Below are positions 1 through 64,000 of a stretch of 64,000 nucleotides of DNA, in pieces. Position 1 is the stretch's first letter; every line of letters begins with the position of its first letter. Made by a program: the position numbers and the translations under genes. The DNA comes from Ruminiclostridium herbifermentans. Lineage in GTDB: Bacteria; Bacillota; Clostridia; Acetivibrionales; DSM-1351. The notes under the pieces are model-generated. The model did not search any database. It saw nothing but the letters and a program-made list of their open reading frames with translations, and was not told the origin of the DNA. The stretch spans positions 2,472,501-2,536,500 of the forward strand of contig NZ_CP061336.1 of the NCBI RefSeq assembly GCF_005473905.2, read 5' to 3'.

Positions 1-214
1 GAATCTTACCTACTGAATATAATCGTTCTTCATAATCAACACTAAGTGGAAAGAAATCAATACCTTCTCTTGGTGCCTGTGACGCTGTAGCAGTACATAA
101 TACTACTGTATCACCATATTTTACAAGTGCCGCTCCATTTGCTAATTGAGCTAACTTTCCTGTTTCAACAGTAAGGGTTCTTCCAGCTAGTTCCATACTA
201 AATGTTCTAAACAT
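1..214 (-). CDS. pnp: Polynucleotide phosphorylase, N-terminal part (runs off the window)
   Basis: Only the first 71 codons are present; the gene continues past base 1. The translated start ([20 protein letters not shown]) and the following segment through [12 protein letters not shown] and [16 protein letters not shown] match the first RNase PH domain of PNPase, the phosphorolytic 3'-5' exoribonuclease of RNA turnover. The ATG at 214 is preceded by GGAGGAGTAAC, an excellent ribosome site. It lies downstream of rpsO on the same strand, the common bacterial rpsO-pnp order, with a terminator-like hairpin and a long leader stem-loop between them. Identification is firm; the rest of the protein cannot be judged. 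Confidence 0.95.
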
Positions 215-256
215 GTTACTCCTCCTATGTTTTATAGTTCTTATAAGCTATTTAAA

Positions 257-333
257 AACTATAGACATGTAGCATGTAGATTCTGCGTCAAATCGAAATT
301 TGGCGTACAATCTACCTTCTACCGTCCATAGTT
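257..333 (-). promoter_or_regulatory. Long stem-loop in the pnp leader
   Basis: The outer arms AACTATAGAC (257-266) and GTCCATAGTT (324-333) pair, and inside them GTAGATT pairs with AATCTAC and CAAAT with ATTTG around a short CGA loop. On the minus strand the stem is followed by TTTTTAAAT, about 45 nt before the pnp ribosome site. The E. coli pnp leader carries an RNase III-cleaved stem used for autoregulation (established for that organism). Whether this stem is an RNase site, an attenuator or a weak terminator is inference. Confidence 0.6.
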
Positions 334-446
334 ATATGCTGTTATACTTTAGTCTTGTTAGTATTATTTCAATAATCTGCTTATCTTATAATTTTGAATT
401 TTATTAAATATTTCCACATACACAAAACCCTTATTATAACATAGAG

Positions 447-477
447 CATTAAAATAGGCAAGCTGTAAGCCTGCCTA
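447..477 (-). terminator. Terminator-like hairpin after rpsO
   Basis: On the minus strand TAGGCAGGC and GCTTGCCTA form a 9-bp stem (one G-U pair) with a five-base loop, followed by TTTTAATG. It sits 12 nt beyond the rpsO stop and upstream of pnp, so it probably partly separates the two genes. Confidence 0.7.
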
Positions 478-488
478 CTTCAAAATCA

Positions 489-752
489 TTATTTTCTTAG
501 ACCTAGCTTTTCATTAATTGCACGATATCTTTCAATATCAGTTTTCATAAGATAGTTCTGTAAACCTCTTCTAGCACCAACCATCTTAAGAAGACCTCTT
601 CTTGAATGGTGATCCTTCTTGTGAATTCTCAAGTGTTCATTGAGGTGGTTGATTCTTTCTGTAAGAATAGCAATCTGAACCTCTGGTGAACCAGTATCAC
701 CTTCGTGCAACTGATACTTTGCAATAATTTCTTGTTTTGTTTCCTTAACCAT
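489..752 (-). CDS. rpsO: 30S ribosomal protein S15
   Basis: An 87-residue protein, the usual S15 length, containing the family block [19 protein letters not shown], then the [16 protein letters not shown] segment that contacts the 16S rRNA three-way junction, and a C-terminal GLQNYLM..ERY helix. S15 is a primary binder of the 30S platform. The ATG has GGAGG seven nucleotides upstream. A sigma-A-type promoter and a structured leader lie upstream, consistent with the autoregulation known for S15 in other bacteria. Confidence 0.98.
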
Positions 753-784
753 GTTTTACCTCCAAAATAATAATATTTTAATCG

Positions 785-831
785 CCATAAACCAGGTAAT
801 TGGACGGAGAACCCAAAAACGTAGTTTATGG
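785..831 (-). promoter_or_regulatory. Candidate S15 autoregulatory leader
   Basis: In the roughly 140-nt rpsO leader, CCATAAAC (785-792) and GTTTATGG (824-831) form a perfect 8-bp stem that closes a 31-nt internal region (in minus sense TACG, a T run, GGGTTCTCCGTCC, ATTACCTG), about 30 nt before the start codon. S15 of several bacteria represses its own mRNA through a leader structure mimicking its rRNA site (established). That this stem is such a site is inferred from position only. Confidence 0.5.
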
Positions 832-901
832 TTAAAGCACTAAGAAATAATATTAAATGTATAAGGATTTAACATATTCCTAATGCAATTTGTACTCAAG
901 T

Positions 902-930
902 ATCTTAGCACATTTTTTGATTATTGTAAA
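902..930 (-). promoter_or_regulatory. Sigma-A-type promoter for rpsO
   Basis: On the minus strand TTTACA (925-930) is separated by exactly 17 nt from TAAGAT (902-907). This matches the -35 box at five of six positions and the -10 box at four of six. It would start transcription near 895 and give a leader of about 140 nt that contains the 785-831 stem. Confidence 0.55.
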
Positions 931-1080
931 TAAATAGTTTTATTAAAATTTAGAAGCAACGCAATAATTACCACTTGATATTGCAGTTATTTTAGTAAAA
1001 AACTAATTTTAATTCTACCACACTAAAAGATTTTTATGTGCTAAGTTCAAGTTATTATATAGTACCATTTTATTTCTAAT

Positions 1081-1136
1081 TATATTATTGTTTGTATATT
1101 ATTGTTTGTATATTATTGTTTGTAAATTATTGTTAT
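1081..1136. repeat. Four tandem 14-bp AT-rich repeats
   Basis: The unit TATATTATTGTTTG is repeated three times exactly and a fourth time with one change, and a further fragment (GTTTGTATATTATTG) follows near 1146. It lies in the divergent region between rpsO and moxR. No protein-binding site is recognised; it may be slippage or an upstream regulatory repeat. Confidence 0.75.
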
Positions 1137-1277
1137 TAAATACCTGTTTGTATATTATTGCCTTTTTGTAAATATATTTGTAAAAGTGAATATTTTATAT
1201 GGTATAAATATCAATAGTTTATTATAATTAGCATGTGTTAATTAGTATTCATAACTTAAATTAATACTCAACATATA

Positions 1278-1396
1278 TTTTTGCCGTAAGTCGGCGTGGA
1301 GGTTAGCTTAAATATACTATTCCATAGTATTAAAAAAGTTGCGTACCTCCACGATGCTATATCAAATTTTTTTGCCGTAAGTCGGCGTGGAGGTTA
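1278..1396 (+). promoter_or_regulatory. Duplicated ribosome-site module before moxR
   Basis: A 28-base segment occurs twice, at 1278-1305 and 1369-1396, spaced 91 bp. Each copy holds a GCCGTAAGTCGGC hairpin followed directly by GTGGAGGTTA. Between them, GCGTACCTCCACGATG (1341-1356) is complementary to the Shine-Dalgarno stretch of both copies. Only the second copy precedes a start codon (ATG 1399). The central anti-Shine-Dalgarno could pair with either copy, giving mutually exclusive hairpins. The same core recurs in the array before cmk. A regulatory role is inferred. Confidence 0.65.
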
Positions 1397-1398
1397 TT

Positions 1399-2346
1399 AT
1401 GAATGAAAATTCTGTTCTTTTAAGAAAAATTGCTGATAATGTTGAAAAAGTTATTGTCGGAAAAAGAAATGCAATAGAACTAACCCTGATAGCTCTAATT
1501 TCCAATGGTCATATTTTGTTAGAGGATGTTCCTGGTGTTGGTAAAACCAGTCTTGTATCGGCATTAGCTAAATCTATTTCTGCTTCATTCTCTAGAATAC
1601 AATTTACTCCAGACGTTCTCCCTTCTGACATAACAGGATTTTCTATTTATAATCAGAAAAAAGGTGAGTTTGAATACAGACCCGGTAGTGCTATGTGTCA
1701 GATATTATTAGCTGATGAAATTAACAGAACCTCTCCAAAAACCCAATCAAGTTTGTTAGAAATTATGGAAGAAAAGCAAGTTACTGTTGACGGCACTACA
1801 TACAAGCTTCCGAAACCTTTTATGGTTTTAGCAACGCAAAATCCTATAGATTATATAGGTACTTATCCACTTCCAGAAGCACAAATGGATCGTTTCTTTC
1901 TGAAAATATCACTAGGCTATCCAGAAGCAGGTGAAGAAGCATATATATTAACTAGATTCTTACAGGACAATCCATTAGAGACATTAAAACCTGTTGCTGA
2001 CAGTTCTGATATTATAAATATGCAAAATGAAGTTAAGCAAGTACATATTGATAATACACTCAAAAGTTATGTTGTTGAAATAGTAAACTTAACTAGGAGA
2101 AATGATTTTATTGCTCTTGGTTCAAGTCCAAGAGGTTCACTTGCTGTTTGTCGTGCCGCACAGGCTTGGGCATATTACAATGGTAGAGATCATGTGCTAC
2201 CTGAAGATATTAAAAAAATGCTTTTGCCTACACTTTGCCACCGAATTTTATTAAAACAGGAAGCAAAGCTGAAGAAAATGTCCGCTATAGATATACTAAC
2301 TTCAATTATAGAAAAAGTGTATATACCATTAGTGGAAAAAGTTTAA
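1399..2346 (+). CDS. MoxR-family AAA+ ATPase
   Basis: 315 residues from the ATG that follows GGAGG by five bases; an in-frame GTG at 1387 overlaps the ribosome site and is unlikely to be used. Walker A is at about residues 44-50 (VPGVGKT), Walker B at 103-108 (LLADEINR), and the AAA_3 and C-terminal lid segments follow (SPRGSLAVCRAAQAWAYYNG). MoxR ATPases act as chaperones that assemble or activate protein complexes. The DUF58 and transglutaminase genes that follow form the frequent MoxR-DUF58-transglutaminase set, which is thought to act at the cell envelope; the substrate is unknown. Expression may be controlled by the repeat module directly upstream. Confidence 0.92.
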   Translation: MNENSVLLRKIADNVEKVIVGKRNAIELTLIALISNGHILLEDVPGVGKTSLVSALAKSISASFSRIQFTPDVLPSDITGFSIYNQKKGEFEYRPGSAMCQILLADEINRTSPKTQSSLLEIMEEKQVTVDGTTYKLPKPFMVLATQNPIDYIGTYPLPEAQMDRFFLKISLGYPEAGEEAYILTRFLQDNPLETLKPVADSSDIINMQNEVKQVHIDNTLKSYVVEIVNLTRRNDFIALGSSPRGSLAVCRAAQAWAYYNGRDHVLPEDIKKMLLPTLCHRILLKQEAKLKKMSAIDILTSIIEKVYIPLVEKV

Positions 2347-2434
2347 AGAAAATAGTCACCGAAAATATCTGTTAATTTTAAAGGCAAATCATGTTAGATA
2401 AATCACTTTTAAATTGAGATAGTTCTGCTTTTCA

Positions 2435-2485
2435 TCTGAAAAGTTGGATTAAAAATAATTATATGAATTGTTTGATGGGACAGAT
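2435..2485. repeat. Fragment resembling the foldback element at 60.4 kb
   Basis: The stretch AAAAGTTGGATTAAAAATAA and the following TATATGAATTG..GATGGG closely resemble one arm of the palindromic element at 60435-60735 (AAAGTTGGATTAGAAATAAT, then GCATGAATTAGATGG). No matching second arm is present, so it looks like a decayed remnant. It lies in the 169-bp gap between the moxR and DUF58 genes. Confidence 0.4.
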
Positions 2486-2515
2486 TACTAAAAAGAATGG
2501 GAAACGGGCAAAATT

Positions 2516-3715
2516 ATGAAAAAAAATAGAATTACATTTATTTTCTTGTTTTTGTTATCAATAATATTTAAATATAGCTTTGGCGGCTTTGTTCCCTCCT
2601 TCTTTTTTAATACTCTTTTAACGCTGCTATTTGCTTCAATTGGCTATACCATCTATGTATATATAAGAATAAAATTTATTCAAGATATTGAAAAGCGAAT
2701 AATTGTAAAGGGTGAAAGTCTTAAATTAATTGTAAAGCTTTACAACGAAGACTTTTTAATATTTCCTTATGTATTTGTATCGTTTTTTGGCTCACATTCA
2801 CATTTTAACGCTGAAAGTTATTCTCAAAGCCTTGCTATTACCCCATTCTCAAAGAAAGAGTTTGTCTTTGATATGGAATGCAAATATAGAGGTCAATATG
2901 AAATAGGTATAAGTGATATATACATAGAGGATTTTTTAGGACTTATCAGATTAAAATATAAAATTCCTGAAACAAAAAAGATTATAGTCTATCCAAATAT
3001 TGTATACCTAAGTAAATTTGATATATTTTCGAATAGTTGTTCAGACTCACAAAACTTTTCATTAGGTATAGTTGAGGATGTAAATAATATAAAGGATTTA
3101 AGAAATTATACGTACGGTGACAGCCTAAGAAGAATTCACTGGAAACAAACTGCAAAAAACAACCAGCTAATGGTTAAAAATTATCAAAGCACAACAGACG
3201 TAAATTTAAACATACTATTGGACTTAAGGCATGGCAAGTACTCAGAAGATATAAACATTATTATCGAAGACAAATTAATAGAAGCTGTTATTTCCGTTGT
3301 ACATTATTATTTATTCAAAAATGTAGCTATAAATTATATCTATTTCGATCAAAAGCTTGAGGTCTTAAAAGCTGCGAATCAAGCTGAGTTTGATTTAATT
3401 TACAAAACATTATCTTCTGTAGAATTCAAACAGCAAGTTTCTTTAGCTGATATTGTAAAGTTGCATTATGAAAGCCGAAACAACTTGAATGATATGATTA
3501 TTTTTACAAGTAATCTAGATATTGATTTATATAATGAAATTTATAATGCACAGATGTCAAATCATTCTATATGTCTTATTTATGTTTCTCCAAGAACGCT
3601 AGTTAACGAAAAAAATGACATAATAGATGAAATTCTTGACAATTTACCTGAAATTGGTGTGCGAGCATATACTATCAATCCAGATGATAACTTAAATGCT
3701 ATACTTGGAGGTTAG
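2516..3715 (+). CDS. DUF58 domain protein
   Basis: 399 residues with two hydrophobic segments at about 7-17 and 31-50, then a beta-rich region and the DUF58 signature around residues 195-222 (LRNYTYGDSLRRIHWKQTAK). DUF58 proteins are membrane-anchored and almost always paired with a MoxR ATPase and a membrane transglutaminase, as here. The ribosome site is weak (GGGC). The stop is six bases before the next start, so the two are probably co-translated. The biochemical role is unknown. Family identification is confident. Confidence 0.88.
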   Translation: MKKNRITFIFLFLLSIIFKYSFGGFVPSFFFNTLLTLLFASIGYTIYVYIRIKFIQDIEKRIIVKGESLKLIVKLYNEDFLIFPYVFVSFFGSHSHFNAESYSQSLAITPFSKKEFVFDMECKYRGQYEIGISDIYIEDFLGLIRLKYKIPETKKIIVYPNIVYLSKFDIFSNSCSDSQNFSLGIVEDVNNIKDLRNYTYGDSLRRIHWKQTAKNNQLMVKNYQSTTDVNLNILLDLRHGKYSEDINIIIEDKLIEAVISVVHYYLFKNVAINYIYFDQKLEVLKAANQAEFDLIYKTLSSVEFKQQVSLADIVKLHYESRNNLNDMIIFTSNLDIDLYNEIYNAQMSNHSICLIYVSPRTLVNEKNDIIDEILDNLPEIGVRAYTINPDDNLNAILGG

Positions 3716-3721
3716 AAACTT

Positions 3722-6268
3722 ATGTTGCGAGAAAAAAAACTTAGCTTTTTAGCAAATTTAATCCTTGTTATGCTCATGGCCTCAAGTATTTGTCAAACTT
3801 TATATACTTCGTTATTTATGACAACTAATTTAAGTGTGAAAATATTCTTATTAGTTGTAGGGTTTACTTTGCTATTCTATGTAATGTTCAGAAACAAAAT
3901 AACTACAATAGTATCCGGCATAGTATTTTGCATTATCTCAATAATAGGATTACTTTATATTATTTACGGTATTGGTGTTACAAATGCAGCAAATTGGATA
4001 AAAAACTATTCTAATTGGTTTATTGATGTTGTTAATGGATTTACTAATGGAAGTTCGATTTTATATATTAATATAGTTTTGATTTCTCTTTCATTTTTGA
4101 TTACACTATTTACTTTTATTTTTACATTAAAGGTTTACAATTTTTATTTTCTCACACTCATGCTCTTTAGTGTGTTTTATTTCCAATTACAACTTGATAT
4201 TTTTGTGAGTAATATTTCTTTCATTCTATTTATATTTTCTTTTTTATTGTATTACTTCTTCAATGTGTTAATGAAAAGAAGTCTACAATCTTCTTATGAT
4301 ATAGGTAATAAACTATTGTACCTTATTTGTATTTTGCCTATTTGTCTATTTGTAATAGCTTTTAGTTTATCTCTACCCATTAATGACAAAAGAATTGAAT
4401 TTCCATGGCTTGATTCTAAATTGGATTTTGCTATATCTTATTTTGTTGATAATGAAAGATCAGACTTTGAATATTTTTCATTTAAGGCAACTGGATTTGG
4501 GAAAAAAGGCAGATTAGGAGGAAATATAAAGTTAAGTAAAACTCATGTAATGAATGTTAAATCAGAGTCCTCCAAATTATATCTTAAGGCATCCTCAAAA
4601 GCATTTTATAATGGGTATAGCTGGTATGATAACGATAATCAGTTAACACAGCTTGGAGTATCAAACAATAATTACTCTATGCAAATTAATCAAGATGCTG
4701 AAGAATTTATCAACGGAATTTATATCGAAACGGGTATGAATCAAAATGATAAAATATTTAAACCTTCAAAAGCTGAAATTGAATTTGTAAATCTAAAAAC
4801 AAAATCTATTTTCGCTCCTCTTAAAGTAAATAATATTAATTTCAGAAACTTTCAAACACTTTTTGTAGATAATGAGCAAATTATTTCTTCAAGCGGAAAA
4901 CAGCAAAAGGGTTTTTCCTATTCATTAGAGTATAATAATTTAATTTTAAATAGCGATGAGTTTAAAAACATTTTAAGAAGAAGTGAAAAAGGATATTATA
5001 GAAAGCTTTTAAATAGCTACATAAAGGATGATTTAGCAAATTCAGCACTTGAAATCTTAAAGCAAAATAAACCTTTATATATAGATATGGAATCATTTCC
5101 TATTGATAATAAAATAGTTTCAGAATCAAATCTTGTTACGAATAGAATAGACTGGGAACCAGTTAATATTAGTAAAAAAAGAATTTTAGAAACAAAAGAA
5201 CTTAGCGATTTGATTATTAAGGCAGATGAAATATACAAGCGCTATACTCAAATACCCTATTTTATACCGCAACGAGTCAGTCAGTTGGCTCATGATCTTA
5301 CAAAAGATTTTGATAATAATTATGATAAGGCAAAAGCTATTGAAACATATTTATCAAGTACCTACAAATACACATTGAGTCCTGGTAATATTCCAAGAGA
5401 CAGAGATTTTGTTGACTATTTCCTATTTGAAGGAAAAAAAGGGTATTGTACATATTATGCGTCAGCTATGGCAATAATGCTTAGATGCATAGGCATTCCC
5501 GCTCGATATGTCGAGGGATATGTTATGCCTCCTTTAGCTACAAATGGAGTTTATAAGGTTACAAATGAGCAAGCTCATGCATGGGTTGAAGTTTACTTTG
5601 AAGGATTTGGTTGGATTCCATTTGAACCTACTGCTTCTTATGTTTCAAGAATGTATTATGATACAACAATCACATCACAATCTTATGACGATACTATGAG
5701 AAACTCAGGATACAGCAGCTATTTGGAATATTTAGAAATGATGGAGAGGAACAAAAACAATTCTAATATAAGCTATGACAATAGTGAATCAAATACCGTT
5801 GTTGATAATACTACAAATAATGTGCTTTTTGTATTAATAATAATTGCTATAGTTATTGGTATAATTTTACTTACTTTTATTTCATTAGTTTCATTAAATA
5901 CAATTAAGTCTTATCTTAAAATAAGAAGAATTAAAAAAGCCGAACCAAACACAGCTGTTCTTTTGGCATACAACTATATATTAAAAATTTTGAAAACTCA
6001 AAATATTAGTTATTATCCAGGAGAAACCCCCAATCAATTTGGTTTAAGAGTGGAAAAAAGGCTTGATTTTAAGGGCTACTCTTATAATAAAACAGACTTC
6101 ATAAAAATATCAAGTCATTATGTAGCTGCAAGATATAGCAAGACCCTATTGACAATACATGAACAAGAAGCAATGCTTGAATTTATATCCACCTTATTAA
6201 GCATTACTTATGAAAGAATGGGTAAACTAAAATATATAATTACTAGATATGTTTTAGGAAAGCTATAA
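3722..6268 (+). CDS. Membrane transglutaminase-like protein (TgpA type)
   Basis: 848 residues: six or more N-terminal membrane segments within about 1-220, a large exposed region with a transglutaminase-like core, one membrane segment near 700-725 and a cytoplasmic tail similar to DUF4129. The catalytic Cys is C576 (in KKGYCTYYASAM) and the His is H619 (in NEQAHAWVEV). The expected third acidic residue is E635 in WIPFEPT rather than Asp, a conservative change. Family members are thought to process or crosslink envelope proteins, and P. aeruginosa TgpA is essential. It completes the MoxR-DUF58 operon. GGAGG lies ten bases before the start. Confidence 0.88.
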   Translation: MLREKKLSFLANLILVMLMASSICQTLYTSLFMTTNLSVKIFLLVVGFTLLFYVMFRNKITTIVSGIVFCIISIIGLLYIIYGIGVTNAANWIKNYSNWFIDVVNGFTNGSSILYINIVLISLSFLITLFTFIFTLKVYNFYFLTLMLFSVFYFQLQLDIFVSNISFILFIFSFLLYYFFNVLMKRSLQSSYDIGNKLLYLICILPICLFVIAFSLSLPINDKRIEFPWLDSKLDFAISYFVDNERSDFEYFSFKATGFGKKGRLGGNIKLSKTHVMNVKSESSKLYLKASSKAFYNGYSWYDNDNQLTQLGVSNNNYSMQINQDAEEFINGIYIETGMNQNDKIFKPSKAEIEFVNLKTKSIFAPLKVNNINFRNFQTLFVDNEQIISSSGKQQKGFSYSLEYNNLILNSDEFKNILRRSEKGYYRKLLNSYIKDDLANSALEILKQNKPLYIDMESFPIDNKIVSESNLVTNRIDWEPVNISKKRILETKELSDLIIKADEIYKRYTQIPYFIPQRVSQLAHDLTKDFDNNYDKAKAIETYLSSTYKYTLSPGNIPRDRDFVDYFLFEGKKGYCTYYASAMAIMLRCIGIPARYVEGYVMPPLATNGVYKVTNEQAHAWVEVYFEGFGWIPFEPTASYVSRMYYDTTITSQSYDDTMRNSGYSSYLEYLEMMERNKNNSNISYDNSESNTVVDNTTNNVLFVLIIIAIVIGIILLTFISLVSLNTIKSYLKIRRIKKAEPNTAVLLAYNYILKILKTQNISYYPGETPNQFGLRVEKRLDFKGYSYNKTDFIKISSHYVAARYSKTLLTIHEQEAMLEFISTLLSITYERMGKLKYIITRYVLGKL

Positions 6269-6596
6269 AGCTCATATTAAAAGAGTATTTAGTTGGAATT
6301 GTAAATCGTTTTTAATGTACTGCTAATAAGAAGAATTTTGATACATCTTTTAATTTATTGTTATCACTAAATCATCAAAATCATCAACTTTTTCTCATAA
6401 AATCTATCAGTTTTAGTGAATAATCATGGTAGCTGCAGAATTAGTTGTTAAATTAGTAATTGTAATAAATTTCGGTTAACAGTTCTACCCCAACTATTGA
6501 CATAGAACAAAAAACTAGCATTTTCATTATCATAGATGTTATTCTATTTATAAATTAATGGACATAAAGTAACGAAATTTTGTTATATTATAAACA
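6269..6596. other. Intergenic stretch, nothing recognised
   Basis: This AT-rich spacer lies between the convergent transglutaminase and GGDEF/EAL genes. I see no gene, RNA or convincing repeat in it apart from the terminator at its right edge. Confidence 0.6.
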
Positions 6597-6630
6597 AGGT
6601 ATGAAAGCCAATCTTTCGGCCTTCATACCT
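6597..6630. terminator. Bidirectional terminator
   Basis: AGGTATGAA-GCC pairs with GGCCTTCATACCT in a 13-bp stem, with one position that is G-U on the minus strand. A T-rich run follows on the plus strand (TTTAATTTTAAT) and a weaker one on the minus strand. It lies between convergent genes and can serve both. Confidence 0.75.
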
Positions 6631-6700
6631 TTAATTTTAATATTATAGAAATCTATCTACAGAAAAAATTTCACAGACTCCCTTATTCTTGCTTTTATAA

Positions 6701-8584
6701 TTAAATTGCTTCGCTTATAGATTCTCTCAAGATGCTATCTTCTGCTTCTCCAAAAGTTAATTGATATAGCAACTTATTTAGGTCTTCTTCATTAAGCGGC
6801 TTTCCCCATATATAACCTTGAATACAGTCACAGTTGTGCTCTTTTAAATATTCTAATTGTATTGAATTCTCAACACCCTCGGCAACAACAGAAATATCCA
6901 TTTGATGAACCAATGAAATAATAGGTCCTACAATGTGTCTATCTATTCCCTTTCCTACAATACTGTCAATAAATACCTTGTCAATTTTTAAAGTATCTAT
7001 TGGAAGCAACTGAAGATAACTTAATGATGAATATCCAGTACCAAAGTCATCTAGTGCTATATTAATTCCAATTTCTTTTAATTCATTTAGAACACCAATT
7101 ACATAATCCATAGATGAAATAAAAATTGACTCAGTAATTTCTATTTCAAGATTATATGGACGGACTCCTGTCTCTTCAAGTACACTTTTTATCATTTGAA
7201 CAAATGAAGGCTCCATTATTTGTACAGCTGAAATATTAACAGATAAAACCGCATTAAAATGATATTTATCTTGCAATTCCTTAAATTTAGTACATGCTGT
7301 TTTAAGAATCCATCTTCCCATAGTATTTATAAATTTCGTTTCTTCTGCTACAGGTATAAACGTAACTGGGCTGACAGCCCCTAATTCTGGTGAATTCCAT
7401 CTTACTAGTGTTTCAAACCCCCTAAGCTTCTTTGTATCAGATGTGTATTGAGGCTGATATAAAAGATAGAGTTCATTGTTTTCAATAGATGCATGCAATC
7501 TTTTTTCCAGTTCCATCCTCATAAATATTCTGTCCTTCATCTCTTTATTGAAGAACTGAACCCCATTTTTTCCATCCTCTTTAACTTTATACATTGCTGT
7601 ATCAGAGCATTTAAGAAGATCTGTGGAATTATCACCATCTCTGGGGTAAACAGATATACCAAAACTTGCACTTATTGTTATCTCAGTATTTTCTATGTAA
7701 AACTTTTTTAAAATCTCTTTTCTCAGGTTTTCAAGATATTCTAATATTTCATCTTCTTCTAATTGTCTTTGAATTATTAATGCAAATTCATCTCCACCTA
7801 AACGACCTAACATATCGTCTGGATGAATAGCAGCTTTTAGCCTTAATGCAACTTCTTGTAGTAATACATCCCCTGCATGATGACCCATTGAATCATTAAT
7901 TCTTTTAAAATTATCTAAATCAATAAAAATCATTGCGAATTTCATCATTTTTTCCATAGATAAAGTAATTAATATATCTAATCGGTTTATAATCATTTTA
8001 CGATTTGGAAGTTCAGTTAATACATCAAAAAAAGCAAGATAATTAAGTTTCTCCTCGTTTTCCTTCATATCTTGATTGTATTCAAGCAACTGTTTGTTCT
8101 GATTAAATAATTCACTCTCTGTTACTGCAAGTTCTTCATAAAGAGTAACAAGTTCTTCCTTTTGTTCTTTTATCTCTTCATACTTTTGATTAAGGCGTTT
8201 ACTAAAAACATAAATGATTGTTATGGTTATAATAGTACAAATAGGAAGTATCATACCAGGGGCTGACCTTACATTCCCCCTAGAAAATACATTTATAGCA
8301 ACCAAAAGGAATTGAATAATATTAATAGAAACACCAATAATATATCCATTTTTTACTGCACTAACAACTAAATAAACCGATATCATTACTTGAAATTGCG
8401 CAAGAATACCAGTAACAGTTTCTGATATATCACGTGTTTCTATTACTAATATAGATATATAAATTAGCAAGCAAATAATAAATGTTACTATTTTAAAAAA
8501 AGACATATATTTACCGCTCTCTAATGATCGTTCTTTTTTCTCAAAATATCTATTCAAAAAATTATCTTCTGTTCTATTCGGCAT
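6701..8584 (-). CDS. Membrane GGDEF-EAL cyclic-di-GMP signalling protein
   Basis: 627 residues from the ATG preceded by GGGGGATTATTAT; an in-frame ATG 15 bases upstream overlaps that ribosome site. Four membrane segments (about 30-130) are followed by a coiled coil (about 135-185), a GGDEF domain with intact GRLGGDEF near residue 265, and an EAL domain beginning with FETLVRW and containing DDFGTGYSSLSYL. The GGDEF motif suggests diguanylate cyclase activity. The EAL catalytic Glu is kept although the motif reads ETL. The net direction (synthesis or breakdown) cannot be told. It stands alone, with terminators around it. No sensory domain beyond the membrane region is recognised. Confidence 0.92.
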   Translation of the reverse strand: MPNRTEDNFLNRYFEKKERSLESGKYMSFFKIVTFIICLLIYISILVIETRDISETVTGILAQFQVMISVYLVVSAVKNGYIIGVSINIIQFLLVAINVFSRGNVRSAPGMILPICTIITITIIYVFSKRLNQKYEEIKEQKEELVTLYEELAVTESELFNQNKQLLEYNQDMKENEEKLNYLAFFDVLTELPNRKMIINRLDILITLSMEKMMKFAMIFIDLDNFKRINDSMGHHAGDVLLQEVALRLKAAIHPDDMLGRLGGDEFALIIQRQLEEDEILEYLENLRKEILKKFYIENTEITISASFGISVYPRDGDNSTDLLKCSDTAMYKVKEDGKNGVQFFNKEMKDRIFMRMELEKRLHASIENNELYLLYQPQYTSDTKKLRGFETLVRWNSPELGAVSPVTFIPVAEETKFINTMGRWILKTACTKFKELQDKYHFNAVLSVNISAVQIMEPSFVQMIKSVLEETGVRPYNLEIEITESIFISSMDYVIGVLNELKEIGINIALDDFGTGYSSLSYLQLLPIDTLKIDKVFIDSIVGKGIDRHIVGPIISLVHQMDISVVAEGVENSIQLEYLKEHNCDCIQGYIWGKPLNEEDLNKLLYQLTFGEAEDSILRESISEAI

Positions 8585-8862
8585 ATAATAATCCCCCATA
8601 GATGTACTAATTATCCTTTATTCTACCATAGTATGTCAATAAAAGGAATAGTTTTTTACAAAATATATTAAACTTCCCTATCAGTTACTAATTTTCTATC
8701 ATTTTGACCGAATTTTCTCTTGCTATGTAATGCATTTTTTTAAAATAGTATATTGGATTATTGCCCTTTTACTTAAGTTTTCATGTATTTTCTTGATATT
8801 ACATGTCTTTTTGAAAAACAGTATTCATATGTAACTCACAACACATTATTCTCCATTATTTA

Positions 8863-9366
8863 TTATATTTTCCTAAAATTCGCTACTTTTTTTGACAATA
8901 AATTTATTAAAATTTCTATATCCGATATATTTTCAAAACACCTTCGAGGAAAAATGTAGTAGTTCATTTTCACATCAGATAATATAAATGCAGTTGGTGT
9001 TTCATACGCATTTATAAATAAATCCCAATCATAACTTTTCTCACTTTTATCAGCAAGCTGTACACCTAATTCAGAAAAGATATAAGTTGCCTCTTGTCTT
9101 TTCCTATAAAAATTAATATAACTGCTGATAGGCATTTTATAAAAAATAATATAAAATATAATATCTAAGGCAATACAAAGTAATAATATAAAATAAAGAT
9201 AACTTTCAAATCCATTTTTTATTCCATATATCAATATTCCAACAATGACTACAGAAGGAATTAAAAATAATTTCCAACTCTTTTTTACATGATTAATTAT
9301 ATAAATTATGGCTTGCTTTACATCATTATCATTACATAATATTTTTGTACTAATTTCCTTTTTCAT
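8863..9366 (-). CDS. YcxB-like membrane protein
   Basis: 167 residues from ATG 9366, which has GGAGG four bases upstream; an upstream in-frame ATG would add 38 residues of low-complexity sequence and lacks a ribosome site. Two adjacent membrane helices (about 35-52 and 57-76) are followed by a soluble C-terminal domain resembling the YcxB-like domain (a segment with FSELGVQL, then WDLFINAYETPTAFIL and YYIFPRRCF). The function of this family is unknown. It is probably monocistronic. Confidence 0.65.
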   Translation of the reverse strand: MKKEISTKILCNDNDVKQAIIYIINHVKKSWKLFLIPSVVIVGILIYGIKNGFESYLYFILLLCIALDIIFYIIFYKMPISSYINFYRKRQEATYIFSELGVQLADKSEKSYDWDLFINAYETPTAFILSDVKMNYYIFPRRCFENISDIEILINLLSKKVANFRKI

Positions 9367-9803
9367 ACAACCTCCGACTAAAATTGGCATAGATAAACTT
9401 AATTTGGTATTTTGAATATTGAGATTTGATTTATTAGATTTTTTACACCATATTATAACATTATTAATATACAAAACCATTATATACTAATTTTAATATG
9501 CCATCAATGCGAGAATATTGAAGCTAGATTGCTTTTTAGTTGATAATAATCAGTTTTGTACATTTAAACATCAATAATAAACCATATAAATAATATATAC
9601 ATATATGGAAATATTAGTATTGTATAGAATATTTCATTACTTCAATATATAGTCATATGTGATAGTTTTTTAGTAGTATTTTATATTAAATTACTGTTTA
9701 ATTATAGCTTAACTTGTGATTTAATATAATTAGATAAAGGTAAAATAAAATTCGTTCATTTATAAATTGGATTAATATAGATTGGATTAAGGAGTATCAA
9801 TTA
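9367..9803. other. Divergent AT-rich intergenic region
   Basis: This region separates the divergent YcxB-like and LCP genes and so should hold both promoters. A TATAAT-like hexamer occurs near 9726 before the LCP gene, without a good -35 box. No other feature is seen. Confidence 0.5.
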
Positions 9804-10931
9804 ATGAAGTCTTCAAAATTAATTTTGTTATGTAGTCTTGTTAGTGGTATTATTTTATTCTCGTTAGGTATATTCTTGCTGGTTGATTTTAAAACTACAT
9901 CATCTGAAAATGCACTTGAACTTCCTACTCCTTCTAGTAATTCAACAGGCAATCTGATAGACAATTATACATCTAATGAACCAATAAATTTTTTAGTACT
10001 GATTAAAGAAGCTTCAGGATTAAATACCGATACCATTATTATTGCAAACTATAATCCTAGTTCAAAAAAAATTAGTCTATTAACAGTTCCTAGAGATACA
10101 AAACCTAGCGCTTCAGCTTCGTATAAAATAAATGCATACTATTCAATTGGTTTTAACAAATATGAAAAATCAAAAGAACTTTCAACAACAGATGTAAAGC
10201 ACAAGGCAGTAGAATATTCTGCTCAAGCAATTAGTAGTATAACAAATATACCAATAGATTATTATATTTATATAGAAATTGATGTTATAAAAGAAATTGT
10301 AGATAGATTAGGCGGTGTATATTTTGATATTCCAGCAGATTTAAAATATACAGATCCAACGCAAAATTTATATATTGATTTAAAAAAAGGTTACCAACTC
10401 TTAGATGGTGATAAAACGGAACAGTTTTTACGTTTTAGAAAATCAAATTCCCGTGCCTCCTCAGAATGGAAGAAATATTATGATGGTTCTGACTTAAAAA
10501 GAACTGAAATGCAAATTAAATTTGTGAACGAACTAATTCAACAAAAGGTTAATTTACTTCAACTGCCTAAGCTTATTCCTATCATTAACTATGCATTTGA
10601 AAATGTAATAACTAATATATCACTATCAGATACATTATCTTTAGTTAGTGCATTTACAGAATCTTCCAAGCCAAGTATGAATACTTTTAAGCTATATGGC
10701 TTAGATAAGAGGTTTGGTGATACTGATTATTTTATTTATATAAACAAAATAGAAGATACAAAAACAAGAGAAGTATTTGATTCTCAAGAAATAATTGATA
10801 GTCTATTTAAATCCAACTCATATTTGATTATTCCCGATAAAAATAAGAAATATGATTATAAATCAATTTTAGGAAATAATCCATCAAATTCAGGTACTGA
10901 TTTCGAAGCTAATAATCAAGACAGGCCATAA
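9804..10931 (+). CDS. LytR-CpsA-Psr (LCP) family cell-wall ligase
   Basis: 375 residues: an N-terminal signal-anchor helix (about 7-27), a Ser/Thr-rich linker, then the LCP domain. Family marks are NTDTIIIANYNP, LLTVPRDT, IYIEIDVIKEIVDRLGGVYF and QFLRFRKSN..SDLKRTEMQIKFV. LCP enzymes transfer undecaprenyl-phosphate-linked glycopolymers (teichoic acid or capsule) to peptidoglycan on the outer face of the membrane. The start follows AAGGAG. No glycopolymer genes are adjacent, so the substrate is open. Confidence 0.88.
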   Translation: MKSSKLILLCSLVSGIILFSLGIFLLVDFKTTSSENALELPTPSSNSTGNLIDNYTSNEPINFLVLIKEASGLNTDTIIIANYNPSSKKISLLTVPRDTKPSASASYKINAYYSIGFNKYEKSKELSTTDVKHKAVEYSAQAISSITNIPIDYYIYIEIDVIKEIVDRLGGVYFDIPADLKYTDPTQNLYIDLKKGYQLLDGDKTEQFLRFRKSNSRASSEWKKYYDGSDLKRTEMQIKFVNELIQQKVNLLQLPKLIPIINYAFENVITNISLSDTLSLVSAFTESSKPSMNTFKLYGLDKRFGDTDYFIYINKIEDTKTREVFDSQEIIDSLFKSNSYLIIPDKNKKYDYKSILGNNPSNSGTDFEANNQDRP

Positions 10932-10950
10932 CTCAAAAGAAAATTATTAA

Positions 10951-11004
10951 GGGCCGTTGTGAAAATAAACATAGCTTTTTTATGTTTATCTCTCGCAATA
11001 GCCC
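10951..11004. terminator. Long bidirectional terminator hairpin
   Basis: GGGCCGTTGTGA (from 10951) pairs with TCTCGCAATAGCCC (to 11004) with G-U pairs, and the inner arms ATAAACATA and TATGTTTAT extend the stem. It lies between the convergent LCP and ABC-F genes and can serve both. Confidence 0.65.
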
Positions 11005-11038
11005 CATTTATTTGTCTTCCCTATTACTTTCATATATT

Positions 11039-12691
11039 CTAAAATTGTTTAAGCTTAGAAACTAGTTCTTGATACTCAGCCTCAAGCTTTTGATCATTAT
11101 TTGAGTCTTTTAACTTTGATATCAGTTCTGTTATACGCATCTCTAATAATAATTTTTGAGTTTGAGTATTTTCTTTTAGGGATTTATTTTTGTTTTGATA
11201 ATCAGTTAAATTCCCTTCATGTTCCAATACTTGACCATTTTTTATTACCAGCAGCCTCTCTGCAATACTGTCAACAAATGTCCTATCATGTGATACAAAC
11301 AAAACTGTTCCTTCATACTCAGAAAGTATACTCTGTAATGCTTCTATTGAAGGTATATCTAAATAGTTTGTTGGTTCATCTAATAACAAGACATTGGAAT
11401 TTGAAACAAATAATTTTGCAAAACTGACTTTTACTCTCTCTCCTCCGCTTAAAATCCCAACCTTTTTATATACACTATCACCAATGAATAATAGTCTCGC
11501 TAAAATAGTCCTTACAGTAGTTTCATTTTGAACACTTTCACTCATAACATTATCAAGAATAGACTTTTGCAAATTCAAGTTGTCCAAATCTTGACAAAAG
11601 TATGCAATCCTAGCCTTAGGAACAATGTTTATTGATTTTAAATTTAAATCTTTATCAGAAGCGTTTAAATTTCCCTTCTGATAGAATTTATATATTTCAT
11701 TTAACAAGGTAGTCTTTCCAGTGCCGTTATCACCAATAATAGCGTGCTTTTTACCATTATAAACATCAAATTTTATGTTATTAAAAATACGTACTTGCCC
11801 ATAACTAAAACTAAAGTTATTTGCCGAAATTATTAGTTTATTTTGAGGCGGATTTGTCAATGAAAAGTCAAGTTTTATATTGGGCTGTTCCTTTGGCTTT
11901 TCTTTAATCTCAAGCTTATTTAATCTACTTTCCATAATTTTTGCTGCATCATGTATCTTTTCCTGCTTTTCATTAGAACTTCGTTTGTGTAGTCTCGCTT
12001 CAGAATTACCCATTCTTGAAGGAGTTTTTTTAATAGTTCTAGCATGTGCTTTGCGATTTATTATAGCTTCTTCAAGATGTTTCTTTTCAGCAATATAGTT
12101 TTCATATTCAAACCTTTCTCGTTCTAAAATCTTCTGCTTTTGCTGCTTATAAACCGAATAGCTTCCTTCAAAGAATGATAATTTCCCATTTTCAACTTCA
12201 ATTATTTTATTACATAAGCTATCTAGGAGTTCTCTATCATGGCTTATTAATAATAATGTCTCAGTTTTTAACAGCTTTTTCTTTAATAGTTCAATACCTT
12301 TATAATCAAGATTGGCTGTTGGCTCATCTGCAAAAATAACTACACTGTTTTTACTAAATGCTCCCGCAATTTTTAACCTTGTTTTTTCCCCACCACTAAC
12401 AACTGGCTTATGCAGCTTATTCTTAACATTAAATTGGCTCAAAAGCTCATAGTCTGCTTCAATCATTTCATTTGATATTTGTTTTATATAAGCTATATCA
12501 CAGTACCTTCTTATAATCCCTTCATCCGGAATTAGTTCCCCTGCAAGAATATTTAATAGTGTGGTTTTTCCTGCACCATTATTCCCGACTACTCCTATCT
12601 TATCTCCGCTTCTAATTTGGAGTTTATCAAAAGATAAAATTTCTCTATCTAAGAAGTTCTTTTTAACATTGATTGCGTCAATAATAAGCAT
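11039..12691 (-). CDS. ABC-F ribosomal protection-type ATPase
   Basis: 550 residues from the ATG preceded by AAGGAGAG; an in-frame upstream ATG has no ribosome site. There are two ABC domains and no membrane segments. The first has GNNGAGKTTL, SGGEKTRLKIAGAF and VIFADEPTANLD; the second has GDNGTGKTTL, SGGERVKVSFAKLF and LLLDEPTNYLD. They are joined by a charged linker of about 80 residues, and a short coiled-coil tail follows. ABC-F proteins act on the ribosome. The length and overall layout resemble the Vga/Lsa/VmlR-like antibiotic-resistance branch, but the substrate group cannot be assigned by eye. Confidence 0.85.
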   Translation of the reverse strand: MLIIDAINVKKNFLDREILSFDKLQIRSGDKIGVVGNNGAGKTTLLNILAGELIPDEGIIRRYCDIAYIKQISNEMIEADYELLSQFNVKNKLHKPVVSGGEKTRLKIAGAFSKNSVVIFADEPTANLDYKGIELLKKKLLKTETLLLISHDRELLDSLCNKIIEVENGKLSFFEGSYSVYKQQKQKILERERFEYENYIAEKKHLEEAIINRKAHARTIKKTPSRMGNSEARLHKRSSNEKQEKIHDAAKIMESRLNKLEIKEKPKEQPNIKLDFSLTNPPQNKLIISANNFSFSYGQVRIFNNIKFDVYNGKKHAIIGDNGTGKTTLLNEIYKFYQKGNLNASDKDLNLKSINIVPKARIAYFCQDLDNLNLQKSILDNVMSESVQNETTVRTILARLLFIGDSVYKKVGILSGGERVKVSFAKLFVSNSNVLLLDEPTNYLDIPSIEALQSILSEYEGTVLFVSHDRTFVDSIAERLLVIKNGQVLEHEGNLTDYQNKNKSLKENTQTQKLLLEMRITELISKLKDSNNDQKLEAEYQELVSKLKQF

Positions 12692-13199
12692 AAAAAAATC
12701 TCTCCTTTTTATTGCTGGAAAGATTCTAATAAACACATTTGAAAATTAATTTTCTCAGAATATTTTAAATAAAGCAAAAAACAATTGATAATTGGCTTTT
12801 TATATTGATGAATACGAACAATAGCTAAAGTTTTAAAATATATTTTGATAGCAATTCAACAATATACTTATTTAAAATTCAAGATATGCGTTATAATTAG
12901 ACTAATCCAGCACAAATAAGGGCATATTTCGCCCATTTAAATATTATTTGATTATAAACTGAATTAGTCAATTCTCATTCTTCGCTACCTTACCCTTTCA
13001 TAAAAATCAATAACTTAGTAATTCAACTTTCTATTGATAAGTTTAACAACTACGATTTTTCAATTAGGAAGGTTGAATTAATAATATATATAACTGAAAC
13101 TATAATTTAAAATTCAGTTTCAATATTTATTATTAAAATACACTACTTTATTAATTATAATGCATTAAAGAAAATGAATCAATCTCAAAATAAATATAT
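12692..13199. other. Long leader or intergenic region upstream of the ABC-F gene
   Basis: AT-rich sequence with one compact hairpin near 12918-12936 (GGGC, loop, GCCC on either strand, followed by a T-containing stretch). ABC-F resistance genes are often controlled by leader attenuation (established for several), but I find no convincing leader peptide here. Nothing else is recognised. Confidence 0.35.
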
Positions 13200-13203
13200 C
13201 AAT

Positions 13204-13345
13204 CACTAAAGGCCAAAACTGCTGTGTAATAGTACAAACTACAATGTTAAATAAAAACCACTATAAAACAGGTAGCCACTGTGCAATAATTCAAACCACA
13301 ACCTATATAAAAACCTAGCTACTGCTTAATAATACAAATCTCATT
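13204..13345. repeat. Three degenerate tandem repeats of about 50-60 bp
   Basis: Related segments beginning CTGCTGTGTAATAGTACAAA, CCACTGTGCAATAATTCAAA and CTACTGCTTAATAATACAAA are separated by AAAAACC-containing spacers. Copies are diverged. They lie just beyond the 3' end of the DUF2752 gene. The role is unknown. Confidence 0.55.
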
Positions 13346-13359
13346 TCTAAGCTGCAAAT

Positions 13360-13758
13360 TTACAATGCAGCTATATTCCACACGTTTCTAGCTATATAAT
13401 ACAAAATAAACAAAATAATTATTGATACCCAAAAAATCTTTTTTCTAGGTATTATTTTAATATTTTTCCCAAATATATAAAGAACTAGTTCTATATACGC
13501 TAGAGTTCCTAAAATCAAGATAAATACAGGTGTAATATTAAATTTAAGAGAATTTAGCACATCACCTTTTAATAAATACTGAACACTTCTGGTATTTCCA
13601 CACCCCGGACAATACACATGAAAGTACTTGTAAATTGGGCATGCTGGAAGATGTGTGCTCAATTTGTATAATATATTTCTAAAAGCAAAAATCATTCCTA
13701 TTGTAAACAAAGGAAAAATACATACTAATATTTTTAACAAAGGAATCTTTTTTTTCAT
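13360..13758 (-). CDS. DUF2752 small membrane protein
   Basis: 132 residues from the second in-frame ATG, or 136 from ATG 13770; the choice is uncertain because the sequence ATGGATAAAATTATG has no strong ribosome site. An N-terminal helix is followed by the conserved CPGCGNTRSVQYLLKGD motif and two further membrane helices. The CPxCGxTR motif defines DUF2752, whose function is unknown. It is apparently monocistronic. Upstream, a segment (ATTATTTTAG..TATGAGAC) is directly repeated, once ending in the start region. Confidence 0.75.
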   Translation of the reverse strand: MKKKIPLLKILVCIFPLFTIGMIFAFRNILYKLSTHLPACPIYKYFHVYCPGCGNTRSVQYLLKGDVLNSLKFNITPVFILILGTLAYIELVLYIFGKNIKIIPRKKIFWVSIIILFILYYIARNVWNIAAL

Positions 13759-13996
13759 AATTTTATCCATGTCTCATAAAATCTAAAATAATTTATCGAT
13801 AAATAACCAAGGTGAGCCTTATAAATTAATTCCGTCTCATATAAACTAAAATAATTATATCGTTTTATTTTACACATGTTTAGCCATATTATAATTTATT
13901 AAACTATTTAAGTTTAAACAATTATGAATGTAGTATTGGAATGAGTTTTGTTATCTGCCTTTGAAGTCTTTATTTAATATTAATTAACTTTATGAA

Positions 13997-14806
13997 CTAT
14001 TGCATTTTAATTATGTATTCATTTACAACAGGAATTTGTTCTCGAATATTGTCTACCATGTCTAAATCAATATCTGAAATAATTATTTGTTCTTTTTCAT
14101 CTGCTCTAGCCAAAACATTTCCCCATGGATCACAAAGCATTGAGTTTCCATATGCAATATAACTAGCCTCAATATTTCTCGCAGGAGACACAGCAGCATG
14201 AAATAATTGATTATCAAGTGCTCTTGTCCTAACAAGCAACTCCCAATGAGCGGGGCCTGTAGTCATATTAAATGCACCAGGTGTAAAAATAAGCTTTGCA
14301 CCAGCTTTACTCATCTCTCTATATAAGTCGCTAAAGCGTATATCAAAGCAAATTGCTATACCTATTTTACAATATTCTGTTTCTATAACAGTAACTTGGT
14401 TACCGCTAGAAAGTATATCTGATTCTTTAAAACATATACCATTTTTAATGTTCACATCAAAGAGATGTACTTTCCTATGCTTACCAATTAATTTGCCTGT
14501 TCTATCAAACACAAGACATGTGTTATAGTACTTTCCCTCACATATTTCAGGAATGGAACCAGCAATAACATATATATCATTATGCTTTGCAGCTTCTGAA
14601 ATGATTGTAACAGTTTCACTTTTATCTAAATCTTCAGCATATATAGGAAACTTCTGAGTATCATAAGGGCAGTTAAACATTTCAGGCAACACAGCAATAT
14701 TAGCACCTTCATTTTTACAACTTTCAATCATTTGAACAGCTTTATTAAGATTGTCTACCTTAAAATCTGAAACTTTCATTTGGCATAAACCAAGTCTTAA
14801 TTTCAT
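13997..14806 (-). CDS. Carbon-nitrogen hydrolase (nitrilase superfamily, omega-amidase-like)
   Basis: 269 residues from the ATG that follows AAGGAGG by nine bases; a longer in-frame start would add 28 hydrophobic residues without a ribosome site. The catalytic triad is visible: Glu in VLPEMFNCPY, Lys in GKHRKVHLFD and Cys in IAICFDIRFSDLYR. The overall similarity is to the Nit2/YafV omega-amidase branch, which hydrolyses alpha-ketoglutaramate and similar amides, but the exact substrate is not determined. It is downstream of the UPF0210 gene, separated by a hairpin. Confidence 0.85.
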   Translation of the reverse strand: MKLRLGLCQMKVSDFKVDNLNKAVQMIESCKNEGANIAVLPEMFNCPYDTQKFPIYAEDLDKSETVTIISEAAKHNDIYVIAGSIPEICEGKYYNTCLVFDRTGKLIGKHRKVHLFDVNIKNGICFKESDILSSGNQVTVIETEYCKIGIAICFDIRFSDLYREMSKAGAKLIFTPGAFNMTTGPAHWELLVRTRALDNQLFHAAVSPARNIEASYIAYGNSMLCDPWGNVLARADEKEQIIISDIDLDMVDNIREQIPVVNEYIIKMQ

Positions 14807-14942
14807 CAAGCTATACCTCCTTTTCACCTGAATCGCCAGTAACAATAATAAGTAATTAATAAGTGTATAATTATTGCTTGATTTACTCATAAACTCGAAA
14901 ATGCACCATATCTGTTAAACTTTATTTTGGAGTTAACAACAA

Positions 14943-14984
14943 CAGCTGATAACATAACAAAACGCTCAAGTTATCAGCTGTTCA
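14943..14984 (-). terminator. Hairpin after the UPF0210 gene
   Basis: AACAGCTGATAAC and GTTATCAGCTGTT form a perfect 13-bp stem. No clean T run follows on either strand, so termination may be inefficient; it could instead be a processing or stability element between the UPF0210 and nitrilase genes. Confidence 0.5.
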
Positions 14985-15001
14985 AATTATTACCTGTAAT
15001 T

Positions 15002-16360
15002 TTAGTTTCTCAAACTGTGTAAAGGAGCAGGAATTCTTCCCCCTCGTTTAATAAACTCAGAACTTCCATATGAATTTACCTTCATTACCGGTCCTGAACC
15101 TAAAAGTCCACCAAATTCAACTATATCGCCAACCTTTTTGCCTGGAGCTGGTATTATTCTTACAGCAGTAGTTTTGTTATTAACAACACCTATTGCAGCT
15201 TCATCAGCAATAATTGCAGAAATTGTATCAGCTGATGTATCACCTGGAACTACAATCATATCTAACCCGACTGAACAAACACAAGTCATAGCTTCAAGCT
15301 TTTCTAGCGATAAAGCATCGCTCTTAACAGCAGCTATCATACCAGCATCTTCACTAACAGGAATAAATGCGCCACTAAGTCCTCCAACGGAAGAAGAAGC
15401 CATTACCCCACCCTTTTTAACTGCATCATTTAAAAGAGCAAGAGCAGCAGTAGTACCATGAGTTCCACACTTTTCCAATCCCATTTCCTCTAAAATATAG
15501 GCTACACTATCTCCAATTGCTGGTGTAGGTGCAAGTGATAAATCAACAATTCCATATGGAACATTAAGCCTGCGAGATGCCTCTCTAGCAACTAATTCAC
15601 CCATTCTGGTAATCTTGAAAGCAGTCTTTTTAATTGTCTCCGCAACTGTTCCAAAATCAGCACCCTTTACCTTTTCAAGAGCACACTTTACTACTCCGGG
15701 TCCACTAACACCGACATTTATAACACATTCAGGCTCACCTACTCCGTGGAAAGCTCCAGCCATGAATGGGTTATCTTCTACTGCATTTGCAAATACAACT
15801 AATTTAGCACAAGCCAATGCTCCACTATCAGCAGTAAGCTCAGCACATCTCTTAATTACCATTCCCATTTCTGCAACTGCATCCATGTTAATACCTGCTT
15901 TTGTAGAAGCAACATTTACTGATGAGCAAACCTTGTTAGTAGTACTTAGCGCCTCAGGAATTGATGCAATCAACCTCTTATCGCCTTTTGTATAGCCCTT
16001 TTGCACTAATGCAGAATATCCGCCAATAAAATTTACTCCAACAGTTTCAGCAGCTCTGTCCATTGCCTTTGCAAATTTTACATACTCCTCACTATCACAG
16101 CTTTCAGCTATTAATGCTATAGGAGTGACTGAAATTCTTTTATTTATTATAGGTATACCATATTCCTTTTCAATATTTTGTCCAGTAACAACAAGATTCT
16201 CAGCATATTTTGCAATTTTGTCGTATATCTTTTTACAGGAAATATCAATATCTGAATGACAGCAATCTCGTAATGAAATTCCCATAGTAATTGTTCTAAT
16301 GTCTAAATTTTCCTTTTGAATCATTTCCAGCGTTTCAAGTATTTCATAAGTTCCTAGCAT
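15002..16360 (-). CDS. UPF0210 (DUF711) family protein
   Basis: 452 residues, the normal length for this family. Recognisable segments include [53 protein letters not shown] and [20 protein letters not shown]. The start has AGGTGAGAG upstream and lies 11 bp after the stop of the ACT-domain gene, the usual UPF0237-UPF0210 pair, so they are one operon. A structural relationship to glycyl-radical-like folds has been described for DUF711; the biochemical role is unknown. Confidence 0.9.
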
Positions 16361-16371
16361 TAACTCTCACC

Positions 16372-16641
16372 TCATATCCTATGCATAGAATTAAAAATAT
16401 CTTCATGTTGAATCTGGATTTTTAACCCCAACTCTACTCCCTTTTTATCAAGCCTTTCAGAAAGAACATCAAAAGGAATATTACAACCAGAAATATCTAC
16501 AAGTGTAATCATTGTAAATACATCTTGCATTATAGTTTGAGTTATATCTAGTATATTCACATTACTATCAGCTAGAATATTGCTAACTCCAGCTATAATT
16601 CCTACTCTATCCTTGCCTAAAACTGTAATGACTGCTCTCAC
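16372..16641 (-). CDS. ACT domain protein, UPF0237 family
   Basis: 89 residues starting at GTG 16641, which is preceded by GGAGG at a good distance; this gives the family-typical start MRAVITVLGKDRVGIIAGVS. One N-terminal ACT domain (a ligand-binding fold often specific for amino acids) is followed by a second, more divergent half. It is the upstream partner of the UPF0210 gene, and the pairing suggests a regulatory role for its neighbour (inference). Confidence 0.9.
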   Translation of the reverse strand: MRAVITVLGKDRVGIIAGVSNILADSNVNILDITQTIMQDVFTMITLVDISGCNIPFDVLSERLDKKGVELGLKIQIQHEDIFNSMHRI

Positions 16642-17180
16642 GTCAAATACCTCCATTTATAGATAAACTTATTTTGTACTTCTCAAATGAATGTTATAAT
16701 TTGTTAAAATACTTTTAGAGTCGTTTAATATTATATAACTTTGTTATTTAAATATCAATCATAATTAATTATATTGAAGTTAATTCAAACTATTGTGCAA
16801 ATTATTTTATGGAACATTACCTTGTAAAAATTGTTACTTGAACCTTATAAGATAAAATTATTTTATAATTTACTTACTTCCGTGAATCTTATCTAAAAGG
16901 GTTACTCACAAGATATTTGCTGAATAATTATTGGTTTAGAACATTTATATCTACGCCTATATTCATCATTCTTGCTTCAAATAAAATTAAAAAAGATATT
17001 ATTTTTCTCGAACATTTGTTTGATTTTTACTTTTAGTTGTGTTAAGATTTTATTATATAAAGTAAAAAATAGTGCCTTTTCTATAGGCAATAAACACTTT
17101 AGTTTTCAAACAGTGTATGTATTTCTTGACTCGTTTTAAACTAGTTATAGAAAAATAACTCAAGCTTCGCACATTAAATA
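16642..17180. other. Divergent intergenic region, nothing recognised
   Basis: AT-rich sequence between the UPF0237 gene and the radical-SAM gene. It should contain two promoters but I cannot place them reliably, and I see no repeat or RNA. Confidence 0.5.
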
Positions 17181-18614
17181 ATGTTAAATGAGAGTGATAC
17201 TGTGGACTTATTTGATAAACTTGGTATATTAGCTGATGCTGCTAAATATGATGTTTCCTGCTCTTCAAGCGGCGGAAGCAGAAATAATAAAAATGGTGTT
17301 GGAAACAGCCATGCTGCTGGTATATGCCATACTTGGTCTGATGATGGCAGATGTGTTTCATTGCTCAAAATTTTATTATCAAATGAATGTATATATGATT
17401 GTGTATATTGTGTTAACAGGTCTTCAAATGATGTCCCTCGTGCAAGCTTTACTGCCGATGAAGTCATTGACCTCACCATGAATTTCTATAGAAGAAACTA
17501 TATCGAAGGACTTTTCCTAAGTTCAGCTGTGCTTAAAAACCCTAGCTATACTATGGAATTAATGCTAAATATCGTTAGAAGACTCAGAAATGATCATAGA
17601 TTTTACGGGTATATACACCTGAAAGCCATTCCTGGCGCTGATGAAAGACTCATTAGTGAAGCAGGTATGTTTGTAGATAGAATGAGTGTCAATATTGAAC
17701 TTCCTTCTGACAAAGGACTAGAGGTACTAGCTCCTCATAAGCCCAAAAAGGCATTATTAAAACCAATGCATCAGATAAGCCAAAAAATTATTCAAAATAA
17801 AGACGAGCAAAAAATATATAAAAGAGCCAATTTTAATACAAGTTTGACAAAGAGAGATCAATTTGTACCTGCTGGACAAAGTACCCAGCTTATAGTTGGT
17901 GCTACACCTGACAAAGATTTAAGCATTTTGAAGCTTTCAGAAGCCTTGTACAGCAATTTTAATTTAAAGAGAGTTTATTACTCTGCCTATGTTCCTACAT
18001 TATCTGACCCAAGACTTCCTGCTATTATAAAACCACCCTTACTCAGGGAACACAGGTTGTATCAAGCTGATTGGCTGCTTAGATTCTATGGCTTTTACGC
18101 AGATGAATTACTTAGCAAGTCAAATCCAGACTTTAATCCAGAATTAGATCCTAAGGCTGACTGGGCACTTAGAAATCTTCATCTATTCCCAGTGGAAATT
18201 AATTCTGTAGATTATGAAATGTTATTAAGAGTACCTGGAATAGGCGTTAAATCGGCTCAAAGAATAATAAAAGCAAGAAGGGTTGGCAAATTAAACTTCG
18301 ATAACCTAAAGAAAATTGGTGTTGTACTAAAGCGAGCTGGGCATTTTATTACTTGTCAAGGTAAAACATACGAAACTTATAGTCAGAATGAGCATATAGT
18401 TAAGGAATCCCTTATATCGGCAAAACTGCTTCCTCAAAGCAAAAAATCTGTACCTGGACAAATGTCTTTATTATCAGAACTTAATGAGAATGGCATAAGC
18501 GAAGGAATGTCTGATTTATATCTATATGATTCACCACAAAACACAAAACAATGGCTCAGTTATTATAATCTGCCACAGGATGGGAGGCTATTAATAAGTG
18601 ATATACATTTATGA
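17181..18614 (+). CDS. Radical-SAM putative DNA modification/repair protein (TIGR03916 type)
   Basis: 477 residues from ATG 17181; a GTG at 17202 would give the family-like start MDLFDKLGILADAAKYDVSC and may be the true start, since neither site has a strong ribosome signal. The 4Fe-4S cluster motif is CIYDCVYC (C70, C74, C77). The family marks ICHTWSDDGRCVSLLKILLS and the C-terminal helix-hairpin-helix (LLRVPGIGVKSAQRII) are present; the latter implies DNA binding. In known genomes it pairs with a TIGR03915 gene, as here with a 17-bp overlap. A DNA repair role is predicted, not proven. Confidence 0.9.
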   Translation: MLNESDTVDLFDKLGILADAAKYDVSCSSSGGSRNNKNGVGNSHAAGICHTWSDDGRCVSLLKILLSNECIYDCVYCVNRSSNDVPRASFTADEVIDLTMNFYRRNYIEGLFLSSAVLKNPSYTMELMLNIVRRLRNDHRFYGYIHLKAIPGADERLISEAGMFVDRMSVNIELPSDKGLEVLAPHKPKKALLKPMHQISQKIIQNKDEQKIYKRANFNTSLTKRDQFVPAGQSTQLIVGATPDKDLSILKLSEALYSNFNLKRVYYSAYVPTLSDPRLPAIIKPPLLREHRLYQADWLLRFYGFYADELLSKSNPDFNPELDPKADWALRNLHLFPVEINSVDYEMLLRVPGIGVKSAQRIIKARRVGKLNFDNLKKIGVVLKRAGHFITCQGKTYETYSQNEHIVKESLISAKLLPQSKKSVPGQMSLLSELNENGISEGMSDLYLYDSPQNTKQWLSYYNLPQDGRLLISDIHL

Positions 18615-19332
18615 TGGAACCTGGAATGGCTTTTTAACAGCCGTACACCATTATTATTACGACCGTGAAAATATAACAAATATTGAATCTGCGCTCTCCT
18701 GTTCTCCAAATTTGATTGACGAATACCGAGAGATTACTGCCGATATCGATAAAGCAAAAGCCGTAGAGAATGCTATACGGGTCAAGATATCCTATGAAAG
18801 CTTAGATAATATTTTGCGATGTTTTTTTTCTGAAATAGCTGGTCGTGAAATGTGGATTTTAAACTATATAAAGCTAGGGTTTAAAATTGGAAGTAAAATA
18901 GATAGTATGCTTGGAACTCAAACTGTTTTAGATGTTTTGATACCTGCACGAAAAGTTAAATCAGAATCCCATCTTATGTTGGGTATTCTACGTTTCGAAT
19001 TGTTAGAAAATAATATATACTATGCTCCAATAAAGCCAGACCATAATATTATTACTTTTATCGCTCCCCATTTTAAAGAGCGTTTTGCTGATCAGAACTG
19101 GGTTATTCATGACATTAAAAGAAAGCTTGCAGCCTTGTACAACAAAAAAAATATGATTATCTCATATATGGATTTAGCTGATATTCCCGATCGACATGCT
19201 GATGAACTCAAATTTCAATCCCTTTGGAAAAACTATTTTAAGCATATTGCAATCAAAAGCAGAATAAATCCAAAGCTACAGAAGCAGTTTATACCAAAAC
19301 GCTATTGGAAGCAGCTTACGGAGAAGAATTAA
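18598..19332 (+). CDS. TIGR03915 / DUF4130 family putative DNA-metabolism protein
   Basis: 244 residues starting at GTG 18598, inside the end of the radical-SAM gene, with GGGAGG ten bases upstream. The start reads MIYIYDGTWNGFLTAVHHYY, typical of the family; the second half (FKERFADQNWVIHDIKRKLA and WKNYFKHIAIKSRINPKLQK) matches DUF4130, related in some proteins to uracil-DNA glycosylase fusions. It is translationally coupled to the radical-SAM partner. The function is predicted as DNA repair by association. Confidence 0.88.
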   Translation: MIYIYDGTWNGFLTAVHHYYYDRENITNIESALSCSPNLIDEYREITADIDKAKAVENAIRVKISYESLDNILRCFFSEIAGREMWILNYIKLGFKIGSKIDSMLGTQTVLDVLIPARKVKSESHLMLGILRFELLENNIYYAPIKPDHNIITFIAPHFKERFADQNWVIHDIKRKLAALYNKKNMIISYMDLADIPDRHADELKFQSLWKNYFKHIAIKSRINPKLQKQFIPKRYWKQLTEKN

Positions 19333-19359
19333 GTTAGTCAATGCCTCTAATTCTTCTCA
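19320..19359. terminator. Hairpin between convergent genes
   Basis: GAGAAGAATTA and TAATTCTTCTC form an 11-bp stem overlapping the stop codon of the TIGR03915 gene, with a loop of about 16 nt. No T run follows, so its strength is doubtful. Confidence 0.45.
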
Positions 19360-19380
19360 ATAAGCAATATATTGATTGAA

Positions 19381-20778
19381 TTACTTGAGTCTATTAACCA
19401 ATTCCTTGAATGTATTTCCACGATGCTCAAAGTTTTTGAACATATCAAAGCTGGTACTTGCAGGCGACAATATTACACAGTCTCCCGGAGAAGCTTCTGC
19501 ATAAGCGCGGTTAACAACTTCCTCATAGGTATTGCAATGGATTATTTTAACCTCACATTCATTATCTGTCTGATTAATGTAGTTATTTAATGCTTCTTCA
19601 ATCTTTGGAGCAGTAGCACCTATTAACAAAAGGCACTTTACCTTTTCGGCAATTATCTGACCAATTGAATCATAAGGTATTCCCTTGTCCTTACCACCTG
19701 AAATAAGAATTACTTTGTCTTTAAAAGTACTCAGAGCAGCAATTGTTCTTGAAGGGCTGCTGTCAATTGAACTATTGTAAAATTTAATGCCATTTAACTC
19801 TCTTACAAGTTCTATTCTATGTTCAACACCGTTAAAGGTAGTTGCAATCTTTCGAATTGTTTCAGGCTTAACATAATCAATTGTGGCAGCAGTTGCAGCC
19901 ATATAGTTTTCTATATTATGAACACCTGGTATCTTTATACTTTCAGCATCTACTACCTCTATTTCTTCATTTTCATTTTTCACAATAATTTTTCCATCTT
20001 TAAGAATAACTCCAGTATCAATATTATTCACTCTTGAAAAATAAACATATTGACCTTTAGCTTCATTTGCAAAACTCTTTGTTACTTCATTATCATAATT
20101 TAAAACTAATTTATCATTTTCAGTTTGGTTTAAGAAAATATTCTTCTTTGCATCAATGTACTCGCTTAATGATTTATGAACATCAAGATGATTAGGTGTA
20201 ATATTTGTAATTACTGAAATAGATGGACACTTCTTTATTGTCATAAGTTGAAAACTGCTTAATTCTAAAACAACTTTATCGGATTCTTTAACTTCATCTA
20301 TTTTGCTCAATAAAGGAGTACCAATATTACCACCTAGCCAGCAATTATACCCTTCCTCTGTAAGTATCTTATAAATTAATGTTGTTGTAGTGGTTTTACC
20401 ATCACTTCCTGTAACTGCAAATATTTGTGCAGGACAAAGACTGATAAAAACTTCCATTTCAGAAGTAAGTTCTGCTCCGTTATTTACTGCATTTACTAGC
20501 TGTGGTAAATCAGGTCTCATTCCCGGAGTACGGAAAATAATATCAAACCCATTAAGTGATTCTAAATAGTCTTCTCCTAAGATATACTTAACAGATAGTC
20601 CCTTAAGTTCTGATAATGCATCTGAAAGTTTTTCTTGAGTATTTTTATCAAAAGCAGTGATATCAACACCTAAATTTACCAGATATTTAATAAGAGGAAT
20701 ATTGCTGATACCAATTCCTAATACAGCTACCTTTTTATCTTTAATGCTTTTTTTAAACTGTTCTAGTTTACTATTCAT
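19381..20778 (-). CDS. murD: UDP-N-acetylmuramoylalanine--D-glutamate ligase
   Basis: 465 residues from ATG 20778, or 469 from ATG 20790. MurD adds D-Glu to UDP-MurNAc-Ala in the cytoplasm. Visible are the N-terminal nucleotide-binding fold (KVAVLGIGISNIPLIKYL), the ATP motif AVTGSDGKTTTTTLI, the central-domain NITPNHLDVHKS, and the C-terminal domain FNGVEHRIELV and LISGGKDKGI. It stands outside a dcw cluster. A leader motif (20828-20852) shared with ispH, scpA and oadA-like genes precedes it, and that motif can pair with the start region. Confidence 0.95.
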   Translation of the reverse strand: MNSKLEQFKKSIKDKKVAVLGIGISNIPLIKYLVNLGVDITAFDKNTQEKLSDALSELKGLSVKYILGEDYLESLNGFDIIFRTPGMRPDLPQLVNAVNNGAELTSEMEVFISLCPAQIFAVTGSDGKTTTTTLIYKILTEEGYNCWLGGNIGTPLLSKIDEVKESDKVVLELSSFQLMTIKKCPSISVITNITPNHLDVHKSLSEYIDAKKNIFLNQTENDKLVLNYDNEVTKSFANEAKGQYVYFSRVNNIDTGVILKDGKIIVKNENEEIEVVDAESIKIPGVHNIENYMAATAATIDYVKPETIRKIATTFNGVEHRIELVRELNGIKFYNSSIDSSPSRTIAALSTFKDKVILISGGKDKGIPYDSIGQIIAEKVKCLLLIGATAPKIEEALNNYINQTDNECEVKIIHCNTYEEVVNRAYAEASPGDCVILSPASTSFDMFKNFEHRGNTFKELVNRLK

Positions 20779-20827
20779 AATTATGTCCATACAATGTGTA
20801 ATGTAAATAATTAAAACAAATACATTT

Positions 20828-20852
20828 GCATGGACTCTATCCCCCTTTATTA
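20828..20852 (-). promoter_or_regulatory. AAAGGGGGA..GAGTCCAT leader motif before murD
   Basis: On the minus strand the leader reads AAAGGGGGATAGAGTCCATG and, about 40 nt later, ATGGACATAATTATG at the murD start. GTCCATGCAAATG can pair with CATTGTATGGAC around the weak ribosome site. Similar motifs precede four other genes in the window. The role is inferred. Confidence 0.55.
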
Positions 20853-20934
20853 TTCATATATGCAAAGTTGACTGGCAACAGCATTATCTAATATCCCAAT
20901 TCTTCCATTTTGAATTTTTTAGTTAACTCTTCTA

Positions 20935-20963
20935 TTGCATTATTTTTTTATTTATAGTAAAAT
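20935..20963 (+). promoter_or_regulatory. Promoter of tRNA-Leu
   Basis: TTGCAT (20935-20940) and TAAAAT (20958-20963) are separated by 17 bp and lie about 20 bp before the tRNA, a good sigma-A arrangement. Confidence 0.65.
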
Positions 20964-20983
20964 ACTTATTGCAGTCAATTTAT

Positions 20984-21070
20984 GCGGATATGGCGGAATT
21001 GGCAGACGCGCATGGTTCAGGTCCATGTGAAAGCAATTTCATGCAGGTTCAAGTCCTGTTATCCGCACCA
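20984..21070 (+). tRNA. tRNA-Leu (anticodon CAG)
   Basis: 87 nt including an encoded CCA. The acceptor arm GCGGATA pairs with TATCCGC; the D arm contains TGGCAGA. The anticodon arm is CATGG-TTCAGGT-CCATG, giving anticodon CAG. A long variable arm (TGTGAAAGCAATTTCATGC) marks a class II tRNA, and the T arm is CAGG-TTCAAGT-CCTG. It is flanked by its own promoter and terminator, so it is a single-gene unit. Confidence 0.97.
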
Positions 21071-21110
21071 AAAGAGTTTGAAAATAATACTTTCAAACTC
21101 TTTTAATTTT
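21071..21110. terminator. Bidirectional terminator of tRNA-Leu and cheR
   Basis: AAAGAGTTTGAAA and TTTCAAACTCTTT form a 13-bp stem with a short loop, followed by a T-rich run (TTTTAATTTT) on the plus strand and AAAA-flanked sequence for the minus strand. Confidence 0.85.
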
Positions 21111-21135
21111 ATTCATAAATTTTTAGTTTAGAATC

Positions 21136-21921
21136 TTAAAAGACAAAATTATCCTCATCTTTTTCATAGAAAAATGTTTTTATTGATTTAAAATTATATT
21201 TGTTTGCCATAATTAATTGCTCGGTACTTCCAACAAATAAAATACCTTGTGGATTTAATGACATATTAAACTTCTTATAAATATCATTCTTTGCTTCATC
21301 TGTAAAATATATAAGTACATTTCTACATACAATTAAGTCAATGCCTTTAGGATATGGGTCTCTTAAAAGATTAAATTGCTTAAATTCAACACATTTCTTT
21401 ACTTCGTCATTTATCTTATAGCTATCGCCAATAACAGTAAAGTATTTTGATTTCATGTCTTTGGGCAAATTCTCCAAACTTTTTGCAGAATATACCCCGT
21501 TTTTCGCTTTTTCTAATGCTTCTAGGTCAATATCAGTGGCAAGTATTTTTATTGAACTAAGTGGTAATAGTTTGTTTAAAACCATTACCAAAGTATATGG
21601 TTCATCACCTGTCGAGCAAGCAGAACTCCAAATTGATATTTTTTTCTTTTTACTTAATAAAAGAGGAAAAATTTCCTTTTCGAGAACTTCCCATTGGTCT
21701 GGATTTCTATAAAATTCTGAAACATTTATAGTAAGATAAGTCACAAATTCTTTCAATAAGTCTTTGTTCAACTTTAAAGCTTGCACATAACTGGAATAAT
21801 CATTAAAATTATTCTTTTTAATTAGAGCATCTATTCTTCTTTTCATCTGTTTTTCTTTGTACAGTGAAAGATTTATTTTGGTAATCTTAAATATCTCTTC
21901 TTTAAATAATTCATAATCCAT
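21136..21921 (-). CDS. cheR: Chemotaxis protein methyltransferase CheR
   Basis: 261 residues from ATG 21921; an ATG at 21933 would add MDII. The N-terminal helical domain (YLTINVSEFYRNPDQWEVLE) and the SAM-binding domain (KKKISIWSSACSTGDEPYTL, IKILATDIDLEALEKA, LIVCRNVLIYF) are typical of CheR, which methylates glutamates of chemoreceptors in the cytoplasm. The usual GCSTGEEPYS motif is here ACSTGDEPYT. No chemotaxis genes are adjacent. A divergent member of the murD-type leader motif is upstream. Confidence 0.92.
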   Translation of the reverse strand: MDYELFKEEIFKITKINLSLYKEKQMKRRIDALIKKNNFNDYSSYVQALKLNKDLLKEFVTYLTINVSEFYRNPDQWEVLEKEIFPLLLSKKKKISIWSSACSTGDEPYTLVMVLNKLLPLSSIKILATDIDLEALEKAKNGVYSAKSLENLPKDMKSKYFTVIGDSYKINDEVKKCVEFKQFNLLRDPYPKGIDLIVCRNVLIYFTDEAKNDIYKKFNMSLNPQGILFVGSTEQLIMANKYNFKSIKTFFYEKDEDNFVF

Positions 21922-21960
21922 AATTATATCCATGTTCCTTCTTCATTAAACTTTAGAAAC

Positions 21961-21985
21961 AACTTGGAATCGGCACCTCCTTTAA
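21961..21985 (-). promoter_or_regulatory. Divergent AAAGGAGG leader motif before cheR
   Basis: On the minus strand AAAGGAGGTGCCGATTCCAA resembles the AAAGGGGGA..GAGTCCAT motif, and its TTCC can pair with GGAA just before the cheR start. Weaker than the other members. Confidence 0.35.
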
Positions 21986-22073
21986 AGTAAATATGATTTC
22001 TCTTAAATTCATCTCCCATTAGTATTAGGGGCACCCTATAATTCATGTATTTCGAAAAGTTGTTTTTATACTT

Positions 22074-22105
22074 AAATAAGGACGTACCAAGGTACATCCT
22101 TATTT
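22074..22105 (-). terminator. Terminator after the ispH-rpsA fusion
   Basis: AAATAAGGA-GTACC and GGTAC-TCCTTATTT form a near-perfect 15-bp stem with a two-base loop. It is followed on the minus strand by AAGTATAAAAAC, only mildly T-rich; it is about 160 bp beyond the fusion gene and before cheR. Confidence 0.6.
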
Positions 22106-22265
22106 ATATAAAAACACAGAGTACATAATTTAAGGTTGTCTATGCCTTTATTGAATTATTTAAAACAATCCAATATACTATAGTTATTTTTATAAAGTAA
22201 TGTCGTTATAGTAGTTGTCTAGAGTACAAACTGTTGTCAGAACAACCATTTAATCAAAAAAACAA

Positions 22266-24287
22266 TTAATCATTTAAACTATTCAAATTTTCAGCTATAG
22301 TATTTGTCATATCTTCTTTATGCTCAGTTGGCAATTCCTCATCAGCAGCAACAGGTGCGTCCTTCTTTGCTCCTTTAGGATCAATTGGATTAACCTCTTT
22401 AATACTAAGGCTTATTTTCTTAGCCTCTGCATCAAGTTCTGTAATTTTAGCTTGAACCTCTTGACCTATTTTTAGAACGTCTCCTGGTTTACCTAATCTA
22501 ACTGATGATATTTGTGAAATATGAACAAGTCCATCAAGTCCCTGTTCGATTTCTACAAAAGCACCAAAAGGCACTAAACGAACAACTTTACCAGTAATAA
22601 CATTTCCAACTTCGTACTTTTTGATAGCGCTTACCCAAGGATTATCCTCTTTCTTTTTGAATCCAAGTGAAATACGCTTCTTTTCTTTATCAAAATCAAT
22701 AACATAAACAGTTATTTCATCTCCAACCTTAACTACTTCTGATGGATGTTTAATCTTATTCCAAGATAATTCTGATAAATGAACAAGACCATCTACTCCA
22801 CCTATATCTACAAATGCGCCAAAGTCCATAAGACTCTTAACTTGACCTTTGTATACTTTTCCTATTTCAATATTATTCCATATTTCATTTGACGCAAATT
22901 CTTTATTTCTCTCAATAATAATTCTTGCTGAAGCAACTACTTTTCTTTTCTGCTTGTTTATTTCTATAATTTGAACTTGCACTACTTGTCTTACAAAAGA
23001 TGATAAATCTTTTACAAATCTATCACTTATTTGAGAAGCAGGAATAAATATTTTTACGCCATGTGAATAGCCAATTACCCCACCATTTACCTGTTCACTT
23101 ATTTTAACAGCTATTGGTCTCTTGTTTTCAAAAGCATCTTCAAGAACTTCCCAGCCTTTAACAGCATCAACTTTCTTTTTGCTTAAAATTACATTTCCTT
23201 CACCATCATTAACTCTAACTACAAAAACATCAACTTCATCTCCAACTTTAAGTGATTTTTCAGGATCAAAGTCTATATCATCAGTAAACTCCTCCATTGG
23301 AATAATGCCATCTGATTTGAAGCCCAAGTCGACATATACTTCATTTAAATTAAAACCAATAATCCTTCCTTTTGTGATCTGACCCGTTGTCAATGTCACC
23401 AGTGAGCTTTCAAATGCATCAGCAAAGCTCATCTCTAAATCCTGTTTATTTAATTCACTCATGTTATGAATAACCTCCTTGATTACCCAGTCAGGTGTTG
23501 ACGCCCCCGCAGTAATACCAATTTTTTTAATTTTTTTTATATCAACCGGTGGAATATCACTGGCTGTTTGTATTTTGTAAGTTTCTGGGCAGTTAGCCCT
23601 GCAAATTTCAAATAGTTTATTGGTATTTGAACTGTTTTCTCCTCCAATAACAAGTACCATATCTACTTCTTTTGAAATTTTATCTGCTTCTGATTGTCTT
23701 TTATCCGTCGCATTACATATTGTATCAAATTTTAAAACATTTTTAAACCTTTTATTTAAACTATCAATAATTTTTTCCCATTTTTCTCGAATAAATGTAG
23801 TTTGAGCAACAACACAAATGTTTTTTTCTATGTTGGGTAATGTTTTAACCTGTTCAATACTGTCAATAATATAAGCAGTATTGTTACACCATCCAGTTAT
23901 TCCAATAATTTCAGGATGTTCTTTATCTCCAATTATAATTATCTGATAGCCTTCATTATACTTTTTATTAACTAAGCGTTGCATTTTTTCTACATATGGA
24001 CATGTAGCATTAACAACTTCAATACCTTTAGCTTCAAATTCTGATATAACACTAGGTCCAACGCCATGAGCCCTGATAACTACCTTTGAAGGAGCAGATA
24101 CCTGTTCAGGCGAATTAATAGCTAATATTCCATGCTCTTGCAATTTATTCACCACTTGCTCGTTATGAATAATTGGACCAAAAGTGTATACTTTATCTTC
24201 AGATTTTTCTGCTAAATCAAAAACAATTTTTACAGCATTATTTACACCAAAACAAAATCCAGCAGTACTTGCCACGACTATATGCAT
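22266..24287 (-). CDS. ispH: IspH fused to ribosomal protein S1 domains
   Basis: 673 residues. Residues 1-285 are 4-hydroxy-3-methylbut-2-enyl diphosphate reductase, the last step of the MEP isoprenoid pathway, with the cluster cysteines C12, C96 and C191. Residues about 300-635 hold four S1 RNA-binding domains (for example ITKGRIIGFNLNEVYVDLG, GKVYKGQVKSLMDFGAFVDI and GNVITGKVVRLVPFGAFVEI), followed by a short tail. The same fusion is known in clostridia, where the S1 part serves as RpsA. It follows cmk on the same strand. The ribosome site is weak, and a leader motif shared with murD lies upstream. Confidence 0.95.
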   Translation of the reverse strand: MHIVVASTAGFCFGVNNAVKIVFDLAEKSEDKVYTFGPIIHNEQVVNKLQEHGILAINSPEQVSAPSKVVIRAHGVGPSVISEFEAKGIEVVNATCPYVEKMQRLVNKKYNEGYQIIIIGDKEHPEIIGITGWCNNTAYIIDSIEQVKTLPNIEKNICVVAQTTFIREKWEKIIDSLNKRFKNVLKFDTICNATDKRQSEADKISKEVDMVLVIGGENSSNTNKLFEICRANCPETYKIQTASDIPPVDIKKIKKIGITAGASTPDWVIKEVIHNMSELNKQDLEMSFADAFESSLVTLTTGQITKGRIIGFNLNEVYVDLGFKSDGIIPMEEFTDDIDFDPEKSLKVGDEVDVFVVRVNDGEGNVILSKKKVDAVKGWEVLEDAFENKRPIAVKISEQVNGGVIGYSHGVKIFIPASQISDRFVKDLSSFVRQVVQVQIIEINKQKRKVVASARIIIERNKEFASNEIWNNIEIGKVYKGQVKSLMDFGAFVDIGGVDGLVHLSELSWNKIKHPSEVVKVGDEITVYVIDFDKEKKRISLGFKKKEDNPWVSAIKKYEVGNVITGKVVRLVPFGAFVEIEQGLDGLVHISQISSVRLGKPGDVLKIGQEVQAKITELDAEAKKISLSIKEVNPIDPKGAKKDAPVAADEELPTEHKEDMTNTIAENLNSLND

Positions 24288-24343
24288 AGATATTTAAGTA
24301 CATACCACTATTATTAGATATATTAACTCCATTAATACGCTAG

Positions 24344-24368
24344 TATGAACTCAGCCCTCCCTTTATTA
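24344..24368 (-). promoter_or_regulatory. Leader motif before ispH-rpsA
   Basis: On the minus strand AATAAAGGGAGGGCTGAGTT is followed by CATACTA. GTTCATACTA can pair with TAGTGGTATGTAC about 15 nt before the start. The pairing bases differ from those at murD while base pairing is kept, which hints at a selected structure. Confidence 0.45.
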
Positions 24369-24412
24369 ATATAATCGCACATTTTTATTAATTAGATTAG
24401 CAATAATTTGTA

Positions 24413-24497
24413 AAAAATCTTGTTTCAAAATGGAATTTTTCGACCAAAGAAAAATTTCATTACATTAGCGGCTTTAATTGAGGCAAAAGATTTTTCA
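24413..24497 (-). other. Long nested hairpin between cmk and ispH
   Basis: AAAAATCTT at the left pairs with AAGATTTTT at the right, and inside, GAATTTTTC pairs with GAAAAATTTC around a seven-base loop. It may end cmk transcription or be a processing site; no classical T tail is clear. Confidence 0.4.
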
Positions 24498-24531
24498 CTG
24501 CCACTAGAAATACTAAATCAATATCCGCTAC

Positions 24532-25215
24532 TTATTGAAGTGGAGAAGTTTTTCCTGCCTCTAAATAATAATACATAATCTTTTCAACCACTTCATCTAT
24601 TGTCATTGAAGTAGAATCAACCTCAATTGCATCTTCAGCTTTAACAAGCGGAGCAAAAGTTCTTGAACTATCATTATTATCTCTTATAATCATATCAGCT
24701 TTTACTTCCTCAAAATCAACCTTTTGACCTTTTTGTAATAATTCCTCATATCTTCTTCTAGCTCTTTCATCCACAGTTGCCGTCAAAAATATCTTTAAAT
24801 CAGCATTTGGTAATACATATGAGCCAATATCTCTACCATCCATTACTACATTTTTGTCCGAAGCAATTTTACGCTGTAAATCAACTAACTTTAACCGTAC
24901 CTCCTTGAATACAGCGACATTAGATGCACCTGCGGATACTTCCGGAGTTCTAATAGCCTCTGAAACATCAACACCATCAAGGAAAATCTTTTGGGTATTG
25001 TTTTCATGTGATATTGTAATATCAATATTTTCAACTATTTTTTCTACATCATTTTGTGATTTTGTATCTACACCTTCATTTATTGCTTTTAAAGCTACAG
25101 TTCTATACATAGCTCCTGTATCTAAATAAATAAACCCAAGATTTGCAGAAACTTTTTTTGCAATAGTACTTTTACCAGCTCCTGCAGGACCGTCAATTGC
25201 TATACTCTTTGGCAT
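24532..25215 (-). CDS. cmk: Cytidylate kinase
   Basis: 227 residues starting at the ATG five bases after GTGGAGG (an in-frame GTG inside the ribosome site is not the start). Walker A is IDGPAGAGKSTIAKK; the CMP-binding and lid marks are LDTGAMYRTVALKA, MDGRDIGSYVLPNA and RARRRYEELL. It phosphorylates CMP and dCMP in pyrimidine salvage. The cmk-ispH-rpsA order is common in clostridia. Directly upstream is a five-copy array of its own translation-start module, which probably affects its expression. Confidence 0.95.
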   Translation of the reverse strand: MPKSIAIDGPAGAGKSTIAKKVSANLGFIYLDTGAMYRTVALKAINEGVDTKSQNDVEKIVENIDITISHENNTQKIFLDGVDVSEAIRTPEVSAGASNVAVFKEVRLKLVDLQRKIASDKNVVMDGRDIGSYVLPNADLKIFLTATVDERARRRYEELLQKGQKVDFEEVKADMIIRDNNDSSRTFAPLVKAEDAIEVDSTSMTIDEVVEKIMYYYLEAGKTSPLQ

Positions 25216-25645
25216 ACTAACCTCCACGTTAGATTTTTAGCATAATATAAAACCTATACATTGTGGAGGTACGTAATATCTTTCTTTTTTCCATCCTAAT
25301 TCCTTCATACTAACCTCCACGTTAGATTTTTAGCATAATATAAAACCTATACATCGTGGAGGTACGTAATATCTTTCTTTTTTCCATCCTAATTCCTTCA
25401 TACTAACCTCCACGTTAGATTTTTTGCATAATATAAAACCTATACATCGTGGAGGTACGTAATATCTTTCTTTTTTCCATCCTAATTCCTTCATACTAAC
25501 CTCCACGTTAGATTTTTTGCATAATATAAAACCTTATACATTGTGGAGGTACGTAATATCTTTCTTTTTTCCATCCTAATTCCTTCATACTAACCTCCAC
25601 GTTAGACTTTTTGCATATTTATAAATTAAATTTCGTGGAGGTGCG
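25216..25645 (-). repeat. 93-bp tandem array of ribosome-site modules before cmk
   Basis: The marker CCTCCACG occurs at 25221, 25314, 25407, 25500 and 25594, a period of 93, 93, 93 and 94 bp. Copies are nearly identical except the outermost. Read on the minus strand each unit has ACGTACCTCCAC (anti-Shine-Dalgarno), about 35 nt, then CGTGGAGGTTAGTATG (ribosome site and start). Each can therefore fold into a Shine-Dalgarno-sequestering hairpin with either neighbour. The last ribosome site is the one used by cmk. The sequence between marks also reads as a short peptide (separate entry). Confidence 0.85.
25330..25494 (-). CDS. Possible 54-residue peptide encoded by the tandem array
   Basis: Because 93 is a multiple of three, an ATG after each GGAGGTTAGT opens a frame that starts MKELGWKKERYYVPP, then RCIGFILC. 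In the unit ending at 25332 the stop TAA falls after FILC; in the unit beginning at 25494 that stop is lost and the frame reads through KKSNVEVS into the next copy, giving 31 + 23 residues. Other units encode single 23-residue forms or are frameshifted. The ribosome site is ideal. It may instead be a by-product of a duplicated RNA element. No homologue is recognised. Confidence 0.3.
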   Translation of the reverse strand: MKELGWKKERYYVPPRCIGFILCKKSNVEVSMKELGWKKERYYVPPRCIGFILC

Positions 25646-25711
25646 TATAACTCGAAAATGCACTATGTTTGCACTAACTATGTTTTCGAGTTGATAACTC
25701 TCCACGCTAAT
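25636..25711. repeat. Long hairpin at the upstream end of the array
   Basis: CGTGGAG and CTCCACG form the outer arms and ACTCGAAAA and TTTTCGAGT a perfect 9-bp inner stem; the loop holds two copies of a short ATAGT..TGC sequence. A related ACTCGAAAATGCAC occurs at about 14884. It reads as a foldback boundary of the repeat array. Confidence 0.6.
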
Positions 25712-25762
25712 TAAAAAATTCACTTCATAATACAAATAATGCAATCTATTTAATAAAGTTTA

Positions 25763-26125
25763 TTAATTTGATATATCAGGCCTTAAAACTGTTGCACCCT
25801 TAAGATAAACATGATTAATTTCATTATTTTTCTTTTCAGTGTTAAAATGAATTAGTACTCTTATACATTTTTCTAAGCTTTTTGGCACATTAATCTCATT
25901 TGTACACATCAGTGAAATATCATTCCACCCAAGTTCTCTTGCAGCAATAGCTGGAAATGTAGCATTCAGGTCATTTGTAACAGAAAAAATCACACTGATA
26001 ATGCTCTCATTGTCTATTTCATTTCTATTTATCATTTCGACAAGAAGTTCTTTGGTTCCTTCTAAAATTGATTCCTTTGCATTTTCAAAAACAGTTATTG
26101 CTCCTCTTACTGCTCTAACAGACAT
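25763..26125 (-). CDS. aroH: Chorismate mutase, AroH type
   Basis: 120 residues from the ATG after GGAGGTAAAA, the normal length of the AroH (B. subtilis) class. Recognisable are VRAVRGAITVFENAKESI, SVTNDLNATFPAIAARELGW and HVYLKGATVLRPD. It converts chorismate to prephenate for phenylalanine and tyrosine synthesis. It is not in an aromatic operon; the HutP homologue lies upstream on the same strand about 130 bp away. Confidence 0.93.
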   Translation of the reverse strand: MSVRAVRGAITVFENAKESILEGTKELLVEMINRNEIDNESIISVIFSVTNDLNATFPAIAARELGWNDISLMCTNEINVPKSLEKCIRVLIHFNTEKKNNEINHVYLKGATVLRPDISN

Positions 26126-26258
26126 TTTTACCTCCAAATAGAATATATGTTATACTAAAATACTCTTGAAATAGTATAAAAAGATGTATCTGATTAATTA
26201 ATTCAAGGGAGTTTTGTTATATAATTGTTGTAATATATTATTTTGAAGCATTTATTTA

Positions 26259-26693
26259 TTATACAACTCTATGACCAAGTCCGATAGCTACTTCATTTAA
26301 ATTTAGCAAACCTATTCCAAAAAATATAGCAACACTAATGTGGTCTTTATATCTAGCTATACCTATTTTCCCACCAACATTAAGTCCAATTGCTTTAGGC
26401 ATAATTTGCGATATAGCTTCTCTAGTAGCTCCTGCAACTGCACCCTGTTCAGCATGACTTTCAGTTATAACCCCTTCTCGTTTAGATGCTACAACTGCTC
26501 TTTCAACTATCTTCATAACAGAAGAAATAAATTCACCGCCATAATCAACAGCCGCTGAACTTATACCTATTTGGCTAAACTCCATCTGCAGTTTTTTTTC
26601 GGAAGCTCTATCACTTGTTAATGCTATTCTTATAGCTGCACCCGAAATATCTTTACTTCCAAATACATTATTTTCTTCTCCAGATATTCCCAT
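26259..26693 (-). CDS. hutP: HutP family protein
   Basis: 144 residues, the size of HutP, an RNA-binding antiterminator activated by L-histidine and Mg2+ in B. subtilis. Matching segments are SDRASEKKLQMEFSQIG, REGVITESHAEQGAVAGATR and the C-terminal EVAIGLGHRVV. The first histidine of the metal-ligand motif is kept (ESHA), but the position four residues later appears to be Gly rather than His. The ribosome site is GGAGG, seven bases before ATG. No histidine-utilisation genes are in the window, so its target is unknown. Confidence 0.8.
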   Translation of the reverse strand: MGISGEENNVFGSKDISGAAIRIALTSDRASEKKLQMEFSQIGISSAAVDYGGEFISSVMKIVERAVVASKREGVITESHAEQGAVAGATREAISQIMPKAIGLNVGGKIGIARYKDHISVAIFFGIGLLNLNEVAIGLGHRVV

Positions 26694-26726
26694 AATTAAT
26701 CCTCCAAGAGTAATACTATATACAAT

Positions 26727-26762
26727 AAAAAACCTATAAAACTTATTATATAGGTTTTTTTT
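26727..26762. terminator. Terminator upstream of hutP
   Basis: AAAAAACCTATA and TATAGGTTTTTTT form a 12-bp stem with T-rich flanks on both strands. It ends the transcript of the 26790-27272 gene on the minus strand, so hutP has its own promoter or depends on read-through. Confidence 0.8.
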
Positions 26763-26789
26763 ACATAAAACAATATTGTAATCGGTATA

Positions 26790-27272
26790 TTAATAAATTT
26801 GTACCTTAACAAGTTTTTGTATATTTGAATTAACTTTTGCAGCAGCAGTACTGCACTCACTGCTTATATTTTCGGACACCGAATCAACCATAACAATATG
26901 CCCTATAAGACTATGACTGCCATCTATTTCAATAACATCACCATCATTAACGTTAACCTTCATTATAAGATTTTCAAATATTGCTACAGTTTCTCCATTA
27001 ACTAATATCTTTACAGTTGGATCAGGTTCATTACCAATCATTTTGAGTGTTATTTGTCCTTGCTTATATAGATAATTATCTTTACTTAATGGTTCCCCTA
27101 TACTTTTATCACCTAGATTAAAAGTATCTCTTACAGATGGTATCAACAATGCTGCCTGAATTGAAACAAGAATTAAAAAGCTTACAATACATGTTCCAAA
27201 AAGTAAATCCTCTAAAATAGTAACCTTATCTTTTTTATTTTTTTTTAAAAGTCCAAAAAAATTACTTCTCAT
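26790..27272 (-). CDS. Membrane-anchored protein of unknown function
   Basis: 160 residues: a basic N-terminus, one membrane helix (about 25-47), then an exposed domain rich in beta strands (QITLKMIGNEPDPTVKILVN, VNVNDGDVIEIDGSHSLIGH). The short Gly/Asp turn pattern suggests a single small beta domain outside the membrane. I do not recognise the family. It is followed by a terminator and preceded by a 126-bp gap from the flavoprotein gene. Confidence 0.6.
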   Translation of the reverse strand: MRSNFFGLLKKNKKDKVTILEDLLFGTCIVSFLILVSIQAALLIPSVRDTFNLGDKSIGEPLSKDNYLYKQGQITLKMIGNEPDPTVKILVNGETVAIFENLIMKVNVNDGDVIEIDGSHSLIGHIVMVDSVSENISSECSTAAAKVNSNIQKLVKVQIY

Positions 27273-27398
27273 TTGTATGCCCCTATTTTTTATATTTATA
27301 AAACAATAAACTATAATATATTATTGTTATATAATTATGTACTAATTTAGGGCAGATTACACATTATTTCCTAAATAATATTGAATAATATTGAATAA

Positions 27399-28643
27399 TC
27401 ATTCCTCTGAATTACAGCTAATACCAGCTAAATAACCTGTAGAAAAAGCAATTGTTAGGTTAAACCCTCCAGTATAAGCATCTACATCAATTATTTCACC
27501 AGCAAAATATAATCCCTTTACTTTCTTTGATTCCATAGTGGATGGATTAATTTCATTAGTTTTAATTCCACCAGCAGTGACTATGGCTTCTTTTATTGGT
27601 CTTGCAGCAATAATTGTACACTCTAGTCCTTTAAGAAGAGTTACAAGCCGCTTTCTCTCTTCCTTTGTAATCTGATGCACTGGCTTTTCAGGATTAATTT
27701 GAGACAAATATACTATCACAGGAATAAGCTTTTGGGGAAGTAAATCGTCCAAAGAATTCTTAAATTGTTTTCTGTTGTATTTATCAAAGTCCCTTTGAAT
27801 TCTTTCATCTAATTTTTCTTCTGAAAGTGCTGGTTTTAAGTCAATTGACAGCATAATATCTTTGAAATCATAGGAAAGCAGATGTCTGCTAGCACTTAGT
27901 ATTACAGGCCCTGAAACACCAAAATGAGTAAATAACATTTCTCCAAAATCATTATATATTTCTTTACCTTTTGGATTCTTAAATTTCACAGATACATTTT
28001 TTAAAGATAAGCCTTGTAAATCCCTTACCCATGATTCCTTTGTAATTAAGGGAACCAAAGAAGGCTTCAAGTCCGTTATTGTATGTCCTAATTTTCTAGC
28101 AATCTCATAACCATCACCTGTTGAACCAGTTCCAGGGTAAGACATGCCCCCAACAGCTAGAATTACTGAATTAGCCTCCATAATATTACCGTTTAACAGT
28201 TCTACCCCAATAACTCTTCCATCCTTAGCATGAATCCTTTTCACAGCACATTCTGTCATAATTCTTACTTTATTTTTATTTAAAAAGTTTTGAAGTGCAT
28301 GCAGAACATCCTTTGCAGAATCTGATTCAGGAAATACCCTATCACCACGTTCTACTTTCGTCCTAACACCCAGTTCATTCATAAAATCTATCAAATCCTG
28401 ATTTGAAAAGGTATAAAAAGCTGAGTAAAGAAAATTTCCATTACCAGGTGTATTTTCTATTAAGCCTTCAATATCGGTAGCATTAGTTATATTGCATCTT
28501 CCCTTGCCAGATATAAGCAATTTCTTGCCAAGTCTATTATTCTTTTCCATCAATATAACTTCATTGCCTTTTTGTGCAGCAATACCAGCAGCCATAATAC
28601 CAGCTGGTCCCCCGCCAACAACTATTACTTTTTTCTGAGCCAT
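27399..28643 (-). CDS. BaiN/HI0933-type NAD(P)/FAD-dependent oxidoreductase
   Basis: 414 residues from ATG 28643 preceded by AAAGGAAA. The FAD-binding dinucleotide fold is at the very start (VIVVGGGPAGIMAAG), followed by NNRLGKKLLISGKGRCNITN, typical of the HI0933 (YhiN/BaiN) flavoprotein family, and by a C-terminal GLYFAGEIIDVDAYTGGFNL. The substrate is unknown for most members. It follows the RpiR regulator by 21 bp, so the two are likely co-transcribed. Confidence 0.9.
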   Translation of the reverse strand: MAQKKVIVVGGGPAGIMAAGIAAQKGNEVILMEKNNRLGKKLLISGKGRCNITNATDIEGLIENTPGNGNFLYSAFYTFSNQDLIDFMNELGVRTKVERGDRVFPESDSAKDVLHALQNFLNKNKVRIMTECAVKRIHAKDGRVIGVELLNGNIMEANSVILAVGGMSYPGTGSTGDGYEIARKLGHTITDLKPSLVPLITKESWVRDLQGLSLKNVSVKFKNPKGKEIYNDFGEMLFTHFGVSGPVILSASRHLLSYDFKDIMLSIDLKPALSEEKLDERIQRDFDKYNRKQFKNSLDDLLPQKLIPVIVYLSQINPEKPVHQITKEERKRLVTLLKGLECTIIAARPIKEAIVTAGGIKTNEINPSTMESKKVKGLYFAGEIIDVDAYTGGFNLTIAFSTGYLAGISCNSEE

Positions 28644-28664
28644 TATTTTTCCTTTCAAAATTCC

Positions 28665-29555
28665 TTATAATTTAACGTCATGATTGTCATCTTTATCATA
28701 TACATTGTATTCATCCCAGACCTTTTCAAGGTGTTCAAATGTATTATACACCTCATTTTTACGTCTCATACCTATTGCTGCAATAAGTGCATTTATTACA
28801 CTAAGAGGCGCAACAAGAGAATCAACAAAGGACGCCATATCACTTCTTGCAAGCAATGACAAATCAGCACACTGTGCAACTGGGGACTCAATGCTGTCAG
28901 TCAAAGCAATTGTAATAGCGCCTTGCGACTTTGCATACTGCATTGCTTTGATTGTTCTCTTTGAATATCTGGGATAGCTTATACCAATAACAACATCACC
29001 AGATTGGGCTCTCATTATTTGCTCAAACATTTCACTAACACTTGTTGTATGAACAAGTCTGACATTATCAAAAATTAAATTGAAGTAAAAGCCAAGAAAA
29101 CTTGCAAGAGTAGCTGAACTTCTAACTCCTAGAATAAATATTCTATTTGCATTTAAAATAGTTTCTACTACATTGTTAAAATCATCTAGTTCAATTTGTT
29201 CAAGTGTAATCTTAATCTTTTCAATATCAGATTGAAGAACACTTTTTAAAACGTTATCTTCATTTATTCTATTGGAAGAAACCTCTATTCTTTGAACAGA
29301 AGTTAATTTACTCTTTATAAGTTCCTGTAAGGCTTTTTGTAGCTTTGGATACCCATCATATCCAAGTTCAATTGCAAACCTAACAACAGTTGATTCACTT
29401 ACGCCAACTATTTCTCCCAGTTTAGCAGCTGTTACATATGCTGCTTTATCGTAATGGTCAGCAATATAATTAGCAATCAATTTCTGCCCTTTGCTAAAGT
29501 CATCATATCTCTGTTGTATCATTAATAACAAATCATTATTCTTTTGTTGATTCAT
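28665..29555 (-). CDS. MurR/RpiR family transcriptional regulator
   Basis: 296 residues: an N-terminal helix-turn-helix (about 1-80, with KLGEIVGVSESTVVRFAIEL) and a C-terminal SIS sugar-phosphate-binding domain (about 125-265, with NRIFILGVRSSATLASFLG and GDVVIGISYPRYSKRT). Family members sense phosphosugars and control carbohydrate genes. No sugar genes are adjacent; the nearest partner is the downstream flavoprotein. Two strong hairpins lie upstream. Confidence 0.9.
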   Translation of the reverse strand: MNQQKNNDLLLMIQQRYDDFSKGQKLIANYIADHYDKAAYVTAAKLGEIVGVSESTVVRFAIELGYDGYPKLQKALQELIKSKLTSVQRIEVSSNRINEDNVLKSVLQSDIEKIKITLEQIELDDFNNVVETILNANRIFILGVRSSATLASFLGFYFNLIFDNVRLVHTTSVSEMFEQIMRAQSGDVVIGISYPRYSKRTIKAMQYAKSQGAITIALTDSIESPVAQCADLSLLARSDMASFVDSLVAPLSVINALIAAIGMRRKNEVYNTFEHLEKVWDEYNVYDKDDNHDVKL

Positions 29556-29602
29556 AACTTCACCAGCCTAATAATTTAATGTAAAATAAATTAAAGTCTA
29601 TT

Positions 29603-29677
29603 GCAATCAGCATAAGGGTAATCCCTAATGTCTGATTGCTTTAAATAAATATTTAGAGGGAGTAAAAACTCCCTCTA
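29603..29677 (-). promoter_or_regulatory. Two consecutive hairpins upstream of rpiR
   Basis: GCAATCAG and CTGATTGC (about 29603-29640) enclose a second small stem AGGG/CCCT, and TAGAGGGAGT and ACTCCCTCTA (29654-29677) form a 10-bp perfect stem with loop AAAA. No gene upstream reads into them, so they are leader structures, operators or a short RNA terminator rather than the end of a known gene. Confidence 0.5.
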
Positions 29678-30032
29678 TTAATCTCATATCTTAAAGCTGA
29701 AATAACTATATAACATATCAAATACATTTTACCTTTTTGCAAGATAAAAATCAAGCACTTGCAAATATGTTTTTGAGACAACTGCAAATGCTATCAAATA
29801 TAGGCTTCCAAACTAAATTAATACAATTATTTCCCACTGTTCTTTCATTCCATAAGTATGAATACCTATAATAACAGGTTATGAGTTTTTGAAAATTGCC
29901 ATGAAATTTATACATTGATTTCAATTGAACTTCTAACATTTACATTTTTAATATATACATCATTACATATAAATTAAATATATACTTATAATAGAATTAT
30001 GTATATTTCCCAACTGTTTTTTACAATACTTT

Positions 30033-30053
30033 ATGCCAAAGTAGGCATGGAGG
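30033..30053 (+). promoter_or_regulatory. GCC..AAGT..GGC hairpin abutting the ribosome site
   Basis: ATGCCAAAGTAGGCAT is directly followed by GGAGG. The same design (short GCC/GGC stem, AAGT in the loop, GGAGG immediately after) occurs before moxR (twice), before the biotin carrier gene and, with a weaker stem, before the TasA-like gene. Confidence 0.5.
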
Positions 30054-30058
30054 TTTTT

Positions 30059-30700
30059 ATGATTCAAATAGATGATGCTGGAAGCGGCAGTTTTGTTGGT
30101 GGAACCTGTATAGGTTTCTATAGGCCAGAAACAAATGAATATTATTTTGACATTATTCCTGTTGAACTATATAACATGGAAAATTTCAAAAAAAAGCTAT
30201 ATCTAGATGATGTTTTAGACATAGCAATCAAAGCCTTTGATGCCCTACAAGTTAGACAGGACGAGACTATTGAAATTTGCAGAGGTTATATGTTCGAAAG
30301 ACTAAAGAGTTGGCTCACTCAACAGGGCTTTTTTTGGTATGTAACTCAAATTACTGGCAAAATACAGGATATAGTTGAGAAAAACTTTGAACTATACACC
30401 ATAAATTTAGGACTTCCAGCTGAATATATAAAATATACTAGATACCCATTTCATTTTCACAAGCTTTTAAGATGGGTATTTTCTGACTACGACAATAGAA
30501 TAGGCTTATGCAAGGTTGGCTGGAAAAGCTGGCAAAAGCTTAAAGACATAACCCCAACCGTTACTTACGAAAAAATGAAGCATGCCAACTATTACTGCTT
30601 AAAATGCGGTAAACACATAAAGGTTGGCTCTGACGTTGCTGTTATGGAATTTTACAGTAATAAGCATAATTATGTTTACTTGCATAAGGGGTGTAAATGA
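30059..30700 (+). CDS. Protein of unknown function with a C-terminal zinc-ribbon-like motif
   Basis: 213 residues from the ATG that follows GGAGGTTTTT; an upstream ATG at 29999 would run through the hairpin. The N-terminus (MIQIDDAGSGSFVGGTCIGF) has the look of an RNase H-like first strand with an acidic pair, and further acidic residues follow. The C-terminus has YYCLKCG and YLHKGC, which could bind zinc. I do not recognise a characterised family. It is monocistronic, with a strong terminator after it. Confidence 0.6.
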   Translation: MIQIDDAGSGSFVGGTCIGFYRPETNEYYFDIIPVELYNMENFKKKLYLDDVLDIAIKAFDALQVRQDETIEICRGYMFERLKSWLTQQGFFWYVTQITGKIQDIVEKNFELYTINLGLPAEYIKYTRYPFHFHKLLRWVFSDYDNRIGLCKVGWKSWQKLKDITPTVTYEKMKHANYYCLKCGKHIKVGSDVAVMEFYSNKHNYVYLHKGCK

Positions 30701-30706
30701 TAAATT

Positions 30707-30742
30707 AAAAGACCTTCAGTCGTCATTGAATGAAGGTCTTTT
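30707..30742. terminator. Strong bidirectional terminator
   Basis: AAAAGACCTTCA and TGAAGGTCTTTT form a 12-bp perfect stem with A and T flanks. It lies between the convergent 30059 gene and the carboxyltransferase operon. Confidence 0.85.
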
Positions 30743-30842
30743 AAGGGATTATGTGTGTCCAGAACAATAAAATGTTCAGCATCATTTTATCATTCTGGTG
30801 AAGATATCTAATTATGAAATTTTGGGTCTTAAACAATCTAGG

Positions 30843-32390
30843 TTATATCTTAGTCCTAAATCTTTCAAGCATACCGTATAGGCTCCATCTGTTTTGATTG
30901 TTAAGCTGTCTTATACTTCCAACATAATAATCCTTGCCGTCTCTTTTGCCCATTTCATAAACAGCAGCAGATATGGCAGCTACTACCTCTGGATTGATAT
31001 CACCATTTGCTTTTGGTGCACCATCAGCATTATTCTCCGTTTTCTTTCTGTCCTCTATTCTCTGCTTAAAGAACTTTTCAGCAACCTGTGGAAGCATTGC
31101 ATAAGACAGCACATCTTCATCTTGTTCAATGTATTCTTTTATTGCTTCTTTAATTTTCTCTAGTTCAGGCTCAATTAAATCGGCTGGTCTGCAAGTTATA
31201 GGCTTCTCATCACCTAATATCTTCTTCATTATTTCTTCGCTAATAGGTGCTGGAGTCTTACCATATTCACCCTTAACAACACCCTTTGACTCCTTAGGAA
31301 CCATCTTGTATCTTTCACCAGTTAAAACATTAAGAACAGCTTGTGTTCCAACTATCTGGCTTGAAGGTGTTACCAATGGAGGGAATCCAAAATCTTCTCT
31401 AACTCTAGGCACTTCCTTTAAAACCTCTTCATATTTATCTAAGGCATTTGACTGTTTTAGCTGTGAAACAAGGTTTGATAACATTCCACCTGGAACCTGA
31501 TAAATAAGTGTATTTACATCAACACCCATTACCTTAACATCTAGAAGTCCGCTCTCAATGTATTTTTCTTTTAAAGGTCTGAAATAATCAGCAATTTCAC
31601 TTAGCTTTTCTAAGTCCAAGCCTGTGTCATACGCTGTATCCTTAAGAGTTGCTACCAAAGGTTCTGTTGGAGGCTGTGATGTTCCAAGTGCCATTGGTGA
31701 AATAGCACAATCAACTACATCAACTCCAGCTTCTATAGCCTTTAAATATGTCATCGAAGCCACACCACTTGTATAGTGTGTATGCAACTGAATTGGCACA
31801 CTTACATTTTCTTTTAGCGCTTTAACTAAATCGTATGCTTGATAAGGAACCAATAACCCTGCCATATCTTTAATGCAAATAGAATCTGCTCCCATGCTTT
31901 CAAGTCTCTTTGCATCCTTAACAAAAAGTTCCAAGCTATGAACTGGACTAATTGTATAGCAAATACAACCCTGAGCATGACCGCCTTCCTTTTTACAAGC
32001 CTTCATAGCAGTTTCAATATTTCTAGGGTCGTTTAAGGCATCGAATATTCTCATAATATCCATACCATTTGCAATAGCTTTTTGTACAAAATATTCTACA
32101 ACATCATCTGCATAATGCTTGTAGCCTAAAAGATTCTGTCCCCTAAGCAACATTTGAAGTTTAGTCTTTTTTGCAACTTTCTTGATTTTTCTAAGTCTTT
32201 CCCAAGGATCTTCATTTAAAAATCTCATTGAAGCATCAAATGTAGCTCCGCCCCATGCTTCTAATGAGTGATAACCTATATTGTCAAGCTTCTCAACGAT
32301 AGGAAGCATTTCTTCTGTTCTCATCCTCGTTGCAATAAGTGACTGATGAGCATCTCTAAGCACTGTTTCAGTAATTCTTACTCCTGCCAT
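30843..32390 (-). CDS. Biotin-dependent carboxyltransferase, 5S / oxaloacetate decarboxylase alpha type
   Basis: 515 residues from ATG 32390. The HMGL-like TIM barrel begins ITETVLRDAHQSLIATRMRT with the metal and substrate residues typical of the family (LEAWGGATFDASMRFL, LQMLLRGQNLLGY, CIKDMAGLLVPYQAYDLV, PIQLHTHYTSG); the conserved carboxylase domain occupies the second half. It transfers carboxyl between biotin and pyruvate or oxaloacetate. With the biotin carrier and CoA-carboxyltransferase genes upstream and no membrane beta subunit, a soluble transcarboxylase (methylmalonyl-CoA:pyruvate type) is the best reading. A leader motif shared with murD precedes it. Confidence 0.92.
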   Translation of the reverse strand: MAGVRITETVLRDAHQSLIATRMRTEEMLPIVEKLDNIGYHSLEAWGGATFDASMRFLNEDPWERLRKIKKVAKKTKLQMLLRGQNLLGYKHYADDVVEYFVQKAIANGMDIMRIFDALNDPRNIETAMKACKKEGGHAQGCICYTISPVHSLELFVKDAKRLESMGADSICIKDMAGLLVPYQAYDLVKALKENVSVPIQLHTHYTSGVASMTYLKAIEAGVDVVDCAISPMALGTSQPPTEPLVATLKDTAYDTGLDLEKLSEIADYFRPLKEKYIESGLLDVKVMGVDVNTLIYQVPGGMLSNLVSQLKQSNALDKYEEVLKEVPRVREDFGFPPLVTPSSQIVGTQAVLNVLTGERYKMVPKESKGVVKGEYGKTPAPISEEIMKKILGDEKPITCRPADLIEPELEKIKEAIKEYIEQDEDVLSYAMLPQVAEKFFKQRIEDRKKTENNADGAPKANGDINPEVVAAISAAVYEMGKRDGKDYYVGSIRQLNNQNRWSLYGMLERFRTKI

Positions 32391-32439
32391 AAATATATCC
32401 ATCTCCCCCGCATTTACATATAATTCTGCAAACTACCGG

Positions 32440-32464
32440 AATGGACTCAATCCCCCTTTACTAA
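32440..32464 (-). promoter_or_regulatory. AAAGGGGGA..GAGTCCAT leader motif before the 5S-type gene
   Basis: On the minus strand AAAGGGGGATTGAGTCCATT lies about 50 nt before ATG 32390. GTCCAT can pair with ATGGAT directly before the start codon. It is a close match to the motifs before murD and scpA. Confidence 0.55.
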
Positions 32465-32610
32465 TTATTTTAGTAGTTTTTACCTTCTATCTTATTATTG
32501 CTTTTTATTCAAATAAAACATACTAAATTCTGAATAGTTCAATATTTAAGATAGTTTTAGGGTTTTCAAAAGATTTATTAATTAATAAATTGCTTATTTA
32601 GCATTGCTTG

Positions 32611-32979
32611 TTATTCAACAGTTGCCATTACTTCATGAGCAACAACAGCCTGACCCTCGCTAACATTTAGTGTAACTTTTCCATCTGCTGTTGATACTAT
32701 CTCATTTTCCATTTTCATTGCTTCTAATATTAAAATAACCTGACCTTTTTTTACTGTTTCACCATTAGCCACCTTCAACTTTAGAACAGTTCCAGGCATT
32801 GGTGCAATTACTTCTCCAGCATTACCAGAAGCAGTTTGTGCTACCTTTGCTGTACGAGGAGCAGCTGCCTTAGCTGGCATTTTTGTAGCTGGTGCAGAAG
32901 CCCTTGAAGCTGTGCCTCCTACTTCTTGAACTTCAACTTCATATGGATTTCCATTAACTTTTATAATATATTTACTCAT
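32611..32979 (-). CDS. Biotin carboxyl carrier protein (1.3S / gamma-type)
   Basis: 122 residues: an N-terminal beta segment, an Ala/Pro/Lys-rich flexible linker (about 24-55), then a biotinyl domain with EAMKMENEI, where Lys89 is the biotinylated residue. It carries carboxyl-biotin between the two carboxyltransferase subunits encoded on either side. A GGAGG site lies six bases before the ATG, with a small hairpin next to it. Confidence 0.93.
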   Translation of the reverse strand: MSKYIIKVNGNPYEVEVQEVGGTASRASAPATKMPAKAAAPRTAKVAQTASGNAGEVIAPMPGTVLKLKVANGETVKKGQVILILEAMKMENEIVSTADGKVTLNVSEGQAVVAHEVMATVE

Positions 32980-32987
32980 CTTTACCT

Positions 32988-33009
32988 CCTACGCCTACTT
33001 TCGGCATAA
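32988..33009 (-). promoter_or_regulatory. GCC..AAGT..GGC hairpin at the biotin carrier start
   Basis: On the minus strand ATGCCGAAAGTAGGCGTAGG runs into GGAGGTAAAG and the start codon. The GCC/GGC stem with AAGT in the loop matches the elements before moxR and the 30059 gene. A related TTGCCAGCGTAGAAGTAAG occurs about 70 nt further upstream, suggesting the start module has been duplicated. Confidence 0.5.
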
Positions 33010-33425
33010 ATATTAATTTTAATCTTTGTGTGGTTTCACCACATATTTTCGCTTAGCTTACTTCTACGCTGGCAAAAACCACTTGCAGTTTTGGGGATTA
33101 AAAACATACTATGTTAGTATTAAATACTATATTATTAGTTGATATAGTTGCTATTTAAGAAATCTTAAAAACATACTATACAAGTACAAATAAGTTTTCA
33201 GCTGATACCCCATTTACGCCTTTATCTCGATATAAATTGTTTAAGAAAACATATATCACAATTATATTTATCTAAATTAGATTTTAATTCACACCATCAT
33301 AAATTTTTATTTAATTTTTGAAAAATAATAATTTCATAAAAAACTTTTTAATTATTAAATTACTATTCATAAAACACCAAATTTCTGCGGTATGTATTAA
33401 ACTCATACACAAATATTATTATTCT
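33010..33425. other. Intergenic stretch within the carboxyltransferase set
   Basis: It holds a small stem (GTGGT-GAAA-ACCAC, near 33030) and the partial start-module copy near 33065-33085; the rest is AT-rich with nothing recognised. The 446-bp gap suggests the 12S-type gene and the biotin carrier may have separate promoters. Confidence 0.4.
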
Positions 33426-34976
33426 TTAAAGAGGTATATTTCCATGCTTCTTAGCAGGTCTGTTTTCTCTCTTTGTATTTAGCATTTCAAGAGCTAAAAT
33501 TATCCTCTTTCTTGTTTCTGCTGGCTCAATAACATCATCAACATATCCTCTTGCAGCAGCAACATATGGATTTGAAAACTTATCTCTGTATTCAGAAATC
33601 TTTTCTTTTCTGGTTTCCGCAGGATTTTCAGAAGCAGCGATATCCTTTTTAAATATAATGTTTGCTGCACCGTCCGGTCCCATAACTGCAATTTCTGCAG
33701 AAGGCCATGCCAATACCATATCAGCACCTATAGTTTTACTGTTCATTGCTATATATGCTCCACCATATGCTTTTCTTAAAATTACATTAACCTTTGGTAC
33801 AGTAGCCTCTGAGAAAGCATATAGAAGTTTAGCACCATGTCTGATTATTCCATTATGCTCTTGTGCCACACCAGGCAAAAATGCTGGAACGTCAGTCAAT
33901 GAAACTAATGGGATATTAAAGGCATCACAGAAACGAACAAAACGAGCAGCCTTATCTGCTGCATTCATATCTAATGAACCAGCCATTACTTTTGGTTGAT
34001 TAGCAACAATACCTATAGATTTACCATTTAATCTAGCAAAACCTATTATAATATTTTGAGCAAAATAACTCTGTATTTCAAAGAAATTGCCATCATCAAC
34101 AATCTGGCTAATAACCTCATACATATCATATGCTTTATTTGATTCTTCAGGAATTATTTCATTTAAGCTTTCAACTAATCTGTCAGCATCGTCAGTTACA
34201 CCATAATACATAGTATCAGATACATTATTGTCAGGAATAAAGCTAAGCAAAATCTTAATGTCCTCAATACATTCCTGCTCACTAGCACATTTAAAATGTG
34301 CAACACCGCTAACAGCCGTGTGTACATCAGCACCACCAAGAGTTTCAGCAGTAACATCCTCTCCTGTAACTGATTTAATTACTTGAGGTCCTGTAATAAA
34401 CATTTGACTGGTCTTATCTACCATGAAAATAAAGTCTGTAATTGCAGGAGAATAAACCGCTCCACCTGCACAAGGCCCCATAATTACTGATATTTGCGGA
34501 ATAACTCCAGAAGCCAGAGTATTTCTATAGAATATATCACCATATCCTGAAAGTGCATCAAGACCTTCTTCTATTCGTGCTCCACCCGAATCATTAATTG
34601 AAATAAATGGAGCTCCCATTTTTAGTGCCATATCCATTACCTTTGTAATTTTTTTAGCATGCATTTCCCCAAGTGAACCACCAATAACTGTAAAATCCTG
34701 AGATGCAACAAATACTTTTCTTCCGTCTACTGTTCCATATCCAGTAACTACACCATCACCCGCTAGTTTTTTCTTTTGCATACCAAAGTCAAAGCATCTT
34801 GACTCAATAAAAGCATCAATTTCTACAAAACTATTTTCATCAAATAACAAATCTATTCTTTCTCTTGCAGTAAGCTTCCCATCAGCATGTCTTTTATCAA
34901 TTTTGTCCTGCCCACCACCTAATGAGATTGAGTTCTTTAAACTTTTTAAATTTTCGATTTTATCAAACTGTGACAT
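33426..34976 (-). CDS. Acyl-CoA carboxyltransferase, 12S / MmdA type
   Basis: 516 residues from ATG 34976 after GAGGTGA. Both crotonase-like halves are present: KLTARERIDLLFDENSFVEI, FTVIGGSLGEMHAKKITKVM and INDSGGARIEEGLDAL in the first, then VIRHG-like IIRHGAKLLYAFSEATVPKV and LRKAYGGAYIAMNSK in the second. This family includes the 12S subunit of transcarboxylase, methylmalonyl-CoA decarboxylase alpha and propionyl-CoA carboxylase beta. With the 1.3S-type and 5S-type genes following, the set can move a carboxyl group between methylmalonyl-CoA and pyruvate without ATP (inference from gene content). Confidence 0.93.
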   Translation of the reverse strand: MSQFDKIENLKSLKNSISLGGGQDKIDKRHADGKLTARERIDLLFDENSFVEIDAFIESRCFDFGMQKKKLAGDGVVTGYGTVDGRKVFVASQDFTVIGGSLGEMHAKKITKVMDMALKMGAPFISINDSGGARIEEGLDALSGYGDIFYRNTLASGVIPQISVIMGPCAGGAVYSPAITDFIFMVDKTSQMFITGPQVIKSVTGEDVTAETLGGADVHTAVSGVAHFKCASEQECIEDIKILLSFIPDNNVSDTMYYGVTDDADRLVESLNEIIPEESNKAYDMYEVISQIVDDGNFFEIQSYFAQNIIIGFARLNGKSIGIVANQPKVMAGSLDMNAADKAARFVRFCDAFNIPLVSLTDVPAFLPGVAQEHNGIIRHGAKLLYAFSEATVPKVNVILRKAYGGAYIAMNSKTIGADMVLAWPSAEIAVMGPDGAANIIFKKDIAASENPAETRKEKISEYRDKFSNPYVAAARGYVDDVIEPAETRKRIILALEMLNTKRENRPAKKHGNIPL

Positions 34977-35386
34977 ATGCAAATCACCTCTTTAAGAAAA
35001 TTATTTTTCTTTATAACATTATTAGTATTAGTTATTATTACCTAGTGATAATTATTATATATTATGTACTAACACAGTGTCAAGGCTGTTTTAAAACAAA
35101 TATATTCTGTATTTTAGACAAATAACTCCTAAATAAATTGACAAATATTTACATGTAAACACTTTTTTACATGGTAGGATTAACAATTTTTATAAACACA
35201 AGTGAGTATAGTTAGTGGTTAGATGGTAATCTTTACAGTCTTAGTAAACGCAAACTTTCTAATTAAAGGAGGGCAATGTTAAATCCAATTAATGTCAATT
35301 AATGATAAATTTTTCTTCTATTACAGGATTACTAATGCTATAATCTACTTATAATATTTATAAATAAAATTTTAAGGGGTGTAAAA
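34977..35386. other. Divergent intergenic region with a palindrome
   Basis: It contains TTTACATGTAAA (35148-35159), a perfect 12-bp palindrome next to TTGACA (35138-35143), which may be an operator. AAAGGAGGGCAATG at 35265-35278 opens an eight-codon frame (MLNPINVN) ending at 35302, a possible leader peptide of the 35387 gene or a chance match. Otherwise AT-rich. Confidence 0.4.
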
Positions 35387-35887
35387 ATGGACAATCAATT
35401 TGACTCTAATAATCATATGCAAGACAATATTAATGAAGGAAATATAAATGAACAGAGTTTATATAATTCAAGTAATCCACAGAATAATATGAATCAGCAA
35501 TATTATTATGGTGCAAATGGTATTCCTCAAAATAATTTTTATATAAATTCAATGATTGATAGTTTATCAGGTTGGATGAAATTTATGGGTATATATACTA
35601 TTATTGCAGGCGTAATTTCTTGTTTAGGTATTATATCTGCTGCGATTGGAGTACCTATGATTTTTGCTGGAATAGCTCTCATTAAGGGTTCTGATTACTT
35701 AAAAAACTACAAGCTAAACAGCAATCCCCATGTTCTAAATGAATTATTTACATCCTTGAATAAGTACTTTAAAATACAAGGAATTCTTGCTATCATTGGG
35801 ATTGTATTTTTAATTATCTGTATTGTTTTGTCTGTAATTTTAGCAGGCTTAACCATTAATACAATTCAGAATTATTACAATTACTAA
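35387..35887 (+). CDS. DUF5362-like small membrane protein
   Basis: 166 residues: an Asn/Gln-rich hydrophilic N-terminus (about 1-55), then membrane helices at about 65-105 and 128-158 with the segment SLSGWMKFMGIYTIIAGV, typical of DUF5362-like clostridial proteins. The function is unknown. Its stop overlaps the stop of the convergent pseudouridine synthase gene by four bases. Confidence 0.6.
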   Translation: MDNQFDSNNHMQDNINEGNINEQSLYNSSNPQNNMNQQYYYGANGIPQNNFYINSMIDSLSGWMKFMGIYTIIAGVISCLGIISAAIGVPMIFAGIALIKGSDYLKNYKLNSNPHVLNELFTSLNKYFKIQGILAIIGIVFLIICIVLSVILAGLTINTIQNYYNY

Positions 35888-36591
35888 TATAAGCTTTTTA
35901 ACTCTGAAGCTGTAAGCTTTCTCCATTTTCCTTCTGGTAAATCACCAAGAGCTATAGGTCCTATCGAAATTCTTTTTAAGGTAAGAACATTATGGCCTAT
36001 AGCTTCACACATCTTTCTAACCTGTCTGTTTTTGCCTTCATGGATTGTTATATGCACCAACGCATTATTTCCAATGACATTCTTTATATGTATTTTTGCA
36101 GGAGAAGTTATATAGTCCTCAATTTTAAGTCCCTTTTCAAACATTTTAATTTCATTTTTTTGTGGAACACCTGAAATCAATGCTTCATAAACCTTTTTTA
36201 TCTCATGCTTCGGATGAGTTAATCTATATGTAAAATCCCCGTCATTTGATAATATTATAAGTCCTGATGTATCGTAATCAAGCCTGCCAACAGGATATAA
36301 ACGACAATTAATATCAGTCACAAGGTCTAAAACAGTTTGCCTTCCAAATTGATCTCTTGCAGTCGAAACATATCCAGTAGGTTTATGTAGCATTATATAT
36401 ATTTTTTCTTCTTTACACTCTACTAGATTTCCGTCCACAGTAATCTTGTCTGTATTTTTTACAACAACGCCCATATCCGTAACTATCTTGTTATTTACTG
36501 CAACTCTTCCCTGCTTTATATAATTTTCAGCCATTCTTCTTGAGGCTACACCAGCGTGGGCTAAAAACTTCTGCAATCTCATTTCTTCCAT
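35884..36591 (-). CDS. rluB: 23S rRNA pseudouridine synthase, RluB family
   Basis: 235 residues from ATG 36591 with AAGGATGA upstream. An N-terminal S4 domain (MRLQKFLAHAGVASRRMAEN) is followed by the RsuA/RluB catalytic domain with YPVGRLDYDTSGLIILSNDG containing the catalytic Asp, and GKNRQVRKMCEAIGH. It modifies uridine in the large-subunit rRNA peptidyl-transferase region. It follows the gerW gene in the usual clostridial order scpA-scpB-DUF2953-gerW-rluB. Confidence 0.93.
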   Translation of the reverse strand: MEEMRLQKFLAHAGVASRRMAENYIKQGRVAVNNKIVTDMGVVVKNTDKITVDGNLVECKEEKIYIMLHKPTGYVSTARDQFGRQTVLDLVTDINCRLYPVGRLDYDTSGLIILSNDGDFTYRLTHPKHEIKKVYEALISGVPQKNEIKMFEKGLKIEDYITSPAKIHIKNVIGNNALVHITIHEGKNRQVRKMCEAIGHNVLTLKRISIGPIALGDLPEGKWRKLTASELKSLY

Positions 36592-36992
36592 TGTAATGTC
36601 ATCCTTTTTAAAATACTCACATGTATTTTATTATTCATTATTACTAGAGTCAATAAAAAGTTTAAATAGATGGGCTGCTGAAAAATTTTGTATATATCTT
36701 TATTACCAAAAACAATAAGCAGTAGCAGTATATATCAATGGAGTAGCCAGTTGGAATAGTTACTAGAAATGGCAGTCAAAAAATTATTGTATTTAGCACA
36801 GCAAAAGTAATCAGCTGTGAGTATAACCCAAGACAGTACGCTTGTTAATTTTATAAGTGTTGTTTTATGTGGCTAATATTTAGAATCGTTTTCAAAGCAA
36901 TCCATAGATATACACTGTACATGACACTATTTTAGCAATTTACTGATAGATTATATTTATCTTGTTTTACAACAAGTCTCTATCAGTTTAAA
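36592..36992. other. Intergenic stretch, nothing recognised
   Basis: A 400-bp AT-rich gap between gerW-like and rluB on the same strand. No gene, repeat or clear terminator is seen. Confidence 0.55.
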
Positions 36993-37460
36993 TTATTCCT
37001 CATAATCTTCTTTATCCTTATCATCATCCTTATTTTTCTTTTTATTGCTGTGCTCCTTCTTATTTGATAACTTTGAATTTATTGTTCCATTAATTTTTTC
37101 AATTAATCCTGGAATCAAATCTAGTACTTTGTCTAATGAAGTATTCATATCTACAGGGAGTAATTTAACATGATTTTCACCACATACCATAAATGCTACA
37201 GGATTAATAGATACACCTGCTCCGCTTCCTCCTGCAAATGGCAATTTGCTTCCACCTTCTGAATCTGAATTAGCTCCATTGGATTGCTGTCCGTAATCAC
37301 CACCTCCAGCCGCAAATCCAAAGCAAACTTTAGATATAGGAATTATTACTGTTCCGTCAGGTGTCTGAACAGCATCTCCAACAATAGTATTTACATCCAC
37401 CATTTCTTTAATACTTTGCATTGCTGTAGTCATTAGACCTTCTATTGGATGGTCTGACAT
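36993..37460 (-). CDS. ytfJ: GerW (YtfJ) family sporulation protein
   Basis: 155 residues from ATG 37460 (AGGTGGTGA upstream). The family marks HPIEGLMTTAMQSIKEMVDV, VGDAVQTPDGTVIIPISKVCFGFAAGG and the Gly-rich GGSGAGVSINPVAFMV are clear; a charged Lys/Asp tail follows. In B. subtilis GerW is required for germination of spores. The start lies inside the end of the DUF2953 gene (53-bp overlap), so translation is probably coupled. Confidence 0.93.
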   Translation of the reverse strand: MSDHPIEGLMTTAMQSIKEMVDVNTIVGDAVQTPDGTVIIPISKVCFGFAAGGGDYGQQSNGANSDSEGGSKLPFAGGSGAGVSINPVAFMVCGENHVKLLPVDMNTSLDKVLDLIPGLIEKINGTINSKLSNKKEHSNKKKNKDDDKDKEDYEE

Positions 37461-38046
37461 CAGCTTCACCACCTTTTCTATTTTTTAAATAAATTATTAA
37501 TAGTTGTTTACACATAAGTATAATGTTTACAATTTTTATGCTAATTATGCAACTGAAGTTTAAATTCCAAACTTTTTCTTTGAAGTCAGTTTCTATTTTT
37601 ATATCTTTATTTCGTACAGTAAATGAATTCATAATAATTGCTTGAAACATTCCAAACAAATTCCAAATTAGACCATATAATATTGCTGTATTGAAGGCAT
37701 TTCCTGTGCCTTCTTTTAAATAAAAGCTTAGTTCTTCTAATATAATTCTTTTTTTAAAATCCTCTAAAATCTCTAATATATTAAAAATACTTTTTGTAAG
37801 CTTTTTAATATCTTTTTCATTTTTCGGAGACTTTTTATCTACTTTTTTTGTCTTCTTCTTATCCCTAGGATAAACAGCTATCTTTTTTTTAAGCTTATCT
37901 CCAAAAAAGTATATGGTTATATAAACAGTACAAGCTAAATTTTCCATAAAAATTGACACTCCTATTTTAAACTTGTACTGGAAAATAAATATAAGCATTA
38001 AAATTATTGTTAAACACACAAAAAAAATAACCAAAAGAGAAATCAC
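37408..38046 (-). CDS. DUF2953 membrane protein
   Basis: 212 residues if the GTG at 38046 is used; an alternative ATG at 37947 has a better ribosome site (AGGAGTG) but would drop the N-terminal membrane helix. The layout, one helix, a charged Lys-rich segment (about 60-85) and a later hydrophobic region, and its place between scpB and gerW match the clostridial DUF2953 family, which is associated with sporulation neighbourhoods. The start region overlaps a terminator-like hairpin. The function is unknown. Confidence 0.75.
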   Translation of the reverse strand: MISLLVIFFVCLTIILMLIFIFQYKFKIGVSIFMENLACTVYITIYFFGDKLKKKIAVYPRDKKKTKKVDKKSPKNEKDIKKLTKSIFNILEILEDFKKRIILEELSFYLKEGTGNAFNTAILYGLIWNLFGMFQAIIMNSFTVRNKDIKIETDFKEKVWNLNFSCIISIKIVNIILMCKQLLIIYLKNRKGGEADVRPSNRRSNDYSNAKY

Positions 38047-38058
38047 CTCTTGGTTATT
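38020..38058 (-). terminator. Terminator after scpB overlapping the next gene's start
   Basis: On the minus strand AATAACCAAGAG and CTCTTTTGGTTATT pair and are followed by eight T bases. It looks like a standard terminator, yet it contains the GAGGTGATT ribosome-like sequence and the presumed start of the DUF2953 gene. It may act as an attenuator of that gene. Confidence 0.7.
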
Positions 38059-38106
38059 TTTGACACTTTATTTACGTTTAAATCACATACTATTCAATAG
38101 TTTACA

Positions 38107-38670
38107 CTATTTAGAATTACCTACATCAATAAGTTCATCTAAATTTAACTGGCTCAAATCTTCAATATCAAGCATTGGCAAATCTCTTATTGATTTAAAG
38201 CCAAAGCACTTTAAAAATTCATCAGTAGTTTCATAAAGTCTTGGTCTTCCTGGTGCATCTAGCTTTCCAGCTTCTCTTATAAGATTCCTTTCTAGAAGTC
38301 TTGTAACAGCACTATCAGAATTAACTCCTCGTATTTGTTCAATTTTTGCTTTAGTAAGAGGCTGATTATATGCAATTATTGCTAACACCTCATAAGCTGC
38401 TTGGGATAAAGCTTGTTTTTGTCTAATTTGATAAAGCTTAGATACATACTCAAAATATTCAGGTTTAGAGCACATTTGATATTTATCGTTCAATTCTCTT
38501 ATAATAATTCCTCTATTAGAATTATTATAATTGTCCATCATATTTTTAATTAAGTTTCGAGCTGTTTTTCTATCTAATTCAAGTATTTCACAAATTTTGT
38601 CTAATGGTAAAGCATCACCATATGAGAAAATAAGACTCTCAATAATGCTTTCCATAGTACTAATGTCCAT
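38107..38670 (-). CDS. scpB: Segregation and condensation protein B
   Basis: 187 residues with two winged-helix domains: MESIIESLIFSYGDALPLDK at the start and LSQAAYEVLAIIAYNQPLTK with KIEQIRGVNSDSAVTRLLER in the middle. ScpB is the kleisin-interacting dimer of the SMC condensin complex and helps organise the chromosome. The start is preceded by AAGGAAGGAAG. It is downstream of scpA in the same operon. Confidence 0.95.
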   Translation of the reverse strand: MDISTMESIIESLIFSYGDALPLDKICEILELDRKTARNLIKNMMDNYNNSNRGIIIRELNDKYQMCSKPEYFEYVSKLYQIRQKQALSQAAYEVLAIIAYNQPLTKAKIEQIRGVNSDSAVTRLLERNLIREAGKLDAPGRPRLYETTDEFLKCFGFKSIRDLPMLDIEDLSQLNLDELIDVGNSK

Positions 38671-38768
38671 CTAACTTCCTTCCTTTCGCTTGTTCTCACA
38701 AACATACTTTCATATTTGTTAGTTAAATTTTGAAGATGTTCAAAACATCGCAGTTTATATAATGAATA

Positions 38769-39572
38769 TTAAAACTCCTTAATATTGTTTTCAATTTCAC
38801 TATACAAGTGATGTTCATCTCTTTCTTCAGCTGTATTACTAATAACATGTATGTCTGAAAATTGCTTGTTCTGAACTATTTTTACCTTCTTCATTTTAGC
38901 AAGTTCAAGAATTGCCATAAATCCTGTAACAACCTCTGTTTTTGACCTGCTTTTCAATGAAAAAAGTTCTGAAAACACAAATGAAGTCTTACTTATTAAG
39001 TACTTAACCACTTCTCTTATTTTACTTCTAAGAGAAACTTTTTCATGTTCAATAAGCTTTGTAATATTTTTTGCACCAACGTTTATTTTTTTCTTATTTC
39101 TTTCAAGTATTGCAATATATTGTTTTCTAAGAACTTGCGGGTCTATTTCCAGTACTTCTTCAATTATTGGTATGTCTAAAGGCTCTGGTAATCGATAAAC
39201 TGTTTTTTCCCATATCTTTTCCATTTCCTTTAACTCAGTAGCAAATTCTTTGTAACGCTTATATTCAACTAATCGCCTGACAAGTTCTTCTCTTGGGTCT
39301 ACTTCCTCTTGCTTTTCTTCTTTTTTGTCTGGTAACAGCATTTTTGACTTTATATGTAAAAGTGTTGAAGCCATAACAAGAAACTCACTGGCTACCTCTA
39401 AATCTGGGCTTTGCAAATCATACAAATAGTCCAAATACTGGTCGGTAATTACATTTATCGGAATATCATAAATATCCATTTGATTCTTTTCAATTAAATG
39501 AAATAATAAATCAAATGGACCTTCAAAATTGTCAAGCTTTAATGTACATGCTTTTGTAAGAGAGCTTTCCAT
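38769..39572 (-). CDS. scpA: Segregation and condensation protein A
   Basis: 267 residues; the kleisin N-terminus (LKLDNFEGPFDLLFHLIEKN, YDIPINVITDQYLDYL) binds the SMC neck and the C-terminal winged helix (VVTGFMAILELAKMKKVKIV) binds the SMC head. It works with ScpB and SMC in chromosome segregation. The ATG has GGAGG..AAGGA upstream. A leader motif shared with murD and the 5S-type gene is at 39619-39646. Confidence 0.95.
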   Translation of the reverse strand: MESSLTKACTLKLDNFEGPFDLLFHLIEKNQMDIYDIPINVITDQYLDYLYDLQSPDLEVASEFLVMASTLLHIKSKMLLPDKKEEKQEEVDPREELVRRLVEYKRYKEFATELKEMEKIWEKTVYRLPEPLDIPIIEEVLEIDPQVLRKQYIAILERNKKKINVGAKNITKLIEHEKVSLRSKIREVVKYLISKTSFVFSELFSLKSRSKTEVVTGFMAILELAKMKKVKIVQNKQFSDIHVISNTAEERDEHHLYSEIENNIKEF

Positions 39573-39618
39573 TCTTTTATCCTTGCCTCCACATTTGCTT
39601 ATTAAGACTAATGTGCTG

Positions 39619-39646
39619 ACATGGACTCTGTCCCCCTTTTTTATTA
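39619..39646 (-). promoter_or_regulatory. AAAGGGGGA..GAGTCCATG leader motif before scpA
   Basis: On the minus strand AAAGGGGGACAGAGTCCATG is followed by TCAGCACATT, which can pair with AATGTGGAGG at the ribosome site. It also opens a five-codon frame (MSAH). Close match to the murD and 5S-type motifs. Confidence 0.55.
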
Positions 39647-40001
39647 ACCTAAATAAAACGAACTACTCTAGTTTATCATAATAGTATTAATGTTTACAAT
39701 AATCTGTGGCAATAAATAGATTATATTTTTTTATTTTTTCGTTATAAAATCAGTGTAATATTTTCCTAATACTGTTATTATTTCGGTATCAATTTTGGTA
39801 TTAGCCATATATACCGTACTGGAAATATTTCTATTCAGTTATCTCAAAAAGATTTCTTATTTTCCAACAGACCTACGATATAAATATCTTAGCGTGAAGG
39901 CTTGGTCCTTAAATGATTATAGTCAATATTATTAAATGCATATTGTAGACATTTATAAAATATTGAAGTACAATTAATTATCAATAGTAGGAGGAAATTT
40001 C
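39647..40001. other. Divergent intergenic region
   Basis: AT-rich sequence between scpA and the M50 peptidase gene; promoters for both are expected but not clearly placed. Nothing else is seen. Confidence 0.5.
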
Positions 40002-40652
40002 ATGTTTGGTAGAGATATTTTTTCACCCGAAGGCTTAATGAATATATTAATGACCTTACCGGGAATTCTTTTAGGCTTTGTATTGCATGAATTTGCACAT
40101 GCTATAGTGGCAGATAAACTAGGTGATCCTACCCCTCGTTCACAAGGAAGAATCACTCTAGACCCAAGAGTTCATATTGATATTGTAGGATTTATTTTGA
40201 TACTTATAGCAGGTTTTGGTTGGGCTAAACCCGTAATGACAAATCCAAGGAATTATAAGAATCTTAGAAGAGATAGTATCCTAGTTTCAATTGCAGGCCC
40301 ATTGACCAATTTGTTGCTAGCTTCAGCGTTTATATTTCTTATGAAAATATTTAATTATTCAAATGCTTTTTCAGCAAACGAACAGTTACAAGATATTATA
40401 GGTAATATGCTTTTATTTTCAGCATATATTAACGTAGTACTATTTTCATTAAACATACTGCCACTTCCTGCATTAGATGGATACCATGTGATTACAAACC
40501 TTTTTAACACTTGGAAATATCGTATTTTCAATATTTTAGAACAATACGGAATGTTTATATTTATACTTTTAGCAATAACTGGTATTCTAGGCAAAATACT
40601 TAACCCTATAATTAGTTTTGTATTTAATATTTTAATAAGACTTTTTTTATAG
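40002..40652 (+). CDS. Site-2 protease (M50) family membrane metalloprotease
   Basis: 216 residues with four to five membrane helices. The zinc motif HEFAH is at about residues 29-33 in LGFVLHEFAHAIVADKLGD, and the second motif, NILPLPALDGYHV, supplies the Asp ligand in the fourth helix region. These proteins cut membrane-embedded substrates. The start follows AGGAGG. It sits between the scp genes and dacF, a common clostridial position. The substrate is unknown. Confidence 0.9.
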   Translation: MFGRDIFSPEGLMNILMTLPGILLGFVLHEFAHAIVADKLGDPTPRSQGRITLDPRVHIDIVGFILILIAGFGWAKPVMTNPRNYKNLRRDSILVSIAGPLTNLLLASAFIFLMKIFNYSNAFSANEQLQDIIGNMLLFSAYINVVLFSLNILPLPALDGYHVITNLFNTWKYRIFNILEQYGMFIFILLAITGILGKILNPIISFVFNILIRLFL

Positions 40653-41007
40653 AACGACACTCATATTTGCCAAAACTTTTACAATACAAATTATGGATTT
40701 TGTTATTGAAAACAAAAAACAGCCTATACTAAGGCTTTTAATCTTAAACGAAAACGATACTAAGGTACAAATTGAACTTATTCAAAGTTATGACTTTAGA
40801 ATACTTTAAAGTTAAAATATTAAGCACTCTAATTTTGCACATAATAATCTATTTTTGTTGTAGAATTATCAATAGCTTGTTGTGTAACAAACTTACTTAG
40901 CAAATGAAATCTTATCTAATAAATTATGTTCTTTTCATTTGATAATGCTGCCACACTTGATATTATTAGGCTTTAAACAGTATATTCCGCTTTGAAGCTT
41001 TAGTTAA
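40653..41007. other. Intergenic stretch with a weak terminator
   Basis: AGCCT and AGGCT at 40721-40735 with TTTTAATC following may end the M50 gene transcript. The rest is AT-rich with nothing recognised. Confidence 0.4.
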
Positions 41008-41036
41008 TTAAAAAGGAGAGCTATGTTACGCTCTCC
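41008..41036 (-). terminator. Terminator of dacF
   Basis: On the minus strand GGAGAGC and GCTCTCC pair around an eight-base loop and are followed by TTTTTAATT. The left arm lies within the last codons of dacF, so the stem begins before the stop. Confidence 0.85.
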
Positions 41037-42252
41037 CCAAATTAAACCATCTAGAAACTAATCTAGTAAACAACTTTGCGAAAGATATTCTACTCACATT
41101 TTCATTTGCAACTAAGTCAAATCTTCCAACTTCATTACCATCTATTTTATAAATAATATCGCCAACCTTTTGATTTATTTCAACTGGTGCTGTCAATTCA
41201 GGTGTGAGTACTACTTCCTTTTCTATTTTGCCCTTTTCACCTTTTGCAACCAAAACACTTGTATCACTTCCATAAGCAGCACTAACAATAAGTTTTGTGC
41301 CTTTCTTCACAGATATATTCCCTACCAGTTCACCCTTTTTATCTAAACTAACAACCTCATAGTTTGCGAAACCATAGTCCATAAGCTTTCTAGCTTCAGC
41401 AAATCTTGTATTAGAATCAGGCTCTCCTAAAACAACTGATATTAATCTTAAATTGTTTCGTTTTGTTGTTGCTGTTAAATTAAAGCCTGCTTTATTTGTA
41501 AAACCAGTTTTAAGTCCATCTGTATTAGCATAAAACCTAATCAGCTTATTAGTATTATCCAGACTAAAAGTACCATTTCTAAAGGTATCATGTCGTATTC
41601 CTGTAAATTCTAAAATCTTAGGATGCTTTACAATCAATTCTCTTGACATAATTGCAACGTCATGTGCAGAGCTATATCCCTCATCTTCTAAACCTGTACA
41701 GTCTAAAAAATGAGTATCCTTCATTCCAAGTTCTTCGGCTTTTCTATTCATATCAGCCACAAAAGCCTCTTCACTTCCGCTTACCTTTTCTGCAAGCGCT
41801 ACAGTTACATCGTTAGAAGAATGAATTGCCAAAGCCTTCAGCATTTCAGTAACAGTAAATTCCTCTCCTGGCTCTAAATACGCTTGTGAACCTCCCATTC
41901 CAGCAGCATATTCTGATACCGGAACCTTATCATCAAAAGATAGCTTTCCTGAATCTATAGCTTCCATTATCAGAAGCATTGACATAACCTTTGTAACACT
42001 GGCTATAGCTAATTTTTCGTGACTATTTTTTTCAGTTAGTATTTTTCCTGAAGCTGCATCCATAAGTACAGCTGATTTTGCTTTTAAATCCAGAACATTT
42101 GTTTTTGCTACAAGTTTATTAACAGCTACTTCATCATATTTAGCCGATGCCTCAACGGCCGCTTCATTGAAGTCAGCAAATACATTAATAGGCATCACGC
42201 TTAGAATTATTGCCATAACTAAAATGTATACTATAATTATATTTCTTTTCAC
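41026..42252 (-). CDS. dacF: D-alanyl-D-alanine carboxypeptidase, DacF type
   Basis: 408 residues. A signal peptide (MKRNIIIVYILVMAIILSVM) is followed by the penicillin-binding domain with SxxK (SVTK, Ser85), SxN (HSSNDV) and KTG (GLKTGFTNKAG), then a C-terminal PBP5-type beta domain and a membrane-associating tail. It trims the terminal D-Ala of peptidoglycan outside the membrane; DacF acts in sporulating cells in B. subtilis. It is downstream of the pyrimidine phosphorylase gene. Confidence 0.93.
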   Translation of the reverse strand: MKRNIIIVYILVMAIILSVMPINVFADFNEAAVEASAKYDEVAVNKLVAKTNVLDLKAKSAVLMDAASGKILTEKNSHEKLAIASVTKVMSMLLIMEAIDSGKLSFDDKVPVSEYAAGMGGSQAYLEPGEEFTVTEMLKALAIHSSNDVTVALAEKVSGSEEAFVADMNRKAEELGMKDTHFLDCTGLEDEGYSSAHDVAIMSRELIVKHPKILEFTGIRHDTFRNGTFSLDNTNKLIRFYANTDGLKTGFTNKAGFNLTATTKRNNLRLISVVLGEPDSNTRFAEARKLMDYGFANYEVVSLDKKGELVGNISVKKGTKLIVSAAYGSDTSVLVAKGEKGKIEKEVVLTPELTAPVEINQKVGDIIYKIDGNEVGRFDLVANENVSRISFAKLFTRLVSRWFNLGRA

Positions 42253-42376
42253 TATGGTCCCTCCAATATTAACTATATAGTGTATATATATGATTTAGTC
42301 CTAGTTAATCTTTATGCAAAACCATAGTGGTATATTCTGTTTATGCTGAATTATTTTATGTTTATTTTAATTTAAG

Positions 42377-43693
42377 CTAAGTAGAAGACTTATTATCAAT
42401 ATACGCTAAAATCAATGGTTTTAATTGTGGTTTTTCTTCGCTGAAGCAAATAGCCCTATCCAGCAATGAACAGGCAGACTGTATCTTTTCCTCCTTGTTT
42501 GTGTAAAGAGTGGCAATTACTTCTCCCTTTTCTACTCTATCTCCAGTTTTCTTTTTAAACAAAATTCCTGCTGCATAATCTATACTGCTTTCCTTTGTCT
42601 CTCTGCCAGCACCAAGTTCTAAGGAAGCTACACCTATTGTGTCAGTTTTCATTGCTTCAATATATCCAGCTTTTTGAGATACATAATCATATTTATATTC
42701 AGCCTGTGGGAAAAGACTATAGTCATTGATAATATCCGTATTTCCTCCCTGCCTTTCTACCATTTCTGCAAACTTTGAAATAGCTTTTCCACTCTCAACA
42801 GCTTTCAGAACCATATTCATACATTTATCAAATGTTCCCAGTTCACAGAGTTCAAGCATTCTAGCAGCTAATTCAAAGGATACCTCCATCAAATCCTTTG
42901 GGCCTCTGTTTTGTAATGTTTCAATAGCCTCAATTATTTCTAAAGAATTTCCAACTGCAAAGCCCAGTGGAATGTCCATATCAGTTACTATTGCAGCTGT
43001 ACGTCTGCCAGTATTTTCTCCTATTTTAACCATTTCTTTTGCTAGCTTAACTGAGTCCTCAAGGTTTTTCATAAATGCACCACTGCCTGTTTTTACATCC
43101 AATATAATTCTGTCAGCACCTGATGCTAGTTTTTTACTCATAATACTGCTTGCAATTAATGATATATTATTAACAGTGGCAGTAACATCTCTCAAAGCGT
43201 ACAGCTTCTTATCTGCTGGTGCCAAATTGCCTGTTTGTCCAGCAATTGATATACCTATTTCTTTAACATTTTTTATAAAATCTTCACGAGAGATACTAGT
43301 ATTAAATCCAGGTATAGCTTCTAATTTATCAATAGTTCCTCCAGTATGCCCCAAGCCTCTGCCCGACATTTTGGCTACCGGTACACCGCAAGCAGCAACA
43401 ATTGGCGCCAAAACAAGGGTTGTTTTGTCACCAACACCACCAGTGCTATGCTTGTCAACCTTTATTCCAGGTATATCAGACAAATCTATCATATCCCCTG
43501 AATGAGCCATAACATTAGTCAAGTCTGCTGTTTCTCTTTCATTCATTCCCCTTAGAAAAATTGCCATAAGCAATGCAGACGCTTGGTAATCAGGAATTCT
43601 ATCATTGCAGTATTCAGTTATAAAATATTCTATCTCTTCTATACTTAACTCAAATCCATCTCGCTTCTTTTCAATAATATCATACATTCTCAT
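42377..43693 (-). CDS. pdp: Pyrimidine-nucleoside phosphorylase
   Basis: 438 residues from ATG 43693, which follows GGAGGAAGCAAA; an ATG 18 bases upstream overlaps the ribosome site. The thymidine/pyrimidine phosphorylase motif (KMSGRGLGHTGGTIDKLEAI) and phosphate-site KHSTGGVGDKTTLVLAPIVA are present, and the C-terminal domain ends with KTGDRVEKGEVIATLYTN. It splits pyrimidine nucleosides with phosphate for salvage. It follows xerD. Confidence 0.95.
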   Translation of the reverse strand: MRMYDIIEKKRDGFELSIEEIEYFITEYCNDRIPDYQASALLMAIFLRGMNERETADLTNVMAHSGDMIDLSDIPGIKVDKHSTGGVGDKTTLVLAPIVAACGVPVAKMSGRGLGHTGGTIDKLEAIPGFNTSISREDFIKNVKEIGISIAGQTGNLAPADKKLYALRDVTATVNNISLIASSIMSKKLASGADRIILDVKTGSGAFMKNLEDSVKLAKEMVKIGENTGRRTAAIVTDMDIPLGFAVGNSLEIIEAIETLQNRGPKDLMEVSFELAARMLELCELGTFDKCMNMVLKAVESGKAISKFAEMVERQGGNTDIINDYSLFPQAEYKYDYVSQKAGYIEAMKTDTIGVASLELGAGRETKESSIDYAAGILFKKKTGDRVEKGEVIATLYTNKEEKIQSACSLLDRAICFSEEKPQLKPLILAYIDNKSST

Positions 43694-43770
43694 TTTGCTT
43701 CCTCCATTCATAAACGCTTAATATTATATATGCAATATTTTATATATTTTTTCATATATTATTAAATAAT

Positions 43771-43801
43771 TAAAAAGGGACTACCCATAATGAGTGTCCC
43801 C
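43771..43801 (-). terminator. Terminator after xerD
   Basis: On the minus strand GGGGAC and GTCCC pair across a 14-nt loop and are followed by TTTTTAATT. It lies between xerD and pdp, so pdp has its own promoter or partial read-through. Confidence 0.7.
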
Positions 43802-43814
43802 ATATAATACAAAA

Positions 43815-44699
43815 TTAAGCTCTTGGATGAGTTTTTTTATAAACCTCTTTAATCTTGTTCTTTGCCATTTGAGCATATATTTGAGTTGAGGAAATATCTG
43901 AATGACCTAACATCTCTTGAATTGATCTTAAATCTGCACCGTTTTCCAGCAAATGTGCTGCAAATGAGTGCCTCAAAGTATGAGGTGTAATGTCTTTATT
44001 AATATTTGCTTGATTCTTATAATGCTTTATTATCTTCCAAAAACCTTGTCTTGTAAGCCTTTTACCGTTAATGTTTACAAAAAGTGCATTATCATTGGCA
44101 TCTTGTAATAGCAACCTTCTAGACTTAGTTAAATATTCTCTTAATGCTGCTATTGAAATAGTTCCTATTGGTATAGTACGCTCACGGTTGCCCTTGTTAC
44201 ATTTAATATAACTATTTTCTAAATTTATATCTTCTATATTTAAAGAAATAAGCTCTGATACTCTAATACCTGTTGCATAAAGCAATTCTAACATTGCTTT
44301 ATCCCTAATACCCTTTAAATCAAGACACTTGGGTTGTTCAAGAAGTAATTCAACTTCTTGGGTGGATAGTATCTGAGGAAGCTTTTTCTCTACTTTTGGA
44401 GATTCTAAATCATTAGTAGGGTCATTGTCTATAGCTTTATTTTTATATAGAAATTGATAAAAAGATCGAATAGAAGCCAAGTTTCTAGAAATAGTGGAGG
44501 TTGCCCTACCTTTCTTTTGTAAATGCAAAAGATATGCAATTACAGTAGTCTTATTTGTAATAGCAATATTTGTAATATTAATATCATTTAGATATAGAAT
44601 ATATTGTTCAATATCTCTTTTATATGATTGAAGAGTATTGAGGGACAATCTTTTATCTCTCTCAAGGAAATTAATAAATGGTTCTATGTGAACTTCCAT
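43815..44699 (-). CDS. xerD: Tyrosine recombinase XerD
   Basis: 294 residues from ATG 44699 (AAGGAG upstream). The N-terminal SAM-like core-binding domain is followed by the catalytic domain with Arg in YATGIRVSEL, Lys in NKGNRERTIP, HTLRHSFAAHLLENG, LGHSDISSTQ and the tyrosine nucleophile in IYAQM. It is 294 residues, the usual Xer length, and in the standard clostridial position next to pdp, so it is the chromosome-dimer-resolving recombinase rather than a mobile-element integrase. Confidence 0.92.
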   Translation of the reverse strand: MEVHIEPFINFLERDKRLSLNTLQSYKRDIEQYILYLNDINITNIAITNKTTVIAYLLHLQKKGRATSTISRNLASIRSFYQFLYKNKAIDNDPTNDLESPKVEKKLPQILSTQEVELLLEQPKCLDLKGIRDKAMLELLYATGIRVSELISLNIEDINLENSYIKCNKGNRERTIPIGTISIAALREYLTKSRRLLLQDANDNALFVNINGKRLTRQGFWKIIKHYKNQANINKDITPHTLRHSFAAHLLENGADLRSIQEMLGHSDISSTQIYAQMAKNKIKEVYKKTHPRA

Positions 44700-44875
44700 C
44701 AAACAACGACTCCTTTATTTTCTATTTAAAATTAACTCCTAATTCAAATCTACAAATCTCAACCTAACATTAGTTTTCATAATATATTTATGCTCTATAC
44801 TTAATATTCTAATACAAATATTTCTATTTTTAAAGGATTATTTTGTATTTATATCTAATTTCATCAAATAGATAA

Positions 44876-45517
44876 TTAACTTGCTATCCTACTAAGTATA
44901 TTTAATGTCCCAGAAGAAATATAAGCATCAAATAATGCTGCAAAAAACAGAAATATTGAGAAAAATATCGTTAAAAAGCTATAGGTTCCTATCTTTTGTG
45001 CAATTATATTTTCATCTTTGTTGGCCTTTTTTATCCATGCTCTAAAAATAGTTCTTGATAGTCTTATTCCATTTACACCAAGTGCAATTATGCAAGGTAT
45101 TATGATAATCTCTTTTGGTAAAAAGCAAATAGCAGATACCATAATTCCCTTTACTCCTAATACCCCCATAATAACTCCTGAACTAAAACCAGTTGTAAAT
45201 CCCTTCATACCTATCATTATGTAATATATAGGAATACCAATAACAGTAAATCCTAGAGCCCAAAATACTGCTATTGTTTTAAAATTATCTATCATTGACA
45301 TTTTAAATAGTGACATTCTGTTAAGTTCATTGTTATTTAGGAGTTTTAAAAATCCATTCAAATATTTAGTCATATCATCTTGCTGCTGTAAATCCAAATC
45401 ATTAACAGCAAAGGCTCCCAAAATTATACCTAGTATGTAAAATAAGAATAAGCCTAAAAATGTATACTTATTCTCTTTTATGTTAACTTGAATTACCCTG
45501 CCAATCTTATGTATCAC
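44876..45517 (-). CDS. spoIIM: Stage II sporulation protein M
   Basis: 213 residues starting at GTG 45517, eight bases after GGAGG (an in-frame ATG overlaps the ribosome site). Five membrane helices are visible, with the family signature FYILGIILGAFAVNDLD and GFTTGFSSGVIMGVLGVKGI. SpoIIM is part of the DMP peptidoglycan-degrading complex needed for forespore engulfment. The neighbours xerD and the Nudix gene are typical. Confidence 0.93.
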   Translation of the reverse strand: MIHKIGRVIQVNIKENKYTFLGLFLFYILGIILGAFAVNDLDLQQQDDMTKYLNGFLKLLNNNELNRMSLFKMSMIDNFKTIAVFWALGFTVIGIPIYYIMIGMKGFTTGFSSGVIMGVLGVKGIMVSAICFLPKEIIIIPCIIALGVNGIRLSRTIFRAWIKKANKDENIIAQKIGTYSFLTIFFSIFLFFAALFDAYISSGTLNILSRIAS

Positions 45518-45765
45518 GCTGTAATCCTCCAACATTTTTTACATACTAATATGCATATTAAATACCAGTTTATATGACGCAAATTTGATATATATCTAAA
45601 TCATGCGCTAAACTATTACTATTACACTTTATAAAATAAAAATAAACTAATATTTTTATGCCATTTAATATTAAATTATAATTAGTATGCTAATAAAATA
45701 TATGCTGATTACATTAGCTATATTACATAATATAGTACATTAATGAACTATAAACTTCATAATCA

Positions 45766-46311
45766 TTATTTATTTCCCTTTATTATTTTCTCTGCCATTA
45801 GGATCCCTATTATTGTTTTTGCATCTGTTATTTTGTGGCTTAATATCATATCAACTAACTCACTTACATGAATCTTTTCAACATCTAAAAATTCATCTTC
45901 ATCAGCACAAGCTTCTCCTTGAGTCAATTCTGTTGCTGTATACATATGAATAACTTCATTACAAAAACCAGGAGTTGTATGAATACTAATTAAATGCTCA
46001 ATTTTTCCTGCTCTTAGTCCTGTCTCTTCCATTAATTCTCTTTCTGCACAAATCTTTGGGTCTTCTTCTGCAGAATCCAACTTTCCGGCAGGTAACTCTA
46101 AAGTAGTAATATCAAGGGGCTTTCTAAACTGCTTTACCAAGTATAGTTCGCCTTTTTCATTTATAGGTATCACAACAGAAGCTCCCGGATGTAAAACAAT
46201 GTCTCTCGTCGCTTCTTTTCCATTTGGAAGACTAACAGTTTGTTTTTGTACCTTAATTATGTTACCATTATATATATCTTCAGTTTTTAAAGTCTTTTCA
46301 GTGTACTCCAT
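45766..46311 (-). CDS. ADP-ribose pyrophosphatase-like Nudix hydrolase
   Basis: 181 residues from ATG 46311 after GGAGGAAAATTTA. The Nudix box GKLDSAEEDPKICAERELME with ETGL is intact, and the preceding beta strands (VVIPINEKGELYLVKQFRKP) match the ADP-ribose/NudF-type subgroup. It probably hydrolyses ADP-ribose or related compounds. Its start region lies in a small tandem repeat. Confidence 0.9.
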   Translation of the reverse strand: MEYTEKTLKTEDIYNGNIIKVQKQTVSLPNGKEATRDIVLHPGASVVIPINEKGELYLVKQFRKPLDITTLELPAGKLDSAEEDPKICAERELMEETGLRAGKIEHLISIHTTPGFCNEVIHMYTATELTQGEACADEDEFLDVEKIHVSELVDMILSHKITDAKTIIGILMAEKIIKGNK

Positions 46312-46380
46312 TAAATTTTCCTCCATTAAATTTTTTGCATTAAATTTTTCTGCATTAAATTTTACTCCATTGAATGTTTG
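46306..46380 (-). repeat. Tandem repeat of the Nudix gene start region
   Basis: On the minus strand AATTTAATG recurs about every 15-16 bp: AATTTAATGCAGAAA, AATTTAATGCAAAA, AATTTAATGGAGGAAA, then AATTTAATGGAG at the true start. Each unit carries an ATG, and the last pair carries the ribosome site. It resembles, on a smaller scale, the start-module duplication before cmk. Confidence 0.65.
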
Positions 46381-46579
46381 TTGAATGTTTGAATGTGTAT
46401 GTTTGTCTGTTCTTCAAAATTGCTGTTTTTACTCTTACAGCAACAGTCCGGTTAAGCTTATTTTATCCATTTAAAGTTCTCTTTAAATCTCTCTTTAAAA
46501 CTCTCTGCCAAATAAATTCAACTCTCTTAAGCTAATGAATATAATTAAAAAGCATTGTGTGCTAAAGCTGTTAATAAGT

Positions 46580-47023
46580 TTAAAGGTTGCTATTTAACTT
46601 AATCTCAGTGGTAGCAAGCTTGTCACATTGATTGTTATATTCATTGTCTGCATGTCCTTTCACTTTTATCCAATTAATTCTATGATAATTAGAAAGACTA
46701 ACCAACTCTTTCCAAAGTTCTACATTTTTTACTTCTTCATTTTTATTTCTTTTCCATCCGTTTTTAATCCATTTATCAAGCCAGCCTTGTTGAAAAGCAT
46801 TTATCAAATAGGCACTATCACTGTATAAATTTACACTGCAAGGCTCCTTGAGTTTTCTTAAGGCTTCAAGAGCAGCCGTCAATTCCATTTTGTTATTTGT
46901 AGTTTCTTTCTCAAAACCAGACATTTCAATTTTATGTTTGCCATACATTAGTATAGCTCCCCATCCACCAGGACCAGGGTTACCAGAGCAAGCTCCATCC
47001 GTATATATTTCTATCTGTTTCAT
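46580..47023 (-). CDS. rnhA: Ribonuclease HI
   Basis: 147 residues from ATG 47023; an upstream ATG at 47047 lies in the spacer before GGAGGCGT. Catalytic acids are visible: Asp9 in IEIYTDGACSGNPGPGGW, Glu47 in TNNKMELTAALEAL, Asp69 in LYSDSAYLI and Asp134 in ADNEYNNQCDKLA. It cuts the RNA strand of RNA-DNA hybrids. The GGAGG-to-ATG distance is unusually short (three bases). Confidence 0.93.
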   Translation of the reverse strand: MKQIEIYTDGACSGNPGPGGWGAILMYGKHKIEMSGFEKETTNNKMELTAALEALRKLKEPCSVNLYSDSAYLINAFQQGWLDKWIKNGWKRNKNEEVKNVELWKELVSLSNYHRINWIKVKGHADNEYNNQCDKLATTEIKLNSNL

Positions 47024-47146
47024 ACGCCTCCATACTATGTATATCAACTGAGTTATAATACTTTTATATTAAAATTGGGTTTAAAATTTAGTATTGTTCA
47101 TACTTTATAGCAATATTTATAGTTCATATAGAACCTGCCAACCACA

Positions 47147-47959
47147 TTAACCGTATATCTTTCCAAGTTCTTGAGCTTTCTTTGTACACTCATTCATGGC
47201 TTGTATTATAGAATTTCTAAAACCATTCTTTTCTAGTGCAGCAACGGCTTCAATAGTTGTCCCTGCTGGTGAACACACTTGATCTTTCAGTTCTCCAGGG
47301 TGTTTTCCAGTTTCAGCTACCATTTTTGCACTGCCTGCAACTGCTTGTGATGCAAGTCTATATGCTGTTTGTCTAGGAATACCGGAAAGTACAGCTGCAT
47401 CAGCCATTGCTTCAATCAACATAAAAATATATGCAGGACTGCTTGAAGTAAGAGCAACCACTTCGCTCATAAGCCTCTCCTCCATACATTCTACTTTACC
47501 AAGAGCGCTTAGTATACTAATAGCATCATTAATATTATCATTATTGACAGCTTCATCAAAACTTATAAGTGTCATTCCCTCACCAATAATAGCAGGGGTA
47601 TTAGGCAACGCCCTTATAACTTTTTTATTATCACCTAATGCTGCCTTATATGTCTTTAGTGGAATTCCTGCAGCAATGCTGATAAGAACCTTATCCGCAG
47701 AAAATACTCCAGCTATTTCAGATAAAACAGTCTTAACCACATTAGGCTTAACTGCCAATATAACAAAATCACTTTTTTTGGTCAGCTGCAATGAATCAGC
47801 CTCAGCTATTACACCTGTTTCTTCACAAAAAATCTGCAACTTTTCTTTATCTGTATCAAATACATAAATATCTGAAGGTTCAAGAAGCTTTGCCTTTATA
47901 ATTCCTTTAATCATTGCCGAACCCATAGCGCCAGTTCCAATAAAACCTATTTTATTCAT
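47147..47959 (-). CDS. proC: Pyrroline-5-carboxylate reductase
   Basis: 270 residues: an N-terminal dinucleotide fold (MNKIGFIGTGAMGSAMIKGI), the LISIAAGIPLKTYKAAL segment, KVIRALPNTPAIIGEGMTLI and the C-terminal proC signature VAGSAKMVAETGKHPGELKD with QVCSPAGTTIEAV. It performs the last step of proline synthesis with NAD(P)H. It is upstream of rnhA on the same strand. Confidence 0.95.
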   Translation of the reverse strand: MNKIGFIGTGAMGSAMIKGIIKAKLLEPSDIYVFDTDKEKLQIFCEETGVIAEADSLQLTKKSDFVILAVKPNVVKTVLSEIAGVFSADKVLISIAAGIPLKTYKAALGDNKKVIRALPNTPAIIGEGMTLISFDEAVNNDNINDAISILSALGKVECMEERLMSEVVALTSSSPAYIFMLIEAMADAAVLSGIPRQTAYRLASQAVAGSAKMVAETGKHPGELKDQVCSPAGTTIEAVAALEKNGFRNSIIQAMNECTKKAQELGKIYG

Positions 47960-48098
47960 AAATTTTCTCCTTACATGTCTTTTGTAATAATACTATTATA
48001 ATACTAAATATTGGTCAATTGCTATAGCACTTGCATAAAAATACATCTGTACAGTCTTCCTTAAAATTTACTATATGAAATCTATAAAAAAATAATAA

Positions 48099-48125
48099 AT
48101 GACACAAGCTTGAAAACCAGTGTCA
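48099..48125 (-). terminator. Weak terminator upstream of proC
   Basis: TGACAC and GTGTCA form a short stem with a 14-nt loop; ATTTATTATTTTTTT follows on the minus strand. It would end the lactate permease transcript. Confidence 0.45.
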
Positions 48126-48172
48126 ATATATATAACCAAAAATACAATTTGTTGCTTACTTTTTAAAAAAAT

Positions 48173-48235
48173 GGAGGTGCGGAAGATTTTTTATATATTA
48201 TATTGTAGTTATTTTATAAGATAATTCTACCGCAC
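48173..48235. other. Long-loop inverted repeat with GGAGGTGCGG
   Basis: GGTGCGGAAGA and TCTACCGCACC are inverted copies separated by about 40 AT-rich nt. On the plus strand the left arm reads TGGAGGTGCGG, reminiscent of the ribosome-site modules upstream of cmk and moxR, but no start codon follows. It lies between the lactate permease stop and proC. Confidence 0.4.
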
Positions 48236-48281
48236 CAATAGAATTTCAAATTACGAAGTTTGAGTCATTTATATATGTAAA

Positions 48282-49877
48282 TTAAACACTTACGCCAATC
48301 TTTAATAACATCAATGCAAATACTGAGGTTATAGTAATTAAAATAAGTGCAAATATAAATGCCATCTTGATTACTTTATTTTCTTCACCTAACTTATCAA
48401 TTGAAGCAGCAGCATTCTGTAACTTCGCTGGAGATATAACACTTGCTAATCCACCTCCGAAAGCCAAAGCCGCTGTAACAATAATTAATCCGTTCGTTCC
48501 TAAATTCAACTTACTTGCAGTTTCCATTGTATAGTTGGCAAACATAGCAATCGTAGATGCTTCACTGCCAGAAATAAATCCTCCAAACATTCCAATAAAT
48601 CCTGTAATAAATCCATATGCGTTATCAAATGCGCTAGCTGATGATTCTGCTAATACCTTAATCATACTGTTTGTTTCAAATTTCATAGTTTCCATGCTCC
48701 AACCAGAGTAATTCATTATTTCTCCAATTGCAAAGAATATTGCAGCAGAGAAAACAGGTCTTGGAGCTCTCTTCCACCAAACCTTAACAGATTCTTTAAC
48801 CTCTGTTAGCTTTGGTTTCATAACAAACATTGATAAAAATACAGCTACAGCTATCCAGGTATATGCATTCCACAAAGCTCTAGTTGCAATTGGTTTTCCA
48901 TCTACTGAAATGCCGCTAATAGGAAGCGTAAGATTATAAAGGAAATCATAAATTGGTTTAGGTAGGTTCAATGCTAAAATCAAGCCTACTAATATAATCC
49001 AAGGACTTAATGCCTTCCAAAGTGGATACTGCTTCTCATAAGCTATTTCTTCTTCTGTCAGCTTGCTTCTGTCAAATAGTTTTTTACCCGTTACTTTAAG
49101 GTACAATGCCATTACAAGTATTACTGCTATACCACAAAGTACACCTGTTAATGTTACCAAATTGTCAACCTTATTTGTAAAATATGCAACAACTGCAATA
49201 GTACCTCCAGTTACAATACATGGTAAAAAGCCTTCTTTAATACCTTTCCATTTACCAACTATATATAACATGCAAAAACCAATCAAGGTTGATACTAAAG
49301 GTAAGAAGTAGTAAAAAACACTTCCCGCCTGGGATGGTGTAATTTCGTTACCCGGACCTAAATATCTATTTGCAAAATCCAAAAAGGCAACTAATGGAGC
49401 ACCTAATAATGAGTATGTACAAAGTGAATCATATCCTATAGCAGGTAACCCTATTGCAACCTTTGTTGAATATCCCATAGCTAAAAGGATGGGCGGTAAT
49501 AATGAAACAGGAGTAGCTCCTACCGATACCATTAATGTACCAAAACCTATGTTTATCATCATAATTTGAACTGCTTTGTTATCACTGGATATTGTTTTAA
49601 TAAAAATAATAATTCTCTTTAATGCCCCTGACTTCTCCATATATGCCATCATAAATAAAGAAGTTAAAACAATTAATGAAACAGGAAATGATCTGAGAAT
49701 ACCTGATGCAGTTGATTTAAGAACTACTTCCAAAGAAGTCTTGAAAAATAGAATTGCCACAGCAGATACACATAACCAACCAGCAATACCGCTGACATCT
49801 GCTGATTTCTTAAAAATTACAAGCATACATACTATTACCGCAATAGGTAATAGCGTCAATAACAACTGACCTTCCAT
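48282..49877 (-). CDS. L-lactate permease family transporter
   Basis: 531 residues with about 12-14 membrane helices, starting at the ATG nine bases after GGAGG (an upstream ATG would add 12 residues through the ribosome site). The family marks include GASTIAMFANYTMETA-like sequence (SGSEASTIAMFANYT), VSVGATPVSLLPPILLAMGY, PAIGYDSLCTYSLLGAP and SVISPAKLQNAAASIDKLG. LctP proteins import lactate by proton symport. No lactate-utilisation gene is adjacent. Confidence 0.9.
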   Translation of the reverse strand: MEGQLLLTLLPIAVIVCMLVIFKKSADVSGIAGWLCVSAVAILFFKTSLEVVLKSTASGILRSFPVSLIVLTSLFMMAYMEKSGALKRIIIFIKTISSDNKAVQIMMINIGFGTLMVSVGATPVSLLPPILLAMGYSTKVAIGLPAIGYDSLCTYSLLGAPLVAFLDFANRYLGPGNEITPSQAGSVFYYFLPLVSTLIGFCMLYIVGKWKGIKEGFLPCIVTGGTIAVVAYFTNKVDNLVTLTGVLCGIAVILVMALYLKVTGKKLFDRSKLTEEEIAYEKQYPLWKALSPWIILVGLILALNLPKPIYDFLYNLTLPISGISVDGKPIATRALWNAYTWIAVAVFLSMFVMKPKLTEVKESVKVWWKRAPRPVFSAAIFFAIGEIMNYSGWSMETMKFETNSMIKVLAESSASAFDNAYGFITGFIGMFGGFISGSEASTIAMFANYTMETASKLNLGTNGLIIVTAALAFGGGLASVISPAKLQNAAASIDKLGEENKVIKMAFIFALILITITSVFALMLLKIGVSV

Positions 49878-50000
49878 ATTAACCGTCCTCCAAAAAATTT
49901 TTTTACAACCCATTTTACGTCTTAAACAATTAGCCTTAAATTTCTAAATAGCTTGCTTACGAACTTCAGTCACTATTTTAATACAAATTAATATAAAAAT

Positions 50001-50026
50001 AAAGTGTATTTTTTAAATTACACTTT
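50001..50026 (-). terminator. Terminator of the 50082-51071 gene
   Basis: AAAGTGTA and TACACTTT pair around a 10-nt loop and are followed on the minus strand by ATTTTTATATT. Confidence 0.65.
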
Positions 50027-50081
50027 ATTCTGACATAAATATAAAAATTACATCTATAGACAAAAAGCTTTAGAATAAACG

Positions 50082-51071
50082 CTATCTATTTGCTTCACAT
50101 TTATATAGTTCAGATATGATTTTGTAATACTGATATGTTTCCTGTGCATACCTTTCTTTTGTTTTAACTGGGCCTATTGTTTTTGGAATTCTTGATTGAT
50201 TGTACTCTTCTAATACTTTATGTATTTGCTCAACATCTAAATTGTGTAGATCAATTTGCTTGTTTCCAGTTAGTGTTATAGCCCTTGCCCTTAGTTGAAC
50301 TGCACAAAAATAAACTGCTTGGTTTGGATTCTGCAACATTTCAATAATTTCATCATCAGTTTTATTTGCTACTATCGAGTCTTTTCCATGAACAGTATAT
50401 TCATTATAGCGAACATTTTCAACACCAATCTGACAGATGCCCATTGATTTCCCGCCAATAAATTTAACTCCGTCAAGAATATCCTCTTGCCCTAAAAACA
50501 TCATTTCTCTAAATAATACTGATGCAAGTAATGCTTTTGGCATTTTTTGAGCCTTGGCAGTTTTTTCAATTACATTATCCAATTTTTTTAGTGCATTCAT
50601 TGTATATTCATAATTAAAAATATAATAAAAATCAAAATACTTATGTCTATAGGAATCCTCTTCAACTTGCTTTTTAAGTTGGTTTGAAATATTCTGATAC
50701 TTTTTATATTGTTCTACATATTCACTCATTGACTTAATGGAGCCTGTTTTCTTACTCTTCTGGGGTAAATAATCTTGATATCCCCCATTAAATGAAGAAG
50801 CATCTTTTTCAGATATTTTAATGGCATCCTGCTGAGATTTTATTATATTATCGGCAATATATCCTGCTGTATTTTCATAAGAATAATTATCACTTAATAT
50901 TCCAATTTCACCAAACATATATTTCATTTCTTTTTCTTTTAAAAGTTCAACTTTATTACTTACTAATCCTGTTATATTAAAAATACTATTTGAACAGTAC
51001 AATAACGCACAGCAAAGCAAAATTGAAATTAAAGAAAAAAAGTTCTTTTTCTTTAACTTATATATTTTCAT
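50082..51071 (-). CDS. Membrane-anchored lysozyme/transglycosylase-like protein
   Basis: 329 residues from the ATG that follows GGGGGAAATAATTAAT; a longer in-frame start has no ribosome site. One N-terminal membrane helix (about 12-32) precedes a Ser/Lys-rich coiled region (60-150) and a C-terminal domain with LLASVLFREMMFLGQEDILD, SMGICQIGVENVRYNE and VYFCAVQLRARAITLTGNKQ. The Glu in FREM, the GICQI segment and the final EYNQS..ERYAQETYQYY resemble lytic transglycosylase-type folds. The identification is tentative; a cell-wall role outside the membrane is inferred. Confidence 0.55.
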   Translation of the reverse strand: MKIYKLKKKNFFSLISILLCCALLYCSNSIFNITGLVSNKVELLKEKEMKYMFGEIGILSDNYSYENTAGYIADNIIKSQQDAIKISEKDASSFNGGYQDYLPQKSKKTGSIKSMSEYVEQYKKYQNISNQLKKQVEEDSYRHKYFDFYYIFNYEYTMNALKKLDNVIEKTAKAQKMPKALLASVLFREMMFLGQEDILDGVKFIGGKSMGICQIGVENVRYNEYTVHGKDSIVANKTDDEIIEMLQNPNQAVYFCAVQLRARAITLTGNKQIDLHNLDVEQIHKVLEEYNQSRIPKTIGPVKTKERYAQETYQYYKIISELYKCEANR

Positions 51072-51320
51072 ATTAATTATTTCCCCCATGATATTGCAAA
51101 TTAAAAACAAATACAAATAATATGCTTGAACACTTGTATTTTTTATCCCCTAAATGTTATACAAACAAATCAAATTATTGTCAATTGTTCAATACTTTTA
51201 AAATATCCGAAAATTTAGATTCTGACACTACCTATACAGAAATTATATACCTAAAGTGCTTATTACTTTCGACTGGTCAACATTGCTCAATCCCTTGAAT
51301 TTTCTATGTTTTAAGCAATA

Positions 51321-51369
51321 AAAATAAACAAAAAGCCATGAGAAAGTTCATTGCTTTTTGTTTATTTTT
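51321..51369. terminator. Strong bidirectional terminator
   Basis: AAATAAACAAAAAGC and GCTTTTTGTTTATTT form a 15-bp perfect stem with A and T flanks. It ends the beta-CASP gene on the minus strand. Confidence 0.85.
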
Positions 51370-51465
51370 AACGAATCATTTACATTCTAATATTATATGT
51401 ACACAACTTATTAATGGAAAGTTGAGTTGATATAAAAAATTTCTTTCTGATTATTTTACTTCAAG

Positions 51466-53097
51466 CTATTTTAGTGCTTCAACAAATGCTTTTTCAATTA
51501 ATTTAAGTTTTGCAGCTACTTCATCAATTTCAACATCTGATTTTTCTTGTTTTAAGTCATTTTTAAGAATAAGAGTAAGTTCGTTGAACTCTTCTTTTAA
51601 ATTCTCAAGCATATTAACAACCGTAAGTCTTTTGAATCTATGCAGCATTTCTGCACTAGGAACATTCTCATAAACATTATCACGACTTACAACAAAGCTA
51701 TCGCCCCTAGAAGGGATTATACACTTAATGCCATACTTTTCAGTAATAGTTTGTGCAAATACTGGCATCGTTTCCTTTTCACCATGTACAATAAAGATTC
51801 TTTTAGGCTTATGTGCAAAGCTTCCGATCCAATCAAGCAGACCTTTTTTATCAGCATGTCCAGAGAACCCATCTATTACTTCAATCCTGGCATTTACGGA
51901 TATTTCTTCTCCAAATATTTTAACCTTTGGAGTACCGTCTATAATTCTTCTTCCAAGTGAACCTTCTGCTTGATAACCAACAAATAAAATAGTACTGTTC
52001 TTTCTCCAAAGATTGTGCTTTAAATGATGCTTTATTCTACCTGCATCACACATTCCACTTGCTGAAATAATAATTATACTGTCATTTCTTTCGTTAAGCT
52101 TCCTAGATTCCTCAGGAGACTGTGTAAATTTAAGTGTGGGAAAATCCAAAGGATTATCTCCATTAGCTATGTACTCTTTTGCTTCTTCATCAAAACAATC
52201 AAGATTATTTCTAAATATCTCTGTTGCAGAAGTAGCTAGAGGACTATCAACAAAAACCGGCAAATCTAATATTTTATTAACCTTGTCACTGTAAACATCC
52301 ATGTACTTATTTAATTCATATATGATTTCCTGAGTCCTGCCTACTGCAAAAGAAGGTATTACCACATTCCCTCCAGCTGCAACTGTTTCTGTTATTATAT
52401 TTATAAACTCTTCTATTCTTTCAGGCCCTTTACTATGAGTGTGAAGTCTATCACCATAAGTGGACTCAACCACCAAATAGTCTGCATCGCTAATCAAAGT
52501 AGGATCTTTAAGAATAGGCATATCTTTATTTCCTAAATCACCACTAAATACAATCTTAGTATCATTTCCATTTTCATTTATCCAGATTTCTATAATTGCT
52601 GAACCAAGTATATGCCCTGCATCATTAAATCTTACTCGAATATCATCATTGATTCTTAAAACTTCACCGTATTGTACACCTCTAAATAGTGCTAGACATT
52701 CTGTAGCTTCTTTTACTGTATAAATGGGCTTAACAGAAGATTTTCCAGCTCTTTGTCTCTTTCTGTTTGTCCATTCATTTTCTATCTCTTGAATGTGTCC
52801 ACTGTCAGGAAGCATTATCCCACAAAGCTCAACAGTTGCTTTTGTGGCATATATAGTGCCCTTGAAACCGTCCTTATAAAGTTTTGGAATTCTGCCACTA
52901 TGATCAATATGCGCATGTGATAATAGCATAAAATCTAATTCTTCTGGATTAAATGAGAATGGTTCATTGTTTAGTATAGCTTCATTTTTACTTCCCTGAA
53001 ACATACCGCAATCAATCAAAAATTTTGTTTCCTTTGTTTCAACTAAATAGCATGAGCCTGTTACCGTTTCTGCTGCTCCTAAAAAAGTAATATTCAT
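51466..53097 (-). CDS. MBL-fold beta-CASP family RNA nuclease
   Basis: 543 residues. The metallo-beta-lactamase core shows MNITFLGAAETVTGSCYLVE, the zinc motif SHAHIDHSG, and GHILGSAIIEI; the beta-CASP insertion shows VVESTYGDRLHTH, SFAVGRTQEIIYEL and SASGMCDAGRIKHHL; the last motif is VHGEKETM. These proteins process RNA (CPSF-like family). The exact substrate is not known. It follows the aminotransferase gene on the same strand, separated by a foldback element. Confidence 0.9.
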   Translation of the reverse strand: MNITFLGAAETVTGSCYLVETKETKFLIDCGMFQGSKNEAILNNEPFSFNPEELDFMLLSHAHIDHSGRIPKLYKDGFKGTIYATKATVELCGIMLPDSGHIQEIENEWTNRKRQRAGKSSVKPIYTVKEATECLALFRGVQYGEVLRINDDIRVRFNDAGHILGSAIIEIWINENGNDTKIVFSGDLGNKDMPILKDPTLISDADYLVVESTYGDRLHTHSKGPERIEEFINIITETVAAGGNVVIPSFAVGRTQEIIYELNKYMDVYSDKVNKILDLPVFVDSPLATSATEIFRNNLDCFDEEAKEYIANGDNPLDFPTLKFTQSPEESRKLNERNDSIIIISASGMCDAGRIKHHLKHNLWRKNSTILFVGYQAEGSLGRRIIDGTPKVKIFGEEISVNARIEVIDGFSGHADKKGLLDWIGSFAHKPKRIFIVHGEKETMPVFAQTITEKYGIKCIIPSRGDSFVVSRDNVYENVPSAEMLHRFKRLTVVNMLENLKEEFNELTLILKNDLKQEKSDVEIDEVAAKLKLIEKAFVEALK

Positions 53098-53439
53098 AAC
53101 AGCACCTCATTTCGAAAATTTTTTTATAATGCCTAGATTCAAAATAAAATTTTTCGGTATAAAATTATATAAAATTATATAAAAATTTTATTTCATAAGA
53201 GGCGTTTTAAAGAAGCTGGATATTCTAACTGCCAAACCACTTATAGCAGCAAGAAGCAATTTTTGCCTCTTTATAAAATTTAATGTCTAAATATAATCTT
53301 ACTAAACACATAATTCTACTTTTAGGTTATAAATTCCTCTAATTCTGTTAACTTATATTTAAAGCACATATGAATTCAAGCTTATCAGTTATTTGATGAC
53401 CAAATATTGAGTAGATTAACTCGTTATGCTATTTACTAT

Positions 53440-54022
53440 AACTGAACTTTCGATAAAATACTTATTGTTAACTGATACGCGAGTCAACTAAGATAATTGG
53501 GCTACTTGGATAAATATATTTGATTGAATTTTAAGTGAAGAACAGTTGATTCTACTAGGGTCAGTTGTGAAACAAGAAATAATGTGTATCAATAATATAA
53601 TGCTTAAATATTACTCCCGCGCAATATATATCTATTGCTTGCTCACGAAATTGATGCTGAAATAATTGCGATGAAGAACAAGCACTTCTGCCGACCGTAT
53701 AATACTCGATCTCCTTGTCTCGGGTCAATACTCACTGCTAAATCCTGTAGCAGTATCGGCTACAAAACTTGTTCTCACCTATTATTTCTATCATCAACTT
53801 CTAACCGAACTTCGCAATTAGATATATATTACACTCGCGTACTATTTCTTGTAATAAGACATCAGTATATAGAAAATGTTGTTTTGCAACAGCCACCGAT
53901 AACAATGAAGCAGATGCTGAATGTGGTAAGGCATTATCAACCTCTGCAAATTCAACAAATATCTTGTGAGTAGCCCATTTAGATAAGTTTTTACTGAAGT
54001 ACCAGTACGATAATTTCACCTT
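53440..54022. mobile_element. Foldback (MITE-like) element, copy 1
   Basis: The ends are inverted copies: AAGATAATTGGGCTACTTG at the left, GTGAGTAGCCCATTTAGATA at the right. Inside, GAAATAATTGC..GAAGAACAAG pairs with CTTGTTCTCACC..TATTATTTC, so the whole unit folds on itself. It is about 580 bp with no transposase and matches the copy at 58.6-59.2 kb over nearly its full length. Two open frames within it run across the palindrome and have no ribosome site; I treat them as spurious. Confidence 0.65.
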
Positions 54023-54046
54023 AGAATGGCTTAGCATTTTCAACAC

Positions 54047-54104
54047 AAAAATCGCAACGCCGCTTATACTACACTAATTAAAGCGTAATATGGCGGCGTT
54101 GCGA
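54047..54104 (-). terminator. Terminator of the aminotransferase gene
   Basis: TCGCAACGCCGC and GCGGCGTTGCGA form a perfect 12-bp stem closing a 29-nt AT-rich loop; TTTTTGTG follows on the minus strand. It is unusually GC-rich for this genome. Confidence 0.85.
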
Positions 54105-54207
54105 ATAAATTTTTATAAAACTAATTTGAGAAAACATTGAGAATTAATCTCTTATTCAAATTATATAGCATTATTAATTATTCATTCAAGTTATTTTAAG
54201 AATTTCT

Positions 54208-55482
54208 TTATTTTAAGAATTTTTTTGCACTAACCAATTGAATACAAATTGCAAAAATCTCAATTGCCTTTTTTAATTCTTCTACTGGAGGCATCGTAGG
54301 CGCAATTCTTATATTCTTATCACGAGGATCTTTTCCATATGGATAAGTTGCTCCTGCTTTAGTAAGGGCAACACCAGCCTCTTGAGCTAATTTCGCAACT
54401 TCCTGAGCACAATTATCCAATGTATTGAGACTAATAAAATATCCACCATTTGGCTTATTCCAAGAAGCTATTTCTTTTCCGCCTAATTCTTTTTCCAGTA
54501 TATCTAAAACCATATCAAACTTTGGCTTTAGTATAGCAGCATGTTTTTTCATGTGAAGAGTTATACCATCAACATCTTTAAAGTACTTAACATGCCTCAG
54601 TTGATTTATTTTGTCATGTCCAATTGTTTGAATTGTTAAACTCTTCTTTATGCTATTGATATTGTCAACACTTGATGCCATTACAGCAACTCCTGCACCT
54701 GGGAAGCTTATCTTTGAAGTGGAAGCAAAAATGTACACCATATTTTCATTTCCAGCTTCCTTACATGCAGTCAAAATATTTTTGAGCATGTCAGGCTTAT
54801 CTGAGAGATGGTGAACGCAATATGCATTATCCCAGAATATTCTGAAATCGTTAGCTTTTGGATTTAATGCTGCGAACCTATTAACAACCTCATCTGAATA
54901 TGTAATTCCATCAGGATTGCTATATTTAGGAACGCACCAAACACCTTTTATTGTCTCGTCCTCTGAAACAAGCTTTTCAATAGCATCCATATCAGGGCCA
55001 TCCTGCTTCATATCAATAACAATCATTTCAATTCCAAACAATTCACAAATAGCAAAATGTCTGTCATATCCTGGACTAGGACACAAAAATTTTACCTTTT
55101 CCAACTTTGACCATGGCGTTCCCCCCATAACACCAAGAGACATTGCTCTTGCAATAGTATCATACATAAGATTTAAGCTTGAATTACCACCAATAATTAT
55201 CTCATTTGTATTAACTTCTAACATTTCCGCAAAAAGTGCTTTTGCTTCTGGTAACCCATCAAGAACACCATAGTTAAAACAATCAGTACCGTCACAAGCT
55301 TTACGAAGCTCCTTTGCTGGAATATCAAGCATATCCATACAAATATCAAGCTGTTCTGAGCAAGGCTTACCTCTTGTCATATCTAACTTTAACTTTTGTT
55401 CTTTAAATGCATTATATCTTTTTTCTAAAGCTTCAATTTCATTTTTTAGGTCATCTGCTGACAAAGTTTCATAATATATCAT
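54208..55482 (-). CDS. MocR-type aspartate aminotransferase-like enzyme
   Basis: 424 residues from the ATG after GGGGGATATATTT. The family marks LDMTRGKPCSEQLDICMDM, CFNYGVLDGLPEAKALFAEM, NSSLNLMYDTIARAMS and the PLP-lysine region YIFASTSKISFPGAGVAVMA are clear and match the class I subgroup Ic aspartate aminotransferases (MocR-type domain without a DNA-binding part). It probably interconverts aspartate and oxaloacetate. The last codons are directly repeated after the stop (ATTTTAAGAATT twice). Confidence 0.9.
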   Translation of the reverse strand: MIYYETLSADDLKNEIEALEKRYNAFKEQKLKLDMTRGKPCSEQLDICMDMLDIPAKELRKACDGTDCFNYGVLDGLPEAKALFAEMLEVNTNEIIIGGNSSLNLMYDTIARAMSLGVMGGTPWSKLEKVKFLCPSPGYDRHFAICELFGIEMIVIDMKQDGPDMDAIEKLVSEDETIKGVWCVPKYSNPDGITYSDEVVNRFAALNPKANDFRIFWDNAYCVHHLSDKPDMLKNILTACKEAGNENMVYIFASTSKISFPGAGVAVMASSVDNINSIKKSLTIQTIGHDKINQLRHVKYFKDVDGITLHMKKHAAILKPKFDMVLDILEKELGGKEIASWNKPNGGYFISLNTLDNCAQEVAKLAQEAGVALTKAGATYPYGKDPRDKNIRIAPTMPPVEELKKAIEIFAICIQLVSAKKFLK

Positions 55483-55705
55483 AAATATATCCCCCAAATA
55501 TCATTTTCAATAATGCTATTTTAATACATAATATTAAACTATGCAAGTTTAATATTCTATTTATTCAAAAAATATTTTTCGAAAGGAATTAACTTTTGTT
55601 TTGAATGAGTTTTATGCAAGAATCCATTAAATAAACTGCAGTTATTTTGAGTATACTAATACAATATATTAATTTTTCGAGAGTATTATGGTTACGGAGA
55701 TAAAA

Positions 55706-56188
55706 ATGAAAAAGAATAAATATACAACTGAAAAAGACATTGAACTATTAAGAATCGAAATTGAAGAAGCAAAGCGTACAAATATTAAATCAAAAAGAAA
55801 CAAGTTAGTTAAATTTGCAATATATACTCTCATTTACTTATTACTTTTTAGTACGCTAATATCTGTATTTATATCAAAACACTCCGGTGAAACTCCTCAG
55901 ATTTTTGGGTATCAGCTGTATATTATTAGGTCTGCAAGTATGTCACCAACTCTTGAAACCGGCTCAATAATATTATCAAAAAAGCCTGCTGACGCAACCA
56001 CACTTAAGGTTGGCGATATTGTTACCTTTTCTCAAGCAGAAGCAATAATTACCCATAGAATAATAGAAGTTGTTAATGAGGGCAGTATTAAATATAGAAC
56101 AAAAGGAGATAATCCTAGCAATACCCCAGACGTTAACCTTTTGTCACCAGAAAATATAAAGGCAGTATTTGTTATGAAATTATACTAA
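55706..56188 (+). CDS. sipW: SipW-type signal peptidase I
   Basis: 160 residues from ATG 55706, five bases after GGAGA; an ATG at 55688 would add six residues. A basic N-terminus, one membrane helix (about 35-57), then the S26 catalytic domain: Ser78 in IRSASMSPTLETGS, His117 in IITHRIIEVV and Asp135 in TKGDNPSNTPD. The Ser-His-Asp arrangement is that of SipW and ER-type peptidases rather than the Ser-Lys dyad of ordinary bacterial SPase I. SipW-type enzymes cut precursors such as TasA and CalY, and two such precursors are encoded nearby. It lacks a C-terminal membrane helix. Confidence 0.9.
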   Translation: MKKNKYTTEKDIELLRIEIEEAKRTNIKSKRNKLVKFAIYTLIYLLLFSTLISVFISKHSGETPQIFGYQLYIIRSASMSPTLETGSIILSKKPADATTLKVGDIVTFSQAEAIITHRIIEVVNEGSIKYRTKGDNPSNTPDVNLLSPENIKAVFVMKLY

Positions 56189-56212
56189 CTATTTTATTTA
56201 GAGGTTAATTAA

Positions 56213-57178
56213 ATGCAGCTTCCTATAATACTATTGAAAAATCTTTATTCAAACGAATATTATGCAAGTAAACAGGAGCCTAATCTGCCAATTGAACAGG
56301 TTTTAAAAGATATTAATTTTTCTGCAAATACAGGTGAACTATGGACTGTACTTGGAAGTTCTGTATATGAAATAAAGCTATTACTTGAAATTATGGCCAA
56401 TGCAAAAGCATATGAGAAAGGTAAATTAATGATTGCAGGCTTTGACACCACTAAGAAAAAAAGCATCATCCTCCCCCATGTATTTTATATTGGAAGTACC
56501 AGCATGGCTTATGGGAATATGAACGTATTAGAATATTTGATGTTTATTACAAGCAATTCAAATAGGAATTCTGTTGACAGGCAGGAATATCTGCTTAATT
56601 ACCTTTTAGATTCAGACATGGGTTATATATGCCTAACTCCAATCTCTATGCTTACTAATCAGGAAAAATCCATAGTTATACTAACTGCTGCAATGTTAAG
56701 CGATAGTAAACTAATTATTTTTAATCTGCCGAAGCTTCACTATTCACCAAAAGAAATAAAAATAATAAGCAAATTGACCTCACGTATTCCATATTTAGGG
56801 AAGTCCTTAATTGTTAGTACACAGTGCTATAAGCTTGCTCAATTTATCAGCAGCCATATATGTTATATAGATAAAGGCAGAATACTTTTTAATGATACTC
56901 TTAATAAATTTCTTGAATATGACAAAGTAACCTTTTTGATTGAACCAGAGAATTTAAACTATACAGTACAATCACTTAAGTATGCTCTGCCACAATTTGA
57001 GTACCTAATAGAAAATAATATTTTGAAAATTATTACAAATACAGATAGTAAGAAAGCAGGCACACTTCTATTTGATGCATTAGCGTCCTTTAAAATAGAT
57101 CCTGCCATTGTAATGAAAAATAAAAAGAACATTAAAAATTCAATTCAAGGATTGATGAGACATTATGATATACAATAA
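56213..57178 (+). CDS. ABC ATPase-like protein with eroded nucleotide-binding motifs
   Basis: 321 residues with the overall plan of an ABC ATPase: VLKDINFSANTGELWTVLGS corresponds to the strand leading to Walker A, NMNVLEYLMF to the region before the signature, KLIIFNLP to Walker B and SLIVSTQCYKLAQFISSHIC to the switch region. The key residues are missing: the Walker A slot reads LGSSVYEIKL with no GKT/S, no LSGGQ-like signature is visible, Walker B has Asn-Leu for the Asp-Glu, and the H-loop His is Gln. ATP hydrolysis is therefore unlikely. The stop overlaps the membrane gene by 14 bp, indicating a coupled pair. Confidence 0.7.
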   Translation: MQLPIILLKNLYSNEYYASKQEPNLPIEQVLKDINFSANTGELWTVLGSSVYEIKLLLEIMANAKAYEKGKLMIAGFDTTKKKSIILPHVFYIGSTSMAYGNMNVLEYLMFITSNSNRNSVDRQEYLLNYLLDSDMGYICLTPISMLTNQEKSIVILTAAMLSDSKLIIFNLPKLHYSPKEIKIISKLTSRIPYLGKSLIVSTQCYKLAQFISSHICYIDKGRILFNDTLNKFLEYDKVTFLIEPENLNYTVQSLKYALPQFEYLIENNILKIITNTDSKKAGTLLFDALASFKIDPAIVMKNKKNIKNSIQGLMRHYDIQ

Positions 57179-58577
57179 AAGCATATTAATTAAAGAATTG
57201 ACAGAATCTTATTTTGACCATTCAATTAGTAATAAAAGGCGTCTTGGATATGCCCTGTTTCTTGCATTGGTTTCTTTTGCATTTCATTATATTCTTAGAA
57301 CTCTTGAAAAAAGTGTACTATCTGACGCTGTACCAAAGTATATGAGCCCAAGTTGTTTTAGTACTCTATTTATTTATGTAGATTTATTTTATCTCTTTAT
57401 TGTATCATATTTAGCTACCAATTATAACTTTCTCACTTTTGATGAAATACGAAACAACAAATGGTATATTCCTATAAAGTTTGGCTTTAGTCCTATTAAA
57501 ATGATTCTAACAAAGCTGTATGCTAGACTGATAACGATAACTTTTATTTATGGGTTTGGTTTTTTATTAATGCTATTTCTAACTACCTTGTTAAAATATC
57601 CATTAGTATTTGAGTATATTATTCCTATTTTTGCTTTAGGTTTAATAGATTTTATTTTTATAATGATTGTTTCTATGACCGCTTCACTATATTTTAAAAA
57701 AGGTATAATATCAAATTATGCACTTCTTTTCTCTGTCATTTCAATTATTGTTCTAAAACGTTATCTTGGTTATTACAGTCTTATAAACGATATAAGCAAT
57801 TTTCAAAATATCTATATCTTATCTAAATTTTCTAAATATTTTTCTATTTTGATTTTTGCTTCCATAATATGTATTCTTATTATAATTACAAAAGGAATAA
57901 CAAATGCAGAATATTATAACTTTTCACTCTATGAAATGGATTATGATATACCTGATGATGTAATAATTACAATGCAACCTGATTCTGAGTTCAAAAGAAC
58001 TATAACTCATATAATTGACCCAAATAAAAGACTCAGAATTTTGACTAGAATATTAAACTCATTATTATTTATTTTAATATTGTCATTTATAATTGTTAAC
58101 GTAATAGTACTTGTAATCTCTATATCTACAGCCAGAAAAGAAGTAGCAATATTTAGGGTTATTCCTTATGTATTTCAATCAGAATCAATGTATCCTGCTA
58201 TTATGTATAACGATTTAGTGTTTTTCGAAAAAACTAATGATATCAAGGTTTCAATAGGAGATATAGTAATCTATGAATCCAATGGAGAGGCAAGCATTGC
58301 AAGAGTACAATTATCTCAAGCCGGAAAAGTAACTGTTTCTATTGATAATCATCCTTCTGAAAGTGAAGGAAGAGTTTATAGTGAAACTATAAACATAAAC
58401 CAAATATACGGAAAGTACATTGGTAAAAGCAGATGGCTTGGCTTATTAATACTTTTTGCTAATAGCACAATAGGTCGCCTGACATTGCTGCTCATACCAA
58501 TAATTTTACTATTTTATTATAAGCCTATTGTTGCAATGCTTAGATATATAATTAATAATGGCATGAATGAGGAATAA
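57165..58577 (+). CDS. ABC-2-like membrane protein fused to a signal-peptidase-like domain
   Basis: 470 residues. About six membrane helices within 28-245 resemble an ABC-2 permease; a further helix (about 297-322) leads into an S26 signal-peptidase domain (about 330-420) and a final helix (425-452). The S26 domain keeps the nucleophile motif SESMYPAI (Ser341), GDIVIYES and Asp394, but the expected histidine is Ala379 (SIARV aligned with THRI in the SipW gene two genes upstream). It is therefore probably inactive, or uses another base. It overlaps the preceding ATPase-like gene and closes the operon. I know of no characterised protein with this fusion. Confidence 0.75.
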   Translation: MIYNKSILIKELTESYFDHSISNKRRLGYALFLALVSFAFHYILRTLEKSVLSDAVPKYMSPSCFSTLFIYVDLFYLFIVSYLATNYNFLTFDEIRNNKWYIPIKFGFSPIKMILTKLYARLITITFIYGFGFLLMLFLTTLLKYPLVFEYIIPIFALGLIDFIFIMIVSMTASLYFKKGIISNYALLFSVISIIVLKRYLGYYSLINDISNFQNIYILSKFSKYFSILIFASIICILIIITKGITNAEYYNFSLYEMDYDIPDDVIITMQPDSEFKRTITHIIDPNKRLRILTRILNSLLFILILSFIIVNVIVLVISISTARKEVAIFRVIPYVFQSESMYPAIMYNDLVFFEKTNDIKVSIGDIVIYESNGEASIARVQLSQAGKVTVSIDNHPSESEGRVYSETININQIYGKYIGKSRWLGLLILFANSTIGRLTLLLIPIILLFYYKPIVAMLRYIINNGMNEE

Positions 58578-58654
58578 TTTCTAGATTATCATGTATGTTT
58601 CAATAATTAGTTATCACAACGCGTTAAGTTATCATGTTATACTAGCTTATTTAA

Positions 58655-59170
58655 AACTTAGTTTTCACGTAAAATACGTATTGCTTTTATTGGTACACGA
58701 GTATAACTTAGATAAATGGGTTACTTGATTAAGGATATTTGCTTGAATTTGTAGGAGAATTGTTGATTCTGACCAGAAACTGTTGCAAAACAAAAAATAG
58801 TATATTGATATTAAACTGCTTAAATAGTACTCCCGTGCAATATATATCTATTACTCGCTCACGAAATTGACGATGAAATAATTGCGGTGAAGAACAAGTA
58901 CTTCCGCCGGCCGTATTAACAAGGCATCCTGTCTCGAGTTAATACTCACAACAACTTCCTGTAGCTGTGTCGGCTACAATACTTTTTCTTCACCTATTAT
59001 TTCTAGCATCAATTTCTAACCGAGCTTCGCAACTATATATATATATATTACACTCGCGTACTATATTAACTATAAAGAACCTATTCAAATTCAATAAATA
59101 TCTTAGGAGTAACCCATTTAGATAAGTTTGTACAGAAGTGCCCTTAAACCAGTATATTTACCTACAAGGG
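58655..59170. mobile_element. Foldback (MITE-like) element, copy 2
   Basis: Left end GGTACACGAGTATAACTTAG with AAATGGGTTACT, right end AGTAACCCATTT with AGATAAGTTTGTACAGAAGT, inverted to each other. The interior matches the copy at 53.4-54.0 kb (ACTCCCGTGCAATATATATC, GAAGAACAAGTACTTCCGCC, CACTCGCGTACTAT). It has no coding capacity. It separates the permease-fusion gene from the TasA-like gene. Confidence 0.65.
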
Positions 59171-59463
59171 TCGTACAATTAATAAGTTCGAGCAAAGCTA
59201 ACCTATTTTCAATTGAAATGCATACTATTTAAATAGTATTTTTATGTAGAAAAGTTCAAACATTACAATTATCTTCCTGTTGACCTAAGCCAGTCTCAAG
59301 TATATAATCATACATGGTGTTTGTTTATGTTAACCATTACGAAATTTTCAAATGATTGCACATACTGTAATATGCTAATTTGAGTATAAATTGTATATTA
59401 CATTTTAAATAAATTTTTATACAGCGTTATGAAAAAGACTCAATTTTGTTCAAACCAATTAGA

Positions 59464-59553
59464 CCACTGCTTTTAGATAAGCAGTGACTAGTAATCTAAA
59501 TTTTTACTTAATACAAAATAGCATTACTATTTTCATGGAATTTCCATGAATTA
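59464..59553. promoter_or_regulatory. Hairpin and operator-like palindrome before the TasA-like gene
   Basis: CACTGCT and AGCAGTG (59465-59486) form a 7-bp stem, and TTCATGGAA-T-TTCCATGAA (59532-59550) is a 9-bp perfect dyad 83 bp before the start codon. The dyad is a good candidate regulator site; the regulator is unknown. The region also contains an A-family hairpin abutting the ribosome site (59605-59625). Confidence 0.5.
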
Positions 59554-59632
59554 AGATGTCCATGTATTTCTGCAAGGATTATTTATTATCAATTTTATTA
59601 TTGTACGCCCAAAGTGGGTATAGGAGGATTAT

Positions 59633-60178
59633 ATGAAAAAACATATTATTATTGGAGCTCTAATATTAACTATTGCTACTTCAATGACAGCAGGAACTTT
59701 TGCAACTTATACAAAAACACTTTCACCAATTACAGGAAGTGTAGCTGCTAAGTCTTTTTATATTGGAAATAATGAAACTTATTTCCCTGACATTGAATTA
59801 GCACCGTCTGAAAAAACTGAATGGAATTTTGAAGTTGTTAACTTTAATGCCGATGGCACAGTTAATGCAGTTGATACTGATATGACAATTTCATTAAATG
59901 TAGCTGCAGAAGCAGACAAACAGCCAATTGATGGACTGAACGTGAGCATATACGATGAAAATAACAATCAAGTTGGTACTACAGTTATTAAAAACGGTCA
60001 AATGTCCTTTGATGTAGAAAAAGCATTCACAGCTAATTCAAAAGCAGCACAGAAGTACAAACTTATAGCTGAATGGAAAAATTCTAATAGCAATAATATT
60101 GATACTTTAAATGCTGAAAACAAAAACGCAACAGCAATTAGCGTTACTATTACAGGTACTCAGTGCTTGCACAAATAA
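59633..60178 (+). CDS. TasA/CalY-like secreted protein
   Basis: 181 residues. The SipW-type signal (MKKHIIIGALILTIATSMTA, then GTFATYTKTLSPITGSVAAK) is typical of TasA/CalY precursors, which SipW cuts and which form extracellular fibres in bacilli. The mature part is beta-rich (NFEVVNFNADGTVNAV, DMTISLNVAAEADKQPIDG, GLNVSIYDENNNQVGT) and ends in ITGTQCLHK. The ATG follows AGGAGG. It is preceded by a foldback element, so it is a separate transcript from the peptidase operon. The assignment rests on the signal and length; fibre formation is not shown. Confidence 0.75.
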   Translation: MKKHIIIGALILTIATSMTAGTFATYTKTLSPITGSVAAKSFYIGNNETYFPDIELAPSEKTEWNFEVVNFNADGTVNAVDTDMTISLNVAAEADKQPIDGLNVSIYDENNNQVGTTVIKNGQMSFDVEKAFTANSKAAQKYKLIAEWKNSNSNNIDTLNAENKNATAISVTITGTQCLHK

Positions 60179-60204
60179 GATTAATTATTATGTATTATTG
60201 TTTA

Positions 60205-60335
60205 TTTGATACACACCAATACAGCTTAGATAAATGGGTTACTTGGTTAAGATATTTGATTGAATTTGTGAGTAACCCATTTAGATAAGTTTGTACGGGA
60301 ATACCAGTAAGGTAGTACTTAGAACTTACCTGCAA
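60205..60335. mobile_element. Foldback element, internally deleted copy 3
   Basis: Only the two ends of the element at 58.7-59.1 kb remain, fused: GCTTAGATAAATGGGTTACT..TTGTGAGTAACCCATTTAGA..GTTTGTAC. The inverted ends lie within 70 bp of each other. It supports the boundaries of the element. Confidence 0.6.
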
Positions 60336-60399
60336 TGTTCATAAAATAATTAGCAAAATACGGTAATATATCTCATTTTGCTAATTTAGTTTAAGCTAA

Positions 60400-60735
60400 G
60401 TTTACAGGTAGAATACTTCTGGCTTTTGCTGATGCGTCAGTAAAACTTAGACAGATAAGATAATTCATCTTTCCTAGTTGAAAAATCGTAGGTGTTAAAC
60501 CATTATCAATGGAAAGTTGGATTAGAAATAATTGCATGAATTAGATGGTGAGTTGCAAGTATTTTTGCCGAAAAACCGACACGATGTCGGTTTTAGCACG
60601 CTATGAACCATGGATGGTGAATGTGTGCGACGGCTAAAATACTTAAGATAAACCATTACTAATTCATGCAATTATTTCGTCAACAAGCCATTGATAAGCT
60701 TTAACACCGATAGATTTTTGAGGTGGTAAAGTTGA
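60400..60735. mobile_element. Second, related foldback element
   Basis: A left part (GCTTTTGCTGATGCGTCAGT, then AAAACTTAGACAGATAAG) resembles the left end of the other elements. The body is a long palindrome: GAAATAATTGCATGAATTAG (about 60523-60542) is matched by CTAATTCATGCAATTATTTC, and AAAATCG..GGTGTTAAACC by the GCTTTAACACCG side. The centre contains a small perfect stem around CCGACACGATGTCGG. No gene is inside. Confidence 0.6.
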
Positions 60736-60800
60736 ATAAGATAATTAATTAAAGATATTTGTTAATACATAATAGTTAATTATTTACGGAGGTTCAATAC

Positions 60801-61091
60801 ATGAAAAAAATACTATTTCCATTGGTCATTATCATTTGTATTATGACCTCTATGCTATCAGACTCAATGGCTGTATACACAAAAACACTGCCCCCAATAT
60901 CAGGAACAATAACTGCTAAATCATTTAATATTAGTGATTACCCTCTTTGGAGTTATGAAAAAGAGTTGCAACACCAATATAGAATATACGATATTGTACA
61001 ATATAACGGAAAAATCTATAAGCGTAAGGATTCGGGCTTCTTTAATTATAAAACACCGGATGAAAACAAATGCTGGGTATTAATTGGTTAA
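60801..61091 (+). CDS. Small SipW-dependent secreted protein with a chitin-binding-like module
   Basis: 96 residues. The N-terminus (MKKILFPLVIIICIMTSMLS, then MAVYTKTLPPISGTITAKSF) closely parallels the TasA-like protein 0.6 kb upstream, with YTKTL.PI.G and AKSF shared. The remainder (DYPLWSYEKELQHQYRIYDI, VQYNGKIYKRKD and DENKCWVLIG) follows the pattern of CBM5/12 chitin-binding domains (Trp, IYDIVQYNGKIY, closing W..IG). GGAGG is seven bases before the ATG. The stop overlaps the convergent dipeptidase by 12 bp. It may be a truncated derivative or a small cell-wall-binding factor. Confidence 0.7.
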   Translation: MKKILFPLVIIICIMTSMLSDSMAVYTKTLPPISGTITAKSFNISDYPLWSYEKELQHQYRIYDIVQYNGKIYKRKDSGFFNYKTPDENKCWVLIG

Positions 61092-62021
61092 TACCCTCTT
61101 TATAACTCTCAAGAAGTTCTGTCCAGCAATCTTATTAACTAAAGCCTCACTATAATTTAGCTTTAATAATTCATTTAGCAGGTTATTAATACACTGTACC
61201 CCTTCTAAACCTTCAGGTGTAGCATCTATTCCATCATAATCTGCACCTAATCCTATTGTATCTTCCCCTGTTAGCGCTACAATATATTCTATATGCTCAA
61301 TTACATGTTTCATTGAAGCCTTTGTGTCACTGCAAATAAAATCAGGGCACAAGTTTATTCCTGTAACACCACCATTTTTCTTTAACGCCAAAAGCTGCTC
61401 ATCTGTAAGATTTCTTCTATGATTGCAAATTTTCTTAGCATTAGAATGGGATGCAATTATGGGAGCTGTACTGCAGTTTATAACATCCCAAAAACCAGCT
61501 TCAGATAAGTGTGATACATCTACCATCATACCAAGTCTGTTCATTTCGGCTACAACATCTTTGCCAAAGGGTGTAAGTCCGCCACCTGTGATTGCATCAG
61601 CTACTCCATCAGCTATCTGGTTTCGATAATTCCAAGTCAATGTTATTGCTCTTACTCCCAATTCATATAACATACGCAATGCTGATAGGCTTCCTTCTAA
61701 AGCATCTCCGCCTTCAATAGTAAGAATTGCAGCAATTTTATTAGCTTTAGTTGCTGCTAATATATCGTCGTAATTACGACATAACGAGATATCATCTTTA
61801 TTGATTTCTATTTCTCTGTATAATCTGTCAATTATATCAATTGCACGACACAATGCTCCCATTTTAGCATGATTAGGTGAAATAAATGCTGCAAAGAACT
61901 GAACAAAACTATCATATTCTTTAAGTCTCTTCAAATCTATATGTCCTTTATTTTCACAAAGCTGTTCACCAGTATCCATAATGGTTGTAATTGTATCACA
62001 ATGTGCATCTACTATTATCAT
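61080..62021 (-). CDS. Membrane dipeptidase family (M19) peptidase
   Basis: 313 residues. The M19 metal residues are visible: MIIVDAHCDTITTIMDTG at the start, Glu in LTIEGGDALEGSL, MVDVSHLSEAGFWDVI and ASHSNAKKICNHRRN. Clostridial members lack the signal peptide and anchor of mammalian renal dipeptidase and act on dipeptides or D-amino-acid-containing peptides. The start is preceded by GGAGG. It is convergent with the chitin-binding-like gene. Confidence 0.92.
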   Translation of the reverse strand: MIIVDAHCDTITTIMDTGEQLCENKGHIDLKRLKEYDSFVQFFAAFISPNHAKMGALCRAIDIIDRLYREIEINKDDISLCRNYDDILAATKANKIAAILTIEGGDALEGSLSALRMLYELGVRAITLTWNYRNQIADGVADAITGGGLTPFGKDVVAEMNRLGMMVDVSHLSEAGFWDVINCSTAPIIASHSNAKKICNHRRNLTDEQLLALKKNGGVTGINLCPDFICSDTKASMKHVIEHIEYIVALTGEDTIGLGADYDGIDATPEGLEGVQCINNLLNELLKLNYSEALVNKIAGQNFLRVIKRVLTN

Positions 62022-62216
62022 TTAATAAACCTCCACTCCAAATTTTGCACAAAAATTATATAATATTTTTTTAAATATAACTACCCACATCAGCACAAAA
62101 ACTAAAGTGACTCCCAAGTACAATGTAAAAGTTAAACAATAATTTTAAGTTGTTTAAATAAATCATTGATAAGCTTAATTATCGTATATTATTATGCGGA
62201 AAAGTTTGTAATATTA

Positions 62217-62594
62217 TCAAAATGCATTTTTTATAAGGTTAATTGTATTCATTTCATTTGCATCGTTATTATTTTTCATTAGGATTTCTACAATATCAAA
62301 CCGAATGGGTTTATCTATATTACCAGTGTTAGTTAAATATATCGATGCAAGAAGCTTAATCTTCTCTTGCTTTTTGAATGTGACAGATTCTCTTGGAACT
62401 CCAAAACTATAAGATTTTCTGGTTTTAACCTCTATAAAACAAATATATTCACCATCTTGTGCAATTATATCTATTTCACCAATTCGTCCAACCCTATAAT
62501 TTAATTTTAGAATTGTATAGCCATTTTCTTCAAGAAATTCAACTGCTTTTTGTTCACCCTCAGTACCAATGGCACGGGTATTTTTATTTGCCAT
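62217..62594 (-). CDS. yraN: YraN (UPF0102) endonuclease-like protein
   Basis: 125 residues from ATG 62594 preceded by GGAGATAGAT. The restriction-enzyme-like core is seen in GTEGEQKAVEFLEENGYTIL, LNYRVGRIGEIDIIAQDGEY and CFIEVKTRKSYSFG (the E-x-K catalytic triad of the fold). The function is unknown, perhaps a nuclease. The start overlaps the end of the flhB-like gene by 11 bp, as in many Firmicutes. Confidence 0.93.
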   Translation of the reverse strand: MANKNTRAIGTEGEQKAVEFLEENGYTILKLNYRVGRIGEIDIIAQDGEYICFIEVKTRKSYSFGVPRESVTFKKQEKIKLLASIYLTNTGNIDKPIRFDIVEILMKNNNDANEMNTINLIKNAF

Positions 62595-62886
62595 ATCTAT
62601 CTCCATAGCTTTTATCGACACTGCCAATAAATATTAATATTTCAGCAACAACCTCATATATCTCAGGTGGAATTTCACTTCCAATACCCAATGCAGATAA
62701 TGTTTTAGCTAAATTACTGTCTTTATATATTGGAATATCTTTCTCTTGAGCTTTTTCAATAATTTTCTCAGCTACAATGCCTTTTCCCGTAGCAATTATT
62801 CTTGGTGCAGCATCTGTCTCAGGAGAATATTGCAAGGCTGTAGCCTGTTTAATTTCCTTTTTAATATTCTTTTTCTCCTGTGGCAT
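62584..62886 (-). CDS. FlhB C-terminal domain homologue (YlqH-like)
   Basis: 100 residues matching the cytoplasmic domain of FlhB/YscU (ATALQYSPETDAAPRIIATG, VAEKIIEKAQEKDIPIYKDS, NLAKTLSALGIGSEIPPEIY) but lacking the membrane part and the NPTH autocleavage site. Such stand-alone copies, like B. subtilis YlqH, occur next to yraN. A role in flagellar export is uncertain. Confidence 0.88.
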   Translation of the reverse strand: MPQEKKNIKKEIKQATALQYSPETDAAPRIIATGKGIVAEKIIEKAQEKDIPIYKDSNLAKTLSALGIGSEIPPEIYEVVAEILIFIGSVDKSYGDRYGK

Positions 62887-62931
62887 ATCTTACGCTCCTT
62901 CTTTTCAGTTAAATCAATACTTCTAATACAT

Positions 62932-64000
62932 CTAAATCAGTACATCAATATTATTTGGATTTTTTATGAATTCCTTTTTGGCTTCTTCTTCAAAATTTAC
63001 AATACTCAATGGTTCCTCTAACAATCTATAAGTAAAATCAACAAGTCTAAATCCCTTTTCTAATAAACTAGTGTATAGCATTTTATGGTGTTCCTTTAAA
63101 ACATCAAAAACCTCACTATTCTCTACTCTGAAATTTGTGCTTATATTTTTTTTGTCAACACTTAGCAAAGTATCAATCCTCCCAATATTATTGCTGTCTA
63201 AGGATATTAGCACTGTCATATTGGAGGCATCAAGTTTTTTGGATTTAGAACCTCTTTTTAACATGTAAAGTTCACCTGTAGTGTTCTGATTAAATATACT
63301 CAATGGAATTTGCACATATGAACTGTAATTATTAAGTTGATTAATGAAATTTATATTGCTTTCTAAATTCCCTACTATATTCGTAGCTGTTTGCTGCATA
63401 GACGCAGGCAACTGCAAAATACTAGTTTTTATTGCTTGAATTGCATCATCCATACTTTTATAAAGCTTAACAGGATTTATTTCATCACTGCTCTGATCAA
63501 TTTTAATAAATAGATTCTGAAGCTTATTTACAGTTTCTTCAAAGCTTTTTATGCTCTTTGCCTCCATACTTAATTGGTCAAAAGCAGTGTCACCGCCTTG
63601 AATTCTGAAAATAGCAGAATTTATTTCCTTGGCAATTTGCTTTGAGGCTGACAATTCTTCTGCAGACAATTGTCCACTGTTTATAAGAGACTCAAGCCTT
63701 GAGTTAAGTTGGTTCAAAGCTGTCAAATCTCCTTTGCCAAGGGATTCTCCGCCTTTTAGTAAATTACTGATTTGCTGCTCAATATGACTTATACTGCCTT
63801 TATTATTAATATTCAAAGAATTATCAGATTGCTGTATAGCTGCTTTCCCTTCTGCAGCCCCATTTACGTTGTTGTCTATGCCTTTTGTACTATTTAATGC
63901 TTCTTTTAAATTTGCTGTATTGTTATTTATAGCAGTATTGCCTTGTAGATTATTAGATATATTGCTTTCTGCTTTGCTATTATTAGCAGCATTATTCACA
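62932..64000 (-). CDS. Long Asn/Ser-rich protein, YlqG-like position (partial at the window end)
   Basis: At least 355 codons; the start lies beyond the window. The N-terminal visible part is Asn/Ala/Ser-rich with low complexity (about 1-90), the middle is helical (IEQQISNLLKGGESLGKGDL, SAEELSASKQIAKEINSAIF), and the C-terminal part has a compact region (GELYMLKRGSKSKKLDASNM, TVLISLDSNNIGRIDTLLSV). It resembles the YlqG/flagellar hook-length-control type of protein. The position, directly upstream of the flhB-like gene, matches ylqG in Bacillus. The role is not known. Confidence 0.6.
   Translation of the reverse strand, partial: VNNAANNSKAESNISNNLQGNTAINNNTANLKEALNSTKGIDNNVNGAAEGKAAIQQSDNSLNINNKGSISHIEQQISNLLKGGESLGKGDLTALNQLNSRLESLINSGQLSAEELSASKQIAKEINSAIFRIQGGDTAFDQLSMEAKSIKSFEETVNKLQNLFIKIDQSSDEINPVKLYKSMDDAIQAIKTSILQLPASMQQTATNIVGNLESNINFINQLNNYSSYVQIPLSIFNQNTTGELYMLKRGSKSKKLDASNMTVLISLDSNNIGRIDTLLSVDKKNISTNFRVENSEVFDVLKEHHKMLYTSLLEKGFRLVDFTYRLLEEPLSIVNFEEEAKKEFIKNPNNIDVLI

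Follow-up and report, generated by a model that had tools for sequence, protein, structure and literature searches.

We infer that a locus of Ruminiclostridium herbifermentans encodes a SipW/TasA-type fibre system whose new part is an accessory, most likely non-catalytic membrane platform. The window (the whole 64,000-nucleotide stretch of DNA that was analysed) carries on its plus strand genes for a SipW-type signal peptidase, a pseudo-ABC subunit, a membrane protein fused to an S26 domain, and two precursors (Table 1). A first-pass annotation made from the DNA alone had named an intact SipW-type peptidase, an ABC-like protein lacking its nucleotide motifs coupled to an S26-fused membrane protein, and two precursors with SipW-type signals, and all of these are present.

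Table 1. Features of the fibre locus, numbered from the first letter of the window
Feature	Position	Strand	Evidence
SipW-type (ER-type) signal peptidase, 160 aa	55706..56188	+	TIGR02228 over cut-off
SipW N-terminal cytosolic tail, YTTxxxIxxMRxEI-type motif	55715..55774	+	16/16 cassette SipWs, small variations
Pseudo-ABC ATPase subunit, NBD-like, without nucleotide motifs	56213..57178	+	GldA match; 1vpl match; motif losses
Degenerate Walker A, GSSVYEIK	56351..56383	+	Motif comparison
Degenerate ABC signature, LTNQEK	56645..56677	+	Motif comparison
Degenerate Walker B, IIFNLP	56711..56737	+	Motif comparison
Predicted ABC-2-like permease fused to pseudo-S26 domain	57165..58577	+	ORF; fold model; S26 profile match
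Predicted ABC-2-like permease half, residues 3-249	57171..57911	+	Structure model
SipW-type S26 domain without catalytic His, residues 296-454	58050..58526	+	Matches to NF046067 and TIGR02228, each under its cut-off
Dispersed repeat copy between permease and precursor 1	58636..59169	.	65 partial genome matches reported, itself included
Precursor 1, predicted TasA-like fibre subunit with SipW-type signal	59633..60178	+	Structure model
Precursor 1 assumed mature N-terminus, proposed donor strand, TYTKTLSPITGSVAAKSFYIG	59705..59767	+	Identity to precursor 2
TwoAYGGAY RNA match between precursors	60523..60680	+	RNA family match
Precursor 2: signal, donor-strand-like segment, CBM5/12-like stretch	60801..61091	+	PF02839 weak match
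Precursor 2 assumed mature N-terminus, donor-strand-like, VYTKTLPPISGTITAKSFNIS	60873..60935	+	Identity to precursor 1
Precursor 2 CBM5/12-like C-terminal stretch	60936..61088	+	PF02839; chitinase 2rts match of R. sufflavum copy

Gene order, distribution, and the SipW peptidase

The system is genuine and conserved: it was found at 17 loci in Firmicutes, one of them truncated, and the SipW, ABC, and permease genes are contiguous and in this order in all 16 untruncated loci, so that the locus is more than a chance arrangement. The first-pass annotation had called for a comparison of gene order in other clostridia and had weighed its reading against the prospect of unrelated conserved partners for the pair elsewhere; partners of that kind did not appear, and the ABC profile (E 1e-40), run against 398 phylum genomes, matched exactly the 4 genomes with a full-length permease (co-occurrence, 4/4). 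The class (391) and phylum (398) genome counts refer to samples "drawn evenly," in which scoring within each genome was restricted to its few best first-look candidates. Matches to the S26 half alone (1; 6 in the class sample; 1 in the phylum sample) were excluded from the permease counts, and the SipW profile scores those of the class and phylum samples higher. Within the window's genus, the permease is present in 2 of 11 genomes, both times at one site, between aminotransferase and dipeptidase genes. Plasmid carriage of the system was considered and rejected, with no match to the permease in PLSDB at an E value of 1e-5. The distribution includes Desulfosporosinus, and this wider range, the carbohydrate-binding partner, and the likely donor strands go beyond the earlier annotation. 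The trees conflict over A. chartisolvens and L030, and also over the pairing of G138 with G439 in the SipW tree.

The window's SipW scored 89 bits against TIGR02228 (curated cut-off, 51.85) and 114 bits (E 5.9e-33) against the Bacillus SipW equivalog NF046067, below the cut-off of 190. Its Ser, His, and Asp boxes, which hold the catalytic residues of SipW, are intact, as they are in all 16 cassette SipWs. A GGAG at 55696-55699 precedes the start at 55706; an upstream ATG at 55688 is a possible alternative start, and most relatives' SipWs begin a few residues ahead of KYTT. We propose that the N-terminal tail is a dock for the pseudo-ABC subunit. Among the 391 class genomes, high-scoring SipW matches (229 to 285 bits) aligned from model position 1 to 4 occur only in the 5 with a full permease; the matches in G413 and G217, which start at model position 3, score 80 and 62 bits, and contain stops inside the aligned stretch, were left out of the tail-bearing count.

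The pseudo-ABC subunit and the S26-fused permease

The best NCBIfam family for the window's pseudo-ABC subunit was GldA (E 1e-12, residues 28 to 294, far under the family's cut-off), and the PDB profile match was 1vpl (E 5.8e-12). Canonical ABC proteins carry a Walker A of the form GxxGxGK[ST], an LSGGQ signature, and a Walker B of the form hhhhDEP. In all 16 ABC copies, Walker A, Q-loop, signature, Walker B, and H-loop are altered, and the Walker A Lys, Walker B Asp/Glu, LSGGQ, and H-loop His looked for as marks of an ABC exporter are absent (16/16). Loss of all five ATP motifs would suit an exporter that was once active and is now decaying, a reading we regard as very improbable: there are no stops in the reading frames of 16 ABC and 17 permease copies, largely the same replacements recur across distant relatives, and omega lies well below 1 in 5/5 pairs for both genes (pseudo-ABC, 0.09 to 0.42; permease, 0.05 to 0.19), indicating purifying selection; decay of the permease was rejected on this basis.

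Residues 86 to 112 of the pseudo-ABC subunit (the Q-loop region plus MNVLE) are conserved at 0.85, versus 0.68 overall, and the Q-loop region lies near where ABC proteins contact their permease. The noncanonical P-loop region reaches 0.83, nearly the same value, so some other ligand may be held there. A literature search on nucleotide-free ABC proteins returned nothing.

The permease gene overlaps the ABC gene by 14 nt. The model of the permease half matches NosY, CcmB, ABCA, and ABCG chains (VIA-align against the PDB), which supports an ABC-2-like fold, with a model of modest confidence. This predicted fold and the well-conserved Q-loop/MNVLE region would be compatible with a pair that still moves something, as a passive, ATP-free ABC-2-like conduit or a lipid gate aiding subunit export or release. 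We think such transport quite unlikely: the energy-use motifs are absent in 16/16 copies, and the signals of the precursors are of the ordinary kind, with a hydrophobic core, so that Sec should be enough for them. In having lost all five nucleotide motifs and in carrying an extra C-terminal S26 domain, the pair differs from ABC-2 exporters and from NosDFY-like maturation machines.

The S26 domain matched TIGR02228 with an E value of 2.1e-10 and 40.7 bits (cut-off, 51.85). The S26 part of the permease model is poor (between residues 291 and 460, 11 of the 17 blocks of ten residues fall under 60). By sequence, the first PDB profile match of the S26 domain was SipA (E 0.053), a link at chance level, followed by eukaryotic SEC11C (0.09) and ribosomal L26 (0.11). 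Tudor-like barrels appear among the structure matches for residues 354 to 426, a weak part of the model. In all 17 permeases, the catalytic His is lost, with Glu (15/17), Ala, or Gly in its place; the Ser position is Thr in 15 and remains Ser in 2, one being the window's; the Asp aligned with that of SipW's KGDNP is kept in 17/17; and the second Asp of the SipW box is lost.

Because a hydroxyl residue (Thr 15, Ser 2), the aligned Asp, and Glu for His recur, the change looks patterned, unlike random decay. It could reflect a second, altered peptidase, with Thr/Ser and Asp or Glu replacing Ser-His and the pseudo-ABC pair as its membrane holder, and such a peptidase might use a different cut site, for example in fibre release or in trimming of PREa/precursor 2. 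We judge the altered peptidase unlikely, and its separate cut site equally so. ER-type SipW requires its His, which is gone from every one of these domains, and the second Asp is not kept. SipA, in which the catalytic pair is likewise replaced, is inactive (PMC4049620, as excerpted).

ABC proteins can also be signal couplers, as in BceAB and FtsEX, and one that uses no nucleotide could work as a static anchor; instead of being an assembly platform, the pair might then fasten the fibre to the cell as an anchor or report the state of the envelope as a sensor. This too seems a poor prospect: a SipW-type S26 domain is fused to the permease and an intact SipW is strictly linked to the pair, and both facts point to precursor handling. 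The linkage supports the idea of the first-pass annotation that the noncatalytic pair may be a scaffold or chaperone for SipW processing and assembly.

Precursors, carbohydrate-binding partners, and intergenic inserts

Precursors 1 and 2 share 13/21 residues in the assumed mature N-terminus, 9/24 in the signal, and 2/21 in the stretch that follows. Across nine PREa/PREb pairs, identities are 14 to 17/21 in the strand, 11 to 17/24 in the signal, and 9 to 14/21 in the following stretch, and the strand-sharing contrast is clear only in the window and R. sufflavum pairs. A search of the whole window genome with the subunit profile (E up to 0.01) returned precursor 2 as the only other match (E 1.6e-6, model positions 1 to 47), and in eight genomes 17/17 matches lie at the cassette.

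TasA was not reached by sequence with Pfam, NCBIfam, or PDB profile searches, and a structure model of precursor 1 was made for that reason. Precursor 1 gave no M73 row against camelysin (PF12389) at E values up to 5, 1 of 12 PREb sequences gave a weak row (E 0.013) and none exceeded the cut-off, and the Pfam M73 search of the window's own genome gave 0 matches. In the model, TasA was first and had the longest alignment among the 50 matches listed (VIA-align), at a mean pLDDT of 59 and with unrelated beta-sandwich proteins equalling TasA in Z; the model that supports a TasA-like fold is of modest confidence.

In the window's genus, the carbohydrate-binding partner is CBM5/12-like. Precursor 2 matched PF02839 weakly (E 0.018, 15.5 bits; cut-off, 26.2; approximately 17 of 44 profile positions covered). 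Its R. sufflavum copy scored 26.1 bits against the same 26.2 (E 9.1e-6; approximately 17 of 44 positions) and matched chitinase 2rts (E 4.6e-4). The PREa sequences of relatives carry CBM_2 (PF00553) over cut-off in 12/12 tested (the set comprises 13, and L039 was left out). Cellulose use is not known in Desulfosporosinus, so its CBM2 may have another target.

The 1,055-nt gap ahead of precursor 1 holds the dispersed repeat copy, an insert outside the system; in R. sufflavum, the distance from permease to precursor 1 is just 149 nt. The 622-nt gap ahead of precursor 2 contains shorter repeat fragments and the TwoAYGGAY match. This RNA has nine matches in the genome, four over cut-off, and five of the nine, the window's own not among them, lie within dispersed repeat copies; no match was found in nine other loci of the same system. 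TwoAYGGAY was therefore rejected as a regulator and is probably repeat associated and outside the system.

As to where such fibres would act, they could be spore-surface appendages, with the platform in the mother cell, which competes with a vegetative site of action and leaves the platform mechanism unaffected. G802 has a GerA-type germination operon between PREb and SipW, and the A. chartisolvens cassette has a collagen-like gene nearby, but a conserved region before PREa in five Desulfosporosinus loci looks, on visual inspection, like a promoter of the housekeeping type (consensus TTGACC, TATTAT), and we hold the spore site to be rather unlikely.

Proposed assembly and known systems

The reading towards which we lean is that the locus assembles SipW/TasA-type fibres on a membrane platform that is dedicated to this task and catalytically empty. 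The SipW-type signals of the precursors would direct them through the general Sec route, and cleavage after residue 24 by the active SipW would free an N-terminal strand (YTKTL..I.G...AKSF.I in the window) that could slot into the groove of the following TasA-like subunit through donor-strand exchange. The nucleotide-free ATPase partner would be fixed to the ABC-2-like permease in a complex in which the pseudo-ATPase may dock the SipW tail on the inside while the pseudo-S26 domain on the outside, with a SipW-like cleft that does not cut, would hold the fresh strand and hand it to the growing fibre. The carbohydrate-binding partner (precursor 2 in the window, PREa elsewhere) might cap or decorate the fibre and so let cells hold on to cellulose, chitin, or similar crystalline beta-1,4-glycans.

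The locus resembles tapA-sipW-tasA of Bacillus subtilis and sipW-calY of B. cereus in having a dedicated SipW beside precursors with a TasA fold, which here is predicted. TapA (AFHDI) and TasA (AFNDI) have a mature N-terminal strand in common (PMC10151520, as excerpted), and the window's precursor pair is likewise similar there. Precursor 2 is little beyond this strand and a CBM-like stretch, unlike the tapA-sipW-tasA partner, and the Bacillus systems, in the portions of their accounts available, are described without an ABC-like pair or CBM, unlike the present locus. Another clostridial SipW operon, sipW-bsaABCRSD of Clostridium perfringens, encodes a two-component system along with SipW and BsaA-D; the extracellular polymers that BsaA forms depend on SipW, recombinant BsaA polymerises alone, and "ABC" occurs 0 times in the main text (PMC7395162, as excerpted). 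Because these partial sources describe neither BsaA nor B. subtilis TasA with such a pair, the platform would not be generally needed.

By analogy, streptococcal SipA comes closest as a precedent: it is a catalytically dead signal-peptidase fold in the pilus locus of Streptococcus pyogenes that is essential for polymerisation (PMC4049620, as excerpted). SipA is free-standing, related to Ser-Lys peptidases, and works with sortase pili, whereas the presumably dead S26 domain here has its best scores against SipW-type models and forms one protein with a predicted ABC-2-like permease. More tentatively, the pair might be a Gram-positive counterpart of the usher, made of an emptied ABC exporter and signal peptidase folds, partly fused, and building CBM-bearing fibres. 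This usher-like reading, equally speculative, would have a nucleotide-free membrane platform take donor strands from active SipW and build fibres from the cell surface. No description of such a platform was found in the literature searched, which was available in part.

The described cases, to the extent of those partial sources, lack a dedicated membrane assembler that would start, order, and anchor TasA-type fibres at the Gram-positive membrane; an intact SipW coupled to an empty ABC-2/S26 complex makes the assembly question testable via gene deletions. A complete ABC exporter kept under selection despite the loss of every nucleotide motif would be unusual. The carbohydrate-binding partner suggests a cellulose- or chitin-holding fibre, which bears on substrate attachment by cellulolytic clostridia.

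Gene content, order and distribution of the cassette

The positions given by the first-pass annotation for all five genes were confirmed on the window sequence, with 55706 preferred as the SipW start because GGAG lies 6 nt upstream of it. The pseudo-ABC/permease pair, SipW and the precursors form a conserved system. The R. herbifermentans genome carries one permease copy, and within the genus the permease was present in 2 of 11 genomes, the second being Ruminiclostridium sufflavum DSM 19573. Both cassettes occupy the same site, with the same aminotransferase gene on one side and the same dipeptidase gene on the other; these two genes are adjacent, with no cassette gene match between them, in 8/9 other genus genomes (genome G008 left out). 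Near-full-length permease alignments were obtained in 3 of 58 genomes of the order (4 matched, one S26-only), and full permeases in 5 of 391 genomes of the class sample (11 matched, 6 S26-only) and 4 of 398 of the phylum sample (5 matched, 1 S26-only), where an ABC profile (E 1e-40) retrieved exactly the same four genomes. A scan of GTDB contigs yielded 12 loci, including Anaerobacterium chartisolvens, five Desulfosporosinus and several MAGs (one a Lutispora). The total after removal of duplicates was 17 loci, one of which (L036) is truncated.

SipW, ABC and permease genes were contiguous in 16/16 untruncated loci, preceded by the precursor genes PREa and PREb (PREa-PREb-SipW-ABC-permease) in 13; at locus L031, the sequence ends upstream of PREb. 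In the window and in R. sufflavum, the order is SipW-ABC-permease-precursor 1-precursor 2. One of the 13 PREa-PREb cassettes, that of A. chartisolvens, has an extra small gene whose product had no match in Pfam or NCBIfam, genome G138 has an additional PREb-like gene, and genome G764 has a 4.4-kb gap at the PREb/SipW interval, the position of a germination receptor operon in genome G802. A long collagen-like (GXX repeat) gene lies downstream of the A. chartisolvens cassette (L018:12039-13691). The subunit profile, searched against eight cassette-bearing genomes (E 0.01), gave 17 matches, every one at a cassette. Quick trees of the three proteins all paired the window with R. sufflavum and G764 with G802 and grouped the five Desulfosporosinus; they disagreed on the position of A. 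chartisolvens and locus L030; G138 and genome G439 paired in two of the three.

Coordinates of cassette genes and associated features (window positions unless a locus is named; L018, A. chartisolvens; L058, G802)
Feature	Position	Remarks
SipW-type peptidase	start 55706 (preferred) or 55688 (alternative)	TIGR02228, 89 bits (cut-off 51.85)
ATPase-like gene (pseudo-ABC)	56213-57178	matches ABC models (GldA, E 1e-12)
Permease/S26 gene	57165-58577	14-nt overlap with ATPase-like gene; C-terminal SipW-type S26 domain
Precursor 1	59633-60178	
Precursor 2	60801-61091	
Dispersed repeat copies	58636-59169; about 53454-53845	most copies genome-wide about 225-415 nt
Small protein, signal-like start	L018:7371-7697	between PREa and PREb
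GerA-type spore germination receptor operon (GerA, GerAC, permease)	L058:1490-5419	opposite orientation, PREb/SipW interval

Loss of catalytic motifs in the ATPase-like protein and the second S26 domain

Compared with ABC family motif patterns on an alignment with 1vpl, every one of 16 pseudo-ABC copies had 0/5 intact nucleotide motifs. The P-loop Lys is replaced by Ile (15 copies) or Met (1) and the preceding Gly by Glu (15) or Asp (1), and LTxxE[KR] stands in place of the signature. Walker B has Asn for Asp and Leu, Phe or Val for Glu; Gln, Lys, Cys or Pro occupies the position of the H-loop His; and the Q-loop Gln is missing. Among the stretches compared, conservation was highest in residues 86-112 (MNVLE core; 0.85 versus 0.68 overall), which lie near the region where ABC proteins contact their permease, followed by the P-loop region (0.83). 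Omega values of 0.09-0.42 for pseudo-ABC and 0.05-0.19 for the permease (Nei-Gojobori, 5 pairs, one saturated at silent sites) indicate that the two genes are maintained and not decaying.

Ser, His and Asp are kept in 16/16 cassette SipWs. In the permease S26 domain, His is kept in 0/17 copies (Glu 15, Ala 1, Gly 1) and Ser in two (window and G138), with Thr in the remaining 15; the Asp aligned to SipW KGDNP is present in 17/17, and the second Asp of that box is lost. The window copy, with Ser and without His, had been aptly labeled peptidase-like; it matched TIGR02228 under the cut-off (profile search, E 2.1e-10).

Cassette SipWs carry a charged cytosolic N-terminal segment, YTTxxxIxxMRxEI. 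SipW-like matches (E 1e-15) occurred in 62/391 class genomes, and scores of 229-285 bits from model position 1-4 only in the five full-permease genomes, the next-best SipW reaching 104 bits; part of this gap is expected because cassette SipWs served to build the model. The SipW tail is a natural candidate dock for pseudo-ABC. At a separate locus, L063, an intact-looking SipW overlaps with another S26 protein of the SipW type (L063:5523-6101 and 6082-6645), which scored 55 bits against TIGR02228 and, judged by eye, seems to have lost the Ser, His and Asp boxes; no match to pseudo-ABC or full permease was found at this locus. Dead SipW partners may be more widely spread.

Precursors and carbohydrate-binding modules

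With sequence profiles, precursor 1 could not be assigned to the TasA/camelysin family, so that it is predicted to be TasA-like by fold model only. The window precursors share 9/24 residues in the signal, 13/21 in the first stretch after the assumed cut and 2/21 in the next (9, 10 and 2 in R. sufflavum), with a weaker contrast in nine PREa/PREb pairs (11-17/24, 14-17/21 and 9-14/21). In Bacillus subtilis, the N-terminal strand of TasA complements the subunit that follows, and a similar N-terminus on TapA starts fibers (PMC9674648, PMC10151520).

Precursor 2 comprises little beyond a strand-like segment and a CBM5/12-like stretch, which in R. sufflavum scored 26.1 bits (cut-off 26.2, ~17 of 44 profile positions covered), with a chitinase entry matched in the PDB (E 4.6e-4), and in the window matched more weakly (E 0.018). 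PREa of other loci has a TasA-like domain followed by CBM_2 (above cut-off in 12/12 tested; 13 PREa in all), with one Trp conserved in 13/13 and a second in 12/13; relatives of this module in the PDB belong to a chitodextrinase, a chitinase and glucanases. That two different CBM families fill one position in the cassette points to glycan binding as a function of the system.

Intergenic regions and a candidate assembly platform

The gaps preceding precursors 1 and 2 measure 1,055 and 622 nt in the window, whereas their R. sufflavum counterparts span 149 and 138 nt, and both window gaps contain dispersed repeat sequence, regarded as inserts and not as system parts. The first gap gave 65 reported partial matches genome-wide (including itself, some places counted on both strands); in the second, the same repeat occurs as shorter fragments, together with a TwoAYGGAY match. 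Five of the nine TwoAYGGAY RNA matches in the genome lie inside repeat copies, on the opposite strand; part of what this Rfam family captures may thus be a mobile palindromic repeat. A terminator-like hairpin, identified by eye, separates PREb from SipW in five Desulfosporosinus loci (L032, L033, L034, L037 and L039), followed ahead of SipW by a conserved block around ATAGGACATA. Hairpin and block are a possible attenuator, and the hairpin would fit excess production of subunits over machinery.

Titles and abstract openings on SipW, the TasA/TapA donor strand, BsaA, CBM and Clostridium (subscription literature largely outside this scope) yielded no description of the pair beside SipW, and no publication was found on SipW in Desulfosporosinus; such absence is not proof of novelty. 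Streptococcal SipA has the fold of a signal peptidase and retains the peptide cleft, lacks the catalytic pair and is essential for pilus polymerization (PMC4049620). On this precedent, the S26 domain of the permease would bind the region of the cut site or strand but not cleave it. We slightly favor the pair as a noncatalytic assembly or holding platform, the details of its mechanism being less certain than this reading as such. In its simplest role, the ABC-2-like pair without ATP motifs would be a static platform at the fiber base that keeps the growing fiber end together with SipW and the exiting precursor.
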